From assembly GCA_018241505.1 (NCBI GenBank), contig JAFEDS010000006.1, forward strand, positions 1 to 64,000: DNA of 64,000 nt, written 5' to 3'. The position numbers and the translations under genes are program-made. Every line of letters starts with the position of its first letter. Within the stretch, counting starts at the first letter, position 1. The DNA is from Pseudomonadota bacterium (lineage in GTDB: Bacteria; Pseudomonadota; Gammaproteobacteria; Steroidobacterales; Steroidobacteraceae). Under the pieces are notes generated by a model, which worked only from the letters and a program-made list of their open reading frames with translations, was not told the origin of the DNA and ran no database searches. Shown one piece after another: positions 1 through 64,000 of this stretch.

Positions 1-1539
1 CCAGAACTTCTTGCGCGCCTCGGGGCTCACCGCAATAAAACCCTCTCCGCCACGCGCGTTGGCGAGGCGAACCACCTGAGAGGTGGCCGCGGCGACAGCA
101 TCGGCATCATCACCTACGATGTCACCAAACAAGGCGAGCTTGGGGAAGGCACCCCGCTTCGACTTGGTTACATAGCCGACCGCGCGCAGATAACGGTCGT
201 CCAGATGCTCGAGCCCAGCGAGTTGAACGCCGGTTGTCGCTGTCTCGTCATCGAGGAATCGCTTGATCTCAACAATGGAGGGAATGGCCTGGCGTGCCTG
301 GCCGAAGAACTCGAGACACACCGTCCGGACGTGCCTGGGCATCCGGTGCAGCACCCAGCGCGCGGCTGTAATGAGCCCGTCAGTACCCTCTTTCTGTACT
401 CCCGGAAGCCCACCCAGGAACTTGTCAGTCGCGTCTTTTCCGAGCCCCGCCTTGCGGAATGCCCGGCCTGGGATTGATAGCCGCTCGGTTCGAAGCACTG
501 GGGCTTTGTCAGGCGTTTTGCGGCCGTCCTTCCAGGTCAGCTCGAACTCTGCTACTTCGACGTCGTGTATTTTCCCGAGGTTGTGGGCCAGTCGAGTCAC
601 CTCGAGCCAGTTGCCCTCAGGATCGACCATGCGCCACCACGCAAGGTTATCGACGGCGGTGCCCCACAGGACGGCCTTTTTTCCACCGGCATTCACCGCA
701 ACATTGCCGCCAATACAGGAAGCTTCGGACGAAGTTGGATCCACGGCGAATACGAGCTCAGCCCGCTCAGCGGCGTCGCTGACGCGCTTTGTGACAACGC
801 CCGCGCCTGACAGGATCGTTGGAACCGGACGGCGGACGCCCGGAAGGGCCAACAGCTCCACGTTGGAAAGCTCTTCGAGCTTCTCGGTGTTGATGACGAC
901 AGACCGGGGCGACAGAGGAATCGCGCCACCCGTGTAACCCGTGCCACCCCCACGTGGGATGATTGTCAGATCGAGCTCCGCGCACGCTCGCACGAGGCCC
1001 GGAATCTCCGACTCCTCATCTGGACAAAGCACGACGAAGGGGTACTCAACGCGCCAATCGGTCGCGTCGGTCACATGTGAGACGCGCGCCATCGCGTCGA
1101 AGCGGATGTTGTCGTCACGCGTGTGACGTCCGAAGAGCCGCTTCGCCTTGCGGCGCAGCTTGGCTATCTCGTCGAATCGAGAACGGAATCGGTCGACCGC
1201 GGCGGCGCCAAGGCCGAGAAGCTCTTTGACTTTCGCATCCCGATCCGCGTCGTCGCGGTCCCGCCGTTGGTCAACCTCTTTCAGCCGGTGCCGGAGCGCG
1301 TCTACCAGGAGATCGCGGCGACGAGGGTTATCGAGCAGGTCGTCCTCGAGGTAAGGATTGCGCTCGACGACCCAGAGATCACCCAGGACCTCATAGAGCA
1401 TACGGGCTGAGCGCCCGGTTCGACGCTCGGAGCGCAGCTCGTCGCTGAGCTGCCAGCCCGCGTCTCCGAGCAGGCGGGTAATGATCTCGCGATCGGAAAA
1501 ACTGGTGTAATTGTAGGGAATTTCTCGGAGGCGGGTCAT
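1..1539 (-). CDS. FAD-binding oxidoreductase with N-terminal DUF3683 domain (C-terminus outside window)
   Basis: Reading the minus strand from ATG at 1539 gives 513 codons without a stop to the window edge, so only the N-terminal part is present. Residues 1 to about 130 are charged and helical, as in DUF3683 proteins. The FAD-binding type 4 (PCMH) region follows, with the phosphate loop [10 protein letters not shown]. This family of very large (over 1200 residues) GlcD/lactate-dehydrogenase-like flavoproteins normally continues with an FAD-oxidase C-domain and a cysteine-rich Fe-S part; these would lie to the left. They are thought to oxidise 2-hydroxy acids, but the substrate here is unknown. 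No strong Shine-Dalgarno site precedes the start. Confidence 0.85.
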
Positions 1540-1687
1540 CGGTGCCGTGCTGAATGGGGGTCGAATCCGCCATTTTAGCGCGATCGGAGGGCTGGGCCCG
1601 CTATCGATTGGTAATGGGGCCAGCACCGGCGGATAGCAGGCTGCGGCGTGTGACGTTCGGATCAGGCTTTGGTGATATGAGGCCAGG

Positions 1688-2746
1688 TCATCGGCGCGCC
1701 CGGGGAGTTTGATCAATGCGCTGCAGTACTTGCTTGGCCTGGAACACACGCCCCCATTGACGCTCGTTGACGAGGCTCACGATGCCGGTGCCGAGCAGAT
1801 TGTTGAGCCCGGCGTTTGCCGCAGGTACGGAGATTCCCAGACCCGTCGCAGCCTGCTGGACTGACAGCACCGGGTGGCCGATCAAAAAGCGAGGCAGGCG
1901 GCGTGTTGCCGAGTCCGCCCGGTACTTGCCGAGGTCCTGCTCCCAGCGCTCGGCGAGCGCGAGAAGATCTTCCGCAATCGACACCGATTCATCGCATGAT
2001 TCAACTACTGCGCGACCAATGAGCTCTCGCCAGGGTCCCCATTCGCCTCTCAGTTGGATGTCCGCAAGCGCGGCGTAGTACTCCTTTTTCGCTCGTAACA
2101 GTGTTCCAGATAGATAGAGCGGTGGATACCCTTCCGCGGCCAGCATGAGAGGCGGGATGAGCCGCCCCGTTCGGCCGTTGCCGTCGTGATAAGGGTGAAT
2201 AGTTTCGAATTGCGCGTGAGCAATCGCCAGTTGCGCGAGTATGGGGAGAACGGTCTGTTCGTCCTCGCGCGGTGCGTACTGCAGGATGTTTGCCGCCATC
2301 TCATCCATGCAGCCTTGCACCTTGTCAGGGGGTGCCGGAATGAACGTCGCATCTTCAATTCGCGGGGACGAGCCAATCCAGACCTGGTCTGTGCGATACG
2401 CCCCGATGGGAAAGTCGGCTGGCTCATCCTGCATGAGCAAAGCGTGCAATTCGTGAATGAGTGGCAGGTTGAGCGCGGCACGGCCGCCTGTGCGAACTCG
2501 CTCGAGACCATGTTGGAGCGCCTGGACGTAACGTTCGGTGATCTTTACGTCCGCAGGCATACCACCGGTGCCATGCGTGGCCTCGTAAGTCAGCAATTGG
2601 CGCAGGTCCGACTTTGTACCCTCAATCTGGGAGCTCATGACCGCCTCGCGACGTGCGAGCGTCCGGGTCACCATATCGGCGTTGGGAATGTGTTTGAGAG
2701 CGCCCTGCAGCCGGCCTAAGGCCGCGTGCGCATCAGCCACGCCCAT
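1688..2746 (-). CDS. Fic family protein (AMP transferase type)
   Basis: About 352 residues. The catalytic Fic motif is complete: [12 protein letters not shown], with the catalytic His, the Mg/phosphate loop and both arginines. Near the N-terminus SSQIEGT matches the inhibitory-helix motif (S/T)xxxE(G/N), which places it among class II Fic proteins that carry their own inhibitor. The last 60-70 residues look like a winged-helix domain. The usual activity is AMPylation of a target protein hydroxyl, restrained by the inhibitory Glu. ATG at 2746 is chosen over the in-frame TTG just before it. No separate antitoxin gene is adjacent, consistent with in-cis inhibition. Confidence 0.9.
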
Positions 2747-2887
2747 CAAACTTCGACTGCTCGAGGGAAGTACACGCGGGGTGGGAGGCGCAACGAGCGC
2801 GCGCGCATTTGGATATCCGGCTGCTGGAACCAGACCTTCTAAAGCTTGTGGAGTAAGATTAAGAACGGTTCAAGAGGGGGGATCTGC

Positions 2888-4369
2888 ATGAAGGCGTGCT
2901 GTCGGAAAATGGGCCTCTTTTTGGTTTCGGTCGTTGCGATGGGCGCGGCGGCCGCGCAGGAAAAGGATGTCTCTACGATCGTCGGGCGGGCGCTCGTTAT
3001 GTCGCCGCTCGCGGCGGATCTGCGCCGATTGACTGATGAGGTGGGTGGCCGTGTGTCCGGTACTCCCGCTATGGCACGCGCGATCGACTGGGCAACGGCC
3101 GCCTTTCGCAGCGTTGGGGTCGAGACTCACACTGAACACTACCGGATGCCTCTCACCTGGTCGGAAGGCACCACCCACCTCGAGATTCTCGGTGGTTCGG
3201 CGTTTCCGGTGTCGCTCGTTTCGGAGGGCTGGTCGTCACCGACACCGGCTGGGGGCATCGAGGCCGAGCTGGTGCATATCGGCGATGGAACCGAGGCTGA
3301 CTTTTCGCGGGCCGCCGGGCGGACTCGCGGTGCGATCCTGCTGGTTGACGCCCAGGTGATCCAAACCTGGGAGGATCTCGACAACGAGTATAACCGTGCG
3401 CTGCCCATCAAACAGAGAGCCGTGGAAGCAGGTGCTCGCGCTGTGCTGTGGACCTCCGCTCGCGATCATCGGCTGCTATACCGACATACGGATACGGTTG
3501 ACGGCGAGTTGTCGCCATTGCCTATGGCAACTGTTGCGCGGGAAGATGCAATGCGGCTTGCGCGGCTCGTCGACGCCAAGTCGGCTCCTGTGCGCGTGCG
3601 CCTGTCGATGCCCAATGTTGTCGGCGGTCCGGCCGAAGAGCGCAATGTGATTGGCGAAATTCGCGGGAAAGAGAATTCAAGCGACTTCGTGGTATTGGGC
3701 GCCCACCTGGACTCCTGGGACCTGGGTACCGGTGCGCTGGACAACGGATGCAATGCGGCGCTGGTGATCGCGGTGGCGCGCGCCATCCAGTCCTCTGGTG
3801 TTCGTCCGCGACATACCATCCGCTTCGTGCTCTTCAGCGGCGAAGAAGTTGGGTTCCAAGGCTCGCGCGCCTATGTACAGCAGCATCGATCCGAGCTCGA
3901 CCATCTTCGAGCCATGGTCGTTGTCGACGACGGCGGCGGGCGAATCACGGGATTTTCGCTCTCGGGCCGCCGGGATGCGCGGGAGTCGCTCCAGGATCTG
4001 CTCGAGCCGCTGTCCAACCTGGATGTTGGCCAGTTGAGCCTGGCAGGAGGTCTGGGCACAGACAATGTCGATTTCATGTTGGAAGGAGTCCCGACACTGG
4101 TTGCCGACCAGGAGCCGGCTACCTACATGCAGAACTATCACGCAGCCTCGGACACTTACGACAAAGTTGATTTGCATCAGATCGCGCAAAACACCGCGGC
4201 CATCGCAGCGGTTGTTTATGAGATTGCAGATCGCGCCCAACCGCTCGGCGGGCGTTTGTCACGTGCGCAAATTACGACGCTGCTCGAGAGTACCGGCCTC
4301 GACAAGGAAATGAAGGCCCAGGGGTTGTGGTCGGCGTGGGAGTCGGGCAAGCGCGGGCGTGAGAAGTGA
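2888..4369 (+). CDS. Secreted M28 family metallopeptidase (aminopeptidase-like)
   Basis: 493 residues with an N-terminal hydrophobic signal peptide ending near AAAAQ. A PA-like insert precedes the M28 zinc-peptidase core. Likely di-zinc ligands and catalytic residues are visible in order: LGAHLDSWD, GALDNGCN, FSGEEVGFQGS, LGTDNVDF and YHAASDTYDK. The family cleaves N-terminal amino acids or dipeptides from peptides in the periplasm or outside the cell. The start at 2888 is supported by a strong purine-rich site (AGAGGGGGG) a few bases upstream; an open frame extends to 2846 but lacks such a site. The stop overlaps the GTG start of the next gene (GTGA), so the two are translationally coupled. 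Confidence 0.9.
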   Translation: MKACCRKMGLFLVSVVAMGAAAAQEKDVSTIVGRALVMSPLAADLRRLTDEVGGRVSGTPAMARAIDWATAAFRSVGVETHTEHYRMPLTWSEGTTHLEILGGSAFPVSLVSEGWSSPTPAGGIEAELVHIGDGTEADFSRAAGRTRGAILLVDAQVIQTWEDLDNEYNRALPIKQRAVEAGARAVLWTSARDHRLLYRHTDTVDGELSPLPMATVAREDAMRLARLVDAKSAPVRVRLSMPNVVGGPAEERNVIGEIRGKENSSDFVVLGAHLDSWDLGTGALDNGCNAALVIAVARAIQSSGVRPRHTIRFVLFSGEEVGFQGSRAYVQQHRSELDHLRAMVVVDDGGGRITGFSLSGRRDARESLQDLLEPLSNLDVGQLSLAGGLGTDNVDFMLEGVPTLVADQEPATYMQNYHAASDTYDKVDLHQIAQNTAAIAAVVYEIADRAQPLGGRLSRAQITTLLESTGLDKEMKAQGLWSAWESGKRGREK

Positions 4370-5256
4370 ACCGCCGCACACTAGCGGCAGTCTCCCTTGC
4401 GATCGGCGCGCTGCTGTCTGTTCCGGCCCCCGCAGCGGAGTCTGCCGCCGGAACCTCCTATCCATTGACGCTGACCCGCGGGTCCCGGCTCATGGTCGAC
4501 ACCCGCATCAACGGGCACTCCGTAAAGGCGCTGCTCGATTCCGCCGCCGAAAGCACTTTGATTGATCGGAAGGTGGCCGAATCTCTCCAGGTTTCGGGCG
4601 GCACGGCGGTAACGGGCCAGGGATCCGGCGCGCAAAGCTTCGAGGCCGCGGCAGTGAAGGGGGTCACTCTGCAGGCATTCGGCCTCACCTTGAAAGATCA
4701 AACGGTGGCGGTGGTCGATCTCAGTGATGTGGGGCGCAGGCTGCTGGGCCATTCGCTCGATGTTGTGTTGGGCCGCGAGGTCTTTGATGCGGCTCGCCTG
4801 CAAATTGACATCGAGGGGAAGCGGATCACTGTCATCGCAAGAGACCCGAAGACGGTACCGCGGGGAGTGGAGCTGGCACTGGTCACTGAAAACGGAATCG
4901 AAACCCTCCCCGTCCGGATTGAGGATCATGATGGCGTGCGGGCCGCATTCGACCTGGGCAACGGCTCGGAAACTCTCATCGGCGCGAAGCTCGCCGACCA
5001 ACTCCATCTGCTGAGCGATGGCCGGCCCAACAAGGTCAGCGCGGGCGGTGGACTCGGGGGCGAGTTGCAGCGGCAGGTCGTGATCTTGCGTTCACTCGAC
5101 ATCGCCGGTCAGCGGATCACGGACCTGCCGGCCGCGATTGATACGCGACCCAGCGCGACGGATGTCAATATCGGGATTGCGGTGCTGCGGCGATTTTTGA
5201 TTACTACTGATTTTGCCAGGCATGCTGTTTGGCTGGAGCCGCGGGCGTCGAAATGA
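4366..5256 (+). CDS. Retropepsin-like (aspartyl protease fold) secreted protein
   Basis: 296 residues from a GTG that overlaps the upstream stop, with a signal peptide ending near APAAESAA. Two aspartyl-protease-like half domains are visible: first INGHSVKALLDSAAEST, where the usual D-(T/S)-G is DSA, then RAAFDLGNGSETLIGAKLA, where it is DLG. The domains resemble bacterial retropepsin-like proteins with one hydrophobic-Asp strand per half. The replacement of the glycine in the first half makes proteolytic activity uncertain, and a peptide-binding role is possible. Coupling to the M28 peptidase suggests a shared job in periplasmic peptide handling. Confidence 0.75.
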   Translation: MNRRTLAAVSLAIGALLSVPAPAAESAAGTSYPLTLTRGSRLMVDTRINGHSVKALLDSAAESTLIDRKVAESLQVSGGTAVTGQGSGAQSFEAAAVKGVTLQAFGLTLKDQTVAVVDLSDVGRRLLGHSLDVVLGREVFDAARLQIDIEGKRITVIARDPKTVPRGVELALVTENGIETLPVRIEDHDGVRAAFDLGNGSETLIGAKLADQLHLLSDGRPNKVSAGGGLGGELQRQVVILRSLDIAGQRITDLPAAIDTRPSATDVNIGIAVLRRFLITTDFARHAVWLEPRASK

Positions 5257-5345
5257 AGAATCGAACGTACCGCGGAGGTTGCCACGTTGACGACGAAGAC
5301 GATTTGGTTAGGGTGCGACGTATACGACCTGCTGCAAAAGCGGAT

Positions 5346-5981
5346 TCACGACAACCGATCTTTTTGAAAGTGCTCCACGGCGAACGACTTGCCGCCTGAG
5401 GCCGCCACAGATTTTGAGGTTATATGGACGAAACCCGCGTCAGCAGTTTGCTGGCGCAATTGCGCTGGAGGCACCAACCGCATGATGGAGCTGAGATCCT
5501 GCAGGCTCACATAGGGTGACGGCGTCACCTCCGCGATATGGGCGCTCGGTAGCTGTAGCAAAGCCACGAAGATTCCACCGGATTGACAGTGCTGCCGCAC
5601 AAACTGCAGGGATCGCTGAAGATCGACATATTCGAGAAGCAGAGCAGCAAATACCAAGCCAACAGGCTCAAAGACCTGCGCGTCGTTCTGCACATCCGCG
5701 ACGATGACTTCCAATCCATCGATATGGTTCCGGTATCGGGCATGGGTCGCGGCCACGTAGTCCGGGTTGATATCAACGGCGACGAGTCGGCGCACTGTGG
5801 AGCCCGCTACGCGATTCAGCCCGTTACCACCTGCACATCCGAGCATGGCAGCGCTCGAAGGCCTATAACACTCGATGACTCGTGCGAATTCGTCCGCAAT
5901 GAGCGACGCCTGCCCTACAGTGGGCAGATCCATGTGTCCTTCGTAGTCAGACAGCGGAATACCGCACCAGGGATTCTTCAT
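5346..5981 (-). CDS. Class I SAM-dependent methyltransferase
   Basis: 211 residues. The SAM-binding motif I is AAMLGCAGGNGLNR, followed by the acidic end of strand 2 (LVAVDINPDY) and VIVADVQND. The C-terminal half is variable, so the substrate cannot be named. The ATG at 5981 overlaps the stop of the esterase gene (ATGA), which fixes the start and indicates coupled translation. An upstream in-frame extension inside the esterase gene is discarded. Confidence 0.8.
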   Translation of the reverse strand: MKNPWCGIPLSDYEGHMDLPTVGQASLIADEFARVIECYRPSSAAMLGCAGGNGLNRVAGSTVRRLVAVDINPDYVAATHARYRNHIDGLEVIVADVQNDAQVFEPVGLVFAALLLEYVDLQRSLQFVRQHCQSGGIFVALLQLPSAHIAEVTPSPYVSLQDLSSIMRLVPPAQLRQQTADAGFVHITSKSVAASGGKSFAVEHFQKDRLS

Positions 5982-6859
5982 TTGAGCACGCCGACGGTGT
6001 GCAGCCACCGCTCCACCAACACAGGCCACTGGCCGATGGGAAGATCGGTTGGACGAAGCGCGAAGGCATGGCCTCCCAGTGCGTACAGATGCAGCTCAGT
6101 AGGAACGCCCGCATCTTTCAGTGCTATGTAATACGCGATCGAATGATTCACGCTGTCGACGTCATCGTTTTCGGCCTGCACCAAAAAGGTTGGCGGCGTC
6201 TGGTGAGTGACGGGCACGTTCGGATTCAGTCCCAATGTCTTGCCGCCGACCCAGAGATGCCCCGGGTAGAGCGCAACAGCAAAATCCGGGCGACAGCTTA
6301 CCTCATCGGCGGCATCAACCGCTTTGTAGAGACGGTTCGCGTATCGGGTGCTGGCTTCCGCGACGAGATAGCCACCCGCCGAAAAACCCATCACCCCGAT
6401 CTTCTGCGGGTCGATATGCCATTCGCCGGCGCGATGACGTACCAGGCCGAGGGTTCTTCGCGCGTCCTCGAGGGCCTGTGTCGGAGTGGTGCGATTGTCT
6501 GGCCGGCACTTGCAATGCCAGTCATAGGGAAGACTCGGTACACGGTACCGCAACAACACGCAGGTGATTCCCCTTGATGTCAGCCAGTCGCAGATTTCGG
6601 TGCCCTGCAGATTGATGGCCAGGCCTTCAAAACCGCCACCAGGAAATACGACTATCGCGACTCCAGTATTGTCTCGCGAAGGCGGGTAAACGGTCATGGT
6701 TGGACGTGTGATGTTCGTCCAGTCAGTCTGTGGCCCTGGGGCGGTTTGAGCGTCAGGCGGGGTGCCCGGCCAGATCGGGATTTGGGCTTGGGTTTGCGCG
6801 GCTTGCGCCTGGACGCATGTCAACGCGAACAGCCCGATCATGAGAGTGGATTTGCGCAT
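5978..6859 (-). CDS. Secreted alpha/beta hydrolase, acetyl(xylan)-esterase type
   Basis: 293 residues with a signal peptide (MRKSTLMIGLFALTCVQAQA). The fold is a BD-FAE/esterase-lipase type: oxyanion loop VVFPGGGFEG, nucleophile elbow GFSAGG with Ser160, acid around Asp232/Asp233 and His264 in LGGHAF. Members of this group remove acetyl or other acyl groups from plant cell-wall polysaccharides. The nearby GH10 xylanase supports a role in xylan deacetylation; this is inference. The start at 6859 begins the signal peptide, and in-frame sequence upstream to 6901 has no such feature. Confidence 0.8.
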   Translation of the reverse strand: MRKSTLMIGLFALTCVQAQAAQTQAQIPIWPGTPPDAQTAPGPQTDWTNITRPTMTVYPPSRDNTGVAIVVFPGGGFEGLAINLQGTEICDWLTSRGITCVLLRYRVPSLPYDWHCKCRPDNRTTPTQALEDARRTLGLVRHRAGEWHIDPQKIGVMGFSAGGYLVAEASTRYANRLYKAVDAADEVSCRPDFAVALYPGHLWVGGKTLGLNPNVPVTHQTPPTFLVQAENDDVDSVNHSIAYYIALKDAGVPTELHLYALGGHAFALRPTDLPIGQWPVLVERWLHTVGVLK

Positions 6860-6949
6860 GCACGGGATCGTGCGCCTGCTTTCTGGCCGAATGATGGTCA
6901 AATGTGGCGAATTGTGGCGCTCGACTGTGCAGAAGAATCCGGACGGCGG

Positions 6950-7489
6950 TCACTGTTTGCGCTTGCCGGCGCCGCATGCTTTCTCCAGCTCGAGCAAACG
7001 CGTACCAAACACTCGGCGCGCCGACGCGCCATTCAGCGCGTTCCACAACTTCTTGTTGGTCGCTGTACCATTGAACTGCGCTATTTCCTTATTTTCCTCG
7101 GGGGAGATGCTTGGTGCGTCCTCCGGCGGAACCTCACCGGCGGACAGGTAGAGATCCAACGTCCCGAGCTTCGCGTACTTCTTTCCGGCCGAGGACTCAA
7201 AGAACGCGTCGGCGGCCTGCAATTCCGCCGGCGTCAGGCTCGCGACAAGCACCGACTCGACCAGGTCCGTCAAACTCGCGGCATCCAGGGACAGTAGACA
7301 CTCGAGAACTGACGGCGGAGTTTTCCCTTGCTCCGCCCCCGACTTTGCACCGAGTTGGGTACCCAACAGCAAAGAGCTGGCGTACAGCGCCGCGGTGACA
7401 TGCTGGGTGCGTGGATGGTCAGCGGCGTGGACTTGCCCGGCAAGTGCCAGCGTCACGGCCGCCAAAAAGAACACCACTTTCTTCAGCAT
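6950..7489 (-). CDS. Secreted DUF2059-like protein of unknown function
   Basis: 179 residues with a clear signal peptide (MLKKVVFFLAAVTLALAGQVHA). The stretch LTPAELQAADAFFESSAGKKY is very like the conserved core of DUF2059 proteins (LTPEEL...FYxSPxGKK), helical periplasmic proteins without a defined activity. It is divergent from the GH10 xylanase gene and upstream of, and co-directional with, the esterase, so it may belong to the same regulon. No enzyme motif is visible. Confidence 0.7.
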   Translation of the reverse strand: MLKKVVFFLAAVTLALAGQVHAADHPRTQHVTAALYASSLLLGTQLGAKSGAEQGKTPPSVLECLLSLDAASLTDLVESVLVASLTPAELQAADAFFESSAGKKYAKLGTLDLYLSAGEVPPEDAPSISPEENKEIAQFNGTATNKKLWNALNGASARRVFGTRLLELEKACGAGKRKQ

Positions 7490-7641
7490 CGAGAGTCCTG
7501 CTTTTGCATGCCGCCGCCGAGGTCGATCGTTGTCTCGTTCGCTACGACCACCGGGAACATATATTCGTTCCCAGCGGCGAAGTCAAAGCCTGCGGCGCCG
7601 ATGTTGGATCGACGCATACCAACAGAGCCGCGCTGCGTATG

Positions 7642-7671
7642 TTGACTTTCCGTCGCTGCTGTATCTAGACT
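7642..7671 (+). promoter_or_regulatory. Possible sigma-70 promoter for the xylanase gene
   Basis: TTGACT at 7642-7647 is followed after 18 bp by TAGACT at 7666-7671. The match is moderate. Transcription would begin about 7678, just upstream of the operator at 7684. Confidence 0.35.
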
Positions 7672-7683
7672 TCCCTGCGCTCA

Positions 7684-7697
7684 TGGTAGCGCTCACA
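7684..7697 (+). promoter_or_regulatory. LacI-family operator resembling the Xanthomonas xyl-box
   Basis: TGGTAGCGCTCACA lies 38 bp before the xylanase start. From memory, the xyl-box of xanthomonads is TGGTAGCGCTAACA, so 13 of 14 bases match; the AGCGCT core is the palindromic centre typical of LacI-type operators. Its position between the predicted promoter and the xylanase start fits repression by a xylan-responsive LacI regulator encoded elsewhere. A second inverted repeat, GGGAAC at 7553-7558 with GTTCCC at 7567-7572, lies further upstream. Confidence 0.55.
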
Positions 7698-7734
7698 TTG
7701 CAACCTTAGTGCCCAGTACCCAGGGAGGTTTGTC

Positions 7735-8889
7735 ATGAATTTCCGCTTGATAGCCGCGGGAGCGGCAGCCGCTTTTGCACTAACAGGGCCCGTGATCGCA
7801 GCGGAGGGGTCGACCGGCGCGTCGACGTTGCGTGCGCTGGGAGCGCACATCCAACTGCACATCGGCACGGCGGCCATTCCGTCCGATCTCAGCGACCCAA
7901 CCCTGTCCCAGATCACCGCCGAGCAGTTCTCCGTCCTCACCCCCGGCAATGAGATGAAGTGGCAGGTCGTCGAGCCGGAGCAGGGCAACTTCAACTGGAC
8001 GGGCGCCGACAACCTCGTCAACTTCGCCGAGGCGAACCATCAGCGCGTGCGAGGACACACGTTGGTCTGGCACAACCAGCTACCAAACTGGCTCACACAG
8101 GGAGTCGCCAATGGCACCATCAGCAACGATCAACTGCGTGATCTGCTGCACCAACACATTACCACCGAGGTGCGCCGCTACCGCGGCAGAATCTGGCAAT
8201 GGGACGTAGTCAATGAGATGCTCGCCGACTCGAACCCGTCTCAGGTCAAGCCGACCGACTTCTGGATCTCGCACCTCGGCACGGGCATTCTCGCCGACGT
8301 CTTCCGCTGGGCGCACGCCGCCGACCCCGACGCACTCCTGTGCTACAACGACTACAACATTGCCGGTGAGGATGGCAGCAACGCCAAGTTCAACGCTGCC
8401 CTCACGCTGGTCAAGAGCTTGTTATCGCAGAGGGTACCCATCGATTGCGTGGGAGACCAGGGCCACCTCGACTTGCAGTTCGGGTTCAACCCGATCCTCA
8501 TGAGCCAGGATCTGCAGGCATTTGCCAACCTCGGCCTCAAAGTCGCGATCACTGAGGCGGATGTCCGCACGTTCGTAGAAACCACGGACAGCAGCCAGAC
8601 TCCGATTGTCTCGCGCACGGACCTGACTCCCAACCACACCGCGGATCCCGCAGCGGCGGATTGGTACAACGGGATGCTGCAATCGTGCCTGGCTGTGAAG
8701 GCGTGTATCTCGTTTACCGTGTGGGGCTTTGCGGATGCGGAGTCGTGGGTGCCAGGTACCTTCGCGGGTGAAGGTGACGCTGACATCTACGATGTGAACC
8801 TCAACACCAAGCCGCAATACACCGCCCTGCAGCAGACGCTGTCACTGGCCACAGGTGCCCCAAAGCGCGGGGATCACGACCGCGACTGA
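7735..8889 (+). CDS. Endo-1,4-beta-xylanase, glycoside hydrolase family 10
   Basis: 384 residues with a signal peptide ending near VIAAEG. GH10 landmarks are in order: LTPGNEMKWQ, RGHTLVWHNQLPNWL, WDVVNEML with acid/base Glu161, CYNDYN, and the nucleophile Glu274 in AITEADVR (usually ITELD). It hydrolyses internal beta-1,4 bonds of xylan in the periplasm or outside the cell. The length suits a single catalytic domain, with no carbohydrate-binding module visible. A good ribosome site (CAGGGAGG) precedes ATG 7735. The esterase on the other strand is a likely partner. Confidence 0.93.
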   Translation: MNFRLIAAGAAAAFALTGPVIAAEGSTGASTLRALGAHIQLHIGTAAIPSDLSDPTLSQITAEQFSVLTPGNEMKWQVVEPEQGNFNWTGADNLVNFAEANHQRVRGHTLVWHNQLPNWLTQGVANGTISNDQLRDLLHQHITTEVRRYRGRIWQWDVVNEMLADSNPSQVKPTDFWISHLGTGILADVFRWAHAADPDALLCYNDYNIAGEDGSNAKFNAALTLVKSLLSQRVPIDCVGDQGHLDLQFGFNPILMSQDLQAFANLGLKVAITEADVRTFVETTDSSQTPIVSRTDLTPNHTADPAAADWYNGMLQSCLAVKACISFTVWGFADAESWVPGTFAGEGDADIYDVNLNTKPQYTALQQTLSLATGAPKRGDHDRD

Positions 8890-9136
8890 GCGCTAGCCCA
8901 AGCTGGCCGCTGCTGCCCTTGCTGTCAGCCGGCGAGCTGGCCGCGCGGTGCGGCGGTTCGACGGCCGGTAATACCAGCCGCTGCTGACCACGACGACGAT
9001 TCGGCCCGTCGCCGCCAACACCCGGCGGCGGGCCGGTTTGCGCAAGATAGGCCGGGACCGGTGGGTGCCCTAGAAGAATGTCGACAAGTGATGGCTCGCT
9101 TCCGCCATGTGGCCTGGCCGCGACGCGCGTTGGTGG

Positions 9137-10519
9137 CTACGGTCTGTCCTGTTCGGCGATCAGACGAACGGCACGTCGTGCGCCATAGAAGTGGTAGATC
9201 AGAATCCCGAAGAAGAGCCAGACTACAAAACGTACCCACGTCATCGCGGGGAGGCTCGCGGCAAGATAGGTACATACCAACATTGACGCGATTGGCACAG
9301 CGGGGACCCACGGCGTGCGGAAAGCTCGCGGTGCATCCGGGAATTGACGCCGCCAACGAATTACAACCGCGGCTACAGCAATGAACGCGCACAGCACACC
9401 GATTGAAACCATCTGACCGAGAGCGCCGACGGGAATCGAGACAGCCAATACGGCAGACAGCAGGCCCGTCAGCACCGTGCTCGCGACCGGTGTCTTCCAT
9501 TTTGGATGCAATCGCGCCAAGGGTTCAGGCAGCAGGCCATCGCGAGCCATTGCATAGAGAATTCGCGAGTGGGCGACGATCACAACCAGAAGGACCGACA
9601 GCATGGCGATCATGGCGCCGACTTCGACCAGCGGCGCCAGCCAATGAATGGCGGCGGGCGCCGACCGGATCGCGACAGAAACCGGATTGGCGACGTTGAG
9701 GACACGGTAGTCGACCAACCCCGTCACAACGAGCATGAGGAGGATAAACAGGATCGTGCATATCAGGAGCGAACCGATCAACGCGAAAGGCACGTCACGC
9801 TGTGGCCGGCGAGCTTCCTGGGCGGCGACCGAAACGGTGTCAAATCCAAGATAGGTATAGAAGACGATGCCGGCGGCTCGCAACACGCCACTCCAACCGA
9901 ACTCGCCCCAGGAACCCGTGTTGGCAGGCAGAAACGGCCGCCAATGACCGGGGTTCACAAATCGCGCGGCGACGACAATGATGAGCACAATGAGACCCAC
10001 TTTCATCACCACGATCCCAGCCGTCACACGGGCCGAAATCTCGATGCCACGAAGGGCGAGCGTGGTGGCAGCGATGAGCGCCAGGGTCGGCAGTGCCACC
10101 CGCAACAGCGCGCGGATAGTGTCGTCATGAATGTCGAACAAGCTCGCGGCATAGCTGCCAAACGCCTGGGCCACGATGCCTGCGGCGAACAGATACTCCA
10201 GGACCAACAGCCAGCCGATCAGCCAGCCCAGCGGACGTCCGAAGGCTCTCGAGGTGTAGGCGTAGGCGCTGCCCGCCTCCGGGCACATTGAGGCGAGCTC
10301 CGCATAGCAGAATCCCGCCAGGGAACAGCCCAGGGCGGCCAGCAAAAAAGAGACAACAATGGCCGGCCCGGCAAACAGGGCCGTGGCCGGTCCCGGGATG
10401 ACGAAGATCCCGGAGCCAATGATCGTGCCAACGCCCAGGCACAGCAGCTCCAGCCGGCTGAGCGTGGCTCGCAGGGTGTTCGAATTCGCTGCCGCCGGGT
10501 CTCGAGGGGTTTGTTGCAT
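9137..10519 (-). CDS. APC superfamily amino acid permease
   Basis: 460 residues, highly hydrophobic with about 12 membrane segments. The first segment carries the APC signature GVGTIIGSGIFVIPGP. The pattern is closest to the cationic amino acid transporter branch (YhdG-like), with FYTYLGFDTVSVAAQEARRP in the segment 6 region. It imports or exchanges amino acids across the inner membrane; the exact substrate cannot be read from sequence. The roughly 245 bp between the xylanase stop and this stop is non-coding and shows no clear feature. Confidence 0.88.
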   Translation of the reverse strand: MQQTPRDPAAANSNTLRATLSRLELLCLGVGTIIGSGIFVIPGPATALFAGPAIVVSFLLAALGCSLAGFCYAELASMCPEAGSAYAYTSRAFGRPLGWLIGWLLVLEYLFAAGIVAQAFGSYAASLFDIHDDTIRALLRVALPTLALIAATTLALRGIEISARVTAGIVVMKVGLIVLIIVVAARFVNPGHWRPFLPANTGSWGEFGWSGVLRAAGIVFYTYLGFDTVSVAAQEARRPQRDVPFALIGSLLICTILFILLMLVVTGLVDYRVLNVANPVSVAIRSAPAAIHWLAPLVEVGAMIAMLSVLLVVIVAHSRILYAMARDGLLPEPLARLHPKWKTPVASTVLTGLLSAVLAVSIPVGALGQMVSIGVLCAFIAVAAVVIRWRRQFPDAPRAFRTPWVPAVPIASMLVCTYLAASLPAMTWVRFVVWLFFGILIYHFYGARRAVRLIAEQDRP

Positions 10520-10740
10520 TGACGCGGATACCGGATCGTTGCCGTCAAACTAGCGATTTGCGGGCTGCGTGGCTATAACAATTCGGACAAACGGCCATCC
10601 TCAAAATTGCGAACCAGGTCTCAACTGGATAAACGGTAATCGGAGGCAAGTAACATAAGTCCCGCGCAATCTGCCGGAACATCCATCAGGCAAACAACCC
10701 GTGTCAGGGACCGGCTCCCGTTAGGAAGTCGACATTGGTC

Positions 10741-13700
10741 ATGTCCGAACGCCGCGATGCAACAATGCGCCCCCTACCCAGGGTGGCGCGCTCGCGCGCG
10801 CATTTTGGCCGCCAATTTCTATGGCCACTGCTTGTCCTATTGATGGTGTGCGCTGGGGCGCAGGCGCAACAGTTCGGTTTCCGTCCCTACACGCCCGCCG
10901 AGGGGCTCACCAATCTGGCGGTCGGACACCTTGCCTTGGGGGCCAGCGGAGACCTTTGGGTCGGAACGGATGGAGGCTTGTTCCGCTACGATGGAACGGC
11001 GTTCGAGCCCGTTGATACCGCGAGCGGATTGCCTCCCGACCAGGTGGGAGGCATTCAGACGGACCGCTGGGGCGGCGTGTGGATCAACCTGGTCAGAGGC
11101 CTGTATACCCGACCGCCAGGAGCAACACGGTTCGAGGCTGTGAGCACGCAGGGCGGTGACGCCCGAGTAGACTTCAGGACGCCGGTTGCCGTCCTGGATG
11201 TGAACCGGATCCTGGCAATCAGTAGCGGTCAAATCGTCCAACTTCACAGGAACGGCAAGCGCTGGGTTGCCAGTACCTATCTCAATCCAGGCCAGACAGC
11301 GCAACTCGCTCGTTTGGGAGCGGTGCGTCGGCTTTGGATGGACTCCGAAGGCACGCTCTGGCTGAGCTGCGGCAGACAGATTTGCAGCGTCAGCGGCGAC
11401 ACGGTACGCGAATGGCACGAGATCGATGGCGTCGCCGAAGACGATTGGAATACCTACCTGGAAGATCACGAGGGTCGTTTGTGGGTGAGAAGCCCGCAAC
11501 ATTTGCTGGTACGCGAGCGTACCGCGAAGACATTCATGCTCCGGGATCCTCCGCAGCCCGAATTGGGTGAGATCCGCGACAACCTCGCCATGATGTTGGA
11601 TCCCGATGGGCGCGTGCTCGTCCGCACCGGTGCGGGCCTGGCCCGGTGGGACAACGGGCAGTGGAAGCAATTTACATTCGCGAATGGACTGCCCGCCGCG
11701 TCGATCTCCGCAACCCAACTCGATGCGGAGGGTAACATCTGGTTGGGCATGAACGGACTGGGGCTTTGGAGGTGGCGCAACTACGACCATCTCGAGTCCT
11801 GGACCCGGGCCCAGGGACTCGTCTCCGACAAGATATGGAGTCTTTTGCGCGACCCGAGCGGAAGACTGCTGCTCGGTACGAGCGCTGGCTGTCAGATGCT
11901 CGATGAGCGGACGGGTCAGGTAGCGGCCTGCCCGGTGGAGGGTTTACCGCACCGAGCTCTGCGCGCGATTGTCGTTGATGGGACGAAGGCGCTTTGGTGG
12001 GGCTTCACCAACGGTGAAATCTGGAGAAGCCGCCACGACGAGTCACGGGCGCACCTGGTCTTCGCAGCGGATACCAGTCGACCGGAGATTTCGACAATGT
12101 ATTTCGACCGGTCGGGACGCGGATGGGTTGCCGCATTGGATGGCGGCCTGTTTCAACTCGATCCTCAATTGACGCGTTTGGAGAAGGTCGAGCTGCCCGG
12201 CGGTCGGTCTCGCATTTGTGACATGGCCGAAGACTCCCAGGGTCGGCTGTGGGTCGCGGGGTCGAAAGGTCTATTCCACAAGGAGAAGGATAGTTGGAAT
12301 CTGTCCCGCGCCAGAGACCCTGCGGGCACCATAACGGTCTTCGACTCGGTCGCCACGTCACCCAATGGTGACGTATGGGGTGCATCCGATGGGAGAGGTC
12401 TGCTACGAGCCTCATCTTTGGACTTCGAGCACCGCGAGTGGGTGCCGGCAGAGATCGTCGCGCGCACATCGGTGTATTTCGTCCGCACGGACTCCCGCGG
12501 ATGGATCTGGCTCGGGACCGATCAAGGTGTCATCGTGTTTGATGGACATCTTTGGCGACGCTTGGACCAGGAAGACGGTCTCGTTTGGAATGACACGCAG
12601 GTATATGGCTTCCTCGCCGACAGCGACGGATCCGTGTGGATCGGTACATCAGCAGGATTAACGCACATCCGCGACCCAGAGCATGTCATGAGCGCTCCGC
12701 GACCCTTGGAGCTGAACATCGCTCGCGCGCGGTTGGGAACTGAGTTGCTGGAAACAACGGGAACGTCCAAGCTGCCATGGCGATCGGACAGCGCGTTTGA
12801 TGTGCACTTGAGCTCACACAGCTTCTCCCGGTCGGCGCAGACCGAGTTCCGATACCGGCTGATTGGATTGTCATCGCAGTGGTTTGGCTCCCGTAGTCCC
12901 GAAATTCACGTGCCGGCGTTGAATGCAGGCAAATACACACTGGAGGTCATGGCTGTCGACCTCCCCCATGCGCGCCAGTCCCGAACTCTTTCGCTGACGT
13001 TTGAAATTCTGCCGCCGTGGTGGCGCACGCTCACCTTCCGTTTTGCGATCGTCTCACTAGTGCTGCTGTTGGTTGCGCTGGCGTGGCGCTGGCAGATTGT
13101 CAAACTGCGCGCCCGCCGCAGTGCGCTGGAGGCAGAGTTCAGGGAGCGACAAGCACTCCTGGAGCGCGCAACGCGCGACGCGCTTACGGGGCTGTGGAAT
13201 CGCGCCACAATCCTCGACGCCCTTACGCGTGAAATGAATCAGGCCCAACGCACCGGTCAGCCACTGGCCGTTGGCCTGATCGATGTGGACCACTTCAAAC
13301 TCGTCAACGACAACCACGGACATCTGTGCGGAGACGAGGTGTTGCGTACGCTGGCACGCCGGCTGACTTCAATGGTTCGTCAAGGCGACTGGCTCGGACG
13401 CTACGGAGGTGAGGAACTGATGATGGTTCTGCCGTGCCGGGACCGTGCAGAGCTGGAGGGCGCTGCCGAGCGACTACGCAAGTGTGTTGCCGATGACCCA
13501 TTCGTATTGAATGGCCAGCCCCTCACAGTCACCATCAGCATAGGAATGGCCCAGTGTGCCACGATGGACGGTCCGGAGAGCATCATCGCTCGCGCGGATG
13601 CGGCTCTGTATGACGCGAAGCGAAACGGCCGCAATCGTGTTTCATTCATGACCGCCGCGAATGATGTTGAGATGACTTCCACTGGCTCACACCGGTATCT

Positions 13701-13755
13701 GCGTGCACTGCTGGACAAGATCAATGAGCCCGCTCGGACGCGATCGAGCCGTTAA
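10741..13755 (+). CDS. Periplasmic propeller / Y_Y_Y sensor diguanylate cyclase (GGDEF)
   Basis: 1004 residues. A signal/anchor helix is followed by two-component-regulator propeller repeats to about residue 640 (for example GDLWVGTDGGLFRYDG, GNIWLGMNG, GWIWLGTDQGV, GSVWIGTSAGL). A Y_Y_Y domain follows to about 760, then a membrane helix near WWRTLTFRFAIVSLVLLLVAL, a short coiled coil, and a C-terminal GGDEF domain with RDALTGLWNR and active-site YGGEELMMV. No histidine kinase or EAL domain is present. It should sense an extracellular ligand, perhaps a saccharide, and make cyclic di-GMP in the cytoplasm. ATG 10741 has a TAGGAAG site upstream. The 3' end overlaps the convergent gene by 4 bp. 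Confidence 0.9.
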   Translation: MSERRDATMRPLPRVARSRAHFGRQFLWPLLVLLMVCAGAQAQQFGFRPYTPAEGLTNLAVGHLALGASGDLWVGTDGGLFRYDGTAFEPVDTASGLPPDQVGGIQTDRWGGVWINLVRGLYTRPPGATRFEAVSTQGGDARVDFRTPVAVLDVNRILAISSGQIVQLHRNGKRWVASTYLNPGQTAQLARLGAVRRLWMDSEGTLWLSCGRQICSVSGDTVREWHEIDGVAEDDWNTYLEDHEGRLWVRSPQHLLVRERTAKTFMLRDPPQPELGEIRDNLAMMLDPDGRVLVRTGAGLARWDNGQWKQFTFANGLPAASISATQLDAEGNIWLGMNGLGLWRWRNYDHLESWTRAQGLVSDKIWSLLRDPSGRLLLGTSAGCQMLDERTGQVAACPVEGLPHRALRAIVVDGTKALWWGFTNGEIWRSRHDESRAHLVFAADTSRPEISTMYFDRSGRGWVAALDGGLFQLDPQLTRLEKVELPGGRSRICDMAEDSQGRLWVAGSKGLFHKEKDSWNLSRARDPAGTITVFDSVATSPNGDVWGASDGRGLLRASSLDFEHREWVPAEIVARTSVYFVRTDSRGWIWLGTDQGVIVFDGHLWRRLDQEDGLVWNDTQVYGFLADSDGSVWIGTSAGLTHIRDPEHVMSAPRPLELNIARARLGTELLETTGTSKLPWRSDSAFDVHLSSHSFSRSAQTEFRYRLIGLSSQWFGSRSPEIHVPALNAGKYTLEVMAVDLPHARQSRTLSLTFEILPPWWRTLTFRFAIVSLVLLLVALAWRWQIVKLRARRSALEAEFRERQALLERATRDALTGLWNRATILDALTREMNQAQRTGQPLAVGLIDVDHFKLVNDNHGHLCGDEVLRTLARRLTSMVRQGDWLGRYGGEELMMVLPCRDRAELEGAAERLRKCVADDPFVLNGQPLTVTISIGMAQCATMDGPESIIARADAALYDAKRNGRNRVSFMTAANDVEMTSTGSHRYLRALLDKINEPARTRSSR

Positions 13756-14363
13756 CGCCTGGGCCGGCCGTTCTCGCAGATCTTCGACGTGTCTGCACGG
13801 GTAAATTCGCCGATCCAGTTCGTCTCCCAGGTTCGATTGTCGAATGAGAACGCCTGCTGCCAGCGGGCGTGATCGTGATCGATCTTGTCCCACAGGTAGC
13901 GCACTTTCACCGGCCGATGGTTTTCCTCGTCCGTTGCGTAGAACTCGCCGTGGTTGCCCTGAAATCCGCCGACAACCGGGTCGAGCGGGCCGGCCTCACC
14001 ACTCACCCAATAGATCGACCATTGATGCTTCTGGAGGTCGAACGCTCGCACCGTCAGCCCTGCGCGATGCTTGGCAGGCATGTAAAGCTCGTCGACCGTG
14101 GCCTGGCCATCCAGATAGAGGCTGAGGCACTCGGTGGCAGTGAACTCTTCCCAATCGGAGCTACCCACGCCGCGTGCTTTCAGGCGGCGCTGCTTCGTGG
14201 TCCATCCGCCGACAAAGTAGTCGAAGTCATGCATGTCGCCGGTGAGTGTGGTTGAGTATCCGGGAGGTATGGGCTCGCTGGGCGTGTCAGCGCCGAAGAC
14301 AGTGAAGGCCGCAAATAGACAGACCACGATTGCGGGCGCCTGACGAACGAGATGTTGTCTCAT
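13752..14363 (-). CDS. Secreted DUF1579-like protein (paralogue 1)
   Basis: 203 residues with a signal peptide (cleavage near VFGA). The body starts with MHDFDYFVGGWTTKQRR and ends with RTWETNWIGEFTR. These are the same landmarks as in the gene at 15808, so the two are paralogues. The fold is probably a small lipocalin-like beta barrel of the DUF1579 type; ligand and function are unknown. It is divergent from the LysR gene at 14469, the arrangement usual for a LysR target. Confidence 0.7.
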   Translation of the reverse strand: MRQHLVRQAPAIVVCLFAAFTVFGADTPSEPIPPGYSTTLTGDMHDFDYFVGGWTTKQRRLKARGVGSSDWEEFTATECLSLYLDGQATVDELYMPAKHRAGLTVRAFDLQKHQWSIYWVSGEAGPLDPVVGGFQGNHGEFYATDEENHRPVKVRYLWDKIDHDHARWQQAFSFDNRTWETNWIGEFTRADTSKICENGRPRR

Positions 14364-14441
14364 GAGATACCAAGCCCTTGACTACGTTGTTGGCAGTCTA
14401 TCGGGCCGGGCCGCAGGGTCATAACGGTAAGTCTTGACATT

Positions 14442-14464
14442 CATTTGAAGCACAGCTTCAAATG
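14442..14464. promoter_or_regulatory. Perfect palindromic operator for the adjacent LysR regulator
   Basis: Two perfect 10-bp arms, CATTTGAAGC and GCTTCAAATG, are separated by ACA. They contain the T-N11-A core expected of LysR sites. The element ends 4 bp before the LysR ATG and lies between two divergent genes. A TTGACA at 14434-14439 followed after 18 bp by TCAAAT (14458-14463) suggests the operator sits inside the LysR promoter. Confidence 0.65.
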
Positions 14465-14468
14465 GAAC

Positions 14469-15356
14469 ATGCGCAAAAAGTTACCGCCACTGGATTCGCT
14501 GCGTGTGGTGGCTGCCTGCATCCGGCATGGGAATTTTTCGCGAGCCGCCGCGGAGCTCGGGATCACGCCGACCGCTGTGAGTCAGCGGATGCGCGCGCTC
14601 GAGGCTGAAATGGGAGTCGAGCTGTTCAAGCGGCATGGGCCCAAGTTGACCACTACCGACCGTGCCAAGGCGCTCGGGCAGCGGCTGGAGCAGGCGCTGT
14701 CGCTCATGCACACGGCGGTTGACGACTGCCGCCGCGTCAAACAGCCGCTTCGCGTGACTTGCGCCCCGACTTTTGCCGCACGTTGGCTGGTGCCGCGGCT
14801 GGCAACCTATCACTCGCTCCCTGGAGCGGATGCAATCGCCTTGGATAACATCCAGGCCGTGTTACCGGCCGGCAGTTTCGATGTTGCCATTCGAAACGGA
14901 GTCGGCCCCTGGCCCGGCTACAACGCCGTCCAACTCATGTTGGAGCAGCGGACACCGATGGTCAGCCCGAAGTGGGCGCCTGGACGTTTGACCGCCAAGG
15001 CACTTGTGCAGATACCGTTGATTCCCGATCCCGGTTGGTCCGCATGGTTCAAGCTGGCCGGCGTGGCGAATGCGAAACCCGAGTTTGTGGCAACCCGCTT
15101 TCCCAACTACGAGCTCGAGGCCCAGGCGGCGGTACAAGGTATTGGCGCAGCGTTACTGTCGCCGGTGCTGTTTGCTGATCTGCGCGTGCAAGGGGTGCTG
15201 ATTGATCCGTTTCCTTGGAGACTGGAGGGGCCGGGCAGCTATTGGCTGCTGTGGGGGAATGAATCGGAAGAGTGTCATTTTGTTAGATGGATGAAAGCGC
15301 AGTTCTCCGGACTGCCACCTGGGCAACCGCAAGCAGCAGAACCGAAGCGGCGATGA
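14469..15356 (+). CDS. LysR family transcriptional regulator (GcvA-like)
   Basis: 295 residues. The N-terminal winged helix is typical: LPPLDSLRVVAACIRHGNFSR, then AAAELGITPTAVSQRMRALE. The periplasmic-binding-protein-like effector domain follows. ATG 14469 gives the standard N-terminus of this group; the open frame extends to a TTG at 14445, but that would place the start inside the operator. It probably regulates itself and the divergent secreted gene at 13752-14363. The effector is unknown. Confidence 0.87.
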   Translation: MRKKLPPLDSLRVVAACIRHGNFSRAAAELGITPTAVSQRMRALEAEMGVELFKRHGPKLTTTDRAKALGQRLEQALSLMHTAVDDCRRVKQPLRVTCAPTFAARWLVPRLATYHSLPGADAIALDNIQAVLPAGSFDVAIRNGVGPWPGYNAVQLMLEQRTPMVSPKWAPGRLTAKALVQIPLIPDPGWSAWFKLAGVANAKPEFVATRFPNYELEAQAAVQGIGAALLSPVLFADLRVQGVLIDPFPWRLEGPGSYWLLWGNESEECHFVRWMKAQFSGLPPGQPQAAEPKRR

Positions 15357-15678
15357 CTTCAATGAGGATGGTTGCGTTCATTGCCCATGAATGGGCGGAG
15401 ACTGGGGCAATGGCATAGTGATCGAGGCCGGCGAATCCCAGGACAGCGTATAGGGCGATCGCAATCAGGCCGACGGCTGTCCAACCATGTCTTAGCAACC
15501 AATAGCCGACCGCCCCCGTGGCGGCTACCACCAGCCAGGAGGCCAAGACGCCCAGGGGTGTCAGCCACACCGGCATGTTCGGGTAAGACCCCAAATAGAC
15601 GGCGTTGTGCAGGAAATGCACCAGGCTTGCGGCGCCGTAGATGAGGATGAGCGGTAGGAGGCGGTGAGCGCGGTTCAT
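15283..15678 (-). CDS. Small four-helix integral membrane protein
   Basis: 131 residues with four hydrophobic segments, at roughly residues 8-25, 38-58, 65-85 and 100-122. No domain is recognised. The 3' end overlaps the convergent LysR gene by 74 bp. ATG 15678 is chosen because the hydrophobic segment begins a few residues later. It is divergent from the secreted gene at 15808. Confidence 0.6.
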   Translation of the reverse strand: MNRAHRLLPLILIYGAASLVHFLHNAVYLGSYPNMPVWLTPLGVLASWLVVAATGAVGYWLLRHGWTAVGLIAIALYAVLGFAGLDHYAIAPVSAHSWAMNATILIEVIAASVLLLAVAQVAVRRTALSSI

Positions 15679-15807
15679 GGAGAAATGGTCCTGCAAAGTT
15701 CCCCTTTTGGCAACCCGAAGGTGGCCACTTCAAAACCGCGGATGTGGCTCTCGCTGCCACGGAATCCCGGCAGGCATGCTGCCGCAACAACGGCTTCAGG
15801 AACTCAC

Positions 15808-16365
15808 ATGAACAAGCTGTTACGGTCTGCCGCGTGTGTCATTGCCCTACTCGGATTCGCAGGAATCGCGCAAAGCGTAGACGCGCCTTCGCCCGCCGGT
15901 GGCCGTAGCGGCGTGCATGACTTCGACTTTGAAGTGGGCAGTTGGAAAGTTCATCATCGTGTCAAGCGCGCGACGGGCGACTGGTTTGAATTTGAAGGCA
16001 CATGTAGCACTCGATTACTGATGTCAGGCGCAGGCAACGTCGAAGACAATGTATTCAACAGGCCGGACGGCACAACCACCGGAGTGGGACTGCGTGCCTA
16101 TGATTCCAAAACGGCCCAGTGGGCAATTTGGTGGATCGATGGGCGAGACCCGCATGGCGCTCTCGACCCGCCCGTGAAGGGCAGATTCGAGAACGGCGTC
16201 GGCATGTTTTATTCCGACGGCATGCTGAACGGAAAACCTGTCAGGACCCGGTACACCTGGTCGAGGATTACTGCGACATCAGCGCACTGGGAACAGGCCT
16301 ATTCCCCAGACGCGGGCAAGACCTGGGAAACCAACTGGTACATGGACTTCACGCGAACCTCATAA
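15808..16365 (+). CDS. Secreted DUF1579-like protein (paralogue 2)
   Basis: 185 residues with a signal peptide (cleavage near GIAQSVDA). HDFDFEVGSWKVHHR near the N-terminus and KTWETNWYMDFTR at the C-terminus mirror the gene at 13752-14363. Mature length and core pattern fit a small beta-barrel DUF1579 protein. A CAGGA site precedes the ATG. Upstream in-frame codons from 15664 have no leader-like character and were not used. Confidence 0.7.
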   Translation: MNKLLRSAACVIALLGFAGIAQSVDAPSPAGGRSGVHDFDFEVGSWKVHHRVKRATGDWFEFEGTCSTRLLMSGAGNVEDNVFNRPDGTTTGVGLRAYDSKTAQWAIWWIDGRDPHGALDPPVKGRFENGVGMFYSDGMLNGKPVRTRYTWSRITATSAHWEQAYSPDAGKTWETNWYMDFTRTS

Positions 16366-16366
16366 T

Positions 16367-17530
16367 TCAGTGGCCTCGCGGAGGCGCAAAGAGCACGTGG
16401 ACCGGCGCCGGCACTGGGAATCGATCACCCACACGGCTCAGAGCGCCGGAAGCGGGGTCAATGCGGAACGTGAAGAGGTCACCCGTCAACTGATTCGCCG
16501 CAATGACGAACCTCCCGGAAGGGTCGATGCCGAAATATCGCGGCTCGCGCCCACCTGACGGGACGTTGCCAGTGACAACCGGGACGCCGTCGTGCCCGAT
16601 ATGAAAGGCTGTAATCGTGTTGCTGTCGCCGCGGCTCGATGCGTAAAGAAACTCCCCGTTGGGATGCAATGCGATTTCGGCCCCACTCTGCTCTCCTGTC
16701 GTACCGGCCGGCAGAGCAGGTGTCAGAGCGACCTGAGTAAGTGTGCCGAGCTGAGGATTCCAACGCAGCGTCACCACTGCCGATTTCAGCTCCGTCAAAA
16801 CGTACACCCGCTTTGTGTCCCTGGAGAACACCATGTGACGCGGTCCATAGCCTGCCGGCAATACGGCGGCCGGAGGGTCGTTGGGGCTGAGCGTTCCCGT
16901 AGCGACATCGAAGCGGTAGACGAAAACCCTGTCGGCGCCCAGATCAGCGACCAGCAGGAAGCGGCCATCCGGCGACTGCACGACTTCATGGGCGTGAGCA
17001 CTCTCTTGATGACCGTTGACCGGGCCGGAGCCCCGCTGTTGGATAGTCTGATGTGCCTGGCCCAGCCGCCCATCGGCTCCAACGGGATAAACCGCAATAG
17101 TTCCCGATGTGTAGTTGGCCACGAACAACCATTTCCCGGTTGAATCGACAATCAGGTGACACGGGCTGACGCCCTGAGAGGACACTAATCCCAACTCTTT
17201 CAGCGGCTGTGCGGAGCCGGGATCGCCGATGGAGAACGCAGTGATTCGATCCGTGCCGACGGTGGCGGAGTCTTCATTTACTGCGTACAGGTAGCGGCCG
17301 TTTGGATGCAGGGCCAGGAATGAGGGATTTGAGGTCTTTCCTGCCACGTGCAGGGCGCTGAGGGTGCCACTGTCTGAGTTCCACTGGACGCTGTAGATAC
17401 CTGAGGATCCGGTGTTGTGGTGGCTGTCGTCGGCTGTGTAGGTGCCGATCCAGGCGGTTGTGGTTGCTGCCATCAACTGGATGGGCCACAGCAGCAACCA
17501 AAGGGCACATTTCATGAGTCGAGAGGTCAT
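16367..17530 (-). CDS. Secreted lactonase-family beta-propeller protein
   Basis: 387 residues with a signal peptide (cleavage near LMAATTT). Seven-bladed propeller of the 6-phosphogluconolactonase (YbhE/Pgl2) family: repeated blades include FLALHPNGRYLYAVNE, WLFVANYTSGTIAVYPV, SAHAHEVVQSPDGRFLLVADLG and GAEIALHPNGEFLYASSRG. Cytosolic members hydrolyse 6-phosphogluconolactone. The signal peptide here points to a periplasmic lactonase of unknown substrate. Its stop lies 1 bp from the convergent DUF1579-like gene. Confidence 0.83.
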   Translation of the reverse strand: MTSRLMKCALWLLLWPIQLMAATTTAWIGTYTADDSHHNTGSSGIYSVQWNSDSGTLSALHVAGKTSNPSFLALHPNGRYLYAVNEDSATVGTDRITAFSIGDPGSAQPLKELGLVSSQGVSPCHLIVDSTGKWLFVANYTSGTIAVYPVGADGRLGQAHQTIQQRGSGPVNGHQESAHAHEVVQSPDGRFLLVADLGADRVFVYRFDVATGTLSPNDPPAAVLPAGYGPRHMVFSRDTKRVYVLTELKSAVVTLRWNPQLGTLTQVALTPALPAGTTGEQSGAEIALHPNGEFLYASSRGDSNTITAFHIGHDGVPVVTGNVPSGGREPRYFGIDPSGRFVIAANQLTGDLFTFRIDPASGALSRVGDRFPVPAPVHVLFAPPRGH

Positions 17531-17607
17531 TACGCCACCTGTTCCCCAGGATCATCCATCAGATGCTCATACTGCATACAAACATACTGTGCCTGCAAGA
17601 CATCGGA

Positions 17608-17901
17608 TCAATGCACGAACTTTGCAAAGGTGAACGCCAGGCCTGCTGCGGTCAGAACCGTTGCGATCATCCATTTGATGAAGGCGGTCTCGCGCGCTGC
17701 CATTTCGGCGCGCAGTGAGCCATTTTGGGCTGACATGTCGGCTCGCAGTGAGCCAAACTGGATCTCCATTTCAGTCCTCAGATCCTTCACATCAGCCTTG
17801 GTGGCCAAATGAGGAATGGTGGCCATAACGGTGTTCACATTTAGCTTCAACTCGGAAACGTCGGCCTCCACGTTACCCAGTCGCTTCAGAATATCTTCCA
17901 C
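17608..17901 (-). CDS. Small coiled-coil protein with C-terminal membrane anchor
   Basis: About 97 residues from a GTG at 17901 with GGAGG just upstream; an in-frame ATG at 17979 would add 26 polar residues without support. The body is a heptad-rich coiled coil (DILKRLGNVEADVSELKLNV, LRADMSAQNGSLRAEMAA) ending in one membrane helix (WMIATVLTAAGLAFTF). It resembles DUF1640-type or phage-like coiled-coil membrane proteins. Function unknown. Confidence 0.55.
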   Translation of the reverse strand: MEDILKRLGNVEADVSELKLNVNTVMATIPHLATKADVKDLRTEMEIQFGSLRADMSAQNGSLRAEMAARETAFIKWMIATVLTAAGLAFTFAKFVH

Positions 17902-18162
17902 TTGGCCTCCGCCGCCTCGAGAAACATTGTTCGAGCTCGAATCCCTGCCGGGATGGCTATATACAATGAGACTTTGCATTCCAACATCCGCCGGCGCTTT
18001 TGAAATGATCCATGATTCAACTCCTGTTGAGAATGACGGATCTTCTACGCTTGCGCTCGCGGTTGTGTCAACGTTCTAAACGCTGGTTTTGTTGGCATTT
18101 CTCTTTTGCCACGACGCCTGTCGGAACGTGCGGAGACGACGCGTTAGTAGGCGTTGGGGCGA

Positions 18163-19857
18163 TCATCCGGCCGGGCGGCTGGCGGCAACGACTATGGGGT
18201 CCACGAGGGCTTGCGTATATTCCTCCTCGCCGATCGCATGCACCGAACGCAGCTTCGCCAGCAGCGCGTCGATCAGCGTGCGCAGCCCAGGCCCCGGCGT
18301 ACCGTGCGCGAATGAAATCTGGTATTTGATGGGCCCGGGGATGATCGCGACCAGGAAGGCCATCTGCGCCGGTGTCAGTTCCTGTGGTTCGCGATCGAAA
18401 TAGTGGCGGGCTGCGGGCCGCAGGCCACGCAGATCCGGCCCCCACTCGATGATGTTGAGGTAGATCTCGAGAATACGATCCTTGCCGAGCGCCGACTCGA
18501 GCAGGAACGTAATTGCCAGTTCCTGCAGCTTGCGTCCGATCTGCTTGTCGCGCGACAGGAACAGGTTCTTGGCGAGCTGTTGGGTGATTGTCGACGCGCC
18601 GCGCGCGGCACCGCCGCGCGACCAGTTGGTGAGCAGCGCTGTGGGTAGTTCGCGAAGATCGATGCCGCGATGACCGTAGAAGCCTGCATCTTCGGAAATC
18701 AGCAGAGTGCGCACAAACAGCGGTGGAACGTCGCGCAGGGCGATGAAGTCAGGGGATGTCGGCGAGACGTCGATCGGGCGGTGCGGCCCGGCTCCTTCAT
18801 CGGAGCTGAAGATGAAATCGCCGCGCAGGCGCGCAATCGCCGGCGGCATCTGCCGTGGCGGCTTGAAGTTGATCTTTTGGGTTACCGAGAGCGAGGCAGG
18901 GTCGGCAAGGCGGCCGCGTACACGCAGGTCGATCGTGGCCAAGCCAAGATCACGGCTGCCGCCGGGCGCCATTCCCAAGCTTTCGGGCACCGCGAGCCCG
19001 GACGTGCCCAGCAATTGCGCAAAATCCAGATGCTGCACGCCGAGCGCGAGATCGACGTTCGGATCAGTGTTGAGATCACGAAGCGCGATCGAGCCGGACA
19101 GGTCCGCGCCGGCCAACGTCGCGTGGACGTCGGGTATCTCGATCATGCCCTCGGCCCGCCCCCAGGCGCCATCGAATCGCATGGTTACGTCCGTCGGATC
19201 GCCGAGCTGCGGTTCTTCGGCGGCGTTATCCGCTAGCGCTCTGAAGCGTGCGCCGAGCGCGCCGATGTCCACGTGGAAATGGAGTGCATCGGCGCTGGCC
19301 CGCAGATTCACTCGGCCGTCCGCGATACCCCCATCAAGCAGCGGATAGGCGTCGCGCCGCACGTCGAACAGATGGCCGACGTCGAGCCGACGTGCCTCGA
19401 TCTGCCACGCGCTGCCCACCGGATCCGCGCGCTTGTGAATCGACAGGCCGGACTGTGGCGCCACCAGCGTGAGCTGGAAGTCCCCGTCGCGAATGCTCGC
19501 AATGTCCCAGGTAGTTGCCGGCGAGCTGACAGTGACCCCCGCTGGGCCCGAGAGAGTTGCGGCGCGAGCTGCGAGTCGCAGGCGGCGGGGCCACGTGGCT
19601 GCAATCTTGTCGGCATGCAGTCGGACGCCATGATCGAGGTCGAGATCGAATCCCTCGAGTCGCAGAAACGGCCAGACGCCGACGTGTACCCGCCCGATTC
19701 GGGCGACCATGCCATGGCGCACGGCCGCGGCCTCGATGCGCGCACGCACAGCGCGCTCGAGCACGGGTCTCAGCAACAGCACGGCCACGCTTACAACCAG
19801 CGCCGTGGCGATCGCTCCGAGCAACCACCGTCGCCCGCGGGTTCCAAACGTAACCAT
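18163..19857 (-). CDS. AsmA-like / peptidoglycan glycosyltransferase (GT51) fusion
   Basis: 564 residues. One N-terminal membrane helix is followed by about 320 residues that look like an AsmA/DUF748-type periplasmic repeat domain. A GT51 domain then carries SEDAGFYGHRGID (catalytic Glu), GASTITQQLAKN and RKLQELAITFLLE with ILEIYLN. GT51 enzymes polymerise lipid II into glycan strands. There is no transpeptidase domain, so it would be a monofunctional transglycosylase with an unusual N-terminal extension. The C-terminal 60 residues are non-conserved. Confidence 0.82.
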   Translation of the reverse strand: MVTFGTRGRRWLLGAIATALVVSVAVLLLRPVLERAVRARIEAAAVRHGMVARIGRVHVGVWPFLRLEGFDLDLDHGVRLHADKIAATWPRRLRLAARAATLSGPAGVTVSSPATTWDIASIRDGDFQLTLVAPQSGLSIHKRADPVGSAWQIEARRLDVGHLFDVRRDAYPLLDGGIADGRVNLRASADALHFHVDIGALGARFRALADNAAEEPQLGDPTDVTMRFDGAWGRAEGMIEIPDVHATLAGADLSGSIALRDLNTDPNVDLALGVQHLDFAQLLGTSGLAVPESLGMAPGGSRDLGLATIDLRVRGRLADPASLSVTQKINFKPPRQMPPAIARLRGDFIFSSDEGAGPHRPIDVSPTSPDFIALRDVPPLFVRTLLISEDAGFYGHRGIDLRELPTALLTNWSRGGAARGASTITQQLAKNLFLSRDKQIGRKLQELAITFLLESALGKDRILEIYLNIIEWGPDLRGLRPAARHYFDREPQELTPAQMAFLVAIIPGPIKYQISFAHGTPGPGLRTLIDALLAKLRSVHAIGEEEYTQALVDPIVVAASRPAG

Positions 19858-19958
19858 CGACGTAAGGATGCCACAGCCGGATGGCGCGCCGGCTGCCGGG
19901 TGGCGGCGGGCCGCAAACGGCGGCCCCGCCGGTTACTCGTAACCGAAGTTCCACCGCC

Positions 19959-20858
19959 TCAGGCGGAGCTACTTGGACCTGAGCGGCCATTCAAAATGAA
20001 GCTGCGCAAGGCGCCGCCGATTTCTGCTGGCGAGTCCTCCTGGACATAGTGGATTCCTTTCACACTGACCTCCTGCTGATTCGGCCAACTGCGGCAAAAA
20101 TCGCGAGCGGCACCCACTAGAATCGCGCCGGGCTCGGCATTGATGAAAAGCTTCGGCAACTGCGAGCCCGCGAGCCAGGCGCCATACCGTTCGACGATGT
20201 CGACCACATCCGCCGGCTCACCATCAATGGGCAGCTCGCGCGGCCAGACGAGCGTTGGCATGCGCGCTTCGCGCGTCCGAAACGGAGCCCGGTACGCTTC
20301 CATCTCGGCATCGCTCAATTTACGGATGACGCTGTTGGGCAACACCGTTTCGATGAAGTAGTTGTTGTCGAGCACCAACCGTTCACCCTCCTCGGAGCGC
20401 AGCGCACGGAAGAACTTCTCGCGACCTGGCGGGAAATCCTGCCAACGACGCGGCGCGACGATCGACTCCATATAGGCAATGGCGCGAACCTGCTCGGGGT
20501 GCCGGTAGGCACGATAAAAGCCCAGCGCCGAGCCCCAGTCGTGCAGAACAAGAGTCACGTTGGAAACGAGCCCGAGCGCCTCGAACCAGGCATCGAGGTA
20601 ACGTGAATGATCACGGAAGCGGTAGGCGCCGCCGGGAGAGGGAGACGATTGCCCCATACCAACAAGATCCGGAGCGAGACAACGCCCCAGGCCACTCACA
20701 TGGGGAATGATGTTGCGCCAGAGATGAGTCGACGTGGGATTGCCGTGTAGAAACACGATGGGATCACCTTGCCCCACGTCCACGTAGCTGATCTCACTGT
20801 CGAGGACTTTGATGCGCCGTCGCGGATGATTGTCGATTGCACTGATTGTCGTACTCAT
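19959..20858 (-). CDS. Haloalkane dehalogenase, HLD-II (LinB/DhaA) type
   Basis: 299 residues, the usual family length. Catalytic residues match LinB/DhaA: nucleophile Asp107 in [12 protein letters not shown], halide-binding Trp108 and Asn40 (FLHGNPTS), Glu131 in AYMES, and His270 in [10 protein letters not shown]. It hydrolyses carbon-halogen bonds to alcohol and halide in the cytoplasm. It is divergent from the LysR gene at 20938, with only 79 bp between starts, so that regulator is the likely controller. Confidence 0.9.
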
Positions 20859-20937
20859 TGCGGTGTGACCTGTTCCACTGTCTTGCGGATCAGCATAGGT
20901 CCTGGCGGCCCGAGCGGGAATTCGCTAATGTGGCGCA

Positions 20938-21834
20938 ATGGCTGATCGTTTTCGCACAAGGCGCCTGGATTGGGAGGACGTGCGTTTCTTCGCGGCTTTG
21001 GCACGCCATGGCACCTTGTCAGGCACAGCGCGGGCGCTCCGAGTCAACCACGCCACTGTCGCTCGACGAATCGGAGCGCTCGAGCACGTTCTCCGCGTCG
21101 AGCTGTTCGAGCGACTGCCGACCGGGTACGAGCTCACCGCCGCGGGGCGGAGCGCGCTACGAGCCGCTGAGGCAATGGAGAGCGCAGCAGCCGGATTTCT
21201 GCGCTTCAAGCCTGAAGGTTCGTTGACGGGGCTGGTACGAATCACAGCAACACCGAGCCTCGCGGAGACATTCCTCATTCCAAGGCTGGCCGCCTTACAG
21301 CAGCAACATCCGCTGCTCAACCTCGAGATCACCGCCGAGCGCCGTGCGCTGAGCCTCCGGCGCTATCAATCGGACATCGCCCTACGCTTCGGTCGACCCG
21401 AGCGAGGTGAAGTCATAGCGCGTCGCATCGCCAACCTCGCGTATCGGTTCTATGCGACACCGGTCTGGCGCGCCCGGATCGAAAGGGGCGCGGCCCCGCG
21501 TTTCATTGGCTTCGACGAGGCAGGCACTGACTTTCCTGAAGCCCAGTGGTTGGCACAGCAGTTTGAAGACGCAACGTTCGCGCTGCGCTGTAATAACCAA
21601 ACAGGTCAGATTGCGGCGGCGCGGGCGGGATTTGGTATTGCGCTGCTGCCGCACTTTCTTGCTGCCGGCGATCCGGCGCTGGTCGAGCTGAATCTGTCCA
21701 GAGCTCCGCCTTCGCGCGAGCTGTGGCTATTGACCCGACGCGACGTGCAGACAAACCAACGTATCCGCGTTGTGGCTGACTTTCTGCTCGATCTCGCCCA
21801 GCGCGAGCGGTTGTTGTTTGAGGGGCCGCGATGA
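20938..21834 (+). CDS. LysR family transcriptional regulator
   Basis: 298 residues. The winged helix is LDWEDVRFFAALARHGTLS with ARALRVNHATVARRIGALE, followed by the LysR substrate domain, which contains LARHG-type and PHFLA-type landmarks. ATG 20938 gives the standard length. It is divergent from the haloalkane dehalogenase gene. No perfect palindrome was found in the short shared spacer. Confidence 0.87.
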   Translation: MADRFRTRRLDWEDVRFFAALARHGTLSGTARALRVNHATVARRIGALEHVLRVELFERLPTGYELTAAGRSALRAAEAMESAAAGFLRFKPEGSLTGLVRITATPSLAETFLIPRLAALQQQHPLLNLEITAERRALSLRRYQSDIALRFGRPERGEVIARRIANLAYRFYATPVWRARIERGAAPRFIGFDEAGTDFPEAQWLAQQFEDATFALRCNNQTGQIAAARAGFGIALLPHFLAAGDPALVELNLSRAPPSRELWLLTRRDVQTNQRIRVVADFLLDLAQRERLLFEGPR

Positions 21835-21903
21835 CTACGAGACGGCACTTTTCCTCCCTGGCCGTGCCGTCGGCTTTCGATGGGCTCTGGCTTGAGCTGT
21901 AAG

Positions 21904-22041
21904 CGCCCATAAATGGGTTGTTAATAAAGATAAGCACCCATAAATGGGTGATTTTGATCGAAGATGATTGCACGGGTTTCTGTGGAGACCTATAATCGCC
22001 CACTTAAGGGCGCTTAAAGCTATTTATCGCCCATATTGGGG
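21904..22041. promoter_or_regulatory. Array of four phased operators upstream of the HipBA-type module
   Basis: Four related inverted repeats are seen. They are CCCATAAATGGG at 21906-21917, CACCCATAAATGGGTG at 21935-21950, CGCCC-N6-GGGCG at 21997-22012, and CCCATATTGGG at 22030-22040. Their centres are about 21911.5, 21942.5, 22004.5 and 22035, so they fall on a 31-bp grid with one vacant place. The third and fourth overlap the transcription start and ribosome-binding region. This is the pattern of a cooperative, autoregulating HipB-type repressor. Confidence 0.75.
21968..21996 (+). promoter_or_regulatory. Sigma-70 promoter of the HipBA-type operon
   Basis: TTGCAC at 21968-21973, a 17-bp spacer, and a consensus TATAAT at 21991-21996. 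The predicted start near 22003 lies inside the third operator, so repressor binding would block the polymerase. Confidence 0.75.
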
Positions 22042-22046
22042 TTCTT

Positions 22047-22370
22047 ATGAGCGGATTTCCACTACCAAAGCCCGCCGCCCGCGCCCTGTCGAAGCTGGGG
22101 CGGGACCTGTCGCTCGCTCGGCGACGGCGCCGTCTATCGCAGGCTTCCCTCGCTGAGCGAAGCGGGATTGGGCTCAACACCGTCCGGCGTTTGGAGCAGG
22201 ACGCATCGAGCGGCTCGATCGAGCATCTGGCTCGCGTCCTTTACGTACTCGGTGAGATCGAACGGCTCGAGAGACTTCTGGACACCGGGACCGATGAAGT
22301 TGGTCTCGTCATGATGGACGAGGATCTGCCGCAGCGCGTCCGGCCTCGACAAACGAAGGGGGCGATGTGA
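22047..22370 (+). CDS. HipB-like XRE-family antitoxin / repressor
   Basis: 107 residues. A helix-turn-helix of XRE type spans about residues 25-75: LARRRRRLSQASLAERSGIG, then NTVRRLEQDASSGSIEHLARVL. The C-terminal tail is short and charged. The stop overlaps the GTG start of the kinase gene (GTGA). Gene order and length fit a HipB antitoxin that binds the operators upstream and the HipA partner. Confidence 0.85.
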   Translation: MSGFPLPKPAARALSKLGRDLSLARRRRRLSQASLAERSGIGLNTVRRLEQDASSGSIEHLARVLYVLGEIERLERLLDTGTDEVGLVMMDEDLPQRVRPRQTKGAM

Positions 22371-23647
22371 GCGCACAACCCACCAAGCACCAAGCGCAGA
22401 TAGTGATCGGCGCAAAAGCGGTGCCGGTTGGCGAGCTCACGTTTGTGCGCGATGGTCGACGCGCATACTCGGGGTTCTCGTACGCGACTGAGTGGCTCCG
22501 CTCGCGCGACGGCTTTGAGATTTCGCCGGATCTGCCGAAGCGCGAGGGATTCGTGACACGGCGTGCGCCGACCGATCATGATTCGGTGTTCCCGTTTGCA
22601 ATCGCCGATACTGCGCCGGACGCGTGGGGCAAACGCATCATCAACCGCGCTCACGCGAAGCGTCGTGCTAAAGACCCGAAGCTCTCGCCCCTGACTGAGT
22701 TCGATTACCTCGCATCGGTCGATGACTTCAGTCGCATCGGCGCACTACGCCTCGTCGATGCGGAGGGTCAATTCCTGCGGTCCGGCGCGCAATACCGCAC
22801 GCCCCAACTCATCGACCTCAGCAGGATCGCGGCTGCCGCACACAAGGTTGAAAAGGGAACAGAGACAGCGGCGGACCTTCAGTACCTGCAGGGAAAGGCG
22901 ACATCGCTTGGCGGATTGCGGCCCAAGTCCACCGTTCTCGAGGAGGATGGTGCGCTTGCGATCGGTAAATTCGCTAGCGTCAAGGACGAACGCTCGATCG
23001 TCCGTGGCGAAGTGCTTGCACTCAGGCTCGTCGCGCACGCCGGCGCTCAGGCCGCGCACGCGCGTGTTGTCACAATCGAAGGCACCGACGTTGCCGTGAT
23101 CCGTCGCTTTGATCGGGATCCTGATGGCTCGCGAATGCCGTATCTCTCCGGCGGCTCCCTGCTGCAGGCACGTCGCGACGAGGATCGTGCGTACACGGAA
23201 CTCGCCGATGCAATCCGTCGGATAGGTGCCGCACCGACCGATGACGTGCGGGAACTCTGGCGACGTCTGGTAATCAACCTCTTGATCACGAATGTCGATG
23301 ATCATCTGTGGAACGTCGGCTTTCTCTACGCCGGCGATGGGAAATGGCGCCTGGCGCCCGCCTTTGACGTGAACCCATTCCCCGAAAAGGCGCGCGAATC
23401 GAAGACCTGGCTCAGCGAGGCCTCCGGACCGATCACTTCGCTCCAACAGTTGCTCGCCGACGCGCCCTACTTCGGCTTCACGCGTGCTGAGGCCGAGACA
23501 GCCGCTCACGGTGTTGCAACACGGTTGGCTCAGTGGAAGGAGATTGCCGCGTCCAAGGATGTAGGACTGAGCGAGACTGAGGTCGCTGAGCTCGCACCCG
23601 CGTTCGAACATGCCGATGCGCAAGCAGCGCTCGCATTGCCACATTAG
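22367..23647 (+). CDS. HipA-family serine/threonine kinase toxin
   Basis: 426 residues. The N-terminal HipA domain is followed by the kinase-like C-domain with the catalytic/metal segment LLITNVDDHLWNVGFLY and LAPAFDVNP. Characterised HipA kinases phosphorylate GltX or other aminoacyl-tRNA synthetases and cause growth arrest; the target here is unknown. Translation is coupled to the upstream antitoxin through a GTG start. A fragment of a different HipA lies at 29890-30243. Confidence 0.9.
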   Translation: MSAQPTKHQAQIVIGAKAVPVGELTFVRDGRRAYSGFSYATEWLRSRDGFEISPDLPKREGFVTRRAPTDHDSVFPFAIADTAPDAWGKRIINRAHAKRRAKDPKLSPLTEFDYLASVDDFSRIGALRLVDAEGQFLRSGAQYRTPQLIDLSRIAAAAHKVEKGTETAADLQYLQGKATSLGGLRPKSTVLEEDGALAIGKFASVKDERSIVRGEVLALRLVAHAGAQAAHARVVTIEGTDVAVIRRFDRDPDGSRMPYLSGGSLLQARRDEDRAYTELADAIRRIGAAPTDDVRELWRRLVINLLITNVDDHLWNVGFLYAGDGKWRLAPAFDVNPFPEKARESKTWLSEASGPITSLQQLLADAPYFGFTRAEAETAAHGVATRLAQWKEIAASKDVGLSETEVAELAPAFEHADAQAALALPH

Positions 23648-23667
23648 GCGCCACAAACTACAAGAAT

Positions 23668-23699
23668 CCGGGCCGCCGAGCCCAGCGCCCGGCTCTTTT
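23668..23699 (+). terminator. Probable Rho-independent terminator after hipA-like gene
   Basis: GAGCC (23678-23682) pairs with GGCTC (23691-23695) and is followed directly by TTTTA. A competing stem CCGGGC/GCCCGG uses nearby bases. It lies between two convergent genes. Confidence 0.55.
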
Positions 23700-24186
23700 A
23701 TTCTTCGAGGGGTTCCAGAAGCTTGCGGAGCAGATCGGCGAGGTCCGCGCGTTCCTTGCGTGTCAAGGGCGCAAGAAGCCGGTTCTCCGTGTCGAGATGA
23801 TCGGGCAGCGTTTCCTTGATCAGCGACAGCCCCTTGTTCGTCAACGTCACATCCACGCCCCGTCCGTCCGAGTCGCTCGGGGTGCGCTTCACCAAGCCGC
23901 TCTCTTCCAGGCGATCCAGGCGTTGTGTGATCGCGCCCGAGGTCACCATGGAGGAGCGCATGAGCGCGAGGGGCGTCAATCGGTGTGGGGGACCCGCACG
24001 GTAGAGAGTTGCCAGCACATCGAAAGATGGGCGGTCGAGGCCGTGCGTATTGAATGTACGGGTGAGCTCATCACCCATCACTCGCGCGAGCCGCGAGACG
24101 CGACCAACGATTCCCATGGGGGAAACATCGAGGTCCGGCCGCTGGGTCCGCCATTGGCTGAGTATGAAATCGAGGTGGTCTGCCAT
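23698..24186 (-). CDS. MarR family transcriptional regulator
   Basis: 162 residues from ATG 24186. Typical MarR winged helix: FDVLATLYRAGPPHRLTPLA, SSMVTSGAITQRLDRLEESG, then the wing KRTPSDSDGRGVDVTLTNKG. It is divergent from the metallo-hydrolase gene at 24290. The twin palindromes between them are the expected binding sites, so it should repress itself and its neighbour until a small-molecule ligand binds. Confidence 0.88.
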   Translation of the reverse strand: MADHLDFILSQWRTQRPDLDVSPMGIVGRVSRLARVMGDELTRTFNTHGLDRPSFDVLATLYRAGPPHRLTPLALMRSSMVTSGAITQRLDRLEESGLVKRTPSDSDGRGVDVTLTNKGLSLIKETLPDHLDTENRLLAPLTRKERADLADLLRKLLEPLEE

Positions 24187-24201
24187 CGCACGGAACTCTA
24201 G

Positions 24202-24248
24202 CAAGTATCTTAGCACTAAGGTAGTATAGTTTAGCGCTAAGATACTTG
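24202..24248. promoter_or_regulatory. Twin MarR operators between divergent genes
   Basis: Two palindromes, CTTAGCACTAAG at 24209-24220 and TTAGCGCTAA at 24231-24240, have centres 21 bp apart (two helical turns). They are nested in a larger inverted repeat with 18-bp arms (24202-24219 and 24231-24248) matching at 17 of 18 positions. TATAGT at 24225-24230 may be a -10 element between the sites. Confidence 0.7.
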
Positions 24249-24289
24249 GCCGCAGCGATGCAGGCTGATGCAATCGTAAGGAGCTCGAC

Positions 24290-25093
24290 ATGAAGTTCAT
24301 ATGCAGCACCTGTGGTACCGAGCACGAAGACACAGCGACCCCGCCGGCCTACTGCGCAATCTGCACAGACGAGCGCCAGTACATAGGCTGGTCAGGGCAA
24401 CGCTGGACGACCCACGAGGAGCTTGCGCGCGCCCACTCAATTCGCTTCGAGGACGAAGCTGGCTTTACAGGGCTCGGTCTCTCACCGGATTTCGCGATCA
24501 ACCAACGAGCCTTACTCATCCCGACCGAGGAGGGCAACTTCCTGTGGGAATGCCTGAGTGTGGTGACCGACGAGGCCGTTGCTGCGATCCGCGCCAGGGG
24601 CGGCGTTCAGCGCATCATCATTTCGCATCCACACTTCTACGCCGCGATGGGCCAGTGGAGCGATGCGCTGGGTGGCGTGCCAATTCTGTTGCACGAGGCG
24701 GATCGGCAATGGATTCTGCGCCCTCACCCGAGCATCGAGCATTGGAGCGGCGATGTGCTGAAGCTCTCGCCGACGATCACCTTGATACGCTGCGGTGGGC
24801 ATTTCGCCGGCAGCACGGTGTTACATTGCGCCGGTCAGCCCAGACCCGGCGGCGCGCTGCTGTCAGGCGATGCCCTCCAGGTCATCATGGATCGGCGCCA
24901 CGTGTCGTTCATGTACAGTTACCCGAATCTCATTCCAATGCGCACCAGCGATGTGGTCGCGATGAGGGAGCGCCTTGCGAAGTACGACTTTGAGGATGTT
25001 TACGGATATACGTGGGGCCGGAACATCATCGGCGAGGGCCGGGGGGCGGTCGATGGGTCGTTTGAGCGATATTTGCGCGCTGTGACGGGTTGA
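24290..25093 (+). CDS. MBL-fold metallo-hydrolase with N-terminal zinc ribbon
   Basis: 267 residues. An N-terminal rubredoxin-like or zinc-ribbon element (CSTCGTE...YCAIC) precedes a metallo-beta-lactamase fold. Possible metal ligands include SHPHFY, GGHFAGSTVLH and SGDALQV; the canonical HxHxDH motif is altered to HPHFYAAM, so metal occupancy is uncertain. A strong AAGGAG site precedes the ATG. It is the likely target of the divergent MarR regulator. Substrate unknown. Confidence 0.8.
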   Translation: MKFICSTCGTEHEDTATPPAYCAICTDERQYIGWSGQRWTTHEELARAHSIRFEDEAGFTGLGLSPDFAINQRALLIPTEEGNFLWECLSVVTDEAVAAIRARGGVQRIIISHPHFYAAMGQWSDALGGVPILLHEADRQWILRPHPSIEHWSGDVLKLSPTITLIRCGGHFAGSTVLHCAGQPRPGGALLSGDALQVIMDRRHVSFMYSYPNLIPMRTSDVVAMRERLAKYDFEDVYGYTWGRNIIGEGRGAVDGSFERYLRAVTG

Positions 25094-25094
25094 T

Positions 25095-25640
25095 CTATGG
25101 CCGCGGGCCTGCTTCACTGAGAGCACAGGCGTGGCTCAATTCCTCACGATCGGCATCGCTCAAGTCCGGGCTGAACTGGAGAATCTGTTCCAAAATCCCA
25201 CCGACCTCAAAATAAGCCTCGCGACACGCGAGGTGAATGTATCCGCCAGGAGCAAACCGCCCTTCCTCATAAAACACAACGCGAATACGCCAACTGCCCT
25301 TGGCGATAGGCTCATGACAGTGACGACACTTGGCCTGCCCGGTCGGAGATCGTTCAGCGCCGTCAACACGCTGGAGCCTTTCATGTGCCAAGCTCTTGCG
25401 TGCCGCGCTCTCGAGCCCCTCCCGATCAGGCACCTCATCCGTAGTCTCCGCAAGCGCTTCGAGAAGGGCATTGGGTCGCTTGTAGGCCGCGCATAGCGGA
25501 TGAAACCACAGCGTCGCTTCACCCTCACCAAATGGATTGGGCACACGCTCGCCGAAGCGCAACTCGCCGCGCTGGAGGGGTTGGCCGCAGCCACGGCATT
25601 TGGAGCGACCGCTCGAAGCGGGTTCGAACACATGAGCCAT
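25095..25640 (-). CDS. Tandem PARP-type zinc-finger protein
   Basis: 181 residues with two copies of a PARP-like zinc finger. The first is ASSGRSKCRGCGQPLQRGEL...WFHPLC and the second is SPTGQAKCRHCHEPIAKGSW...IHLAC, each with the C-x2-C ... H-x2-C ligand set. In eukaryotes such fingers recognise DNA breaks, and bacterial copies are little studied. No catalytic domain is present. The gene converges on the metallo-hydrolase gene with a 1-bp gap. ATG 25640 starts just before the first finger. Confidence 0.75.
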   Translation of the reverse strand: MAHVFEPASSGRSKCRGCGQPLQRGELRFGERVPNPFGEGEATLWFHPLCAAYKRPNALLEALAETTDEVPDREGLESAARKSLAHERLQRVDGAERSPTGQAKCRHCHEPIAKGSWRIRVVFYEEGRFAPGGYIHLACREAYFEVGGILEQILQFSPDLSDADREELSHACALSEAGPRP

Positions 25641-25738
25641 AGGATGAGGATAATCTGTCTGCACTGAGAAAGCAGCTCGACTGCGGCCGCTAACGCAAAC
25701 GCACGCCCCAGGAGTGAATCAGCGGCTTGCCTTGCAGT

Positions 25739-25879
25739 TCAAACGCGCTGCCGTAGGGCAGCCCAAATCAACAGACACAGGCCGACAGCTCCCGCGCAGA
25801 AGCGCAGGATGTGCCAACGCCACCACATATCGCGTAGATTCAGCCAGTCCACAGGCGGCGCATGCGGCGACCAAGTCAT
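25739..25879 (-). pseudogene. Remnant of a small membrane protein (possibly DUF1772-like C-terminus)
   Basis: A 46-codon frame encodes APPVDWLNLRDMWWRWHILR, then a hydrophobic helix and a stop. The W-x-LR-x-W-x-W-H-x-LR pattern is like the last part of DUF1772/anthrone-oxygenase-type membrane proteins, but no upstream part exists. It is read as a decayed gene end; a free-standing small protein cannot be excluded. Confidence 0.4.
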
Positions 25880-25890
25880 CACCACAGGCA

Positions 25891-26025
25891 GTTGTCGCCG
25901 ATGTGCTGTGGACTATGAACTCGCCTGAGCTCTATCTGCTGCTGGCCGGACAGCGCGGCTGGTCGGCGCAGGAATTCGGGTCATGGTTGACTGATGCGTG
26001 GATCCGGTTGTTGCTGCAAGGCTGA
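25891..26025 (+). pseudogene. Remnant of a TetR-family regulator C-terminus
   Basis: The last 44 codons, containing VLWTMNSPELYLLLAGQRGW and ending SWLTDAWIRLLLQG, match the usual end of TetR regulators (pattern SPExYxLLxxxRGWSxxxxxxWLxDxxxRLLL). No helix-turn-helix or remaining body precedes it. Together with the membrane-protein remnant on the opposite strand it marks an eroded TetR/target pair. Confidence 0.5.
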
Positions 26026-26045
26026 CAATTGGCAGATGGTTGCGA

Positions 26046-27008
26046 TTAAACCGACTGCCGCTGCCGCGTCCGCCACTGGCTGGGCGAGACCCCAACTGCC
26101 TTTTTAAAGGCGCGACTGAAGGCTGCCTCCGACTCGTAGCCGACCCGGCTGGCGACCGCCGCGACTCCCTCGGTCGTACTGCACAGACGATTGGCGGCGA
26201 GTTGCATTCGCCAACTGCTGAGGTATTGCATCGGAGGCTGACCTACAAACTGGTTGAAGCGCTCCGCAAGCGCGGATCTCGAGAGCGCCACATGCTTGGC
26301 GAGCGACTCGAGTGTCCACGACCGCGCCGGATCGCCGTGAAGGGATGTCAGGGCCTTGCCGACGAAGGGATCGTGCAGTCCAGAAAGCCAGTTGTTCCTG
26401 TCGGCAGGCAGGTTCTCCAGATAGCGCCGGATCGCATCAACGAACATGAGCTCGCTGATTCGGTTGAGAACACCGGCGCCGCCCAATCTCGAGTCCCTGG
26501 ACTCTGCGAGCGCGAACTTGAAGTAGGCTCCGAGCGGCCCGTTCAGATGATCCCCGAGGCGGAATACCCTTGGCAGTGCAGCCAACATCGGGTTGTATGG
26601 CCGCGCATCGCAGCCAACAAATCCGCAGACGAAGTGGGCGCTTGCTGTTCCACTACCTCCGACGGCGATTGACACAGGCACTCGGCCGTCCTTCGGCATG
26701 CGATACATCTGCATCTCCGGCGCGCGCCGCAGACCCGGGGCACTCGAAAGCACGTGCCCGTCGCCGTGCGGCAACACGACGATGTCGCCCGCAACGAGTT
26801 GCATGTCAGGCTCGTTATCGAGGCGAATCCAACACGTGCCCTCCAGTATCAGGTGATACGAAACGAGGTGTTCCGATCCGGGGAGCATTGCGGCTACGAC
26901 TGACGGGCCCCATGGCGTCTCGGCGACCCACGGATCGGTCGCCTGAACATCAAAGAAGAAGGCCCCTGTGAGCCGTACAGCACGCAACACATCGGATAAA
27001 GGGTCCAT
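26046..27008 (-). CDS. AraC family regulator with N-terminal cupin domain
   Basis: 320 residues. An N-terminal cupin sensor (LVAGDIVVLPHGDGHVL) is followed by the C-terminal double helix-turn-helix of AraC type: LESLAKHVALSRSALAERFN and VAAVASRVGYESEAAFSRAF, ending FKKAVGVSPSQWR. It is divergent from the GFA-family gene at 27130, which is a possible target. The ligand is unknown. Confidence 0.9.
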   Translation of the reverse strand: MDPLSDVLRAVRLTGAFFFDVQATDPWVAETPWGPSVVAAMLPGSEHLVSYHLILEGTCWIRLDNEPDMQLVAGDIVVLPHGDGHVLSSAPGLRRAPEMQMYRMPKDGRVPVSIAVGGSGTASAHFVCGFVGCDARPYNPMLAALPRVFRLGDHLNGPLGAYFKFALAESRDSRLGGAGVLNRISELMFVDAIRRYLENLPADRNNWLSGLHDPFVGKALTSLHGDPARSWTLESLAKHVALSRSALAERFNQFVGQPPMQYLSSWRMQLAANRLCSTTEGVAAVASRVGYESEAAFSRAFKKAVGVSPSQWRTRQRQSV

Positions 27009-27129
27009 AGCTCACTCCGCTGGACGATTGAGCATGAGAGCCGGTAGGCCGGTCATTCGCCTGAATCGCTGCGCCCGGTAACCTGACCCCCTGAGAGTTG
27101 CAGTCCCAAAGCATGAAGGAGAGCGATAT

Positions 27130-27552
27130 ATGGTACACGCGGGCCGGTGTTTTTGCGGCGAAGTCGAATTCGAAGTCCAAGGAAAGCCGGTCGCAATGGG
27201 CTATTGCCATTGCGAGTCATGTCGGGCGTGGGCGGCGGCCCCGGTGAACGCCTTCAGTCTGTGGAAGCCGGCCGAACTCACGATTCGCCGGGGCGCGGCC
27301 AGCATTGGAGCATTCAGCAAGACCGCGAACAGTGTGCGCAAGTGGTGCACCCGGTGTGGCGGCCACCTGTTTACCGATCACCCAGGCTGGGATCTCGTCG
27401 ACATCTATGCGGCGCTTCTGCCATCGCTGCGTTTCGAAGCCGGCGTGCATGTCCATTATCAGGAGACGGTACTACGCATCCATGATGGCCAGCCGAAGAT
27501 GCAGGACACACCGCGGGAAATGGGGGGATCCGGACTCACCATGGCTGACTAG
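27130..27552 (+). CDS. GFA family protein (CENP-V/GFA zinc-binding domain)
   Basis: 140 residues. Zinc-binding cysteines appear as RCFCGEVEF, YCHCESCR and WCTRCGG, the standard order of the GFA domain (glutathione-dependent formaldehyde-activating enzyme family). Many members have no proven activity. A GAAGGAGAG site precedes the ATG. The gene is divergent from the AraC-type regulator. Confidence 0.88.
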   Translation: MVHAGRCFCGEVEFEVQGKPVAMGYCHCESCRAWAAAPVNAFSLWKPAELTIRRGAASIGAFSKTANSVRKWCTRCGGHLFTDHPGWDLVDIYAALLPSLRFEAGVHVHYQETVLRIHDGQPKMQDTPREMGGSGLTMAD

Positions 27553-27705
27553 GGGTGCCATCCTCATGAGGAACAGCAGAGCGGGTCGCGCAAACCACGG
27601 TCTCGAGCCAATCGCGTGATATAAGTGAGTGTTGGTGTCGTTGCCAGGCGCGAGAGTAGTGGCACACGCAACAACTTTCTCAACAAGCATCCGAGGAGGT
27701 CTGCA

Positions 27706-28083
27706 GTGACAAGGCAAATTATCCGAACGCCGGACGCACCCAACTCTGCACTGTACAGTCAGGCAGTCAAGGCAGGATCCACCGTGTACCTGTCGGGCAT
27801 CGTCGGAATCGATCCGAAGACGAACCAACTGGTGGGTGCGACCATCCAGGACCAGACACGCCAAGCGCTCATCAACTGCGGAAGCATTTTGCGCGCCGCC
27901 GGCGCGAAGTTTGAGAACGTCGTGGAAGTCCTCGTGCTGCTCGCGCACCCGAGCGACTTCGCGGGGCTCAATGAAGAGTATGCGAAGGACTTTCCGACCG
28001 ATGCGCCTGCTCGGGCAGTGGCGAAGCTTGGCGTCGAGGTTCCGAACGTTCTTGTGTCGATCAAGATGACCGCGGTCGTTTGA
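27706..28083 (+). CDS. RidA family protein (YjgF/YER057c/UK114)
   Basis: 125 residues from a GTG with GAGGAGG six bases upstream. The sequence has family landmarks AVKAGSTVYLSGIVGIDP, QTRQALINCGSILRAAGA, and the active-site region DAPARAVAKLGVEVPN with the conserved Arg. RidA proteins hydrolyse reactive enamine/imine intermediates produced by PLP enzymes. It is followed by a hairpin shared with the convergent hsp20 gene. Confidence 0.88.
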   Translation: MTRQIIRTPDAPNSALYSQAVKAGSTVYLSGIVGIDPKTNQLVGATIQDQTRQALINCGSILRAAGAKFENVVEVLVLLAHPSDFAGLNEEYAKDFPTDAPARAVAKLGVEVPNVLVSIKMTAVV

Positions 28084-28111
28084 CGAGGCGAAACAACATC
28101 CGTCCTGTTGG

Positions 28112-28144
28112 CACGCCCCTGGGCATGGCTGCGCCAGGGGCGTG
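28112..28144. terminator. Hairpin between convergent ridA-like and hsp20 genes
   Basis: A perfect 11-bp stem, CACGCCCCTGG at 28112-28122 with CCAGGGGCGTG at 28134-28144, encloses an 11-nt loop. It lies exactly between the two stops and probably ends both transcripts, though a long T tract is lacking. Confidence 0.6.
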
Positions 28145-28168
28145 GTTGTAGCTCACAAACGGGACGCG

Positions 28169-28615
28169 CTACTTCACGGTGATTCGACGCGGTTGTGCTC
28201 TCGGCTGCTTCCGGATCACAATTTCCAGGACGCCGTTACGACCTGCGGCGTTTACGTTCTCGGCATCCGCTGTATCCGGGAGGATAAAGCGCCGATGGAA
28301 GCGTCCCGTGCGGCGCTCGATACGTTGTTGCTGAGGGTGGTCCGCCCCATTGGTGCCGGCGGACTGCTCCTCGCTCCGATTTCCAGAGACGGTCAAGACT
28401 CCGTTGTCCAGGGTAATCTCCACATCCTTCGGTTCAACACCCGGCACGTCCAGGAGCAGTTGGAAGCGATCCGGGTATTCGCGTACATCCACCGCCGGAC
28501 TCCACTCCGATGTTGCGCTGTTGCCCTCGGTTTCGTTCAGATTCCCAAAGACACGATTGATCTCGTTTTGCAATTGCGACACTACGTTCCAGGGTTCATA
28601 ACGTGTAACAGCCAT
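28169..28615 (-). CDS. Hsp20 / small heat-shock protein
   Basis: 148 residues with a complete alpha-crystallin domain: SPAVDVREYPDRFQLLLDVP, GVEPKDVEITLDNGVLTVSG, RRTGRFHRRFILPD and the GVLEIVIRK strand. The N-terminal MAVTRYEPWNVVSQLQNEI is typical of this subgroup. It is an ATP-independent holdase. GAGGAGGA precedes the ATG, and a sigma-32 promoter lies about 70 bp upstream. It is divergent from the CIRCE-controlled groESL relic. Confidence 0.93.
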   Translation of the reverse strand: MAVTRYEPWNVVSQLQNEINRVFGNLNETEGNSATSEWSPAVDVREYPDRFQLLLDVPGVEPKDVEITLDNGVLTVSGNRSEEQSAGTNGADHPQQQRIERRTGRFHRRFILPDTADAENVNAAGRNGVLEIVIRKQPRAQPRRITVK

Positions 28616-28691
28616 GACTCATGTCCTCCTCTGGTTGGCACGCTGTCCTCGAGGCGATGTCTGAAACAAACACACGACTCTCTGGGGCGCC

Positions 28692-28719
28692 ATATAGGGC
28701 GTGCCCGATCACCTTCAAG
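28692..28719 (-). promoter_or_regulatory. Sigma-32 (heat-shock) promoter for hsp20
   Basis: On the minus strand CTTGAA (28719-28714), a 14-bp spacer, then CCCTATAT (28699-28692). The sigma-32 consensus is CTTGAA, 13-15 bp, CCCCATNT; seven of the eight -10 positions agree. The start would be near 28685. Confidence 0.75.
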
Positions 28720-28786
28720 AGGACGCCCGCTCATTTTTTTTCTGATCCGGGTTACCCTCTTGCAGATTTCTCCGCCATGAATATGA

Positions 28787-28813
28787 TTGGCACTCGTGCA
28801 TGCCGAGTGCTAA
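28787..28813 (+). promoter_or_regulatory. CIRCE element (HrcA operator)
   Basis: TTGGCACTC, 9 nt, GAGTGCTAA matches the CIRCE consensus (TTAGCACTC-N9-GAGTGCTAA) at 17 of 18 positions. TATGAT at 28782-28787 with TTGCAG 16 bp upstream gives a housekeeping-type promoter overlapped by the operator. This is the standard control region of groESL, but the genes it controls here are gutted. Confidence 0.85.
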
Positions 28814-28857
28814 ACCGGCAGGTGAACCCCTTTATATTCAAATACATAGGAGGTACC

Positions 28858-28935
28858 GTGAACATCCGTCCATTGCACGACCGGGTTGTCGTGAAGCGCG
28901 AGGACGAGGTCATGGCGGTCATCGAGCGGCAATAA
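28858..28935 (+). pseudogene. groS: groES relic with internal deletion
   Basis: A 25-codon frame begins with the exact GroES N-terminus MNIRPLHDRVVVKR and continues in frame as EDEVMAVIERQ, which is the GroES C-terminus (MREDDIMAVIE pattern). About 70 codons between them are missing. AGGAGG is correctly placed before the GTG start, and CIRCE lies 45 bp upstream. The product cannot form a co-chaperonin; the 25-residue peptide may still be translated. Confidence 0.85.
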
Positions 28936-28990
28936 CCCCCAACAGTTTTCAACCTGACACCCTCAACCATTATTTATTGGAGGACGAGTA

Positions 28991-29097
28991 ATGGCTGGCA
29001 AAGAAGTGAGCCGTGAAGGCGACCCTGGGCCCCAATGCGATCGAAGAAAGCGCGTGTTGAGGACGCCCTTCATGCCACCGGAGACTTTGACATGTGA
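28991..29097 (+). pseudogene. groL: groEL relic with several internal deletions
   Basis: Directly after the groES relic, TTGGAGGACGAGTA precedes ATG 28991. MAGKEV is the GroEL start. In the next frame AVKATLGPN matches GroEL near residue 35. In a third frame MRSKKARVEDALHAT matches the segment near residue 390, followed by GDFDM and TGA, a plausible C-terminus. At least three deletion joints therefore compress about 1.6 kb to 107 bp. Read from the ATG, a 41-codon out-of-frame peptide ends at 29116. Confidence 0.8.
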
Positions 29098-29104
29098 CCC
29101 AAAG

Positions 29105-29128
29105 GGCGGCGGGTGAATGCCCGCCGCC
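29105..29128 (+). terminator. Hairpin at the end of the groEL relic
   Basis: GGCGGCGGG (29105-29113) pairs perfectly with CCCGCCGCC (29120-29128) around a 6-nt loop. Its place just after the relic stop suggests it is the old groESL terminator; no T tract follows. Confidence 0.5.
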
Positions 29129-29172
29129 TCGACCTGGTGTATGCAACACATCGAATTGTGGAGGACAGTGCG

Positions 29173-29307
29173 ATGGACACACGCCGTTTTCGTCATCACT
29201 CACGGTCCGTTGAGGCTTTTCGCTGGCTCGGTTGGACAATGCTCATGATGTTTGTGTTGGTGCAGGCTGCACACGCGGCAGCGGGGATACGCGAAGGCTG
29301 GCCATAG
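29173..29307 (+). CDS. Possible 44-residue membrane peptide (uncertain)
   Basis: An ATG frame with GTGGAGGAC upstream encodes a basic N-terminus and one hydrophobic segment (WLGWTMLMMFVLVQAAHAAA) resembling a signal peptide or anchor, then stops. It sits between two gene relics and is probably a truncated leader, but a small membrane protein is possible. Confidence 0.3.
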   Translation: MDTRRFRHHSRSVEAFRWLGWTMLMMFVLVQAAHAAAGIREGWP

Positions 29308-29310
29308 CGC

Positions 29311-29808
29311 AACGGGGTGGGCATCCCTGCGGGACTCTTGCCGCGCATCTTCGAGCTGTTCGTGCAGAACAACCGCCCGCTCGATCGGTCGCAAGGTGGC
29401 CTGGGTATCGGGCTGTCGGTACGAGAGGAGCAGACCGAGCAGGCTCTCGCGCGACGACGTGTACTCATTGTGGACGACAACGCCGATTCGGCAGATTCGC
29501 TCGCCATGATCCTGAATCATTTCGGCCATCGGGCAAAGCCGGTGTACACCGGGGCGGATGCGCTGGTGCGAGCCGCCGAATTCGATCCCGAGTTTGTTCT
29601 TCTCGACATCGGCCTGCCCGGCATTGACGGGTACGAAGTCGCGAGGCAACTGAAAGGGCGCGGCGCCAATGCGCGGCTCATCGCACTTACCGGATACGGT
29701 CAGCCCGAGGATGTTCGCCGGGCTCGGGAGGCTGGTTTCGACCGGCACCTGGTGAAACCTGTGGATTTGCAGCGGTTGCTACGAGAGCTGAGGAGCGTGG
29801 AAAGGTGA
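29311..29808 (+). pseudogene. Remnant of a hybrid sensor histidine kinase with intact receiver domain
   Basis: The frame enters abruptly at NGVGIPAGLLPRIFELFVQ (ATPase G1 box) and RSQGGLGIGLS (G2 box), then jumps to a receiver domain: VLIVDDNADSADS, phospho-acceptor in VLLDIGLPGIDGYEVAR, ALTGYG and HLVKPVDL. The sensor, the histidine phospho-acceptor domain and the end of the ATPase are missing, and a stop codon lies immediately upstream of the fragment. A GTG at 29317 could still allow a 163-residue receiver-containing product. Confidence 0.75.
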
Positions 29809-29889
29809 GCGTGGGAGGCGAAGCAATCGAATGCCGACCGATTCGGTTCCGCAGTCACCGCCCAGGGTGTTGAAGAAGGACTCCTCAAC

Positions 29890-30243
29890 ATGAGCGGACT
29901 GTTGGAAGTCTGGCTCGATAGCGACCTCTCTGCGCCTTGTCAGGTGAACGGCTGGCGACTGGCACCGGCGTTTGATGTCAATCCAAACATCGATAAAGCC
30001 GATCATGTGCTGAACATCGACGATTCTGATAACCGACCGGGCGTGGAGCTGACTCTGAGTACAGCAACTTTCTATGGACTGCCCGAAGAGCGGGCGCTGA
30101 ACGTTGTTGAAGAAGTTGCCGCGGCCGTCGACAGGTGGCGGAACGTAGCCCAACGGCAGCATATTTCGCGGGCCGATGTCGAATTGACGGCGGCAGCTTT
30201 CAACGCCCATTCGGAATTCCGGAAGTCGCGGCGGCGGGTGTAG
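29890..30243 (+). pseudogene. Remnant of a second HipA-family kinase (C-terminal part)
   Basis: After about 20 unrelated codons the frame reads GWRLAPAFDVNPNIDKADHV, then NIDDSDNRPG and a helical end, all typical of the HipA C-terminus. The N-domain and catalytic loop are absent. It is distinct from the intact HipA at 22367-23647. No HipB gene is adjacent. Confidence 0.7.
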
Positions 30244-30346
30244 CAGATACTATCGGACTGCCAGGCAGGGCCCGGTGCCCCCCCCCATTCGCAAGCGGCT
30301 CGTAGCCTCAATCCGCCGCGATGGGCGTCCGGTGTTTTCTTCCGGG

Positions 30347-31258
30347 CTACCCGCTCGGCAGTGGAATCACCGCGCCCAAGCCGGCATGATCGAATCGCTC
30401 CTTGAACGTGGCGAGGAAGACGGCGAAGCCGAGCTCACTCGTGCAATGGGAGGGCGCCACACGCTCCACTTTCAGGTCCTCATGCAAGGTGCGCGCAACG
30501 CGCTCTACTTCCTCGCGCGGCGTCAACACAAGGTGGAAGCCACCGGTGACCGTATACAGGTGCGGGTCTATCTTTGTCGCCTGTTGAAGGATGTTCTCCA
30601 CGCCAGGATGCGAGCAGCCCACGATGACTGCCAGCCCTCGGGGCGTGCGTATTACAAGCGAGATTTCGTTCATCTCCTGAGTCCCCGGCTTGTGTGACTG
30701 CGTGCTGATCAGGAAGAAGCCGTGAAAGACTTCGGTGGTTTGTGACACGATTTGGAAGTTCGCCTGCTCCCACGGCGTACCTGACACCCAACGCTGTGGC
30801 GGCTTGCCTTCGTAATAGTGGAGATCGGCCGGAAGGCTGGGATCGCGTTCCAGAAAGCTGAGCGGCAAGCGCGCTTTAAAGAACGCGCCTTCCTGTGGAA
30901 CGTAGATCACGACGCTCGGATTCACCTTCAGAAGGTAAGCGAGCCCGGTCGTGTGATCGCCGTGTCGATGCGAGATGACCACCGCGTCCAGGTGCCTCAG
31001 GTCAATGCCGAGTTGCCTGACATTGTGCTCCAGAATGCCCGCGTCATTGCCGGTGTCAAAGAGGATGCGCTTGCCACCGTACTCAATCAGTGCAGCGTAG
31101 CCCCAGTCTTTGACGAGCTTGGAGGGGTTTCCGAAGGCGTCGTAAAGCACGGTGACTCGACTGGCCGACGATGCGGCCGTGGCCACGCGGGTGGGGGTGA
31201 GAGCGAGCGAGAGCAACAGGAGCACAGCAACCGCGCACGAGCGTGCGAGCTTATCCAT
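30347..31258 (-). CDS. Exported MBL-fold metallo-hydrolase
   Basis: 303 residues with a signal peptide (cleavage near RVATAASS). The metal site is complete: VISHRHGDHTTGL, VGCSHPGVENIL and a late His in GGFHLVLT/PSHCTSE. The layout resembles the group annotated as 7,8-dihydropterin-6-methyl-4-aminobenzene-phosphate synthase-like hydrolases, but the signal peptide indicates the periplasm and the substrate is unknown. ATG 31258 has GGAGG seven bases upstream; a GTG one codon earlier is too close to that site. Confidence 0.85.
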   Translation of the reverse strand: MDKLARSCAVAVLLLLSLALTPTRVATAASSASRVTVLYDAFGNPSKLVKDWGYAALIEYGGKRILFDTGNDAGILEHNVRQLGIDLRHLDAVVISHRHGDHTTGLAYLLKVNPSVVIYVPQEGAFFKARLPLSFLERDPSLPADLHYYEGKPPQRWVSGTPWEQANFQIVSQTTEVFHGFFLISTQSHKPGTQEMNEISLVIRTPRGLAVIVGCSHPGVENILQQATKIDPHLYTVTGGFHLVLTPREEVERVARTLHEDLKVERVAPSHCTSELGFAVFLATFKERFDHAGLGAVIPLPSG

Positions 31259-31492
31259 CACGGCACCTCCGAGCTTTCAGTGAACGGGGCACAGGTGTGT
31301 TCGAGGCTTTTAGCGTATGCCTCGCCGTCAATTGGAGCAACGAAGGCCCGCAACTAGGAGCCGACGGCCATGGGGACTGCCTTCCAGAACGCCTCGGACA
31401 ACGCCGTCGCAGCTCGCCCTCCGAAACGCATGCTGTCAAAATTCAGATGAATACCGTGATTGGTGAGCGAGCAATGAGGAGGCAGGAACACC

Positions 31493-32083
31493 GTGACCGT
31501 TGAACCCTTCTTCACGAAAATCCGATCCTATGCATCGCTTTCTGACGAGGCAGAGCAAGCATGGTCGATGCTTCTCGTACAAAGACACTATAAGAGGGAC
31601 GAGCCTTACATCGTCGCCGGTGCAGTACCGACAACGTTCGCCTTCGTGGTTGAGGGGCTGTTCTCACAACACTATGTCGGTCCGGAGGGCGACGTGGTGA
31701 TCAAGTACTTCTTCCCGGAGGGACGAATCGCTGCTTCCGTCAGCGCCACCTTGCTGGCACAACCCAGTCTTTTCGGGATCACCGCCATTGAGGACAGTAC
31801 CGTCCTCGAGTACGACTTCCCCGCCTTCAAGACACTGGTCGCCCGGTTCCCCGATATCGCGGCCTTCTACATTCGATACATGGAGCGCCACTGGATTATC
31901 GAGAAAGAACCAGCAGAAGTTGCGTTCCGCCGCGACGACGCGATGCAGCGCTACCGCGACTTCATTCGCAGAGAGCCCGACCTGCACAAGCGCCTGAAGC
32001 AGCATCACGTTGCGGCGTGGCTCGGGATCACGCCCGAGAGCCTGAGCCGCATCAGGAAAGCGATTGCCCTGGGTGTGGGTTGA
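31493..32083 (+). CDS. Crp/Fnr family transcriptional regulator
   Basis: 196 residues. A cyclic-nucleotide-binding-type beta roll (FVVEGLFSQHYVGPEGDVVI, YFFPEGRIAAS, ITAIEDSTVLEYD) leads to a long dimer helix and a short C-terminal helix-turn-helix (VAAWLGITPESLSRIRKAI). There is no FNR cysteine cluster. The start is GTG with AGGA upstream. It precedes a VOC-family gene in the same direction. Confidence 0.85.
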   Translation: MTVEPFFTKIRSYASLSDEAEQAWSMLLVQRHYKRDEPYIVAGAVPTTFAFVVEGLFSQHYVGPEGDVVIKYFFPEGRIAASVSATLLAQPSLFGITAIEDSTVLEYDFPAFKTLVARFPDIAAFYIRYMERHWIIEKEPAEVAFRRDDAMQRYRDFIRREPDLHKRLKQHHVAAWLGITPESLSRIRKAIALGVG

Positions 32084-32189
32084 CGGCTCAGCCGGCATTA
32101 CCAAACGTCAATGCGGCGAGAAGGCCCCGGCCGTACCTTTCTGACCCACGCGGGCGCGGGTGCTCGCGGCTTTCAGAAGGAGACCTCTC

Positions 32190-32597
32190 GTGAACCAATC
32201 GATCTTCGTGAACCTGCCTGTCACTGACCTCGCCCGATCCAAGCGCTTCTACGAAGCACTGGGATTCAAGCAGAACCCGAACTTTTCCGACGACACGGCG
32301 GCCTGCATGGTATGGAGCGAGGCGATCTACGTCATGCTGCTCACACACGCCAAGTGGCACACCTTCACCACCCGTCCCATCCCGCCCGACACGTCGAGCG
32401 AAGTTATGTTGGCGCTGTCCTGCGATAGTCGCTCCGTTGTCGACACTATGAACAAGGCCGCCGATGGGCACGGCGGCCGAGCCGACGTCAACCCGGTTCA
32501 AGACCTCGGCTTTCTGTACAACCGCAACTTTATCGACCCCGACGGCCATGTCTGGGAAGCGATGTGGATGGACCCGGCTGCGGTTCCTTCGAACTGA
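32190..32597 (+). CDS. VOC family protein (glyoxalase/bleomycin-resistance fold)
   Basis: 135 residues from a GTG with AAGGAG upstream. The two beta-alpha-beta-beta-beta halves are seen: SIFVNLPVTDLARSKRFYEA at the start and NRNFIDPDGHVWEAMWMDP at the end, with the late Glu in a metal-ligand position. Substrate unknown. Confidence 0.85.
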   Translation: MNQSIFVNLPVTDLARSKRFYEALGFKQNPNFSDDTAACMVWSEAIYVMLLTHAKWHTFTTRPIPPDTSSEVMLALSCDSRSVVDTMNKAADGHGGRADVNPVQDLGFLYNRNFIDPDGHVWEAMWMDPAAVPSN

Positions 32598-32689
32598 GTT
32601 GTCATGAAGGCATCTGTGCCAACCTGTGAGTGAGGACTGAACGTTTGCTTTGGGGAGGCGCCTGATCGAAAGGCCCTTACAGCGGAGGC

Positions 32690-33256
32690 TCAATTGAACT
32701 CGTTGAACCCCCGCCCACTCAAGATCATTGGCACACACTTATCTGCTCGAGCTATCCGCGTCTTCGACTGCTTCGCGCCCGAAACATGGAAGATGTACGA
32801 TTTCCTCCGTCCCGGCGTCAGGGCCTCGAACGCAGCCTTCAACTCCGGAGCCGCATTGAGCCTGACTTGCAACTCTTCGGGAACCACATACTCCGAAGCC
32901 TTTTTCAGGGGAACCTTTTTTCCCGACTCCTCGACCCGAATGGCTTCGCCGATGTAACTCCTGAGGGTCGGCCGCAAAGCCCCAACTTCCTCGAGAGAGG
33001 TGAATTTTATCCAGCGACCCGCCTGTGTGTGTTCTCCGATCTTTGTGAGGATCTGCTTCGGATCCTTCAGCAAGGCACCTTTGAAGAACGAGAGCGCGCA
33101 CGCATCCTTAAGTGGGATGATGATCGCCACGTTTTTTTCCTGGTGGGTGAAGCAGGGCTTGCCCCATTTCAACTCCTCGACGAGGCGGCAGCCGAGGACA
33201 ATCTTCCTCAGCGCGTCTATTTCCTTTTGCCACTTTTTCGCATACGGAACCTTCAT
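32690..33256 (-). CDS. YdeI/OmpD-associated, DUF1801-type protein
   Basis: 188 residues. The N-terminal half has the DUF1801 (YdhG-like) core: VEELKWGKPCFTHQEKNVAI, SFFKGALLKDP, WIKFTSLEEV. The C-terminal half is the YdeI helix bundle (KAAFEALTPGRRKSYIFHVS). The related Bacillus YdhG fold has been linked to iron delivery, but the role here is not known. AAGGAG lies before ATG 33256. Confidence 0.8.
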   Translation of the reverse strand: MKVPYAKKWQKEIDALRKIVLGCRLVEELKWGKPCFTHQEKNVAIIIPLKDACALSFFKGALLKDPKQILTKIGEHTQAGRWIKFTSLEEVGALRPTLRSYIGEAIRVEESGKKVPLKKASEYVVPEELQVRLNAAPELKAAFEALTPGRRKSYIFHVSGAKQSKTRIARADKCVPMILSGRGFNEFN

Positions 33257-33408
33257 CTCGCGGATGTCTCCTTAGGTGCGGGTATCGTCAGGCACTGACC
33301 TGCCTGGCGATTTGCAGGGCCGGACGGACCTTCGTCGCATTGTCTTGACTTCAAGTGGAGTTGAAGCCTTACGGTCTCTTACCGCTCGAGATACGTCACC
33401 ACACCGAC

Positions 33409-33981
33409 ATGCTGAGCACAATCGCGTTGTTTTCAAGCGCACGGCGGCAGGGAAACACCGGTCAACTGATGGAGCGCATCGCATCGGAGCTGGGAATCGA
33501 GATTGTCGATCTGGCAGGCCTGCGGATGTCCTGCTATGACTACCACCACGGCAATCGGGACGATGACTTCGAGCCGCTGATGAGGCGTGTGTTGGCATGC
33601 GATCAGATCATCTTCGCGACACCCATTTACTGGTATGCGGTCAGTCCGGCCATGAAGGTGTTTCTCGACCGAATATCGGATTACCTGGACATTCCCGAGC
33701 TGCTCGCCGAAGGCCGCCGCCTGCGAGGTAAGAACGCGTACGTCGTGTGTACGTCGGTGTGCGATGAGCCGTCCCCGGAATTCATGGGGGCGTTTCTGGA
33801 GACTTTCCGCTATCTCGGGATGTATTTTGGCGGCGTTGTGCATGTCAATTGCGAGAGTGGGTTCCTGCCCGAGGTGCACGATTCGGCCGCGACTGCGTTT
33901 GCGAGAATGGTGAGAGACGCCGCGTTGGTTACGACTTCGCTCGGCGCGGCTGCGTCGACAGACCTGCAAGTGCCTCTCTGA
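33409..33981 (+). CDS. Flavodoxin-fold NAD(P)H-dependent oxidoreductase
   Basis: 190 residues. The phosphate loop FSSARRQGNTGQLME and the second FMN contact FATPIYWYAVSPAMKVFLDR mark the NADPH-dependent FMN reductase/flavodoxin-2 group. The start at 33409 gives the standard N-terminus (MLSTIALFSS), though an in-frame GTG at 33355 is possible. The 3' end overlaps the convergent peptidase gene by about 50 bp. Confidence 0.82.
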   Translation: MLSTIALFSSARRQGNTGQLMERIASELGIEIVDLAGLRMSCYDYHHGNRDDDFEPLMRRVLACDQIIFATPIYWYAVSPAMKVFLDRISDYLDIPELLAEGRRLRGKNAYVVCTSVCDEPSPEFMGAFLETFRYLGMYFGGVVHVNCESGFLPEVHDSAATAFARMVRDAALVTTSLGAAASTDLQVPL

Positions 33982-35035
33982 AAGCAGTCAGCGTCTGGGC
34001 AACTATCATGCCCTTCCAGAAATCCTCATCGATAAAGAAAGCCCGGTGCATCTGCTGTTGGATCGATTCGCCGATCGCGGAGGCAGGATCGCCGTAGGCG
34101 TGTAGCCAGGCGTCAGCCCTCAGTGCATGCAGAACTTCGAGAGGAGGCTGCGTGCCGAATTCCCACGCAACACCTGTGACTTCCGCGTTTGAAAGGAGCG
34201 GCGCCGCTGCGCTGAGACCGTCGCCGGAAATTTCCGCCGATGCTGAGTCGTCGCCTCCTACGGGAGTTACCGTCGATCCGAACCACTTACACGCTCTTGA
34301 GTACGCATCGCTTTCACTAGACGCCGTTATCATTTGTTCGGCATAACCGTACGGGCCGAGGCCCGTATGGAGATCGATGATGCCGACACGTTCAGACTGC
34401 TTCAGGTAATGTTTGAATATCGCAGTCTGGGTGATTCGCGACCAACTGGGGCCGGTCCCGCCGTAGAAGATACCTTTGGGGTGGGTGTATTGGCCGCCCG
34501 TCACTGCTTGGAGGAGAGCGTCAAAACTGTGCGCAGCGGCGTAAGCATGCAGGGCCGCCGTTGTCGATTTCACGACGCCGTCGCTCCATTCGGAAGGGCA
34601 CACGAGCTGCGAGATTTCATCGTAGGCGGGATTCGATGGCAGGGGTTTCTCGAAGTCGATCCAGTTTCGATTCAGATCGATATTCTCGTGCGTGACGCGT
34701 CGGCACCAAGCAAATCCATACGGATTGATTGCGTGGATCATTACCACACTCACATCGAGCGGGAGCTTCAGCATCTCCCCCCGTTTGAGGATATCAACCT
34801 GCGCTCCCGATCCAGCGAAACCCTCGACGCCGTGGGTGCCGGAAATGATCACGAGGGTCGCCGGCGCTGACTCGGGACCGAAACGGGCCACGTCCGTGGA
34901 TAGATCCGCGCCATTTGGGCCGAGCTCCGGGTGCTTGATGGTTTCGAGAACACCGCCTGCCAGAGCAGCTTGCTCACGAAATCGTGCCCGCGCATCTGCA
35001 AAACTACTGCTGAAGCTGTCTGGCCCGGTCTTCAT
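33929..35035 (-). CDS. M14-type metallopeptidase-like protein (DUF2817)
   Basis: 368 residues. Zinc-peptidase landmarks are ISGTHGVEGFAGSG (His and Glu ligands), THENIDLNRNW (Arg), GIIDLHTGLGPYGY (second His), and GVAWEFGT (catalytic Glu). This DUF2817 branch of the carboxypeptidase family probably cleaves peptides or related amides; there is no signal peptide. The roughly 200 bp upstream of the start contains nothing recognisable. Confidence 0.83.
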   Translation of the reverse strand: MKTGPDSFSSSFADARARFREQAALAGGVLETIKHPELGPNGADLSTDVARFGPESAPATLVIISGTHGVEGFAGSGAQVDILKRGEMLKLPLDVSVVMIHAINPYGFAWCRRVTHENIDLNRNWIDFEKPLPSNPAYDEISQLVCPSEWSDGVVKSTTAALHAYAAAHSFDALLQAVTGGQYTHPKGIFYGGTGPSWSRITQTAIFKHYLKQSERVGIIDLHTGLGPYGYAEQMITASSESDAYSRACKWFGSTVTPVGGDDSASAEISGDGLSAAAPLLSNAEVTGVAWEFGTQPPLEVLHALRADAWLHAYGDPASAIGESIQQQMHRAFFIDEDFWKGMIVAQTLTAFREALAGLSTQPRRAKS

Positions 35036-35240
35036 GGTGCTTCCTCTTTAGGCGCTGCTAGCGAGGTTATAGCACTGAAGACAGGCTTCGGGTGGGCGGG
35101 CCGCCTCAAAAGATGAGCAGGCCCATACGGATGGCAAGGGGCCTCGTGGGTGCAGGCGCTAACTCAAGGCCGCTTGCTGTTTCCGCCCATTTAATCTGAG
35201 GACGGCAAGGCCGCCGCCACAAGAGGTGATGCGCGAGGCG

Positions 35241-36042
35241 TCACGGCCTTTCCGCAACGACCCTGCCGTTTTTCAACACATAGATCGGCGTCCTGTACAT
35301 TCCCGCAATTTTCCGTGCGTCTTTCCCCGCACGGCGTAGAGCTCGACCAACTCCATCTGCAAAATCCGGATTCCGACTCGATTCAGCCCCTATTTTCTCG
35401 TGTGTCAACTCGTCTCCAAGGACGTGTGGTTGGTTGCCGGAGTTGTCGAAGACTGCGCATCTGTCCGCTAATACGCGGTAGACCGTTTGACAGTTATCCA
35501 ACTTCTCGAGAATCTTCTAACGACATCGGCGCGTGGGACACTGTGGCCACCCTGGCGGACACGAGAGGCGATCCGCCGCAGGGCCAATTGACTGGTGCCG
35601 AACCGGATATATGCCAGTTCTATGCAACAACCTGCTTGCTTCCAAGTCCGAAGCCTGCGCACATAGCTCAGGCCGCTAAGCGTCGTCTCGAATGCGAAAT
35701 CGGACCCTTCAGCCGCCAAACGGTCCAACTCCCACAGTAACGTCCGGGCGGCGGCCTAGCCGCTAACTCAGGCCGGAGCGGCGACAACCCGCTCGCGATC
35801 AGGTCGGCATTCCTGAAGTGGATGACCCCGAGCTCGGGAAGATACCTGCGGGCAAAAGTCGTCTTTCCCGCGCCATTCGGTCCCGCAATCACGATGCATC
35901 TAGTACCTCGTAACTGAGTGCCCGTGGACTTCCCGCGCGAATCCGGCAGGTCGGACAAATACTTTGCAATGCGGGGAAGTGGACGGGAACTGACAGGAGT
36001 CAGAATGGTGCGGTGTCTGGAGGCGAGTTGAGGCGCGCGCAT
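35241..36042 (-). pseudogene. Frameshifted zeta-toxin-like P-loop kinase
   Basis: Three consecutive frames on the minus strand together encode one protein. They are [20 protein letters not shown] (Walker A) with [35 protein letters not shown] with VRQGGHSVPRADVVRRFSRS; and CQTVYRVLADRCAVFDNSG to the end. This is the order of zeta-toxin-like AAA kinases. Frame changes near 35755 and 35495 break it. The wild type would phosphorylate UDP-N-acetylglucosamine or another target. No epsilon-type antitoxin is adjacent. Confidence 0.8.
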
Positions 36043-36043
36043 T

Positions 36044-36061
36044 ATTGCCAAAAGTGGCAAT
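36044..36061. promoter_or_regulatory. Inverted repeat upstream of the zeta-toxin-like pseudogene
   Basis: ATTGCCA and TGGCAAT are separated by AAAG. It lies just before the pseudogene start and is probably an old repressor operator. Confidence 0.4.
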
Positions 36062-36139
36062 TTCTCGGAGTTGTTTGTGCACGGCGGTGACGTTGTGAGA
36101 ACTTAGACATGTTCGGCGGCGCAGGGAAGGCCAACGTCG

Positions 36140-36469
36140 ATGGCAACTTACTTCCTTCGGTCGATGCATATATCTCGGGGCAAGGGATCGCTTGCCACGC
36201 GAGCGGCTGCCTATCGGGCGGGTGAGAGGATCAAGGACGAGAGGACAGGAGAGACGTTCGAGCACTCGGATCGGCGGGACATAGCCTACAAGGAAGTTGT
36301 TCTGCCGCTGGAGCTGGAAGGACGCGCAGATATGGCTTGGACTCAGGGGGATGCCATGGAGCACGCAGGCGCGCGGCATGACTCGCGCACCGCGCGGGAG
36401 TGGCTCGTGCTCGTGCCGCCGGAGTTGAGTCCAGATCAACGTGTAGAGCTGGTTCGCACGTTCGCATGA
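36140..36469 (+). pseudogene. Truncated MobA/MobL family relaxase (N-terminus only)
   Basis: 109 codons begin MATYFLRSMHISRGKGSLAT, then AAAYRAGERIKDERTGETFE, EVVLPLELEGR and EWLVLVPPELSPDQRVELVR, the first quarter of MobA/MobL (Ti/IncQ-type) relaxases. The frame ends before the metal-binding histidines. It is a trace of a mobilisable plasmid or integrative element. Confidence 0.8.
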
Positions 36470-36503
36470 TCCGCCACCGCCGATACTCGATCCAGAGGAT
36501 GCA

Positions 36504-37175
36504 ATGGACATTCGAGCCAAGCTTCAGGAACTCAAGCAAATGCACGACGGAGGTCTAATTACGGCTGCCGTCTACGAACAGCAACAGCAGGACCTACTGG
36601 CCGCGGCGTCAACGCGGACGACTCATCCACAGTCTGGCCTCGATGCGGTATTCGATCCTAGGAAGAACCTCGCTGCACTGAAACGTATTCTGCTAATAGC
36701 CGTAACGTCACTGGCAGGAATCTGGTTGATATATTCCTTCTCAGGGCAACAGGCAAAAGATTCCATCAGTCAGTTTGCCTCTCAAACTGGAATTGGCAAA
36801 CAGGTAATTCCTTGGACCGACAGGGCAGATACAGCCGCTCGCAAGTTAGTTGAGCTCAATAAGGTTGGAATGGCCTCTGCAATTCAAGCCATTACGAACC
36901 CCACCGGCTCACATCCCCTGATGACGAAATACGGGGTCTCCAAGCTCGGTGAGCATATCCAGGTTGAGATGACTGTGTCATGGAAGGGTGGGGTCCTTGG
37001 CGGCGAGTACAACACGACCGTTGTTTGGGAGGTTGGCGCAGAGTCGCACCTCGGAGCGCATGTCACATTCGACTCGGCGTTGGCGAATGTTAAGCCTCGA
37101 AACGCCCAGCTGCTCGACGAGTATTTCTTGACAAAGGTATACCCGACGTTCGTGCAGGACATGGGAACTACCTAA
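36504..37175 (+). CDS. Hypothetical membrane protein with N-terminal SHOCT-like motif
   Basis: 223 residues. Residues 3-33 (IRAKLQELKQMHDGGLITAA...) fit a SHOCT-like helix-turn motif. One membrane helix (ILLIAVTSLAGIWLIYSF) follows at about 62-80, then a soluble domain of about 140 residues that is not recognised. Base composition is less GC-rich than the flanking core genes. It lies among mobile-element remnants and may be cargo. Function unknown. Confidence 0.6.
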   Translation: MDIRAKLQELKQMHDGGLITAAVYEQQQQDLLAAASTRTTHPQSGLDAVFDPRKNLAALKRILLIAVTSLAGIWLIYSFSGQQAKDSISQFASQTGIGKQVIPWTDRADTAARKLVELNKVGMASAIQAITNPTGSHPLMTKYGVSKLGEHIQVEMTVSWKGGVLGGEYNTTVVWEVGAESHLGAHVTFDSALANVKPRNAQLLDEYFLTKVYPTFVQDMGTT

Positions 37176-37216
37176 ATTTTCCGCCCCTTTCGAGAGCGAA
37201 TGCCGGATTGTCGGCA

Positions 37217-38143
37217 TCAACGTGTATCGACTGCAGATCGTGGCGCCGGCGCGCTCTGCCTTTTCAGCCACGGCAGGGCTATACCGGCCGTCATAATCGC
37301 AATCGCAACAAATTGCTGTGTCGTCGGGATCTCGCCGAGTACCACCATGCCGGTCAATGCGGTCGTGATTGGAATGCAAGGCATGAATAGTGATGCCATC
37401 TGTGTCCCCAATTGCCTTACGGCATAGGCGTAGAGAAATACGGCGGCCGCGCCCGCAAGGAAGCCCTGTATCACTGTCTGAATACCAATCTCGATAACCG
37501 ATGCCGCTCCGAGGCCGGTCGGTGCCAGGAAATGAACGAACGGGAGTGGCAGGCAAGACAGGAATGCTACAGCCGCCGTTGCGCTGAGTGGATCGACCGA
37601 CCAGCGCCGCAGGAGAACAGAGTACGTGGAGAACATGATCCCAGCCACGGCAAACAGGGCGTCACCGTAGAGCACGTCGTCCCCTTTGGCGCCAGCGGCG
37701 GTAGAGACAAACAGGAGAAGGCCCACGATGATCATCACAATGCCAATGATTCGCAATGCTGGGATCGGATCTTTGAAGACGATGCGCGACAGCAGGAAGG
37801 AGAACAAAACAATCGACGCGGGACAAAGCGCAGCGGCGTGAGAGGCCGGGGAGTAGACCAGGCCTGAATTGATAATCAGGGGATAGGGAAACCCCACAAG
37901 AAGCGCCAATATGCAAGCGCGTCGCCAGCCAAGCGCTCTCATTTTTACGAAGCCCACCCGCCACATGATGGGGACAAAAACCACCCCCGCACCTGCGAAG
38001 CGCAGGCTTGCGATATCAGCCGAAGTCAGGTGCGCGCGCAGACTGAAGCGAGCCGCAACGAATTGGACAGCCGTGATTGCCACCATTGCCAGCCCAGCCG
38101 CCACGGCAGTTTTCTGGTTACCTTCGTCGAGCTCTCCAATCAT
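37217..38143 (-). CDS. EamA/DMT family transporter
   Basis: 308 residues with ten membrane segments in two EamA halves (LRFAGAGVVFVPIMW in the first, FLAGAAAVFLYAYAVRQLG in the second). Such proteins usually export amino acids or other metabolites. The divergent Lrp/AsnC regulator at 38316 and an operator in the gap give the classic regulator-exporter pair. Confidence 0.87.
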   Translation of the reverse strand: MIGELDEGNQKTAVAAGLAMVAITAVQFVAARFSLRAHLTSADIASLRFAGAGVVFVPIMWRVGFVKMRALGWRRACILALLVGFPYPLIINSGLVYSPASHAAALCPASIVLFSFLLSRIVFKDPIPALRIIGIVMIIVGLLLFVSTAAGAKGDDVLYGDALFAVAGIMFSTYSVLLRRWSVDPLSATAAVAFLSCLPLPFVHFLAPTGLGAASVIEIGIQTVIQGFLAGAAAVFLYAYAVRQLGTQMASLFMPCIPITTALTGMVVLGEIPTTQQFVAIAIMTAGIALPWLKRQSAPAPRSAVDTR

Positions 38144-38269
38144 GTGCAGTCAATCTCCATCGCGGCCCCGTGTCTGCAGGTGGGTTGCCATCAGGCCGTT
38201 GATTTGACGCGAGGAAAGCGCAGGATATTGAAATGAGGCGTGTGATTAAATATGCCGATTCGATCTATT

Positions 38270-38288
38270 TTGAGTGAAATTCACTAAA
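38270..38288. promoter_or_regulatory. Probable Lrp/AsnC operator
   Basis: AGTGAA (38273-38278) and TTCACT (38280-38285) are symmetric about one base and flanked by T-rich and A-rich ends, within an AT-rich stretch 30 bp before the regulator start. Confidence 0.5.
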
Positions 38289-38315
38289 CTCTGCCGCTTC
38301 TAGCGTGGAATCAGA

Positions 38316-38777
38316 ATGACCAATCTGGACAACGTGGATCTGCAACTCTTGCGCCTGCTCCAGGAGGACGGTCGCCGCACTACCCTCGATCTGGCCGAGT
38401 GTGTTGGATTGTCCCCCACCGGTACGAGCCAACGGGTAAAGCGCCTGTTTCGTGAGGGTTACATCAAGGCTGTCAGGGCAGTGCTCGATCCGCAGAAGCT
38501 GGGTCGAGGGACACTCGTGTTCATAGAGGTGCGCCTCGACCAGACCGCTCCACATGTCTTCGACCGATTCGCGAAAGCCGTCACCAAAGCACCCGAAGTG
38601 TTGGAATGTCACATGGTCGTGGGTGGGTTCGACTATCTGGTGAAGGCACGAATTGCAGACATGGCGATGTTTCAGGACTTTCTGCAGCGGGTCATCCTGC
38701 CGTTACCAGGCGTCAGGGAAACACATACCTACGCTTCCGTCGCCGATGTGAAGCCCGACGCACTTCTGCCCTTGTGA
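38316..38777 (+). CDS. Lrp/AsnC family transcriptional regulator
   Basis: 153 residues. N-terminal helix-turn-helix: LDNVDLQLLRLLQEDGRRTT, LAECVGLSPTGTSQRVKRL. The C-terminal RAM domain (VLECHMVVGGFDYLVKARI) binds amino acids and mediates octamer formation. It is divergent from the EamA transporter, which is its likely target. Confidence 0.9.
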   Translation: MTNLDNVDLQLLRLLQEDGRRTTLDLAECVGLSPTGTSQRVKRLFREGYIKAVRAVLDPQKLGRGTLVFIEVRLDQTAPHVFDRFAKAVTKAPEVLECHMVVGGFDYLVKARIADMAMFQDFLQRVILPLPGVRETHTYASVADVKPDALLPL

Positions 38778-38869
38778 CCGGGCGCCTGAAAAGACCGAGT
38801 CAAGACCCGGGCACAGTTTGGGCACACTCAAGTTGGGTTGGACGCAGAACCGGCATCCAAGCCGCGACC

Positions 38870-40642
38870 TCAAGCTGCGGCTTCTTCCAGCTTCGCCTCG
38901 AGGAGGCCACCGGTTTTTGGATCGACCGAATAGCCCGCATTGCGCAATGAGACCAGAACGTCGCCGAGATGAAGGTCATCGAGGACGAAGTGCTTCTGAA
39001 TCGCTTTCCGTAAAACGCGTGCGTATACATGACTTGGATTGCGGGCCTCAACCGTGGACAGCTCACGCACCGCCTGTTTGATAAGTGCCTGCTTATCTCC
39101 GCTGACTAATGCTCTCGCGTCATCGCGTTCTTCGTTGCGTAGCGGTTTCTGCACCGTCAGAATCAGATCCACTGTAACCACGCTTTCGGAGCCAGAGCTC
39201 AATCCCTTTACCGAGCGCTGCCCTTTGTCCAGGATGGCGACATGAACCGGGGTACTTTTGAAGCCCGCGTCGCGGAGTGCCCGCTGCACCAGTCCCCAAA
39301 TACGGCCGGAGCTGTTTCCAAATACAACAGACATGTGCTTACCGGGTTTGAGAACACGCCATGCCTCCTCGAATGACTTCTGCAAGAGGCGTTGGTACCG
39401 TTCTTCCGCCCCATTCTTTCGCTTACCCGTCGTGTGGACAACCGCCTCGGACTTGTAGTCCGTGAGTCGACCGAGCCATGCCTCATGAAACAGGCTCATG
39501 TCACTATAGAAGATATTGCTGCCGAATGGAGGATCAGTGAAGACGTAGTCGATAGAATTATTGGCGAGGTGCGTCAGTTTGTCAGCAGACGCCAGCTCAT
39601 ATGAGACATCGGCATTGCCAGGCGCATTGAATAGGGACGGCTTTCCAAACAACTCTTCATTGGCGCTTATCGCGGCATTTACCTTACGGCTGTAAAGATC
39701 GAAGACATTCCATTCGTAGTACACGGGCGCAATGTAGTAAGTTTGATTCTGCGCATTGAGAGGCCGTTGGGCACTCCACTGATAGCGCTTGGAAGCTCGT
39801 GGAAGAATTGCCGTAAATGCGAAGCGCAGTTTTTGCCGAACGCTCTTACTCTTAACTGCGTTTATCGCCTTCCACAATTCAAGCAAGGCGATGGCGTTGC
39901 GGGACGAAAAGAACTTCCTCGTTTCGGTCATGCCGACCTTTGCCAGGCCGGATCGGCTATACATCTCTCGATGTTGCTCGATCTTCTGACTCGGAATCTC
40001 ATCGAGCCGCTTGTCACCCAATGCCTTCTTGATCGCCTTGTGGTCGTACTCGGAGAGTCGCTGCTCGACCTGTTTGCCATCTTCCCCGTCGACAACGACA
40101 GAAACGGGCACATCTTCCCCTCGTGTCCATAGGCGCTTTGTAAACGGGCCGCGGCATGATGGGCATGTCGCAGGAGGTTTTCCCTTCTTGTCGAGGTGTT
40201 CGAAATAGACGAGAGGTGAGCTGCAAGCCGGACAGATATATGTGAAGGACCACACCGTCCGGATCACCTCTTGAGTCTTGCCATCCGACGCGCGCTTCGT
40301 GTTATAGAGATTGCCTATCGCCTTTCGAGCGACACTGAGTACGCGATCTCCTTCCGTGCGCAATTTCGATGAATCAACATTCTGAAGATACCCGAGAGCG
40401 ATATGCTGGCCGAGAGCTGAGATGTCGCTCAACCGAGCGGAGCGGCCTGTACTCAATGCGGCGAGTCCCGTCATTCCGGACCCGGCGAAAAAATCCGCGA
40501 CAGATTCCCCCGGCTCTGTGAACTTCTCAATGAAAGGCTTGATAGCCTCGATGGGAACTTTTGTCAGATACGAGTGGCAATTGTAGATGGGGTCCGTCCG
40601 GGGTGCTGTGATCGTTTCCGGCAGGGAAGCTGCTTTTGCCAT
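38870..40642 (-). CDS. DNA methyltransferase of a restriction-modification system
   Basis: 590 residues. The SAM motif DFFAGSGMTGLAAL is at about 50-63. A zinc ribbon follows (CPAC at 137-140, CPSC at 160-163). The catalytic motif FTDPPFGSNIFYSD is at about 369-381. The roughly 300 residues between motif I and DPPF presumably hold target recognition. DPP(Y/F) enzymes usually methylate adenine N6, sometimes cytosine N4. It is divergent from the controller-like gene and the endonuclease-like gene, as in classical C-controlled systems. Composition is less GC-rich than the core genes. Confidence 0.85.
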   Translation of the reverse strand: MAKAASLPETITAPRTDPIYNCHSYLTKVPIEAIKPFIEKFTEPGESVADFFAGSGMTGLAALSTGRSARLSDISALGQHIALGYLQNVDSSKLRTEGDRVLSVARKAIGNLYNTKRASDGKTQEVIRTVWSFTYICPACSSPLVYFEHLDKKGKPPATCPSCRGPFTKRLWTRGEDVPVSVVVDGEDGKQVEQRLSEYDHKAIKKALGDKRLDEIPSQKIEQHREMYSRSGLAKVGMTETRKFFSSRNAIALLELWKAINAVKSKSVRQKLRFAFTAILPRASKRYQWSAQRPLNAQNQTYYIAPVYYEWNVFDLYSRKVNAAISANEELFGKPSLFNAPGNADVSYELASADKLTHLANNSIDYVFTDPPFGSNIFYSDMSLFHEAWLGRLTDYKSEAVVHTTGKRKNGAEERYQRLLQKSFEEAWRVLKPGKHMSVVFGNSSGRIWGLVQRALRDAGFKSTPVHVAILDKGQRSVKGLSSGSESVVTVDLILTVQKPLRNEERDDARALVSGDKQALIKQAVRELSTVEARNPSHVYARVLRKAIQKHFVLDDLHLGDVLVSLRNAGYSVDPKTGGLLEAKLEEAAA

Positions 40643-40671
40643 CCTTTATCCTCTTCGCTCTGCTCGGTGAT

Positions 40672-40703
40672 TCACCCAGATGGGTGACGCAAAGTCTGTA
40701 GAC
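40672..40703. promoter_or_regulatory. Inverted repeats between methyltransferase and controller genes
   Basis: TCACCC-AGAT-GGGTGA at 40672-40687 and GTCT-GT-AGAC at 40694-40703 lie in the divergent spacer, centres 19 bp apart. The second resembles the GTC/GAC arms of C-boxes. They are candidate sites for the controller protein. Confidence 0.5.
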
Positions 40704-40770
40704 GCATAAGTAACATATTCCTAGCCTTGGGATCAATGAGGAAATCCGAAACAAACAAAGAATAACAGCG

Positions 40771-41004
40771 GTGAAAAGCTCTTTTGCGAAGCAAGTGCTC
40801 GCCGAAAACCTTCGGCGTCTGCGCACGGAAGCGGGCCTGTCGCAGGAAGAGCTCGCGGATCGCGCCGGCTTGCACCGCACCTACGTAAGCTCGGTCGAAG
40901 GCGGCCATAGAAACGTCACCCTGCAAAATATCTTCGCGTTTGCTGAAGCCCTTGGCACGACACCGTCCGCCCTGGTCCGCCTCCCGGTAGAAGGCAAGAA
41001 ATAA
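40771..41004 (+). CDS. Controller-like XRE protein of the restriction-modification system
   Basis: 77 residues from a GTG start, almost entirely one XRE helix-turn-helix: LRRLRTEAGLSQEELADRAG, LHRTYVSSVEGGHRNVTLQN. The length and the LHRTYVSSVEGGxRN pattern are those of C proteins, which delay endonuclease expression after entry into a new host. The stop overlaps the endonuclease ATG by one base (TAATG). Confidence 0.8.
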   Translation: MKSSFAKQVLAENLRRLRTEAGLSQEELADRAGLHRTYVSSVEGGHRNVTLQNIFAFAEALGTTPSALVRLPVEGKK

Positions 41005-42488
41005 TGGGCTTCAAGGCTGATACAAGCTTCCTGAAGTTCCTGACGATGGGTGCACGTGGTGTTCATCACACGATGACACGATTGTCCGAAGTCGGGTTTA
41101 GCCCAATTGAGCTCGAGCGCTATTGTGGCTCGAACAAGATTTGGGCGACAAAAGTAAAACGGCTTCGCCTGCCCGACCTCCTCTGCATTCGTACCGGGTT
41201 GCGTGTTGAGGTCAAAGCGAAATCCGACCTCAAGATCAGGATGAGCGATGCTCCGACCAAGCCCGATCGCGTGTGGGATGCCGGACTCCGCAACAAAGAC
41301 CTTGTCGCGTTCGTGGCCTGCAAGGATACCGACCAAGGCCCCGCGCCATTCGACACCCCTTCCTTCTTCACTGCCGAAGCGCTTAGGAACTCTGCCTCGT
41401 CATCTAGGCTTGGTCCGCCGAAATCAGCATCTGAGGGAGCGGAGCGCGACCGGATCTGGCCCGCCACCATTCCCGCACGCGACGGAAAGGTAATACAAGT
41501 TACCTCCGAGAAAATCGTCACGCAGATGTTCGCTACGAGCGGCCAAGGCGCGCGCAATCAAACTTTCACTCTCAATGGAAAGACAGCTTACGTTCGCCCA
41601 GGAGATACATTTGAGGCAGGCTCGCGCTTTCTCAGCGGCACACCTGCTTCGATGGCCACCGTGGCTGACTATCTATCGCAAGACTACGATCCGATTTCTG
41701 GGTTGCATTCCAACAACGCAGTGGACCGCTATGCCGGAGTCAAAGCGTTACGGAGCCGCGACGACATTGCAAAGAAGCGAAGACTTCCTGAACTCGAAAA
41801 TCTCATAAGGAAAGAGAGTGAACAACGGGTCCGATTGGAGGCAGCCGGCTCTGCCGTCGTTCTCGCTTCATCGCTCGGTCAGGACGTGATCAAAGATTTC
41901 CTCTGGAAAGAAGACACGGCTCCCGAGATGCGAATGGAAGCTGTTCTGATACTGACGGAGCTCGGGCCAGGAGGCTTTACGCGAGACCAACTCCAAAAGG
42001 TCGCAAGCGCAGAACGTTTTGCAGGAAACGAAATTCGTCAGGCCGCTGTCTGGGGTTTGGGAAAAGGAGGTCTCAGAGCATATGAGGACCTATTGGAATT
42101 TCTCGACGACCGCGAGGAAAACGTTGTTCTCCACGCGATTGCGGCCTTTGGCCAGGATACGCCCCCGCGCGTAATTGAGCGCTTGATCGAGAAGCTCCTC
42201 CTGTTGGACAAGACGGTCTCACCAGCAGCAAGCGCCGCTTTGCGCCTGATTGGTTCGGATGCCGTGCTGCAGTCGCTAACGCTCGCCTATCAGCAAAACC
42301 CGCGAGCCAAGAACTGGATACTGGCCACACTCGGCCGCATGTCTCCAACTCTAGTTAGAAGCAAATTGCAAGGGCAGTCGATCCTCAAGAAAGTCGAGCC
42401 GATGCTACTCGTTGCGCCCGGCGCCAATTGGTTGTCGTCGGAAGAAATGGCTATCAACGTTTCCTTCTTGCTCAAACAAAACATCTGA
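41004..42488 (+). CDS. Putative PD-(D/E)XK restriction endonuclease with HEAT-like C-terminus
   Basis: 494 residues. Near the N-terminus LPDLLCIRTGLRVEVKAKSD holds a PD-(D/E)XK nuclease core: Pro57-Asp58, then Glu69-x-Lys71. The middle is unrecognised. From about residue 240 to the end, repeated helical pairs (AVDRYAGVKALRSRDDI, LEAAGSAVVLASSLG, MRMEAVLILTELG, IRQAAVWGLGKGG, VVLHAIAAFGQ) look like HEAT repeats. The position behind a C protein and divergent from a methyltransferase makes it the probable restriction enzyme. The nuclease-HEAT combination is unusual for a type II enzyme. No activity has been shown. Confidence 0.7.
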   Translation: MGFKADTSFLKFLTMGARGVHHTMTRLSEVGFSPIELERYCGSNKIWATKVKRLRLPDLLCIRTGLRVEVKAKSDLKIRMSDAPTKPDRVWDAGLRNKDLVAFVACKDTDQGPAPFDTPSFFTAEALRNSASSSRLGPPKSASEGAERDRIWPATIPARDGKVIQVTSEKIVTQMFATSGQGARNQTFTLNGKTAYVRPGDTFEAGSRFLSGTPASMATVADYLSQDYDPISGLHSNNAVDRYAGVKALRSRDDIAKKRRLPELENLIRKESEQRVRLEAAGSAVVLASSLGQDVIKDFLWKEDTAPEMRMEAVLILTELGPGGFTRDQLQKVASAERFAGNEIRQAAVWGLGKGGLRAYEDLLEFLDDREENVVLHAIAAFGQDTPPRVIERLIEKLLLLDKTVSPAASAALRLIGSDAVLQSLTLAYQQNPRAKNWILATLGRMSPTLVRSKLQGQSILKKVEPMLLVAPGANWLSSEEMAINVSFLLKQNI

Positions 42489-42600
42489 CGCGGCGACCGG
42501 CCGAGCGGATGCAGACCTGTCAGAGCGGCGATCGGATATTTGATCCGCCTGTCTGGAACGTCGGGTTCGACGAGTGCGTAAGCTAAATGACTGATATTAA

Positions 42601-42676
<76 letters not shown>

Positions 42677-42694
42677 GCCGGAGCGAGGGCGCGT

Positions 42695-42723
42695 ATTAGA
42701 CCGGCCCGCACCGCCCCCGTCAA
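42695..42723 (-). promoter_or_regulatory. Promoter of tRNA-Phe
   Basis: On the minus strand TTGACG (42723-42718), a 17-bp spacer, and TCTAAT (42700-42695), followed by a GC-rich discriminator (ACGCGCCC). This is the form of a strong, stringently controlled stable-RNA promoter. Confidence 0.75.
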
Positions 42724-43343
42724 GCAAAGCCGCCCCGTTGCGCGCCTCTAACCCCTTGATTTTCAGGCCCACGAGGCACCATCACCGCAAATCCCGCCCT
42801 CAAAGCCGCAAAGGGACTCTTTATGCAGCTCCCTGAACAGCCACCCCACCGCCAACCGGCAAATCCCCCGAGTCTCCTCTGCCTGTACCTCCGGTCCAGC
42901 GAAAAACCCCGCACCACCGTCAAGGCGCTGCGCGCTGGGTAGTCCGGGCGGTTGGGTTGTGCCAGACCCGGCCAGCCCACAGCGCCGAATCCCCCCATTA
43001 ACGCCAAAAAAGAGGCGTTCACGCGACCGAACGGACTACCCAGCGCGCGACGCCCGCTCGGCGCCAAAAGGGCCCATTTCCTGTAACCCACCCGTCACCA
43101 ACCCCCTGATCCCACACCAAAATCCCCTGATCCCCTCGCTCGCAAAGCACCACAACGACAAACCCGCATAACCCCCACCCAAAAGAGATAGCCCTCCCCT
43201 AACGCTTTGGCGCTCCCCCTCCTCCCCGCCCGGTGCATATCAATGCAGTGGTCCCGCAACCACTATTCCCATCCTGCGCAGACTCCATTGAACGGAGCCC
43301 AAAGCGCCCATCAGCAGATCCAGGATCGATTAGGGAGTCCTCC
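42724..43343. other. Long non-coding spacer before the efflux operon
   Basis: 620 bp with no convincing gene: open frames here have no family resemblance. It contains the 17-bp inverted repeat described separately and a C-rich strand from about 43085 to 43220. The efflux operon promoter must lie here but no clear -35/-10 pair was found. Confidence 0.6.
42930..43048. repeat. Long-range 17-bp perfect inverted repeat with nested hairpins
   Basis: GCGCGCTGGGTAGTCCG at 42930-42946 is exactly complementary to 43032-43048. Inside lies the hairpin AACGCC-N8-GGCGTT (about 42999-43019), and GGCGCTG/CAGCGCC offers an alternative pairing. It may be a palindromic repeat unit, a small inserted element or an RNA switch. 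Confidence 0.65.
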
Positions 43344-44564
43344 ATGCATTCCGGTTTCAAATCTTTCTCCGCCCCCGCTCTGACCCTTTCCGTTCTGGCC
43401 GCAGTAGCAGCCATCCTCTCCGGATGCGGCGGCAGTGAGGCCGCGGCCAATGGCGCGAACATGCCTCCCCCGCAGGTGACAGTGGCCTCCGTCATTTCCA
43501 AGCCCGTAACCGAGTTCGACGAGTTCACCGGCCGCTTCGAGGCCATTGACCGCGTCGAAGTCCGCCCGCGGGTGAATGGCTACATCTCGTCGGTCAACTT
43601 CACTGAAGGCAGTGAAGTAAAGAAGGGCGACGTGCTGTTCGTCATCGACCAGCGCCCCTACGCGGCGGAGTTGAAGCGCGCCCAGGCTCAGCTCGCCCAG
43701 GCGAAGTCCGCACAATCGCTCGCCCAGTCCGAGAAGGTCCGCGCGACCAACCTCCTCGCTCAACACGCCATAAGCCAAGAGGAATACGACACTCGTACCT
43801 CCGGCGCCGAGCAGGCAGGAGCCAATGTGCAGCTCGCCGAGGCGGCTCTGGACACCGCCCAACTCAACATGACCTACACCAAGGTCACGTCGCCCATCAA
43901 CGGCCGCGTCAGCCGCGCCAACATCACCCTGGGCAACCTGGTGACCAACGGCCAAACGCTGCTCACGACCGTCGTCTCCCTCGACCCCATCTACGTGCGG
44001 TTCGACGGCGACGAACAAGCCTTCCTCCGCTCGGTGAAGGAAGCAAAAGACGCCGCGGCAAGTGGCAACAAGGAAGCAGCCGCTCCGGTGTTGGTTGGCT
44101 TGGCTGATGAGGGCGGTTTCCCCCACGCCGGTGTCATGGTCTTCCAGGACAACGAAGTGGATCCTCAGACCGGCACCATCCGCATCCGCGCCAAGTTGGA
44201 CAACCACGACCGTGCCTTCACGCCCGGCCTGTTTGCCCGCGTCCGGCTCCTGGGCGAAAAGAAGTACGACGCACTGCTGATCAACGACAGCGCCGTGGGT
44301 ACAGACCAGACGGTCAAGTACGTACTGGTGGTCGGAGCAGACAACAAGGTCGAGTACCGCCCGGTGAAGCTGGGTCCGGTGATTGACGGCCTGCGAGTTG
44401 TGCGTGACGGACTCAAGGCGGACGACATCATCGTGGTCAACGGTCTGCAGCGTGTCCGACCCGGCTCCCCTGTGACCCCACAGAAGGTAGCGATGGGCGA
44501 GCAGAACATTCATCCGGGCGTTAACAAAACCATGTATGCCCAAAATTCGGGAGACCAGCAGTGA
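43344..44564 (+). CDS. RND efflux periplasmic adaptor (membrane fusion) lipoprotein
   Basis: 406 residues. Signal peptide with lipobox (ILSGC), then the adaptor layout: barrel-sandwich half VRPRVNGYISSVNFTEGSEV, coiled coil (KRAQAQLAQAKSAQSLAQSE), second half with YTKVTSPINGRVSRANITLG, and the barrel/proximal region. It links the inner-membrane pump to the outer-membrane channel. ATG 43344 has GGGAG eight bases upstream. The stop overlaps the permease GTG. Confidence 0.92.
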   Translation: MHSGFKSFSAPALTLSVLAAVAAILSGCGGSEAAANGANMPPPQVTVASVISKPVTEFDEFTGRFEAIDRVEVRPRVNGYISSVNFTEGSEVKKGDVLFVIDQRPYAAELKRAQAQLAQAKSAQSLAQSEKVRATNLLAQHAISQEEYDTRTSGAEQAGANVQLAEAALDTAQLNMTYTKVTSPINGRVSRANITLGNLVTNGQTLLTTVVSLDPIYVRFDGDEQAFLRSVKEAKDAAASGNKEAAAPVLVGLADEGGFPHAGVMVFQDNEVDPQTGTIRIRAKLDNHDRAFTPGLFARVRLLGEKKYDALLINDSAVGTDQTVKYVLVVGADNKVEYRPVKLGPVIDGLRVVRDGLKADDIIVVNGLQRVRPGSPVTPQKVAMGEQNIHPGVNKTMYAQNSGDQQ

Positions 44565-47500
44565 AACTGTCGGACTTCTTCATTGACCGCCCGATATTCG
44601 CGGCGGTCCTCTCGGCCTTCATTACGATCAGCGGTGCCATTGCACTGTTGAAACTGCCGATCAGTGAATACCCTGAAGTGGTTCCGCCGTCCGTGGTGGT
44701 TCGCGCCACTTACCCTGGCGCGAATCCGAAGGTTGTAGCGGATACCGTTGCGGCGCCCCTGGAGCAGCAAATCGTAGGTGTTGAGGACATGATGTACATG
44801 TCTTCCACGTCCACGGGTGACGGCTCCCTCTATCTGACAGTCACCTTCAAGCAGGGTGCCGACGTTGATAGAGCCCAGGTGCAGGTTCAGAACCGCGTCT
44901 CGCAGGCGCTCCCGCGCTTGCCTGAGGAAGTTCGCAACCTCGGCGTTACGACCCTCAAGAGCTCGCCCAACCTGACTCTCGTTGTGCACTTGACCTCACC
45001 CGACGGTCGCTACGACGGACAGTACCTGCGTAACTACGCAACTCTGAACGTACGTGACACCCTCGCGCGCATTCAGGGCGCAGGCGACGTGCAGCTCTTT
45101 GGCGGTGGCGATTACGCCATGCGTGTATGGCTGGATCCTTCGAAACTGGCTGCCCGTAACCTGACTGCCGGTGACGTTATCCAGGCCATCCGGGAACAGA
45201 ACGTCCAGGTAGCCGCGGGTCAGATCGGTGCTCCGCCCTCCACGACTTCACAGTTCCAACTGCAGCTCAATGTCAAAGGTCGTTTGACCGACGAGCAGCA
45301 GTTCCGCGACATCATCATCAAGACCGGCGGCGAAGGCGAGATTGTTCGCTTGAGTGACGTCGGCCGCGTTGAGTTGGGTGCCCAGAGCTACTCCATCAGC
45401 AGCTTGCTGGACAACAAGGACGCGGTGGCGATCCCGATCTTCCAGGCCCCGAATTCGAACGCCTTGCAGCTCTCGAATGACGTGCGCAAGAAGATGGAAG
45501 AGCTGAAGAAGGACTTCCCGGCCGGTGTCGACTACACGATTGTGTACGACCCCACGGTGTTCGTTCGGCAGTCGATCGAGGCGGTCATTCACACCCTGCT
45601 GGAAGCCGTCGCACTGGTCGTGCTCGTTGTAATCCTGTTCCTGCAGACCTGGCGTGCGTCGATCATTCCGTTGATTGCGGTTCCCGTCTCGATCATCGGC
45701 ACCATGGCGGTGCTGCTCGGGTTCGGCTTCTCAATCAACGTGTTGTCGCTGTTCGGTCTCGTGCTGGCGATCGGTATCGTCGTTGACGACGCGATCGTGG
45801 TGGTTGAAAACGTCGAACGTCACATTGAGAGCGGCCAATCCCCGCTGGAAGCCACCAAGTCCGCAATGGGCGAAGTGAGCCGCCCCATCATCGCCATCAC
45901 CCTGGTCCTGTGCGCCGTGTTCGTTCCGGTGGCATTCGTTCCCGGACTGACAGGTGAGTTCTATCGCCAGTTCGCTCTGACAATCGCGATCTCGACGGTG
46001 ATCTCGGCATTCAACTCACTGACGCTGTCGCCAGCTCTGGCCGCCCTTCTCCTGAAGCCACACGGCGCGAAGAAGGACTGGCTGACGCGCGGCATGGACA
46101 AGGTCTTCGGACCTTTCTTCAAGCGCTTCAACAAGGGCTTCGAGCGTGCAGGCAACACGTACTCCAAGTCGACGACGACCATCGTCCGTCGGACTGGAAT
46201 TGCGCTGGTTGTGTACGGTGGCCTGATTGCCCTGACGTACTTCGGCTTCAACATGGTGCCGGGCGGATTCGTACCGGAGCAGGATAAGAAGTACATCATC
46301 GCGATCGCGCAACTGCCCCCCGCAGCCACAATCGATCGCACCGACCAGGTCATCCGCAAGATCGGCGAAATCGGTCTGAAGCAGCCCGGCGTCGAACATG
46401 CCGTGCAGTTCAGCGGCATGTCCGTCAACGGCTTCACGCCGAGCTCCAGCGCCGGCATCGTGTTCTTCGGACTCGATGACTTCGAGAAGCGCAAAGGCAA
46501 AGGGCTGACCGCGAAGGAGATTGCCGGCGCTTTGACCGCGAAGATGTCCAGCATCCAGGACGCCTTTGTGATTGTCGTACCGCCGCCGCCGATCATCGGC
46601 CTCGGTACCCTCGGTGGCTTCAAGCTGCAGATCGAGGACCGTGCGGATCTCGGTGAAGAGGCTCTGTTCCAGGCGACCCAGGCCGCGATCAAGAAGTCGT
46701 ACCAGGATCCTGCGCTGTTCGGTGGCTTCAGCACCTATCAGATCAACGTGCCGCAGCTCGACGTGGACGTGGATCGCACGAAGGTGAAGCGTCAGAACGT
46801 GAAGATGTCCGACCTGTTCGAGACATTGAACGTCTACCTGGGCTCCCTGTACGTCAACGACTTCAACAAGTTTGGTCGTACGTACCAGGTGTTGGCACAG
46901 GCCGATGCACCGTTCCGGTCACATGTGGAGGACATCCTGCCGCTGAAGACCCGCAACGCATCGGGTGACATGGTCCCGCTGGGATCGCTGCTCAGCGTCA
47001 AGGAGGCCTTCGGTCCTGACGTCGTACAGCGTTACAACGGCTATCGTGCATCTGACATCAACGCAGGCCCTGCCCCGGGATACAGCTCCGGCCAGGCGCA
47101 GGCGGCGATCAGCAAGATCCTCGCGGAGACTCTGCCGCACGGCATGAGCTATGAGTGGACGGACCTCGCGTATCAACAGACACTGGCTGGCGGCGCAAGC
47201 TTCCTGGTGTTCCCGCTGTGCGTGATCTTCGTGTACCTCGTGCTGGCCGCTCAGTACGAGAGTCTCACGCTGCCGCTGGCCATCATTCTCATCGTTCCGA
47301 TGTGTTTGCTGGCCGCCATCACAGGTGTGTTGCTGACGCATGGAGACAACAACGTCTTCACACAGGTTGGCCTCATCGTGCTGGTGGGGTTGGCGTGTAA
47401 GAACGCAATCTTGATCGTGGAGTTCGCCAAGCATCTGGAAGAAGAGCGTGGCATGGATACAGTATCGGCAGTGCTGGAGGCCGCTCGCCTGCGCCTGCGC

Positions 47501-47746
47501 CCGATCCTGATGACATCCATCGCGTTCATCGCAGGTGTCATACCGCTGGTGCTGGCGAGTGGCGCCGGCGCCGAGGTTCGGCACACTCTGGGTGTTGTAG
47601 TGTTCGGCGGAATGCTGGGTGTCACCTTCTTCGGATTGCTGCTGACCCCCGTGTTCTATGTGTTGGTTCGGAAGCTCGGCAAGCGTCAGCCCGTTGACGG
47701 CGACGCCCCTGCACCGGCCCGCATTGCCTCTGCGGAGACGCATTGA
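44561..47746 (+). CDS. RND multidrug efflux permease (HAE1 family)
   Basis: 1061 residues with 12 membrane segments and two large periplasmic loops. Starts MKLSDFFIDRPIFAAVLSAF as in AcrB/MexB types. The proton relay aspartates are in LAIGIVVDDAIVVVENVERH. It is a proton-driven exporter of hydrophobic compounds such as drugs, solvents or bile-like molecules. It is coupled at both ends: GTGA with the adaptor gene and TGATG with the outer-membrane gene. Confidence 0.95.
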   Translation: MKLSDFFIDRPIFAAVLSAFITISGAIALLKLPISEYPEVVPPSVVVRATYPGANPKVVADTVAAPLEQQIVGVEDMMYMSSTSTGDGSLYLTVTFKQGADVDRAQVQVQNRVSQALPRLPEEVRNLGVTTLKSSPNLTLVVHLTSPDGRYDGQYLRNYATLNVRDTLARIQGAGDVQLFGGGDYAMRVWLDPSKLAARNLTAGDVIQAIREQNVQVAAGQIGAPPSTTSQFQLQLNVKGRLTDEQQFRDIIIKTGGEGEIVRLSDVGRVELGAQSYSISSLLDNKDAVAIPIFQAPNSNALQLSNDVRKKMEELKKDFPAGVDYTIVYDPTVFVRQSIEAVIHTLLEAVALVVLVVILFLQTWRASIIPLIAVPVSIIGTMAVLLGFGFSINVLSLFGLVLAIGIVVDDAIVVVENVERHIESGQSPLEATKSAMGEVSRPIIAITLVLCAVFVPVAFVPGLTGEFYRQFALTIAISTVISAFNSLTLSPALAALLLKPHGAKKDWLTRGMDKVFGPFFKRFNKGFERAGNTYSKSTTTIVRRTGIALVVYGGLIALTYFGFNMVPGGFVPEQDKKYIIAIAQLPPAATIDRTDQVIRKIGEIGLKQPGVEHAVQFSGMSVNGFTPSSSAGIVFFGLDDFEKRKGKGLTAKEIAGALTAKMSSIQDAFVIVVPPPPIIGLGTLGGFKLQIEDRADLGEEALFQATQAAIKKSYQDPALFGGFSTYQINVPQLDVDVDRTKVKRQNVKMSDLFETLNVYLGSLYVNDFNKFGRTYQVLAQADAPFRSHVEDILPLKTRNASGDMVPLGSLLSVKEAFGPDVVQRYNGYRASDINAGPAPGYSSGQAQAAISKILAETLPHGMSYEWTDLAYQQTLAGGASFLVFPLCVIFVYLVLAAQYESLTLPLAIILIVPMCLLAAITGVLLTHGDNNVFTQVGLIVLVGLACKNAILIVEFAKHLEEERGMDTVSAVLEAARLRLRPILMTSIAFIAGVIPLVLASGAGAEVRHTLGVVVFGGMLGVTFFGLLLTPVFYVLVRKLGKRQPVDGDAPAPARIASAETH

Positions 47747-49218
47747 TGAATAGCTCAAAGCACAGCGCCAACAGGGCTCACGCAGCCCGCAGGGCCCGCG
47801 CCCTCTCGGCAGTCGCCCTCTTCGTAGCCGGCACGTTAGCCGGCTGCGCAGTGGGGCCCAACTATCACCAACCCAAAACCTCAACCGCCCCAACGTATGG
47901 GTCGGCTGAGCAGGCGTTGTACACGGCTGAGAACGCCCAGGTTCAATTCTGGAAGCAGTTCAACGACGAGACGCTCGACAAGCTGGTGGACGATGCACTG
48001 AATGCGAACCACGACCTGCGGATTGCCGTCGGTCGTTTGGCAGAAGCGCGCGCCGCCCGCCATCAGTCGCTCTATGACCTCGGGCCGACGGTAACTGCCG
48101 CTGGTGGCCACACCACACAGAAGGTGCCCGAGGTTCAGGCAGGCCTGCCCTTCACCGCCTCGTTCTATGATGTCGGGTTTGATGCCACGTGGGAGCTCGA
48201 CCTGTTTGGTCGGGTGCGGCGCGAGAACGAAGCCGCGAAGGACCAACTCCAGGGCGCCGAGGCTACTCTCCACGACGCTCAGGTTTCAGTGATCGCGGAA
48301 GTGGCGCGCACCTACTTCGAGCTTCGCGGCACTCAGTACGAGCTGGCCGTGGCGCGCAAGAACGTGGAGAACCAGAAATCCACATTCAACCTCGTGGATG
48401 TGCGCCTGAAGAACGGCCGGGGTACCGAGTTTGATACATCCCGGGCCAACGCACAGTTGAGCACCACGCTGGCCACCATCGACCCGTTGGAAGCCGCCGT
48501 GCAGCGCTCCATCCATCGTTTGAGCGTGTTGACTGGACGCGACCCTAACGCCCTGCAGGGCCTGTTGACGCCGGTCAAGGACCTGCCGGAGTTGCCCAAG
48601 ACTCTGGCAGTGGGCGACCCTGGATCAATGCTCCGTCGCCGCCCGGACATCCGGGTGGCCGAGCGCGATCTGGCGGCTTCGAGCGCGGAGATCGGCGTCG
48701 CGGTGGCAGACTACTTCCCCAAGGTCACATTCACGGGCAGCTTCGGCTACGACGCGAAGACTCTGAACGGCCTGGGAACGGGCCCCAGCCGCGCCTATAC
48801 CATCGGCCCCGGCATCTCGTGGGCCGCCTTCGACCTCGGCCGGGTGCATGCCCGGGTGGCCGGAGCCAAGGCACGCAACAGCACCGCCCTGGCGCAATAT
48901 GAAAAAACCGTTCTCGGTGCCCTCGAAGAGACCGAAAACGCCCTGGTGACGCACGCCCGGGCCCGCGATCAGCTCGTCCATGCCACGGATGCGGCCGAAT
49001 CGAGCGCCGCCGCCGCCAAACTGGCGCGGGTACGCTACGAGGGCGGCATCATCGACTTCCTGGAAGTCCTTGATGCGGAACGGACTCAGCTCGTGGCCGA
49101 GGATCAATTGGCCCAGACCCGGACCGCCACGGCCACCAGCCTCATTGCCGTCTACAAGGCATTGGGTGGGGGTTGGGAGGGCGCGGCTTTCCCGCGCTAC
49201 ACTCAGGCATCGAATTAG
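47746..49218 (+). CDS. TolC-type outer-membrane efflux lipoprotein (NodT family)
   Basis: 490 residues. Lipobox LAGC followed by AVGPNYHQP, the hallmark of NodT/OprM-type channels, then the two outer-membrane efflux repeats, including LRRRPDIRVAERDLAASSAE. It forms the exit duct of the pump. The ATG overlaps the permease stop (TGATG). Confidence 0.93.
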   Translation: MNSSKHSANRAHAARRARALSAVALFVAGTLAGCAVGPNYHQPKTSTAPTYGSAEQALYTAENAQVQFWKQFNDETLDKLVDDALNANHDLRIAVGRLAEARAARHQSLYDLGPTVTAAGGHTTQKVPEVQAGLPFTASFYDVGFDATWELDLFGRVRRENEAAKDQLQGAEATLHDAQVSVIAEVARTYFELRGTQYELAVARKNVENQKSTFNLVDVRLKNGRGTEFDTSRANAQLSTTLATIDPLEAAVQRSIHRLSVLTGRDPNALQGLLTPVKDLPELPKTLAVGDPGSMLRRRPDIRVAERDLAASSAEIGVAVADYFPKVTFTGSFGYDAKTLNGLGTGPSRAYTIGPGISWAAFDLGRVHARVAGAKARNSTALAQYEKTVLGALEETENALVTHARARDQLVHATDAAESSAAAAKLARVRYEGGIIDFLEVLDAERTQLVAEDQLAQTRTATATSLIAVYKALGGGWEGAAFPRYTQASN

Positions 49219-49321
49219 AACGTAACGGAGCCGCCATGCTCGAGCTTGCTCAAGGCGTCCCGAACCCCCACATTGAGGGCTCGGGTGGACGCGCGTGGCG
49301 CCCCCGGCCGGAGGCCTTTGA

Positions 49322-51139
49322 ATGAATGCCAATGTAGTGGAACTACCTGTTCTTGAAGAGAATTTTGCCAAGACAGCGGTCAGTGAGTGTGAGAAGGAAT
49401 TCACTCAGATCAATGAGTCGCTGCAGCGGCGCGAGGGGCTGTTGGCCGCCTCCGCCAAGGCCAGCCGCCTGCTGCTCGAAGCTCCGGACGTACGGGCGGT
49501 GGTGCCCAATGTTCTGCGCCTGATCGGCGAGTCCGCCGGTGTGGATCGCGTCAATCTCATGTTGTCCCAGGCCGGCCCGGGCGGCGAGCCGCTGTTGGTT
49601 GTTGCCAGCGAGTGGGTTGCCGACGGTGTCGTGCCCCACCTCGAGGATCCCGCAACCTGCAGTTGCGACGAGCGCAATTTCTCCGCGGTGTGTTCGGAGC
49701 TGCGCGCCGGCCGCAGTGTTTGTTTGAGCATGAGTGACACCTCGAGCCTGCCGACCATCGGCTTCGAAGGGGTCGGCACCAAGACGAAGGCCATTGTGCC
49801 GATTTTTGTCGGCGGCGAGTTCACTGGTATCGTGGGTTTTGACAACACCAAACAGCGGCGTGCGATTGATTCCGCCGAGCTGTCAGCTCTCGAAACGGCA
49901 GCCGGCGTCATCGGTGCCGCGCTGCACCGCGAGCGCCTGGTAGACGATGTGCGCCGCACGCGCGAGCGCGCCGCTGAAGAGAAGGTCACCGAGCTGGCCA
50001 AGGCGAATGCCGTCATCCGCGGCAACCTGGAGCGGCTGGCGAGCGAGCCTGACCTGCACAGCTTCATGGGTCATATGTTGTTGGAGACGACGCGTCAATT
50101 CGACGCCGCCTCCGGTTCGGTGATTGTTTCCAAGGATTCGCTGCAGGAATGGCGAGTGTTGGCTCACGTACGGGACGGTCAGCTTGCGGATGCTCCTTTT
50201 GCAACGAGCGTGCCGTTTGCCGGGTCACCGTTTACCGAGGTTTTCGGCCGCAGCCCCGAGCCTCGCTACATGAATATTGAGCGCGGCAACTGGGAGATCT
50301 GGCCCGGCGCGCTGCAGTTCCATCGCCGTGAAGGTTATTCCAGTGTTCTGATCTACCCGCTGGTGTTTGGTGCTCGTAACGTCGGTTTCTTCATTCTCTC
50401 CTTCCGACGCGAGGCACCCGAAGTTCAACACAGCGAGTTGTTGGTCGCGTTGGCCCAGCAGGCAACGCTGGCCGTGCAGCTCACCCGCCTGGCCTACTCC
50501 GCCAAGGAAGCGGCCGTGCTAGTTGAGCGCACGCGTATCGGCCAGGAGATTCATGACGGCCTGGCGCAGGCGTTTACCGGAATTCTCATGCAGCTCGGCG
50601 CTGCCGAGGAGTTCCAGCCCTGCAAGCGCAAGAACTCGGAGCTGGCCGGTGTTCTGAATCGCATCCGTGACCTGGCCCGTGACGGCTTGTCCGAAGCGCG
50701 CCGTTCGGTCATGGCATTGCGACTGGATCAAACACGGCGCGCGGGGCTGGAGATTGCCCTGCGGCAGTTGTGCGATCGGTCAACGGTTCCGGGTCGTGTC
50801 ACCTGTACTTTTCAGGGCGGTGACTTCACGAGGACGGGACTCAAGCCCGAACATGAGCACGAGCTGCTGCGCATTGCCCAGGAAGCGTTGAGCAATGCCA
50901 TGCGTCACGCCCGGCCGTCGAATGTTCTGATCCAGATGACCGATGAGCCCGCTCATTGGGTCCTGGCGGTTTCGGATGATGGTGTGGGCATGGAACAGCA
51001 CGCCGAGCTGGCCGGCGAAGGATTTGGACTCACGAGCATGCAACAGCGTGCAGGAGCCATTGGAGGAGAGTGGCACATTGAAAGCAAACCCGGTGCAGGC
51101 ACGCGAGTGAGCGTGCGGCTACCGAAGCGGAGAGTGTGA
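49322..51139 (+). CDS. Soluble GAF-domain sensor histidine kinase (NarX/DesK-like HisKA_3)
   Basis: 605 residues without membrane segments. A first GAF domain (about 40-200) carries a cysteine-rich stretch (CSCDERNFSAVCSELRAG). A second GAF spans about 240-390. The HisKA_3 phospho-acceptor box is RIGQEIHDGLAQAFTGILMQ, and the ATPase has EALSNAMRHARP and DDGVGM. It should sense an intracellular signal and phosphorylate the next gene product. GGAGG precedes the ATG and the stop overlaps the regulator start. It lies about 100 bp after the efflux operon, which may be a target. Confidence 0.9.
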   Translation: MNANVVELPVLEENFAKTAVSECEKEFTQINESLQRREGLLAASAKASRLLLEAPDVRAVVPNVLRLIGESAGVDRVNLMLSQAGPGGEPLLVVASEWVADGVVPHLEDPATCSCDERNFSAVCSELRAGRSVCLSMSDTSSLPTIGFEGVGTKTKAIVPIFVGGEFTGIVGFDNTKQRRAIDSAELSALETAAGVIGAALHRERLVDDVRRTRERAAEEKVTELAKANAVIRGNLERLASEPDLHSFMGHMLLETTRQFDAASGSVIVSKDSLQEWRVLAHVRDGQLADAPFATSVPFAGSPFTEVFGRSPEPRYMNIERGNWEIWPGALQFHRREGYSSVLIYPLVFGARNVGFFILSFRREAPEVQHSELLVALAQQATLAVQLTRLAYSAKEAAVLVERTRIGQEIHDGLAQAFTGILMQLGAAEEFQPCKRKNSELAGVLNRIRDLARDGLSEARRSVMALRLDQTRRAGLEIALRQLCDRSTVPGRVTCTFQGGDFTRTGLKPEHEHELLRIAQEALSNAMRHARPSNVLIQMTDEPAHWVLAVSDDGVGMEQHAELAGEGFGLTSMQQRAGAIGGEWHIESKPGAGTRVSVRLPKRRV

Positions 51140-51774
51140 TGGTTGCGGTACTCAAGCGGAAGATTCGGGTGATTCTCGCGGACGATCATCCGGTGGTGCG
51201 AGACGGCCTGGCGACTATGGTCAACCAGCAGCCCGACATGGAGGTAGTGGCGGAAGCAGGTGACGGCGACGAGGCCATCGCCCTCTATGAGCAACACCGC
51301 CCCGACGTCATGGTCCTCGATCTGCGCATGCCCAAGCGCGACGGCGTTGCCGTGGTTCAGAGAGTGTTGGAAGGCAACCCGAAGGCCTGCATTCTCATCA
51401 TGACCACGTACGACGGCGACGAAGATATCTTCCAGTGTCTCAGCCAGGGCGCCAAAGGTTATCTGCTCAAAGACGCTCCCCGCCAGGAGATCCTCTCAGC
51501 AATTCGCGCTGTCAGCGAAGACCGTCCGTATACGTCCTCGTCGGTGGCTGCCAAAGCTTTGCAGCGCATGGCGAAGCCCAGCCTGACTCAACGTGAGCTC
51601 GATGTGTTGCAGTTGGTGGCCCAGGGCCGCAGCAACAAGGACATCGCGCGCCGCCTCGCGATTACCGAAGGAACCGCCAAGACCCACGTCAAGGCGATCC
51701 TGACCAAACTCGACGCCATCAGCCGCACCGAAGCGGTCGCCGTGGCGCACAAGCGGGGCATGATCCGCCTGTAG
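51139..51774 (+). CDS. NarL/LuxR family response regulator
   Basis: 211 residues. Receiver domain: LADDHPVVRDG, phospho-acceptor in VMVLDLRMPKRDG, and LLKDAP. C-terminal LuxR helix-turn-helix: LTQRELDVLQLVAQGRSNKD, IARRLAITEGTAKTHVKAIL. The ATG at 51139 overlaps the kinase stop. It is the cognate output of the GAF kinase. Confidence 0.93.
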   Translation: MVAVLKRKIRVILADDHPVVRDGLATMVNQQPDMEVVAEAGDGDEAIALYEQHRPDVMVLDLRMPKRDGVAVVQRVLEGNPKACILIMTTYDGDEDIFQCLSQGAKGYLLKDAPRQEILSAIRAVSEDRPYTSSSVAAKALQRMAKPSLTQRELDVLQLVAQGRSNKDIARRLAITEGTAKTHVKAILTKLDAISRTEAVAVAHKRGMIRL

Positions 51775-51910
51775 CGCGCCGCTGCAGGGGCCGGCCTCGC
51801 GCGCTTCCAGCGTCCCGGCCCTATCGCGATACCTTCGCGAGCACCTCGCTCGATTCACCAGCACCCGGGCCACCGCAGGCGCAAAGCCGCCGCCGGCCAT
51901 TTCCGCACCT

Positions 51911-52156
51911 TCAGCGATTGCCGCGGCCGCTCCAATTCCGATAACACCTCAGGTGGAAATTCAACGTCGGCGCCCCGTTGCCGGCCGGCATCTCAACTTC
52001 GTATTCGATTTCGTGTGCCTGAATAGGCTCACCGCAGCCGTTGCACGTCACTCCGGTGCCGTGCCCGGCCCAGGTCCGCAGCGGCTCGCGCTGATGCATG
52101 AGAGATGAGTCGACTGTCTCAGCCGTCTCGATTCCGGTCCGCAATGACATTTCCAT
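51911..52156 (-). CDS. Small zinc-finger-like protein
   Basis: 81 residues. The C-terminal half has TCNGCGEPIQAHEIEYEVEM...LNFHLRCYRNW, a C-x2-C ... H-x2-C metal site. The N-terminal half is less ordered. No known domain is named with certainty. The arrangement is reminiscent of half of the double-finger protein at 25095. Confidence 0.6.
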   Translation of the reverse strand: MEMSLRTGIETAETVDSSLMHQREPLRTWAGHGTGVTCNGCGEPIQAHEIEYEVEMPAGNGAPTLNFHLRCYRNWSGRGNR

Positions 52157-52229
52157 GCGCGATCCTCGTACGCTTCGAGCCGTCCCCTCAGCAACGCTCC
52201 GGCGCGCAAAAAGATGACACGCGCGGATG

Positions 52230-52502
52230 TTACTGCTTCGGCGGTTGGAAACCATCCGGGGCCTTCGAGCCCACGCCGAAGAAGAACTTCTCCATTTCAC
52301 TTTCAAGAAACTTTCGCGCCTTGGGCTCAATCGGCGTCAGGCGGTACTCGTTGATCAGCATTGTCTGATGCTTCAACCAACGCGCCCATCCCTCCTTCGA
52401 GACATTCTCGAAGATGCGCTTGCCCAGCTCGCCCGGATAGGTCGGCCGGTCGAGGCCCGGGGCTTCAGTTTTCAAAACTACACATTGCACATTACGAGAC
52501 AT
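52230..52502 (-). CDS. yggX: YggX, iron(II)-trafficking / oxidative damage protection protein
   Basis: 90 residues, the family length. Starts [20 protein letters not shown] with the conserved Cys7 and continues [20 protein letters not shown] and MLINEYRL. It helps protect iron-sulfur clusters such as that of MutY from oxidative damage. The start overlaps the mutY 3' end by 11 bp, the usual mutY-yggX pair. Confidence 0.95.
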
Positions 52503-53583
52503 GGTGATCACTCGAGTCGAACAGGGTGGGGCTCGAGAGTGTCTCGAGCAGTGTCTTGATCGGTGCCGGCAGACCGATCCTGGCCGGGTCGCGGGCGTTA
52601 TACCAGAGCATTGGAGGTGCATCCATAACGCCTGCGTGGCCGGCGCAGGAGGTCAACAGCGGCGTGATGACCAGGTCGAAATGCGTAAAGGCATGCTCGA
52701 CTATGGACAAGGGCCTGGGTTGGTTTTGCGCCGCCGCCAGCGACTGGCCGCAATAGGCGCTCGCGGCCGACTCCGTGTCGAATTCCGGCAAACACCACAG
52801 GCCTCCCCAGATACCGGTTTCCGGGCGCCGCTCGAGCAACACGCTGCCATCGTCGCGCATGGCCACGAGCATGAAGACTTCGCGCGAGCGGCGCTTCTTG
52901 CCCTTGGCACTGCGCGGTGTTGGCAGATCGGCCTGGCGGCCGGTCGCTCGGGCGAAACAATTTTCCGACAGCGGACAATATGCGCATAACGGCTTGTGCC
53001 GCGTGCATACGGTGGCGCCCATATCCATGATGGCCTGCGTGTAGATCTCGACACCCTGGTCGGGCGTGCAGGCATCTGATAACTGCCACATTCGATCAAT
53101 CACCGACTTGTCAGCCGTGCTGCCTTCCACGCCGAAATAGCGTGCCAACACTCGTTTGACGTTGCCGTCCAGGATGGGAAATCTCTCACTCCTGCTGAGC
53201 GCGAGAATGGCACCCGCAGTTGAGCGCCCAATGCCCGGCAGACTCGCCACTTCCTCGAAAGTCTTTGGGAACTCACCGTTGAACTGATCACGGATGATGC
53301 CGGCCGCGCGATGTAGATTCCGCGCACGCGCGTAGTAGCCTAAGCCAGTCCACAAGTGCAGCACGTCGTCGATGGGAGCATCGGCCAACGAGGTGACGGT
53401 CGGGAAGCGCGCCATGAAACGTTGGTAGTACGGAATCACCGTGACGACCTGGGTCTGCTGCAACATGATTTCAGACACCCAGACACGGTACGAAGTCCTG
53501 TCGAGCTGCCAGGGCAAGTCATGACGTCCGCGTTCGGCGTGCCACGCCAGTAGGGCTGCTGCGAACTCAGGATAGCGGGTCAT
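52492..53583 (-). CDS. mutY: A/G-specific adenine glycosylase MutY
   Basis: 363 residues. Catalytic Glu in [12 protein letters not shown], helix-hairpin-helix [17 protein letters not shown] with catalytic Asp in [10 protein letters not shown], and the iron-sulfur ligands C-x6-C-x2-C-x5-C ([17 protein letters not shown]). The C-terminal Nudix-like domain reads 8-oxoguanine. It removes adenine mispaired with 8-oxoG. The ATG overlaps the asmA-like stop (ATGA), which fixes the start at 53583. Confidence 0.96.
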
Positions 53584-54911
53584 TGCTTTGCTTCCGGCGT
53601 CTGTAACTTCAGGCGCACATTGGTCATGTGTGTATCGGCCAACACCACCTGATCGAAGATCAGGCTGCCATTCGCTTTGATTGCCCGCAGAGCTTCCGCC
53701 GGGAACTCGAAAGGCTTCTGGTTGGTGCTGTCGACCTGCACATACCGGCCGAGATCGATGCGATCGCCCCGCAACTCGAATCCCCACATCGCCTCCGGCG
53801 GCGCAGTCCGTTGCAACCAGCCGTTGAAACTGACACCGTCCAATTTGAGTGCCAACGGCTTCGCCTCGAGAGCGCCGTCGTTGTAACTCCAGGTCGTGGC
53901 CAACTCGAGCGGACCCAGTGTCGTTGGGTCGTGTGGAAGCGTTTGATTCAGAGCCAGTTCGTTGGCCAGCTTTCGCAGGGAATCCGTGCGCAACACCACA
54001 GACCCATGCGCGCGGACCGCAGGCGTCTGTTCATAGGTGATATCGCCGTCCAGCAGGGCATTGGCCACTTTCAGGGTCAGCTTTGGCTCGGCGACTTTGA
54101 GCGGCTCCGGGCGAATGGCGAGCTCGGGCGCGTCGAGCTGAACCCACACACCATCCGGCGGGAGTGAGGCCATGTGGGTAAGGAATCGTGTGTGCACGGG
54201 GAGCGATTGGCCGGCGCGCCATTCACCGACGTCCAACTCCACGTTAGCCAGGATTGCATGCTGGCCGCTGGCCTCGTCGACGTAGTCGACAGTGCCATCG
54301 CGGATTTCGATGCCGGCGATCTGGAGCTGGCGGGCAGGTGATGATGGGGCGGGGGCGTTTGCTGACGTGGCGCTGCCCGAGGGTCCCGACCCGGCGTCAG
54401 TCTTTTTGGCGGTCGCGCGGCCTGCAGGCCCCGACCCGGCGTCAGCCTGCTTGCTGGTGGTGCGAGTTGCGGGCCCGACCAAGGTTCCCGCGTCGGGCGA
54501 GCGTCTGCCCAGCCCCTCCCAATTCCCACGGCCTTGGGCATCACGTCGAAGATGTATCACCGGGCTCTGCAGCCTGATCCGGTCAACCACGACATCCCCT
54601 TTCAGCAGCGGCCAAACCTTGGCCGCAATCGCGATCGATTGCCATTCGACCGTTGGTGGTCCGGGCACGCCCGGGGGATTATCCAAATGCGCAGGGCCAG
54701 TGCGTATGCCCAGCCACGGATACCATGTGAGCGCCAGATTCCCCTCGATCACAAACGGCCGGCCGGTCAGATCGGCGACGATACCTTCGATTTTGGGCCG
54801 ATATCGGTTCGGATCGACCACGGACGTGACCACGAATAGCGCCGCTGCCAGCAGCAGCACGAGCCCGCCGAGGATGATCGCTGTCCATTTGGCTACTGTC
54901 GCTATTCGCAC
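53580..54911 (-). CDS. AsmA family protein
   Basis: About 443 residues from a GTG at 54911; a TTG at 54932 is an alternative. One N-terminal membrane helix precedes [20 protein letters not shown], the AsmA signature, and the C-terminal part is the AsmA-like beta repeat region. At 450 residues or fewer it is short for the family. Residues about 150-190 hold near-tandem copies of DAGSGP-x-G-x-AT. AsmA-like proteins are linked to lipid transport and outer-membrane assembly. It heads the asmA-mutY-yggX run. Confidence 0.82.
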
Positions 54912-54976
54912 CGCTTCTGCCGTGTTCCTCAACCCCTTCCGCAGCCGATTCTAGCGGCTCACCGGCAGTTCTTATT

Positions 54977-55026
54977 ATTAATGGCATTAATGCACAAGCC
55001 ATTAACGCATGTAATTTAAATATAAT
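54977..55026 (+). promoter_or_regulatory. AT-rich repeat cluster and -10 element before the AAA ATPase gene
   Basis: ATTAATG occurs at 54977-54983 and 54986-54992. TTAATGGC (54978-54985) is complementary to GCCATTAA (54998-55005), and GCATTAATGC (54984-54993) is a palindrome. TATAAT at 55021-55026 ends six bases before the start codon, so transcription from it would give a leaderless or nearly leaderless message. Confidence 0.5.
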
Positions 55027-55032
55027 CAAAGG

Positions 55033-56244
55033 ATGGACCGCCGCACTAATCCCTACGCACCCGGAGCTGGCTTGCAGCCTCCGGAACTGGCCGGTCGCGA
55101 CCGTTTTATCGAGGACGCGGCAATCGACATGGATCGCCTGCTCGACGGACGACCCAACAGAGGAATGCTGCTGCTCGGACTACGTGGCGCGGGCAAGACC
55201 GTACTACTCAATCGCCTGTATCAGATGGCTACTGCGCGAGGAATTCACACAGCGAAAATAGAGGCGCCCGAAGGTGGCACCTTGCCGCAACTGTTGGCAC
55301 CCGAGCTGCGCAGAATTCTGTACGGGCTGGATCTGAAAACTGCCGCGGGCAGTCGGCTGCGACAGGCAGTCTCGGTCCTTAGAAATTTCGTCGGTGCCTT
55401 CAAAGTGAAAGCCGGTGAGATCGAATTCGGCATTGAGCCGGCGCCCGGCCGTGCCGATACGGGAAGCCTGGAACACGATCTGCCCGATTTGTTTGCAGCC
55501 GTGGCGGAGGCCGCCAACGAGCGCCATTCGGCGATTATCCTGTTTATTGATGAGGTGCAGTACCTGTCATCCAAGGAGCTGGGAGCACTCATTGTCGGCT
55601 GTCATGAAATGGCACAGGCGAACCTCCCTTTTCTCCTTATGGGTGCTGGGTTACCTCAACTGGCGGCGCTGGCGGGTAATGCCAAATCCTATGCAGAGCG
55701 GCTGTTCAACTACCCACAAATCGGACCGCTCGGATTTGAAGCGGCAAGGAATGCTCTGGTACACCCCGCTCAGCATCAAGGCGTCAGTTTTGACGATGAC
55801 GCCGTAGCGGAAATTCTACGCGTCACCGAGGGTTATCCGTACTTCCTGCAGGAATGGGGATTCCAAGTCTGGAATGCAGCGGCGGACAACCGAATCCGCC
55901 GAACAGACGTCCAAAGAATGACCCCGGTCGTCATTGCGCACCTCGATGCGAACTTCTTTCGCGTGCGCTTCGATCGCCTGACCGCCCTGCAACAAAAATA
56001 TCTACGGGCCATGGCGCAACTTGGCCCTGGGCCGTACAGGACCAGAGACATCGCGGCGGAACTCGGAGTCGCGGCAGCGGCCGTTGCGACAATTCGTCAG
56101 CAACTCATTGACAAGGGGATGGCTTGGAGTCAGCGCCACGGTGAGACCGCATTTACGGTCCCCCTGTTCGACTCATTTATGAAGCGCCAGATACCCGTTT
56201 TTGAGAAGCACAAACCAAAGCGGCGAAAAAAGAAACGACAGTAG
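55033..56244 (+). CDS. AAA/ORC-like ATP-binding protein
   Basis: 403 residues. Walker A LLLGLRGAGKTVLLNRLYQM, Walker B AIILFIDEVQYLS, sensor-1-like LPFLLMGAGLPQL, then a C-terminal winged-helix part (YRTRDIAAELGVAAAAVATI) and a lysine/arginine-rich tail. This is the archaeal-type/ORC-like ATPase group sometimes found on mobile elements. Its role is unknown. It stands alone in its transcription direction. Confidence 0.8.
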   Translation: MDRRTNPYAPGAGLQPPELAGRDRFIEDAAIDMDRLLDGRPNRGMLLLGLRGAGKTVLLNRLYQMATARGIHTAKIEAPEGGTLPQLLAPELRRILYGLDLKTAAGSRLRQAVSVLRNFVGAFKVKAGEIEFGIEPAPGRADTGSLEHDLPDLFAAVAEAANERHSAIILFIDEVQYLSSKELGALIVGCHEMAQANLPFLLMGAGLPQLAALAGNAKSYAERLFNYPQIGPLGFEAARNALVHPAQHQGVSFDDDAVAEILRVTEGYPYFLQEWGFQVWNAAADNRIRRTDVQRMTPVVIAHLDANFFRVRFDRLTALQQKYLRAMAQLGPGPYRTRDIAAELGVAAAAVATIRQQLIDKGMAWSQRHGETAFTVPLFDSFMKRQIPVFEKHKPKRRKKKRQ

Positions 56245-56259
56245 GCGCGAAAACGGAGC

Positions 56260-56538
56260 TCAGGCCGACCCCGCACCCCGCGTTGCCACCGCCGGGAACC
56301 GGGTCAGCACGCTGTTCATCAATTGGCGCCCGGCCGTCCCGAAGGCAATAAAGAACACCCCGATCCGCGCCACTTCGAGCACCTTGAGGTCTTGCAGTTG
56401 CGCCATTGTGATGAGCGCGATCGCAATGAGGATGCTGTCGGCGACGATGGAGGCCTGCGCAAAGAAGCGCGAGCTCTTTGCCCAACGTGACAGTGCACCA
56501 TGGGTCAGGAGCAGTACGGCCCAAACGGTCCAGATCAT
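56260..56538 (-). CDS. Small membrane protein
   Basis: 92 residues with two to three hydrophobic segments (MIWTVWAVLLLTHGAL, ADSILIAIALITMAQL, IGVFFIAFGTAG). No family is recognised. The start at 56538 begins with the first helix. It lies between convergent and divergent neighbours and could be a chance frame, but its composition is membrane-protein-like throughout. Confidence 0.5.
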   Translation of the reverse strand: MIWTVWAVLLLTHGALSRWAKSSRFFAQASIVADSILIAIALITMAQLQDLKVLEVARIGVFFIAFGTAGRQLMNSVLTRFPAVATRGAGSA

Positions 56539-56664
56539 GGGAGCTCTCTCGAGAAGATTTGGCCAGTGATGTAATCGGGCGAGGTCGCCATTAATTTTGA
56601 CTGGTCGCATTCGGATCTTGCCTGAACCGAGTTCTCGATTCACGCGTTTGCTACTCTTCGCTGC

Positions 56665-57399
56665 ATGGCAAAGATACTCGTGACGGGAGCTTCGGGTGGA
56701 ATTGGCGCTGCCATTTCCAGAGCATTGGCTGCACGCGGCGTTACCGTCGTACTGCATTACCAAAAGGGACGTGACGCGGCGGAATCGACACGACGCACGC
56801 TGAAAGGAGACGGACATTCGATAGTTCAGGCTGACCTCACCGATCCGAAAGCGATCGGGCGACTCTGGCAAGAGGCCTCAGCGGGTCAGCGCATCGACGC
56901 CGTCGTGAACAACGCGGGCATCTTCCCCAATCATCCACCCCTCACCACTGACTTCGACGACTGGGCCGCTGCCTGGCAGCGCACTCTGACGACGAACCTG
57001 CTGGGCCCGGCGCACCTGTCACACTTTGCCGCGCGGGCAATGGCTGACCAGGGCGGCGGCAGGATCGTCAACATTTCCTCTCGTGGGGCGTATCGGGGCG
57101 AGCCGACGGCACCGGCGTACGCTGCGAGCAAGGCCGGGCTCAATGCGATGAGCCAATCGCTGGCGAAGGCATTGGCGCCGAAGAGCGTCTTTGTCTACGT
57201 AGTTGCCCCAGGGTGGGTGGCGACGGAGCGAGTCGCCAAGTCGATAACTGATCCGGCGGTGCTGGCCGATCAACCGCTGGGGCGAGTAGCGACTCCGGAC
57301 GAGGTGGCAGAGGTGGTGGCGTTTTGTGCGCTCGATGCGCCAGCGAGCCTCACGGGCGCCATTCTCGATATCAACGGTGCGTCGTACCTGCGCTCCTAA
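56665..57399 (+). CDS. Short-chain dehydrogenase/reductase (FabG-like)
   Basis: 244 residues. Cofactor loop TGASGGIGAAIS, VVNNAG, catalytic Ser in IVNISSRGAY, and YAASKAGL with Tyr/Lys. An Arg/Lys-rich region after strand 2 (HYQKGRD) suggests NADPH. The substrate is not known; ketoacyl-type reduction is possible. The 3' end overlaps the convergent thioesterase gene by 4 bp. Confidence 0.88.
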   Translation: MAKILVTGASGGIGAAISRALAARGVTVVLHYQKGRDAAESTRRTLKGDGHSIVQADLTDPKAIGRLWQEASAGQRIDAVVNNAGIFPNHPPLTTDFDDWAAAWQRTLTTNLLGPAHLSHFAARAMADQGGGRIVNISSRGAYRGEPTAPAYAASKAGLNAMSQSLAKALAPKSVFVYVVAPGWVATERVAKSITDPAVLADQPLGRVATPDEVAEVVAFCALDAPASLTGAILDINGASYLRS

Positions 57400-57857
57400 C
57401 GATCAAACACCAACAAAGTTGAAGTCGCCGCGGCATACACCTTCCCGTCCGCGCCTGTGAGCTTCGCTTCGGCGAACGCGGCACGCCTGCCAACCTGCTT
57501 CGCAATGCCTTCCGCCCGAAGAAGACCTGTAGTCGTGGTGATTGGACGAAGGTACGAGACACTCAGATCGAGCGTGGTGTATCCCTGCGTCGCACTCAAC
57601 TTCGAGTGCACCGCGAAGCCGCACGCTGAATCAAGCAGTGTAGCGGCATACCCGCCATGCACCATCCCGATCGGGTTGTAGGCATGCTCGCCGGGTGTCC
57701 CCGCGAATACCGCCCTCCCCGCCTCGATTTCGACCAGGTCGAAATCGAGGGAGCGCGCGATGCCCGGCTTGCGCCCGGCGGCGAGCATGGCACGGGCTTG
57801 CGCGAGCCCATCGAGGCCCTCGCCTACTTCATCCAAAAGGCTCTTCGGCTTTTCCAT
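57396..57857 (-). CDS. PaaI-type hotdog thioesterase
   Basis: 153 residues. The hotdog core has NPIGMVHGGYAATLLDSACG (active-site HGG and Asp), then TTLDLSVSYLRPI and GRRAAFAEAKL. It hydrolyses acyl-CoA, with chain type unknown. Downstream of and co-directional with the FAD enzyme at 57886, 28 bp apart, so the two may form an operon. Confidence 0.88.
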   Translation of the reverse strand: MEKPKSLLDEVGEGLDGLAQARAMLAAGRKPGIARSLDFDLVEIEAGRAVFAGTPGEHAYNPIGMVHGGYAATLLDSACGFAVHSKLSATQGYTTLDLSVSYLRPITTTTGLLRAEGIAKQVGRRAAFAEAKLTGADGKVYAAATSTLLVFDR

Positions 57858-57885
57858 TCAACACTCCAAAGGCTCAATACTGAGG

Positions 57886-59001
57886 TCAGCCGAACAACTC
57901 CGCAATAACCTGTTCGCCGACGGCAAACCCGGTCGATGCCCCGATTCCGCTCGTGACCATGACGAGCCTCGTTCGAGGTGATGGGGATACCACGAGTGTT
58001 GGACCGCGATCAGCCACCGCGTAGGTTCCAATCCAACGCTGCTGCACAGGCGGGGCCGGCCGGCCGGTCACCGCGAGAAATTCGTCGTTGAGCAACTCAT
58101 AAACACGCTCGTCTGCAAAAACTCGCGGTGCCATTCCGTAGTGATGGCTGTCACCCACCACCAGGCTGCCGTCGGCGCCCTGCGCCACCAGCAGGTGGAT
58201 GCCATGTTGCAAATACTCAGGTTGCTCGCTCTGAAGCCGCTGACGCAGGACAGCGCCTTCCGGCAGCTCGGCAAAGCCTTCATAACGCACCATACTCAGA
58301 TCCGACATCAGCGTACCGGGCAGCACGAACCCGGGGTTTGCGAGCCTCATCATCTGCAGGGTGCAACGACTGAGCCCGGCTGCCCTCATCTGCTCCGGAT
58401 ACAAAGTCTCCAGGTCATCACCCGGACACACCACAACTGCCGGCGCAGAGATGGGTCCGTGGGATGTTTGCAAGGTCGGTGTTTCAACTTCGCGAACCAC
58501 CGTTTCCCACAGAAACTGGACGCCATGCTCGCGCGTGAGCCAGTCGGTCAACGCGGGGATCGCATCGCGCGACTCAACTCTCAGGTCGTGCGGGCTCCAC
58601 AGGGTAGCTTGCAGGTTCCGTGTTTGCAGATGCGGGCATCTGGCAAGAGCGGCAGCCGCCGTAAGCAGCTCGCACCCTTCGGCGGTCGCAGTGCGCATGA
58701 ACGCTTCGAGTACAGCGGCGGATTCGGGGCGCTGGGCCGGAATCCAAACGCCTCGCTGCAATATTGGAATACCGGCTTTCGCCGCCACTTCAACCCAAAC
58801 ATCGCGAGTGCGCCGCGCGAGTGGCCAGACCCGCTTGGGATCCTGACCGGTCACTGTGATCAGACCGAAGTTCCTGATAGACGCGCCGAGGGCGCGTGTA
58901 CCGCGTTCGATGACGAGAACATTCAAATTGCGTCGCGCAGCGGCAAGCGCACATGAAAGGCCCAGGATGCCTGCGCCCACCACCACGAGATCGTTTCTCA
59001 T
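57886..59001 (-). CDS. DAO-type FAD-dependent oxidoreductase (TIGR03364-like)
   Basis: 371 residues. N-terminal dinucleotide fold LVVVGAGILGLSCALAAARR, IERGTRALGASIRNFGLI, and a C-terminal FAD contact TSGIGASTGFAVGEQVI. The ASIRNFGLI pattern fits the TIGR03364 group of glycine/D-amino-acid oxidase-like enzymes, which often sit in phosphonate loci; no phosphonate gene is seen here. It is divergent from the FAD enzyme at 59040, with 38 bp between starts. Confidence 0.83.
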   Translation of the reverse strand: MRNDLVVVGAGILGLSCALAAARRNLNVLVIERGTRALGASIRNFGLITVTGQDPKRVWPLARRTRDVWVEVAAKAGIPILQRGVWIPAQRPESAAVLEAFMRTATAEGCELLTAAAALARCPHLQTRNLQATLWSPHDLRVESRDAIPALTDWLTREHGVQFLWETVVREVETPTLQTSHGPISAPAVVVCPGDDLETLYPEQMRAAGLSRCTLQMMRLANPGFVLPGTLMSDLSMVRYEGFAELPEGAVLRQRLQSEQPEYLQHGIHLLVAQGADGSLVVGDSHHYGMAPRVFADERVYELLNDEFLAVTGRPAPPVQQRWIGTYAVADRGPTLVVSPSPRTRLVMVTSGIGASTGFAVGEQVIAELFG

Positions 59002-59039
59002 GGCCTGTATTGTAACTTTAGCGTGGTAGTCTGCGATCC

Positions 59040-60404
59040 ATGAAAACCATCACCGAACCGGCGCGCTCAATCGATGTGGTACTGGAAACCGATGTACTGG
59101 TGGTCGGCAGCGGTCCCGGAGGCCTGGCCGCGGCCCTCGCCGCAGCTCGCGCCGGCGCTCGAACTGCCCTGCTGGATCGTAACGGCTGTTTCGGCGGCAA
59201 CATTACTCAGGTAGGCGTCGAAGGGTTTGCGTGGTATCGGCATGAGAAGACGGTCGATTGCGAAGGAATCGGCATTGAGTTTGAGCAGCGCGCGAAAGCC
59301 ATGGGCGCCTCCATGCCGGAGCCGCAGTCTATCAGTCAGGCGCTCGATGCTGAGATGTTCAAGTGGGTTGCTGACACGTTGGTGCAGGAGGCTGGCGTTA
59401 CGCCGCTGTTGCACCGTATGGGTGTGGCGCCAATCCTCGCGGGCGGTGCGATCACCGGCGTCATAACCGAGAGCAAGGCTGGCAGAGAGGCCATTCTCGC
59501 CAAGCGGGTCATTGATGCTACTGGCGACGCTGACATTGCGGCGCGCGCCGGAGCACCCTATCGGAAGTCGCCGAAGAACGAGATGATGGCCGTGTCCGTC
59601 ATGTTCTCCATGAGCGGTGTCAACAAGCAGCGTTTTATTGAAGCAGTGAAAGCGGACCCGCAGACCTATGCCGACTGGTCGGGCAACGGCGAGTGGGACT
59701 ACGAGACCACTGGCAAGGAGGACAAGATGTTCTCCCCCTTCCTGCGTAAGCCGTTCAAACAGGCCCTCGACGCCGGGCTCATTCCGGCCAACCTGCATAC
59801 GATCGCGGGTACGTGGGGCACGGTAACGGATCAGGGCGATCTCACGTACCTGAACCTCGTGCACGTTCCGGAGATCGATGGCACGGATCCCAACGACCTG
59901 ACAGTGGGTGAGATGCGGGGTCGGCGTGAAGCGATCTACGCATTGGACGCATTGAAGGGGTTCATGCCGGGCTGCGAAGGCGCGAAGCTGCGCAACTTCG
60001 GCATGACACTCGGCATTCGAGATACGCGGAAGATTGATGCGCTCTATAACCTGACAGGCACTGACGTGCGCGAGCAGGGCCGGTTTGATGATGCCATTGG
60101 GATTTTCCCGGAATTCATTGATGGCTACGGGATATTGATTCTGCCGACCACGGGAAGATACTGGCACGTGCCATATCGGGCGCTGGTCCCGCAGGGTGTT
60201 GGCAACCTGCTGGTGGCGGGCCGCTCGATCGGTGGTGACAAGGTATCGCATGCTTCCGCTCGCAACATGATGTGTTGCGCGGTGAGCGGACAGGGCGCGG
60301 GCGTTGCGGCGGCCGTTTCGATCAAGCGGGATGAGCCGTTTGATCGGCTCAACATCGCGGCGGTGCAGGCGGAGCTGGCCCGGCAAGGGGCGCGGTTCCG
60401 CTGA
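59040..60404 (+). CDS. FAD-dependent oxidoreductase (FAD_oxidored family)
   Basis: 454 residues. FAD-binding loop VLVVGSGPGGLAAALAAARA, ALLDRNGCFGGNITQVG (the family's GGxxT pattern), RVIDATGDADIAARAGAPY, and a C-terminal LLVAGRSIGGDKVSHAS. Such proteins resemble thiamine-biosynthesis-like or heterodisulfide-reductase-like FAD enzymes; the substrate is unknown. It shares a 38-bp divergent control region with the other FAD enzyme. Confidence 0.83.
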   Translation: MKTITEPARSIDVVLETDVLVVGSGPGGLAAALAAARAGARTALLDRNGCFGGNITQVGVEGFAWYRHEKTVDCEGIGIEFEQRAKAMGASMPEPQSISQALDAEMFKWVADTLVQEAGVTPLLHRMGVAPILAGGAITGVITESKAGREAILAKRVIDATGDADIAARAGAPYRKSPKNEMMAVSVMFSMSGVNKQRFIEAVKADPQTYADWSGNGEWDYETTGKEDKMFSPFLRKPFKQALDAGLIPANLHTIAGTWGTVTDQGDLTYLNLVHVPEIDGTDPNDLTVGEMRGRREAIYALDALKGFMPGCEGAKLRNFGMTLGIRDTRKIDALYNLTGTDVREQGRFDDAIGIFPEFIDGYGILILPTTGRYWHVPYRALVPQGVGNLLVAGRSIGGDKVSHASARNMMCCAVSGQGAGVAAAVSIKRDEPFDRLNIAAVQAELARQGARFR

Positions 60405-60430
60405 GGCGCGGCGGCTGAAGACGATCACCG

Positions 60431-61843
60431 CTACTGGAGATCTTCGGGCGCGAGGCTGCGCAACGGCGCCAGGTGCTTCGCGTAATTCCGCCACCGCCCC
60501 ACCGACCCGGCATTGATTTTCTGCCGCACCTGCCAGCGGCTCGCCGTAATTACCGCTCGATCGCTTCGATGAAACTGCAGGCAGGCAGGATCCCAGGGCA
60601 GTCCGATAAATTCGAGCATGCGCCGGGTCCACAGCTCGGGATCTTGCACCAACCCTTCGTATGGGACTTCCAACAGGACATGTGACGGCAACACCCTGCG
60701 CCAATGAGCCATGATGCGCTGATACTGTTGATAGTAGTGGGCGAGCGAGCTGAGATCATTCGCGTACGGCGTCGGGTCGAAGAAGCTTTGGAAGTAGATT
60801 GACAGGCAGGTGTCGAGCGGATGGCGCTGCATGTGGATGATGCGTGCCCGTGGGAACACAGAATGGATCAAACCCACGTAAAAGAAGTTGGCGGGCATCT
60901 TGTCGGTGATGCGCAGGGCGCTCGGCGCTCGCGCGTGCAGGCGGTGCAAATAGTCCTGCGCGAGGTTAACCCGCGCTCCCTGCGAGACCAACTCGAACGC
61001 GCGCTCCCAAAAAATCACCTCTCCCGCCCCTGACGCTGCAGGGTGGGAAGCCAGAATCTGCTCAGCCAACGAGGTACCCGATCGCGGCATCCCGATAATA
61101 AACACCGGCTCTTCCGCGTCGGACGCGCCCGCCATGGGAGACCCGTCGCACTGGTCGATGATTCGCGCAACGTGCGAAGTCAGGTAAGCCTCGTCGTATT
61201 TTCCCGCACGGCGTTTGTTCAGCTCGTTTGCGCGGTCGTAACTGTCAAATGCATCGTCATACGCACCAACATCGTCGAAATACTTTCCAAGCGCGTAACG
61301 CAATCCCACTTCATCTGACAGCGACAGAGTTTCTTTCAACAGTGACTGGGCGCCATCGAACCATGACACATCCGCCCGCTGCATGCGTCTGTGAAAGGCA
61401 ATGCTCGTATACGCTGGCGCGTAACGGGGGTTCACAGTGCGAACGCGCTCAAACAACTCATGTGCCTGTTCGAACTGACCTCGATCCGTGTGCAGCTCAC
61501 CTCTTAGCACGAGCGCTCCGGGACTCCGAGGGTCCAGTGTCAGCGCCTGCTCACACGTTGACTCTGCGTCCGATATGAGGCCCAGGATGCGCTGCGCCGT
61601 GGCCAATCCGAGATAGGCAGCTAGGTCGTTTGGCTGCCTGCTGATTGCGGCGCGGAAACTATCGGCCGCCAGCCGAGGCCGGCGCGATCCAAGCAGCCGT
61701 CGGCCGTTATTTAGCAGGTCCTCTGCCGTTCCAAGCTCCGCAGCAGCCAACCCGGCAACCGGCGCAGCTTCCAGCCTCCCGCAGCAATGCTTGAACTTCT
61801 GACCGCTCCCGCAGGAGCAAGGCTCGTTTCGCCCCGGTTTCAC
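60431..61843 (-). CDS. TPR sulfotransferase with N-terminal SEC-C zinc motif
   Basis: 470 residues. GTG 61843 overlaps the upstream stop (GTGA), fixing the start. The N-terminus is a SEC-C motif (PGRNEPCSCGSGQKFKHCCG), followed by about four TPR-like repeats (60-230). The sulfotransferase domain has the 5'-phosphosulfate loop FIIGMPRSGTSLAEQILASH and a 3'-phosphate region near MQRHPLDTCLSIYFQ. It would transfer sulfate from PAPS to an unidentified acceptor. Confidence 0.87.
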   Translation of the reverse strand: MKPGRNEPCSCGSGQKFKHCCGRLEAAPVAGLAAAELGTAEDLLNNGRRLLGSRRPRLAADSFRAAISRQPNDLAAYLGLATAQRILGLISDAESTCEQALTLDPRSPGALVLRGELHTDRGQFEQAHELFERVRTVNPRYAPAYTSIAFHRRMQRADVSWFDGAQSLLKETLSLSDEVGLRYALGKYFDDVGAYDDAFDSYDRANELNKRRAGKYDEAYLTSHVARIIDQCDGSPMAGASDAEEPVFIIGMPRSGTSLAEQILASHPAASGAGEVIFWERAFELVSQGARVNLAQDYLHRLHARAPSALRITDKMPANFFYVGLIHSVFPRARIIHMQRHPLDTCLSIYFQSFFDPTPYANDLSSLAHYYQQYQRIMAHWRRVLPSHVLLEVPYEGLVQDPELWTRRMLEFIGLPWDPACLQFHRSDRAVITASRWQVRQKINAGSVGRWRNYAKHLAPLRSLAPEDLQ

Positions 61844-63822
61844 TCGCGATACCGGTGCAGCGCATCGCCCAGAGCTTCCTTCAATGGCCCCAACCAAGGC
61901 TCAAAGTGCTTCCACTGTTCGAGACCTTCGCGGTTGATTCCCTGACGTACCTGCTCGGAGCTGGCCGTGCGGACGCTGCGCTTGTTCTGGTGAAACGTAA
62001 TGCACTGTTCTTCGAACTCCAGACCGCAGAAGTCCAGAAGGCGTCGCACGCTGCCCTCCAGGTCATCGACGACATCTTCGTGAAACACGCGCAGCACGCG
62101 GCCGGGCAGTACGCTGTCCCAGTGCCGCATCAGCTCGATGTAGGTCCTGTAGTAGCGGGCAATGTCGTCGATGCTGTAGGTGAATTCCTGGCCGCCGGCA
62201 AACAACTGTTTGAAGTTGCTGAAGCAGCAGGCCATGGGCTCGCGCCGGGCATCGATTATGCGCGCGTTCGGCAGCATCAGATGCAGCAAGCCCACGTGCC
62301 GGAAATTGTTGGGCATCTTATCGATGAAGAACGGCGCGCCGCTCCTGCGGTAAATGCGCGTGGCGCTCAGATATTCCGCGCCGAGCCTGGCAAGATCCCC
62401 GGCACCGAGGTTGGTCAGGATCCGCGGATAGCGCGGATCCTCGTTCTCGGGGCCAAACCCGTGCAGCCGGGTGACAATCTGCTGGATGTTGGGCAGCTCC
62501 TGAGTTCCCTCCACCCTGGAATGCGATGCCAGGATCTGCTCCAGCAGCGTCGAGCCCGCGCGGGGCAATCCCACAATGAAGATGGGATCCGGCGCCGGGT
62601 CGCCCCAGTTGCGCCGGTCGGCGAAGAACCCGGCGGTACACACCTCGATCTGTTTCCGGGTGTTGCGCTCTATCAACGCCGCGCCATAGCGGCACTCAGG
62701 GCGCTTCAGCTCGTTACCGAGCCGGTAGTAGCGGAACGACTCCGCGAACTCCTGTCGATCCTCCAGAGCCTTGCCGATTGCATAACACAGGTGATAACGA
62801 TCGACGAGGGGGGTCGCCGGCGCATCCACGGCGCGGCGCATCTGCTCCAGCTCCTGCGCAGCGAAGCGATAGGTCTTGAGATTGGCGAGACTCCAGTACG
62901 CATCGCCGAAATCCGGCCGCAGCCCGGCGGAGCGCTGATAGGACTCGATGGCCGGCTGCGCCTGTCCGAGTGTCTTCAACACATGACCGATCGACAGGTG
63001 CGCCTCGGCATCCTCCACGGTGCCGACGAGCAGATTGCGATAAATCGCCAGGGCGCGCTCAAACTCTCCCAGACCCACCGCGGCCGCGGCTTCCAGGATT
63101 TTCAACTGCCGATCGTTGGGTTGGTCGGTCAACAGGTGGGCGACTTCCCGTGCGGCTTCTTCGAAGCGCTGCAGCTCAACCAGTACGAGCGCATGTTCGT
63201 GACGGGCCGCCCGGTGCTCGGGAGCTCGTTGCAGCACCGCGGCAAGCAGAATCTGCGCATCGAGATAGACCTCGTGCGCGATGCCTATGCGGGCAAGCAG
63301 GCGCATCGCCTCAATGTTGTCACCGTGTTGGAGCAGATAGTCACGGATCAACGATTCGGCCGCTTCCAGATCCCCGTCCGCAAACAGGCTGTCCGCGAGA
63401 ACCACCTCCGAGGCCTGCGCACGCAAGGCGGCGACGCTCTTCGCGGCCACGGACGCGTTCTGAGTTTCGCCCTGCATCCGGTACAAGCCTTCGAGCATGG
63501 ACCAGCTTCCGGGCAGTGAGTTGTTGAGCTGTACGGCCTTCACAAAGGCCTGGATGGCGGGCCGCGCCTGGCGCTGGGCAACGAAGCAGCGCCCTCTTTC
63601 TTCGTAGAGCCGGCTGAACGCGGGGTACTGCCGCTCCAACTCGCTGAGCGTGCCCAGGGCCTCCGGCAGCTTATTCAGCAAACGCTGGGCGATGGCACTG
63701 AATAGCAAGGCATCCCGGTGCCCGGGATGGCTCGAGAGCACGGACTGGGCGGTGGCCAGCAGCTCGGCGAAGCGCTGCTGACGCAGCAACTCCCGAAGGT
63801 CGGTCGTCGGAGCGGGATCCAT
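61840..63822 (-). CDS. TPR sulfotransferase family protein
   Basis: 660 residues. Residues about 10-390 are TPR repeats (for example ALLFSAIAQRLLNKLPEALG, AHLSIGHVLKTLGQAQPAIE). The sulfotransferase domain begins at FIVGLPRAGSTLLEQILASH and has DARREPMACCFSNFKQLF. It overlaps the next sulfotransferase by 4 bp. A GTG at 63831 is an alternative start. Position directly after a TonB-dependent receptor is frequent in related genomes. Confidence 0.88.
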   Translation of the reverse strand: MDPAPTTDLRELLRQQRFAELLATAQSVLSSHPGHRDALLFSAIAQRLLNKLPEALGTLSELERQYPAFSRLYEERGRCFVAQRQARPAIQAFVKAVQLNNSLPGSWSMLEGLYRMQGETQNASVAAKSVAALRAQASEVVLADSLFADGDLEAAESLIRDYLLQHGDNIEAMRLLARIGIAHEVYLDAQILLAAVLQRAPEHRAARHEHALVLVELQRFEEAAREVAHLLTDQPNDRQLKILEAAAAVGLGEFERALAIYRNLLVGTVEDAEAHLSIGHVLKTLGQAQPAIESYQRSAGLRPDFGDAYWSLANLKTYRFAAQELEQMRRAVDAPATPLVDRYHLCYAIGKALEDRQEFAESFRYYRLGNELKRPECRYGAALIERNTRKQIEVCTAGFFADRRNWGDPAPDPIFIVGLPRAGSTLLEQILASHSRVEGTQELPNIQQIVTRLHGFGPENEDPRYPRILTNLGAGDLARLGAEYLSATRIYRRSGAPFFIDKMPNNFRHVGLLHLMLPNARIIDARREPMACCFSNFKQLFAGGQEFTYSIDDIARYYRTYIELMRHWDSVLPGRVLRVFHEDVVDDLEGSVRRLLDFCGLEFEEQCITFHQNKRSVRTASSEQVRQGINREGLEQWKHFEPWLGPLKEALGDALHRYRE

Positions 63823-63836
63823 GCCTGACACGAAAA

Positions 63837-63858
63837 GGGGCGGACACGTGTCCGCCCC
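63837..63858 (-). terminator. Rho-independent terminator of the TonB-dependent receptor gene
   Basis: A perfect 22-bp palindrome (arms GGGGCGGACAC and its complement) lies 14 bp after the receptor stop; on the minus strand it is followed by TTTT. The tract ends 11 bp before the sulfotransferase start, so only read-through or a local promoter would express that operon. Confidence 0.75.
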
Positions 63859-63872
63859 GGGATCTTAACTCG

Positions 63873-64000
63873 TCAGAACTTCCAGGTGACATTCGCCATC
63901 ACCACGCGGGGGCGCAGCGGGATTTCCGACTTGATGAACTGCCCCGACGAGATATTGGTCGGCCCGTACTCGTTGGACAGGTTCTGGCCGGAAATCTGCA
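63873..64000 (-). CDS. TonB-dependent receptor, C-terminal end only
   Basis: The last 42 codons are in the window: ISGQNLSNEYGPTNISSGQF and, after a short gap, PRVVMANVTWKF-stop. The final beta strand ending in Phe and the QNLxNE pattern are typical of TonB-dependent outer-membrane receptors. The rest lies to the right of the window. Confidence 0.8.
   Translation of the reverse strand, partial: QISGQNLSNEYGPTNISSGQFIKSEIPLRPRVVMANVTWKF

Follow-up and report, generated by a model that had tools for sequence, protein, structure and literature searches.

The window analysed here, 64,000 nucleotides long (bases 1–64000 of contig C43 in a 7.88 Mb genome of 46 contigs that is 93.9% complete with 5.67% contamination), contains a groES–groEL pseudo-operon in which a predicted CIRCE operator is followed by fragments of the two genes, colinear but disabled by lesions (Table 1). 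The remnant is a clear and unusually legible gene fossil, most likely of an ordinary kind. We consider it very probable that an accessory CIRCE-controlled groESL operon, divergent from an hsp20 gene, fell out of use and that deletions between short direct repeats are now removing it.

Table 1. Features of the groESL remnant and of the genes around it (window coordinates).
Feature	Position	Strand	Description
Intact hsp20	28169..28615	-	148 aa; Pfam HSP20, E 4.3e-20; divergent from the remnant
Probable sigma-32-type hsp20 promoter	28692..28719	-	CTTGAAG, 13 bases, CCCTATAT; by eye
Probable promoter of the groESL remnant	28760..28787	+	TTGCAG at 28760, spacing 16, TATGAT at 28782; by eye
Predicted CIRCE operator	28787..28813	+	TTGGCACTC-N9-GAGTGCTAA; 17/18 arm bases
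groES Shine–Dalgarno site	28848..28853	+	AGGAGG; direct reading
groES remnant	28858..28935	+	First 14 residues joined in frame to the last 11; TAA stop codon
groEL Shine–Dalgarno site	28979..28984	+	GGAGGA; direct reading
groEL residues 1-6	28991..29008	+	MAGKEV; ATG at 28991
groEL residues about 27-33	29013..29033	+	VKATLGP; alignment
Ambiguous groEL stretch	29034..29051	+	AATGCGATCGAAGAAAGC; overlaps the residue-390 scrap; by-eye reading
groEL residues about 390-401	29044..29079	+	KKARVEDALHAT; alignment
groEL C-terminus	29080..29097	+	GDFDM, stop TGA; comparison with complete groEL ends
Strong hairpin 3' of groEL	29104..29129	+	11 pairs, wobbles included; without a T-run
Probable hybrid histidine kinase remnant	29173..29808	+	Leader ORF, HATPase_c scrap, receiver domain
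hipA tail behind its own ATG	29890..30243	+	HipA_C 149-213 of 213

The sequence-only reading that drew attention to this locus had listed a CIRCE element with 17 of 18 arm bases, correct Shine–Dalgarno sites and a GroES N-terminus joined in frame to its C-terminus; all of these held, and a GTG start codon for groES can be added. Relative to the canonical CIRCE arms TTAGCACTC-N9-GAGTGCTAA, the remnant site deviates by one base, as against two mismatches at the working groESL copy on contig C44. Shuffles of a pattern that was fitted to the remnant site itself, with up to 3 mismatches allowed, gave a mean of 0.06 matches per window. In the whole genome, TTRGCACTC-N9-GAGTGCTAA with up to 2 mismatches matches three places, namely the remnant, C44:896 (the working groESL) and C43:210730 (upstream of a probable rpoH), and no place matches the same pattern read backwards. 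The C43:210730 site (L012, 10731–10757) is perfect and stands immediately upstream of a frame that looks like rpoH; the heat-shock sigma factor may therefore be under HrcA repression. As read by eye, the promoter of the remnant mirrors the TTGAAT-16-TATCAT of the working copy; a promoter scan of 28600–29200 returned no sites. In both copies CIRCE has the same layout, overlapping the −10 hexamer by one base.

The groES remnant is a single open frame of 25 codons, VNIRPLHDRVVVKR+EDEVMAVIERQ-stop, and the chance that such a frame stays open after a deletion is 1 in 3. GroEL had been described as reduced to scraps followed by a hairpin, and that is the state in which we found it (residues 1–6, about 27–33, about 390–401 and the C-terminus, with the 11-pair hairpin beyond). 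Alignment with the groESL genes of the same genome and of relatives, as had been suggested, matched the scraps to GroES and GroEL, in agreement with their order and orientation. The frame opened by the groEL ATG departs from groEL past MAGKEV and terminates at 29116; the VKATLGP and KKARVEDALHAT scraps are read in other frames. The ambiguous stretch that follows VKATLGP can be read as residues about 37–42 (NAIEES) or, in part, as sequence leading into the residue-390 scrap. None of the 11 complete groEL ends compared has the GDFDM ending. Beyond it, the segment 29090–29140 folds with −25.9 kcal/mol (z −3.0; 1 of 200 shuffles was equally good); the hairpin is not among the sites listed by a terminator scan, and an Rfam search of 26000–33000 with E up to 0.5 gave no matches.

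A Pfam search of the same genome detected no full-length Cpn10 or Cpn60 frames at the remnant locus. The single groES that it found lies on C44, and Cpn60 is represented by a complete gene on C13 and by contig-edge parts on C20 and C44, which look like the halves of one gene. The working groESL is broken inside groEL across two contig ends, the starts of C44 and C20. The genome also encodes hrcA (C12:114720–115388, E 7.1e-67, free of stops). Given a working groESL with CIRCE, a CIRCE at the probable rpoH and hrcA elsewhere, the lost copy was probably redundant.

Over five islands comprising 48 codons, the remnant shares with the working copy 111 of 144 bases (77%) and 43 of 48 residues (both start codons scored as Met); the longest exact run between them is 12 bases, and that with any intact groESL compared is at most 18. 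The remnant is thus a diverged paralog rather than a misassembly of the working operon, and the excess of residue over base identity indicates that the divergence mostly arose under selection. These figures also bear on whether the locus is a chimera or collapse of genuine full-length groESL copies. The division of the working operon between C44 and C20 suggests that the assembler may have had difficulty with chaperonin genes, and the contamination estimate points the same way, but exact runs of this length would be too short for the usual assembly-graph joins, and the remnant owns a distinct promoter, CIRCE spacer and hairpin. We therefore regard an artefact as very unlikely; collapse of a working operon, named at the outset as an outcome that would undo the claim, does not appear to have occurred, judging by the look of these runs.

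For comparison with intact genes, 84 loci were entered, of which 65–79 per island exceeded 70% identity and the others were dropped; some of these loci contain the same gene, and short islands may match by chance (as L006 does in the 27–33 island). Silent versus changing codon differences numbered 476:4 in the residue-390 island, 409:139 at the groES start, 224:47 in the 27–33 island, 207:205 at the groES end and 101:115 at the groEL start, where 76% of random single changes would be expected to be changing. Such ratios signify strong constraint in three islands and weak constraint in two, at the variable ends of the proteins. That the groES end and the groEL start show no predominance of silent changes counts against our preferred explanation. 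The pattern mostly reflects the intact genes' own history; it constrains the decay without giving it a date. The death of the operon was probably recent.

A look for short direct repeats at the joints had been suggested, and its outcome differed from joint to joint. Slippage was judged by proxy in intact homologues in place of the true parent, and the counts are of sequences, not species. At the groES joint the repeat at the joined positions averages 3.3 bases in 67 intact sequences, compared with 1.06 at the controls, which were neighbouring in-register position pairs; one of the 67 (L104, 12 bases) has a repeat of at least 9 bases. At the groEL joint 41/389, measurable in 56 of 60 intact sequences, the average is 4.6 bases versus 0.94 in the control, and 26 of the 56 have a repeat of at least 7 bases versus 0.32% of control pairs; this joint is placed on the assumption that 29034–29051 represents residues about 37–42, and the other reading of that stretch shifts it. 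At the C-terminal groEL joint no consistent repeat was found among the 11 complete ends, and the case there is not convincing. The joint at residues 6/27 of groEL was looked at by eye alone.

The crowding of four or five joints within 340 bases, together with 48 island codons in which no substitution looks clearly disabling by eye, would also fit a single complex event (template switching or a repair burst) that created all joints together. We consider this highly unlikely, as two joints coincide with repeats of intact homologues, which is what independent slippage predicts, and the neighbouring genes seem to carry deletions of their own. The deletions in the remnant would then be separate events.

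The genes around the remnant are in mixed condition. The divergent hsp20 is 70–82% identical to its counterparts in the five nearest named relatives, all of them metagenome genomes (labelled Gammaproteobacteria in four cases and Proteobacteria in the fifth). Its probable promoter was read by eye against the sigma-32 consensus, and L056 has CTTGAAG at a similar distance upstream of its own hsp20. Two genes downstream of the remnant look truncated. In the kinase remnant, the receiver domain is nearly entire (Response_reg 1–110 of 111, E 7e-22), the HATPase_c scrap covers profile positions 45–85 of 111 (E 1.9e-4, under the cut-off), and the leader ORF (to 29307), which has no family match, would belong to the same gene. 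The hipA tail retains only the last 65 positions of the HipA_C profile (E 1.1e-5, under the cut-off), and its residues 20–115 are 58% identical to a 345-aa HipA frame in genome G008; the window also has a longer hipA-like frame at 22367–23647. The genes between and past the truncated ones appear whole. Further along, 36140–36469 encodes an N-terminal piece of a MobA/MobL relaxase (profile 3–93 of 224) that stops early and is a sign of an old mobile element, and the minus strand of 35800–35920 resembles, by eye, a fragment of a zeta-toxin-like protein with its ATP-binding P-loop. The presence of several truncated genes in one stretch speaks for decay rather than for a special device. With 584 query frames, a scan for genes broken by the loss of their middles, blind to islands as short as those of the remnant, found none in 480 kb of this genome or in 400 kb of G001.

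The remnant DNA has matches in 8 of 60 relatives; within the order 55 of 396 genomes matched, and within the class 69 of 369. The three sets overlap, each count includes the genome itself, and very near genomes have possibly been left out. Apart from the genome's own, the matches are short islands (about 26–71 bases, 74–96% identity) that fall, by query position, at either end of groES, in the groEL islands, in CIRCE or, once, in the hairpin. In the three sets of genomes we saw no similar remnant: no match spans a joint together with most of the remnant, as far as the matches were opened. Nor was a direct parent found among these genomes, plasmids or phages; the phage search gave no match, and of two plasmid searches the first gave none and the other three records with 29–36-base matches. 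The five nearest hsp20 neighbourhoods (L054–L058) lack groES as well as any CIRCE within 3 mismatches, and gene order is not conserved; in L054 a distant groEL (53–56% identical to the working groEL) lies about 5 kb from hsp20. In the portion of the literature covered, a search for a groESL pseudogene with CIRCE had as its sole match the genome annotation of Streptococcus pneumoniae D39, and the statement reaches no wider than that portion.

These searches bear on a retained function. The sequence-only reading had offered either stepwise deletion decay or an HrcA-titrating decoy with short peptides. Under the latter, CIRCE and a short transcript would serve as an HrcA sink, or peptides from the ends of GroES and GroEL would be made under heat shock. 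The conserved operator, both Shine–Dalgarno sites and the intact groES frame are compatible with such a role, as is a genome that has hrcA and just two further CIRCE sites at up to 2 mismatches. Against it stand the lack of any similar remnant in relatives, the broken groEL frame, a groES frame that chance would leave open one time in three, and neighbours that appear decayed too; one added site would also titrate little. Retention of the remnant for regulation is accordingly unsupported and highly unlikely, and we find it just as doubtful that the hollowed operon is kept as a heat-inducible CIRCE decoy that fine-tunes how HrcA represses groESL and rpoH, perhaps along with a 25-residue peptide of the two GroES ends. 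Stepwise decay, by contrast, gains support from the alignment of the scraps, the homologue direct repeats at two joints and the truncated look of two neighbours.

The nearest counterparts that we found are two groESL loci in other genomes. In the first (G033:C92; L158, 3800–6550), groES–groEL is likewise divergent from an hsp20 and, by eye, an inverted GC-rich repeat follows groEL as at the remnant; unlike there, the genes are complete, CIRCE is absent at up to 4 mismatches and the hsp20 is only 32% identical. The second (G043:C106; L163), in a genome with an additional groES on its contig C5, has a 1-mismatch CIRCE about 100 bases upstream of groES, as does the remnant in kind, but its groES is complete, its groEL is matched over most of its length and no hsp20 match occurs in the 10 kb examined. 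Control of groESL by HrcA and CIRCE is well established. Operons of this type, including that on C44, have, like the remnant, the operator on the −10 element followed by a Shine–Dalgarno site, groES and groEL, whereas the full-length product has been lost in the remnant. Bacterial pseudogenes are known to erode by deletions at short direct repeats, and the remnant resembles them in its spared ends and in its probable microhomology deletions; it differs from the usual case in that two adjoining genes were hollowed with the signals between them preserved.

Under the preferred explanation, a spare groES–groEL operon under CIRCE, divergent from hsp20, would have become useless, after which deletions between short direct repeats would excise the middles of its genes. 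Since every deletion fell inside coding sequence, the promoter, operator, ribosome-binding sites, gene ends and hairpin survive. The operon is presumably dead; HrcA binding and transcription may persist at the locus, to no effect. The remnant would thus offer a clean snapshot of a spare chaperonin operon vanishing, in which control signals outlast the product and deletions occur inside the genes, at repeats common to many intact groEL genes. If its CIRCE still binds HrcA, the locus would provide a natural test of operator titration.
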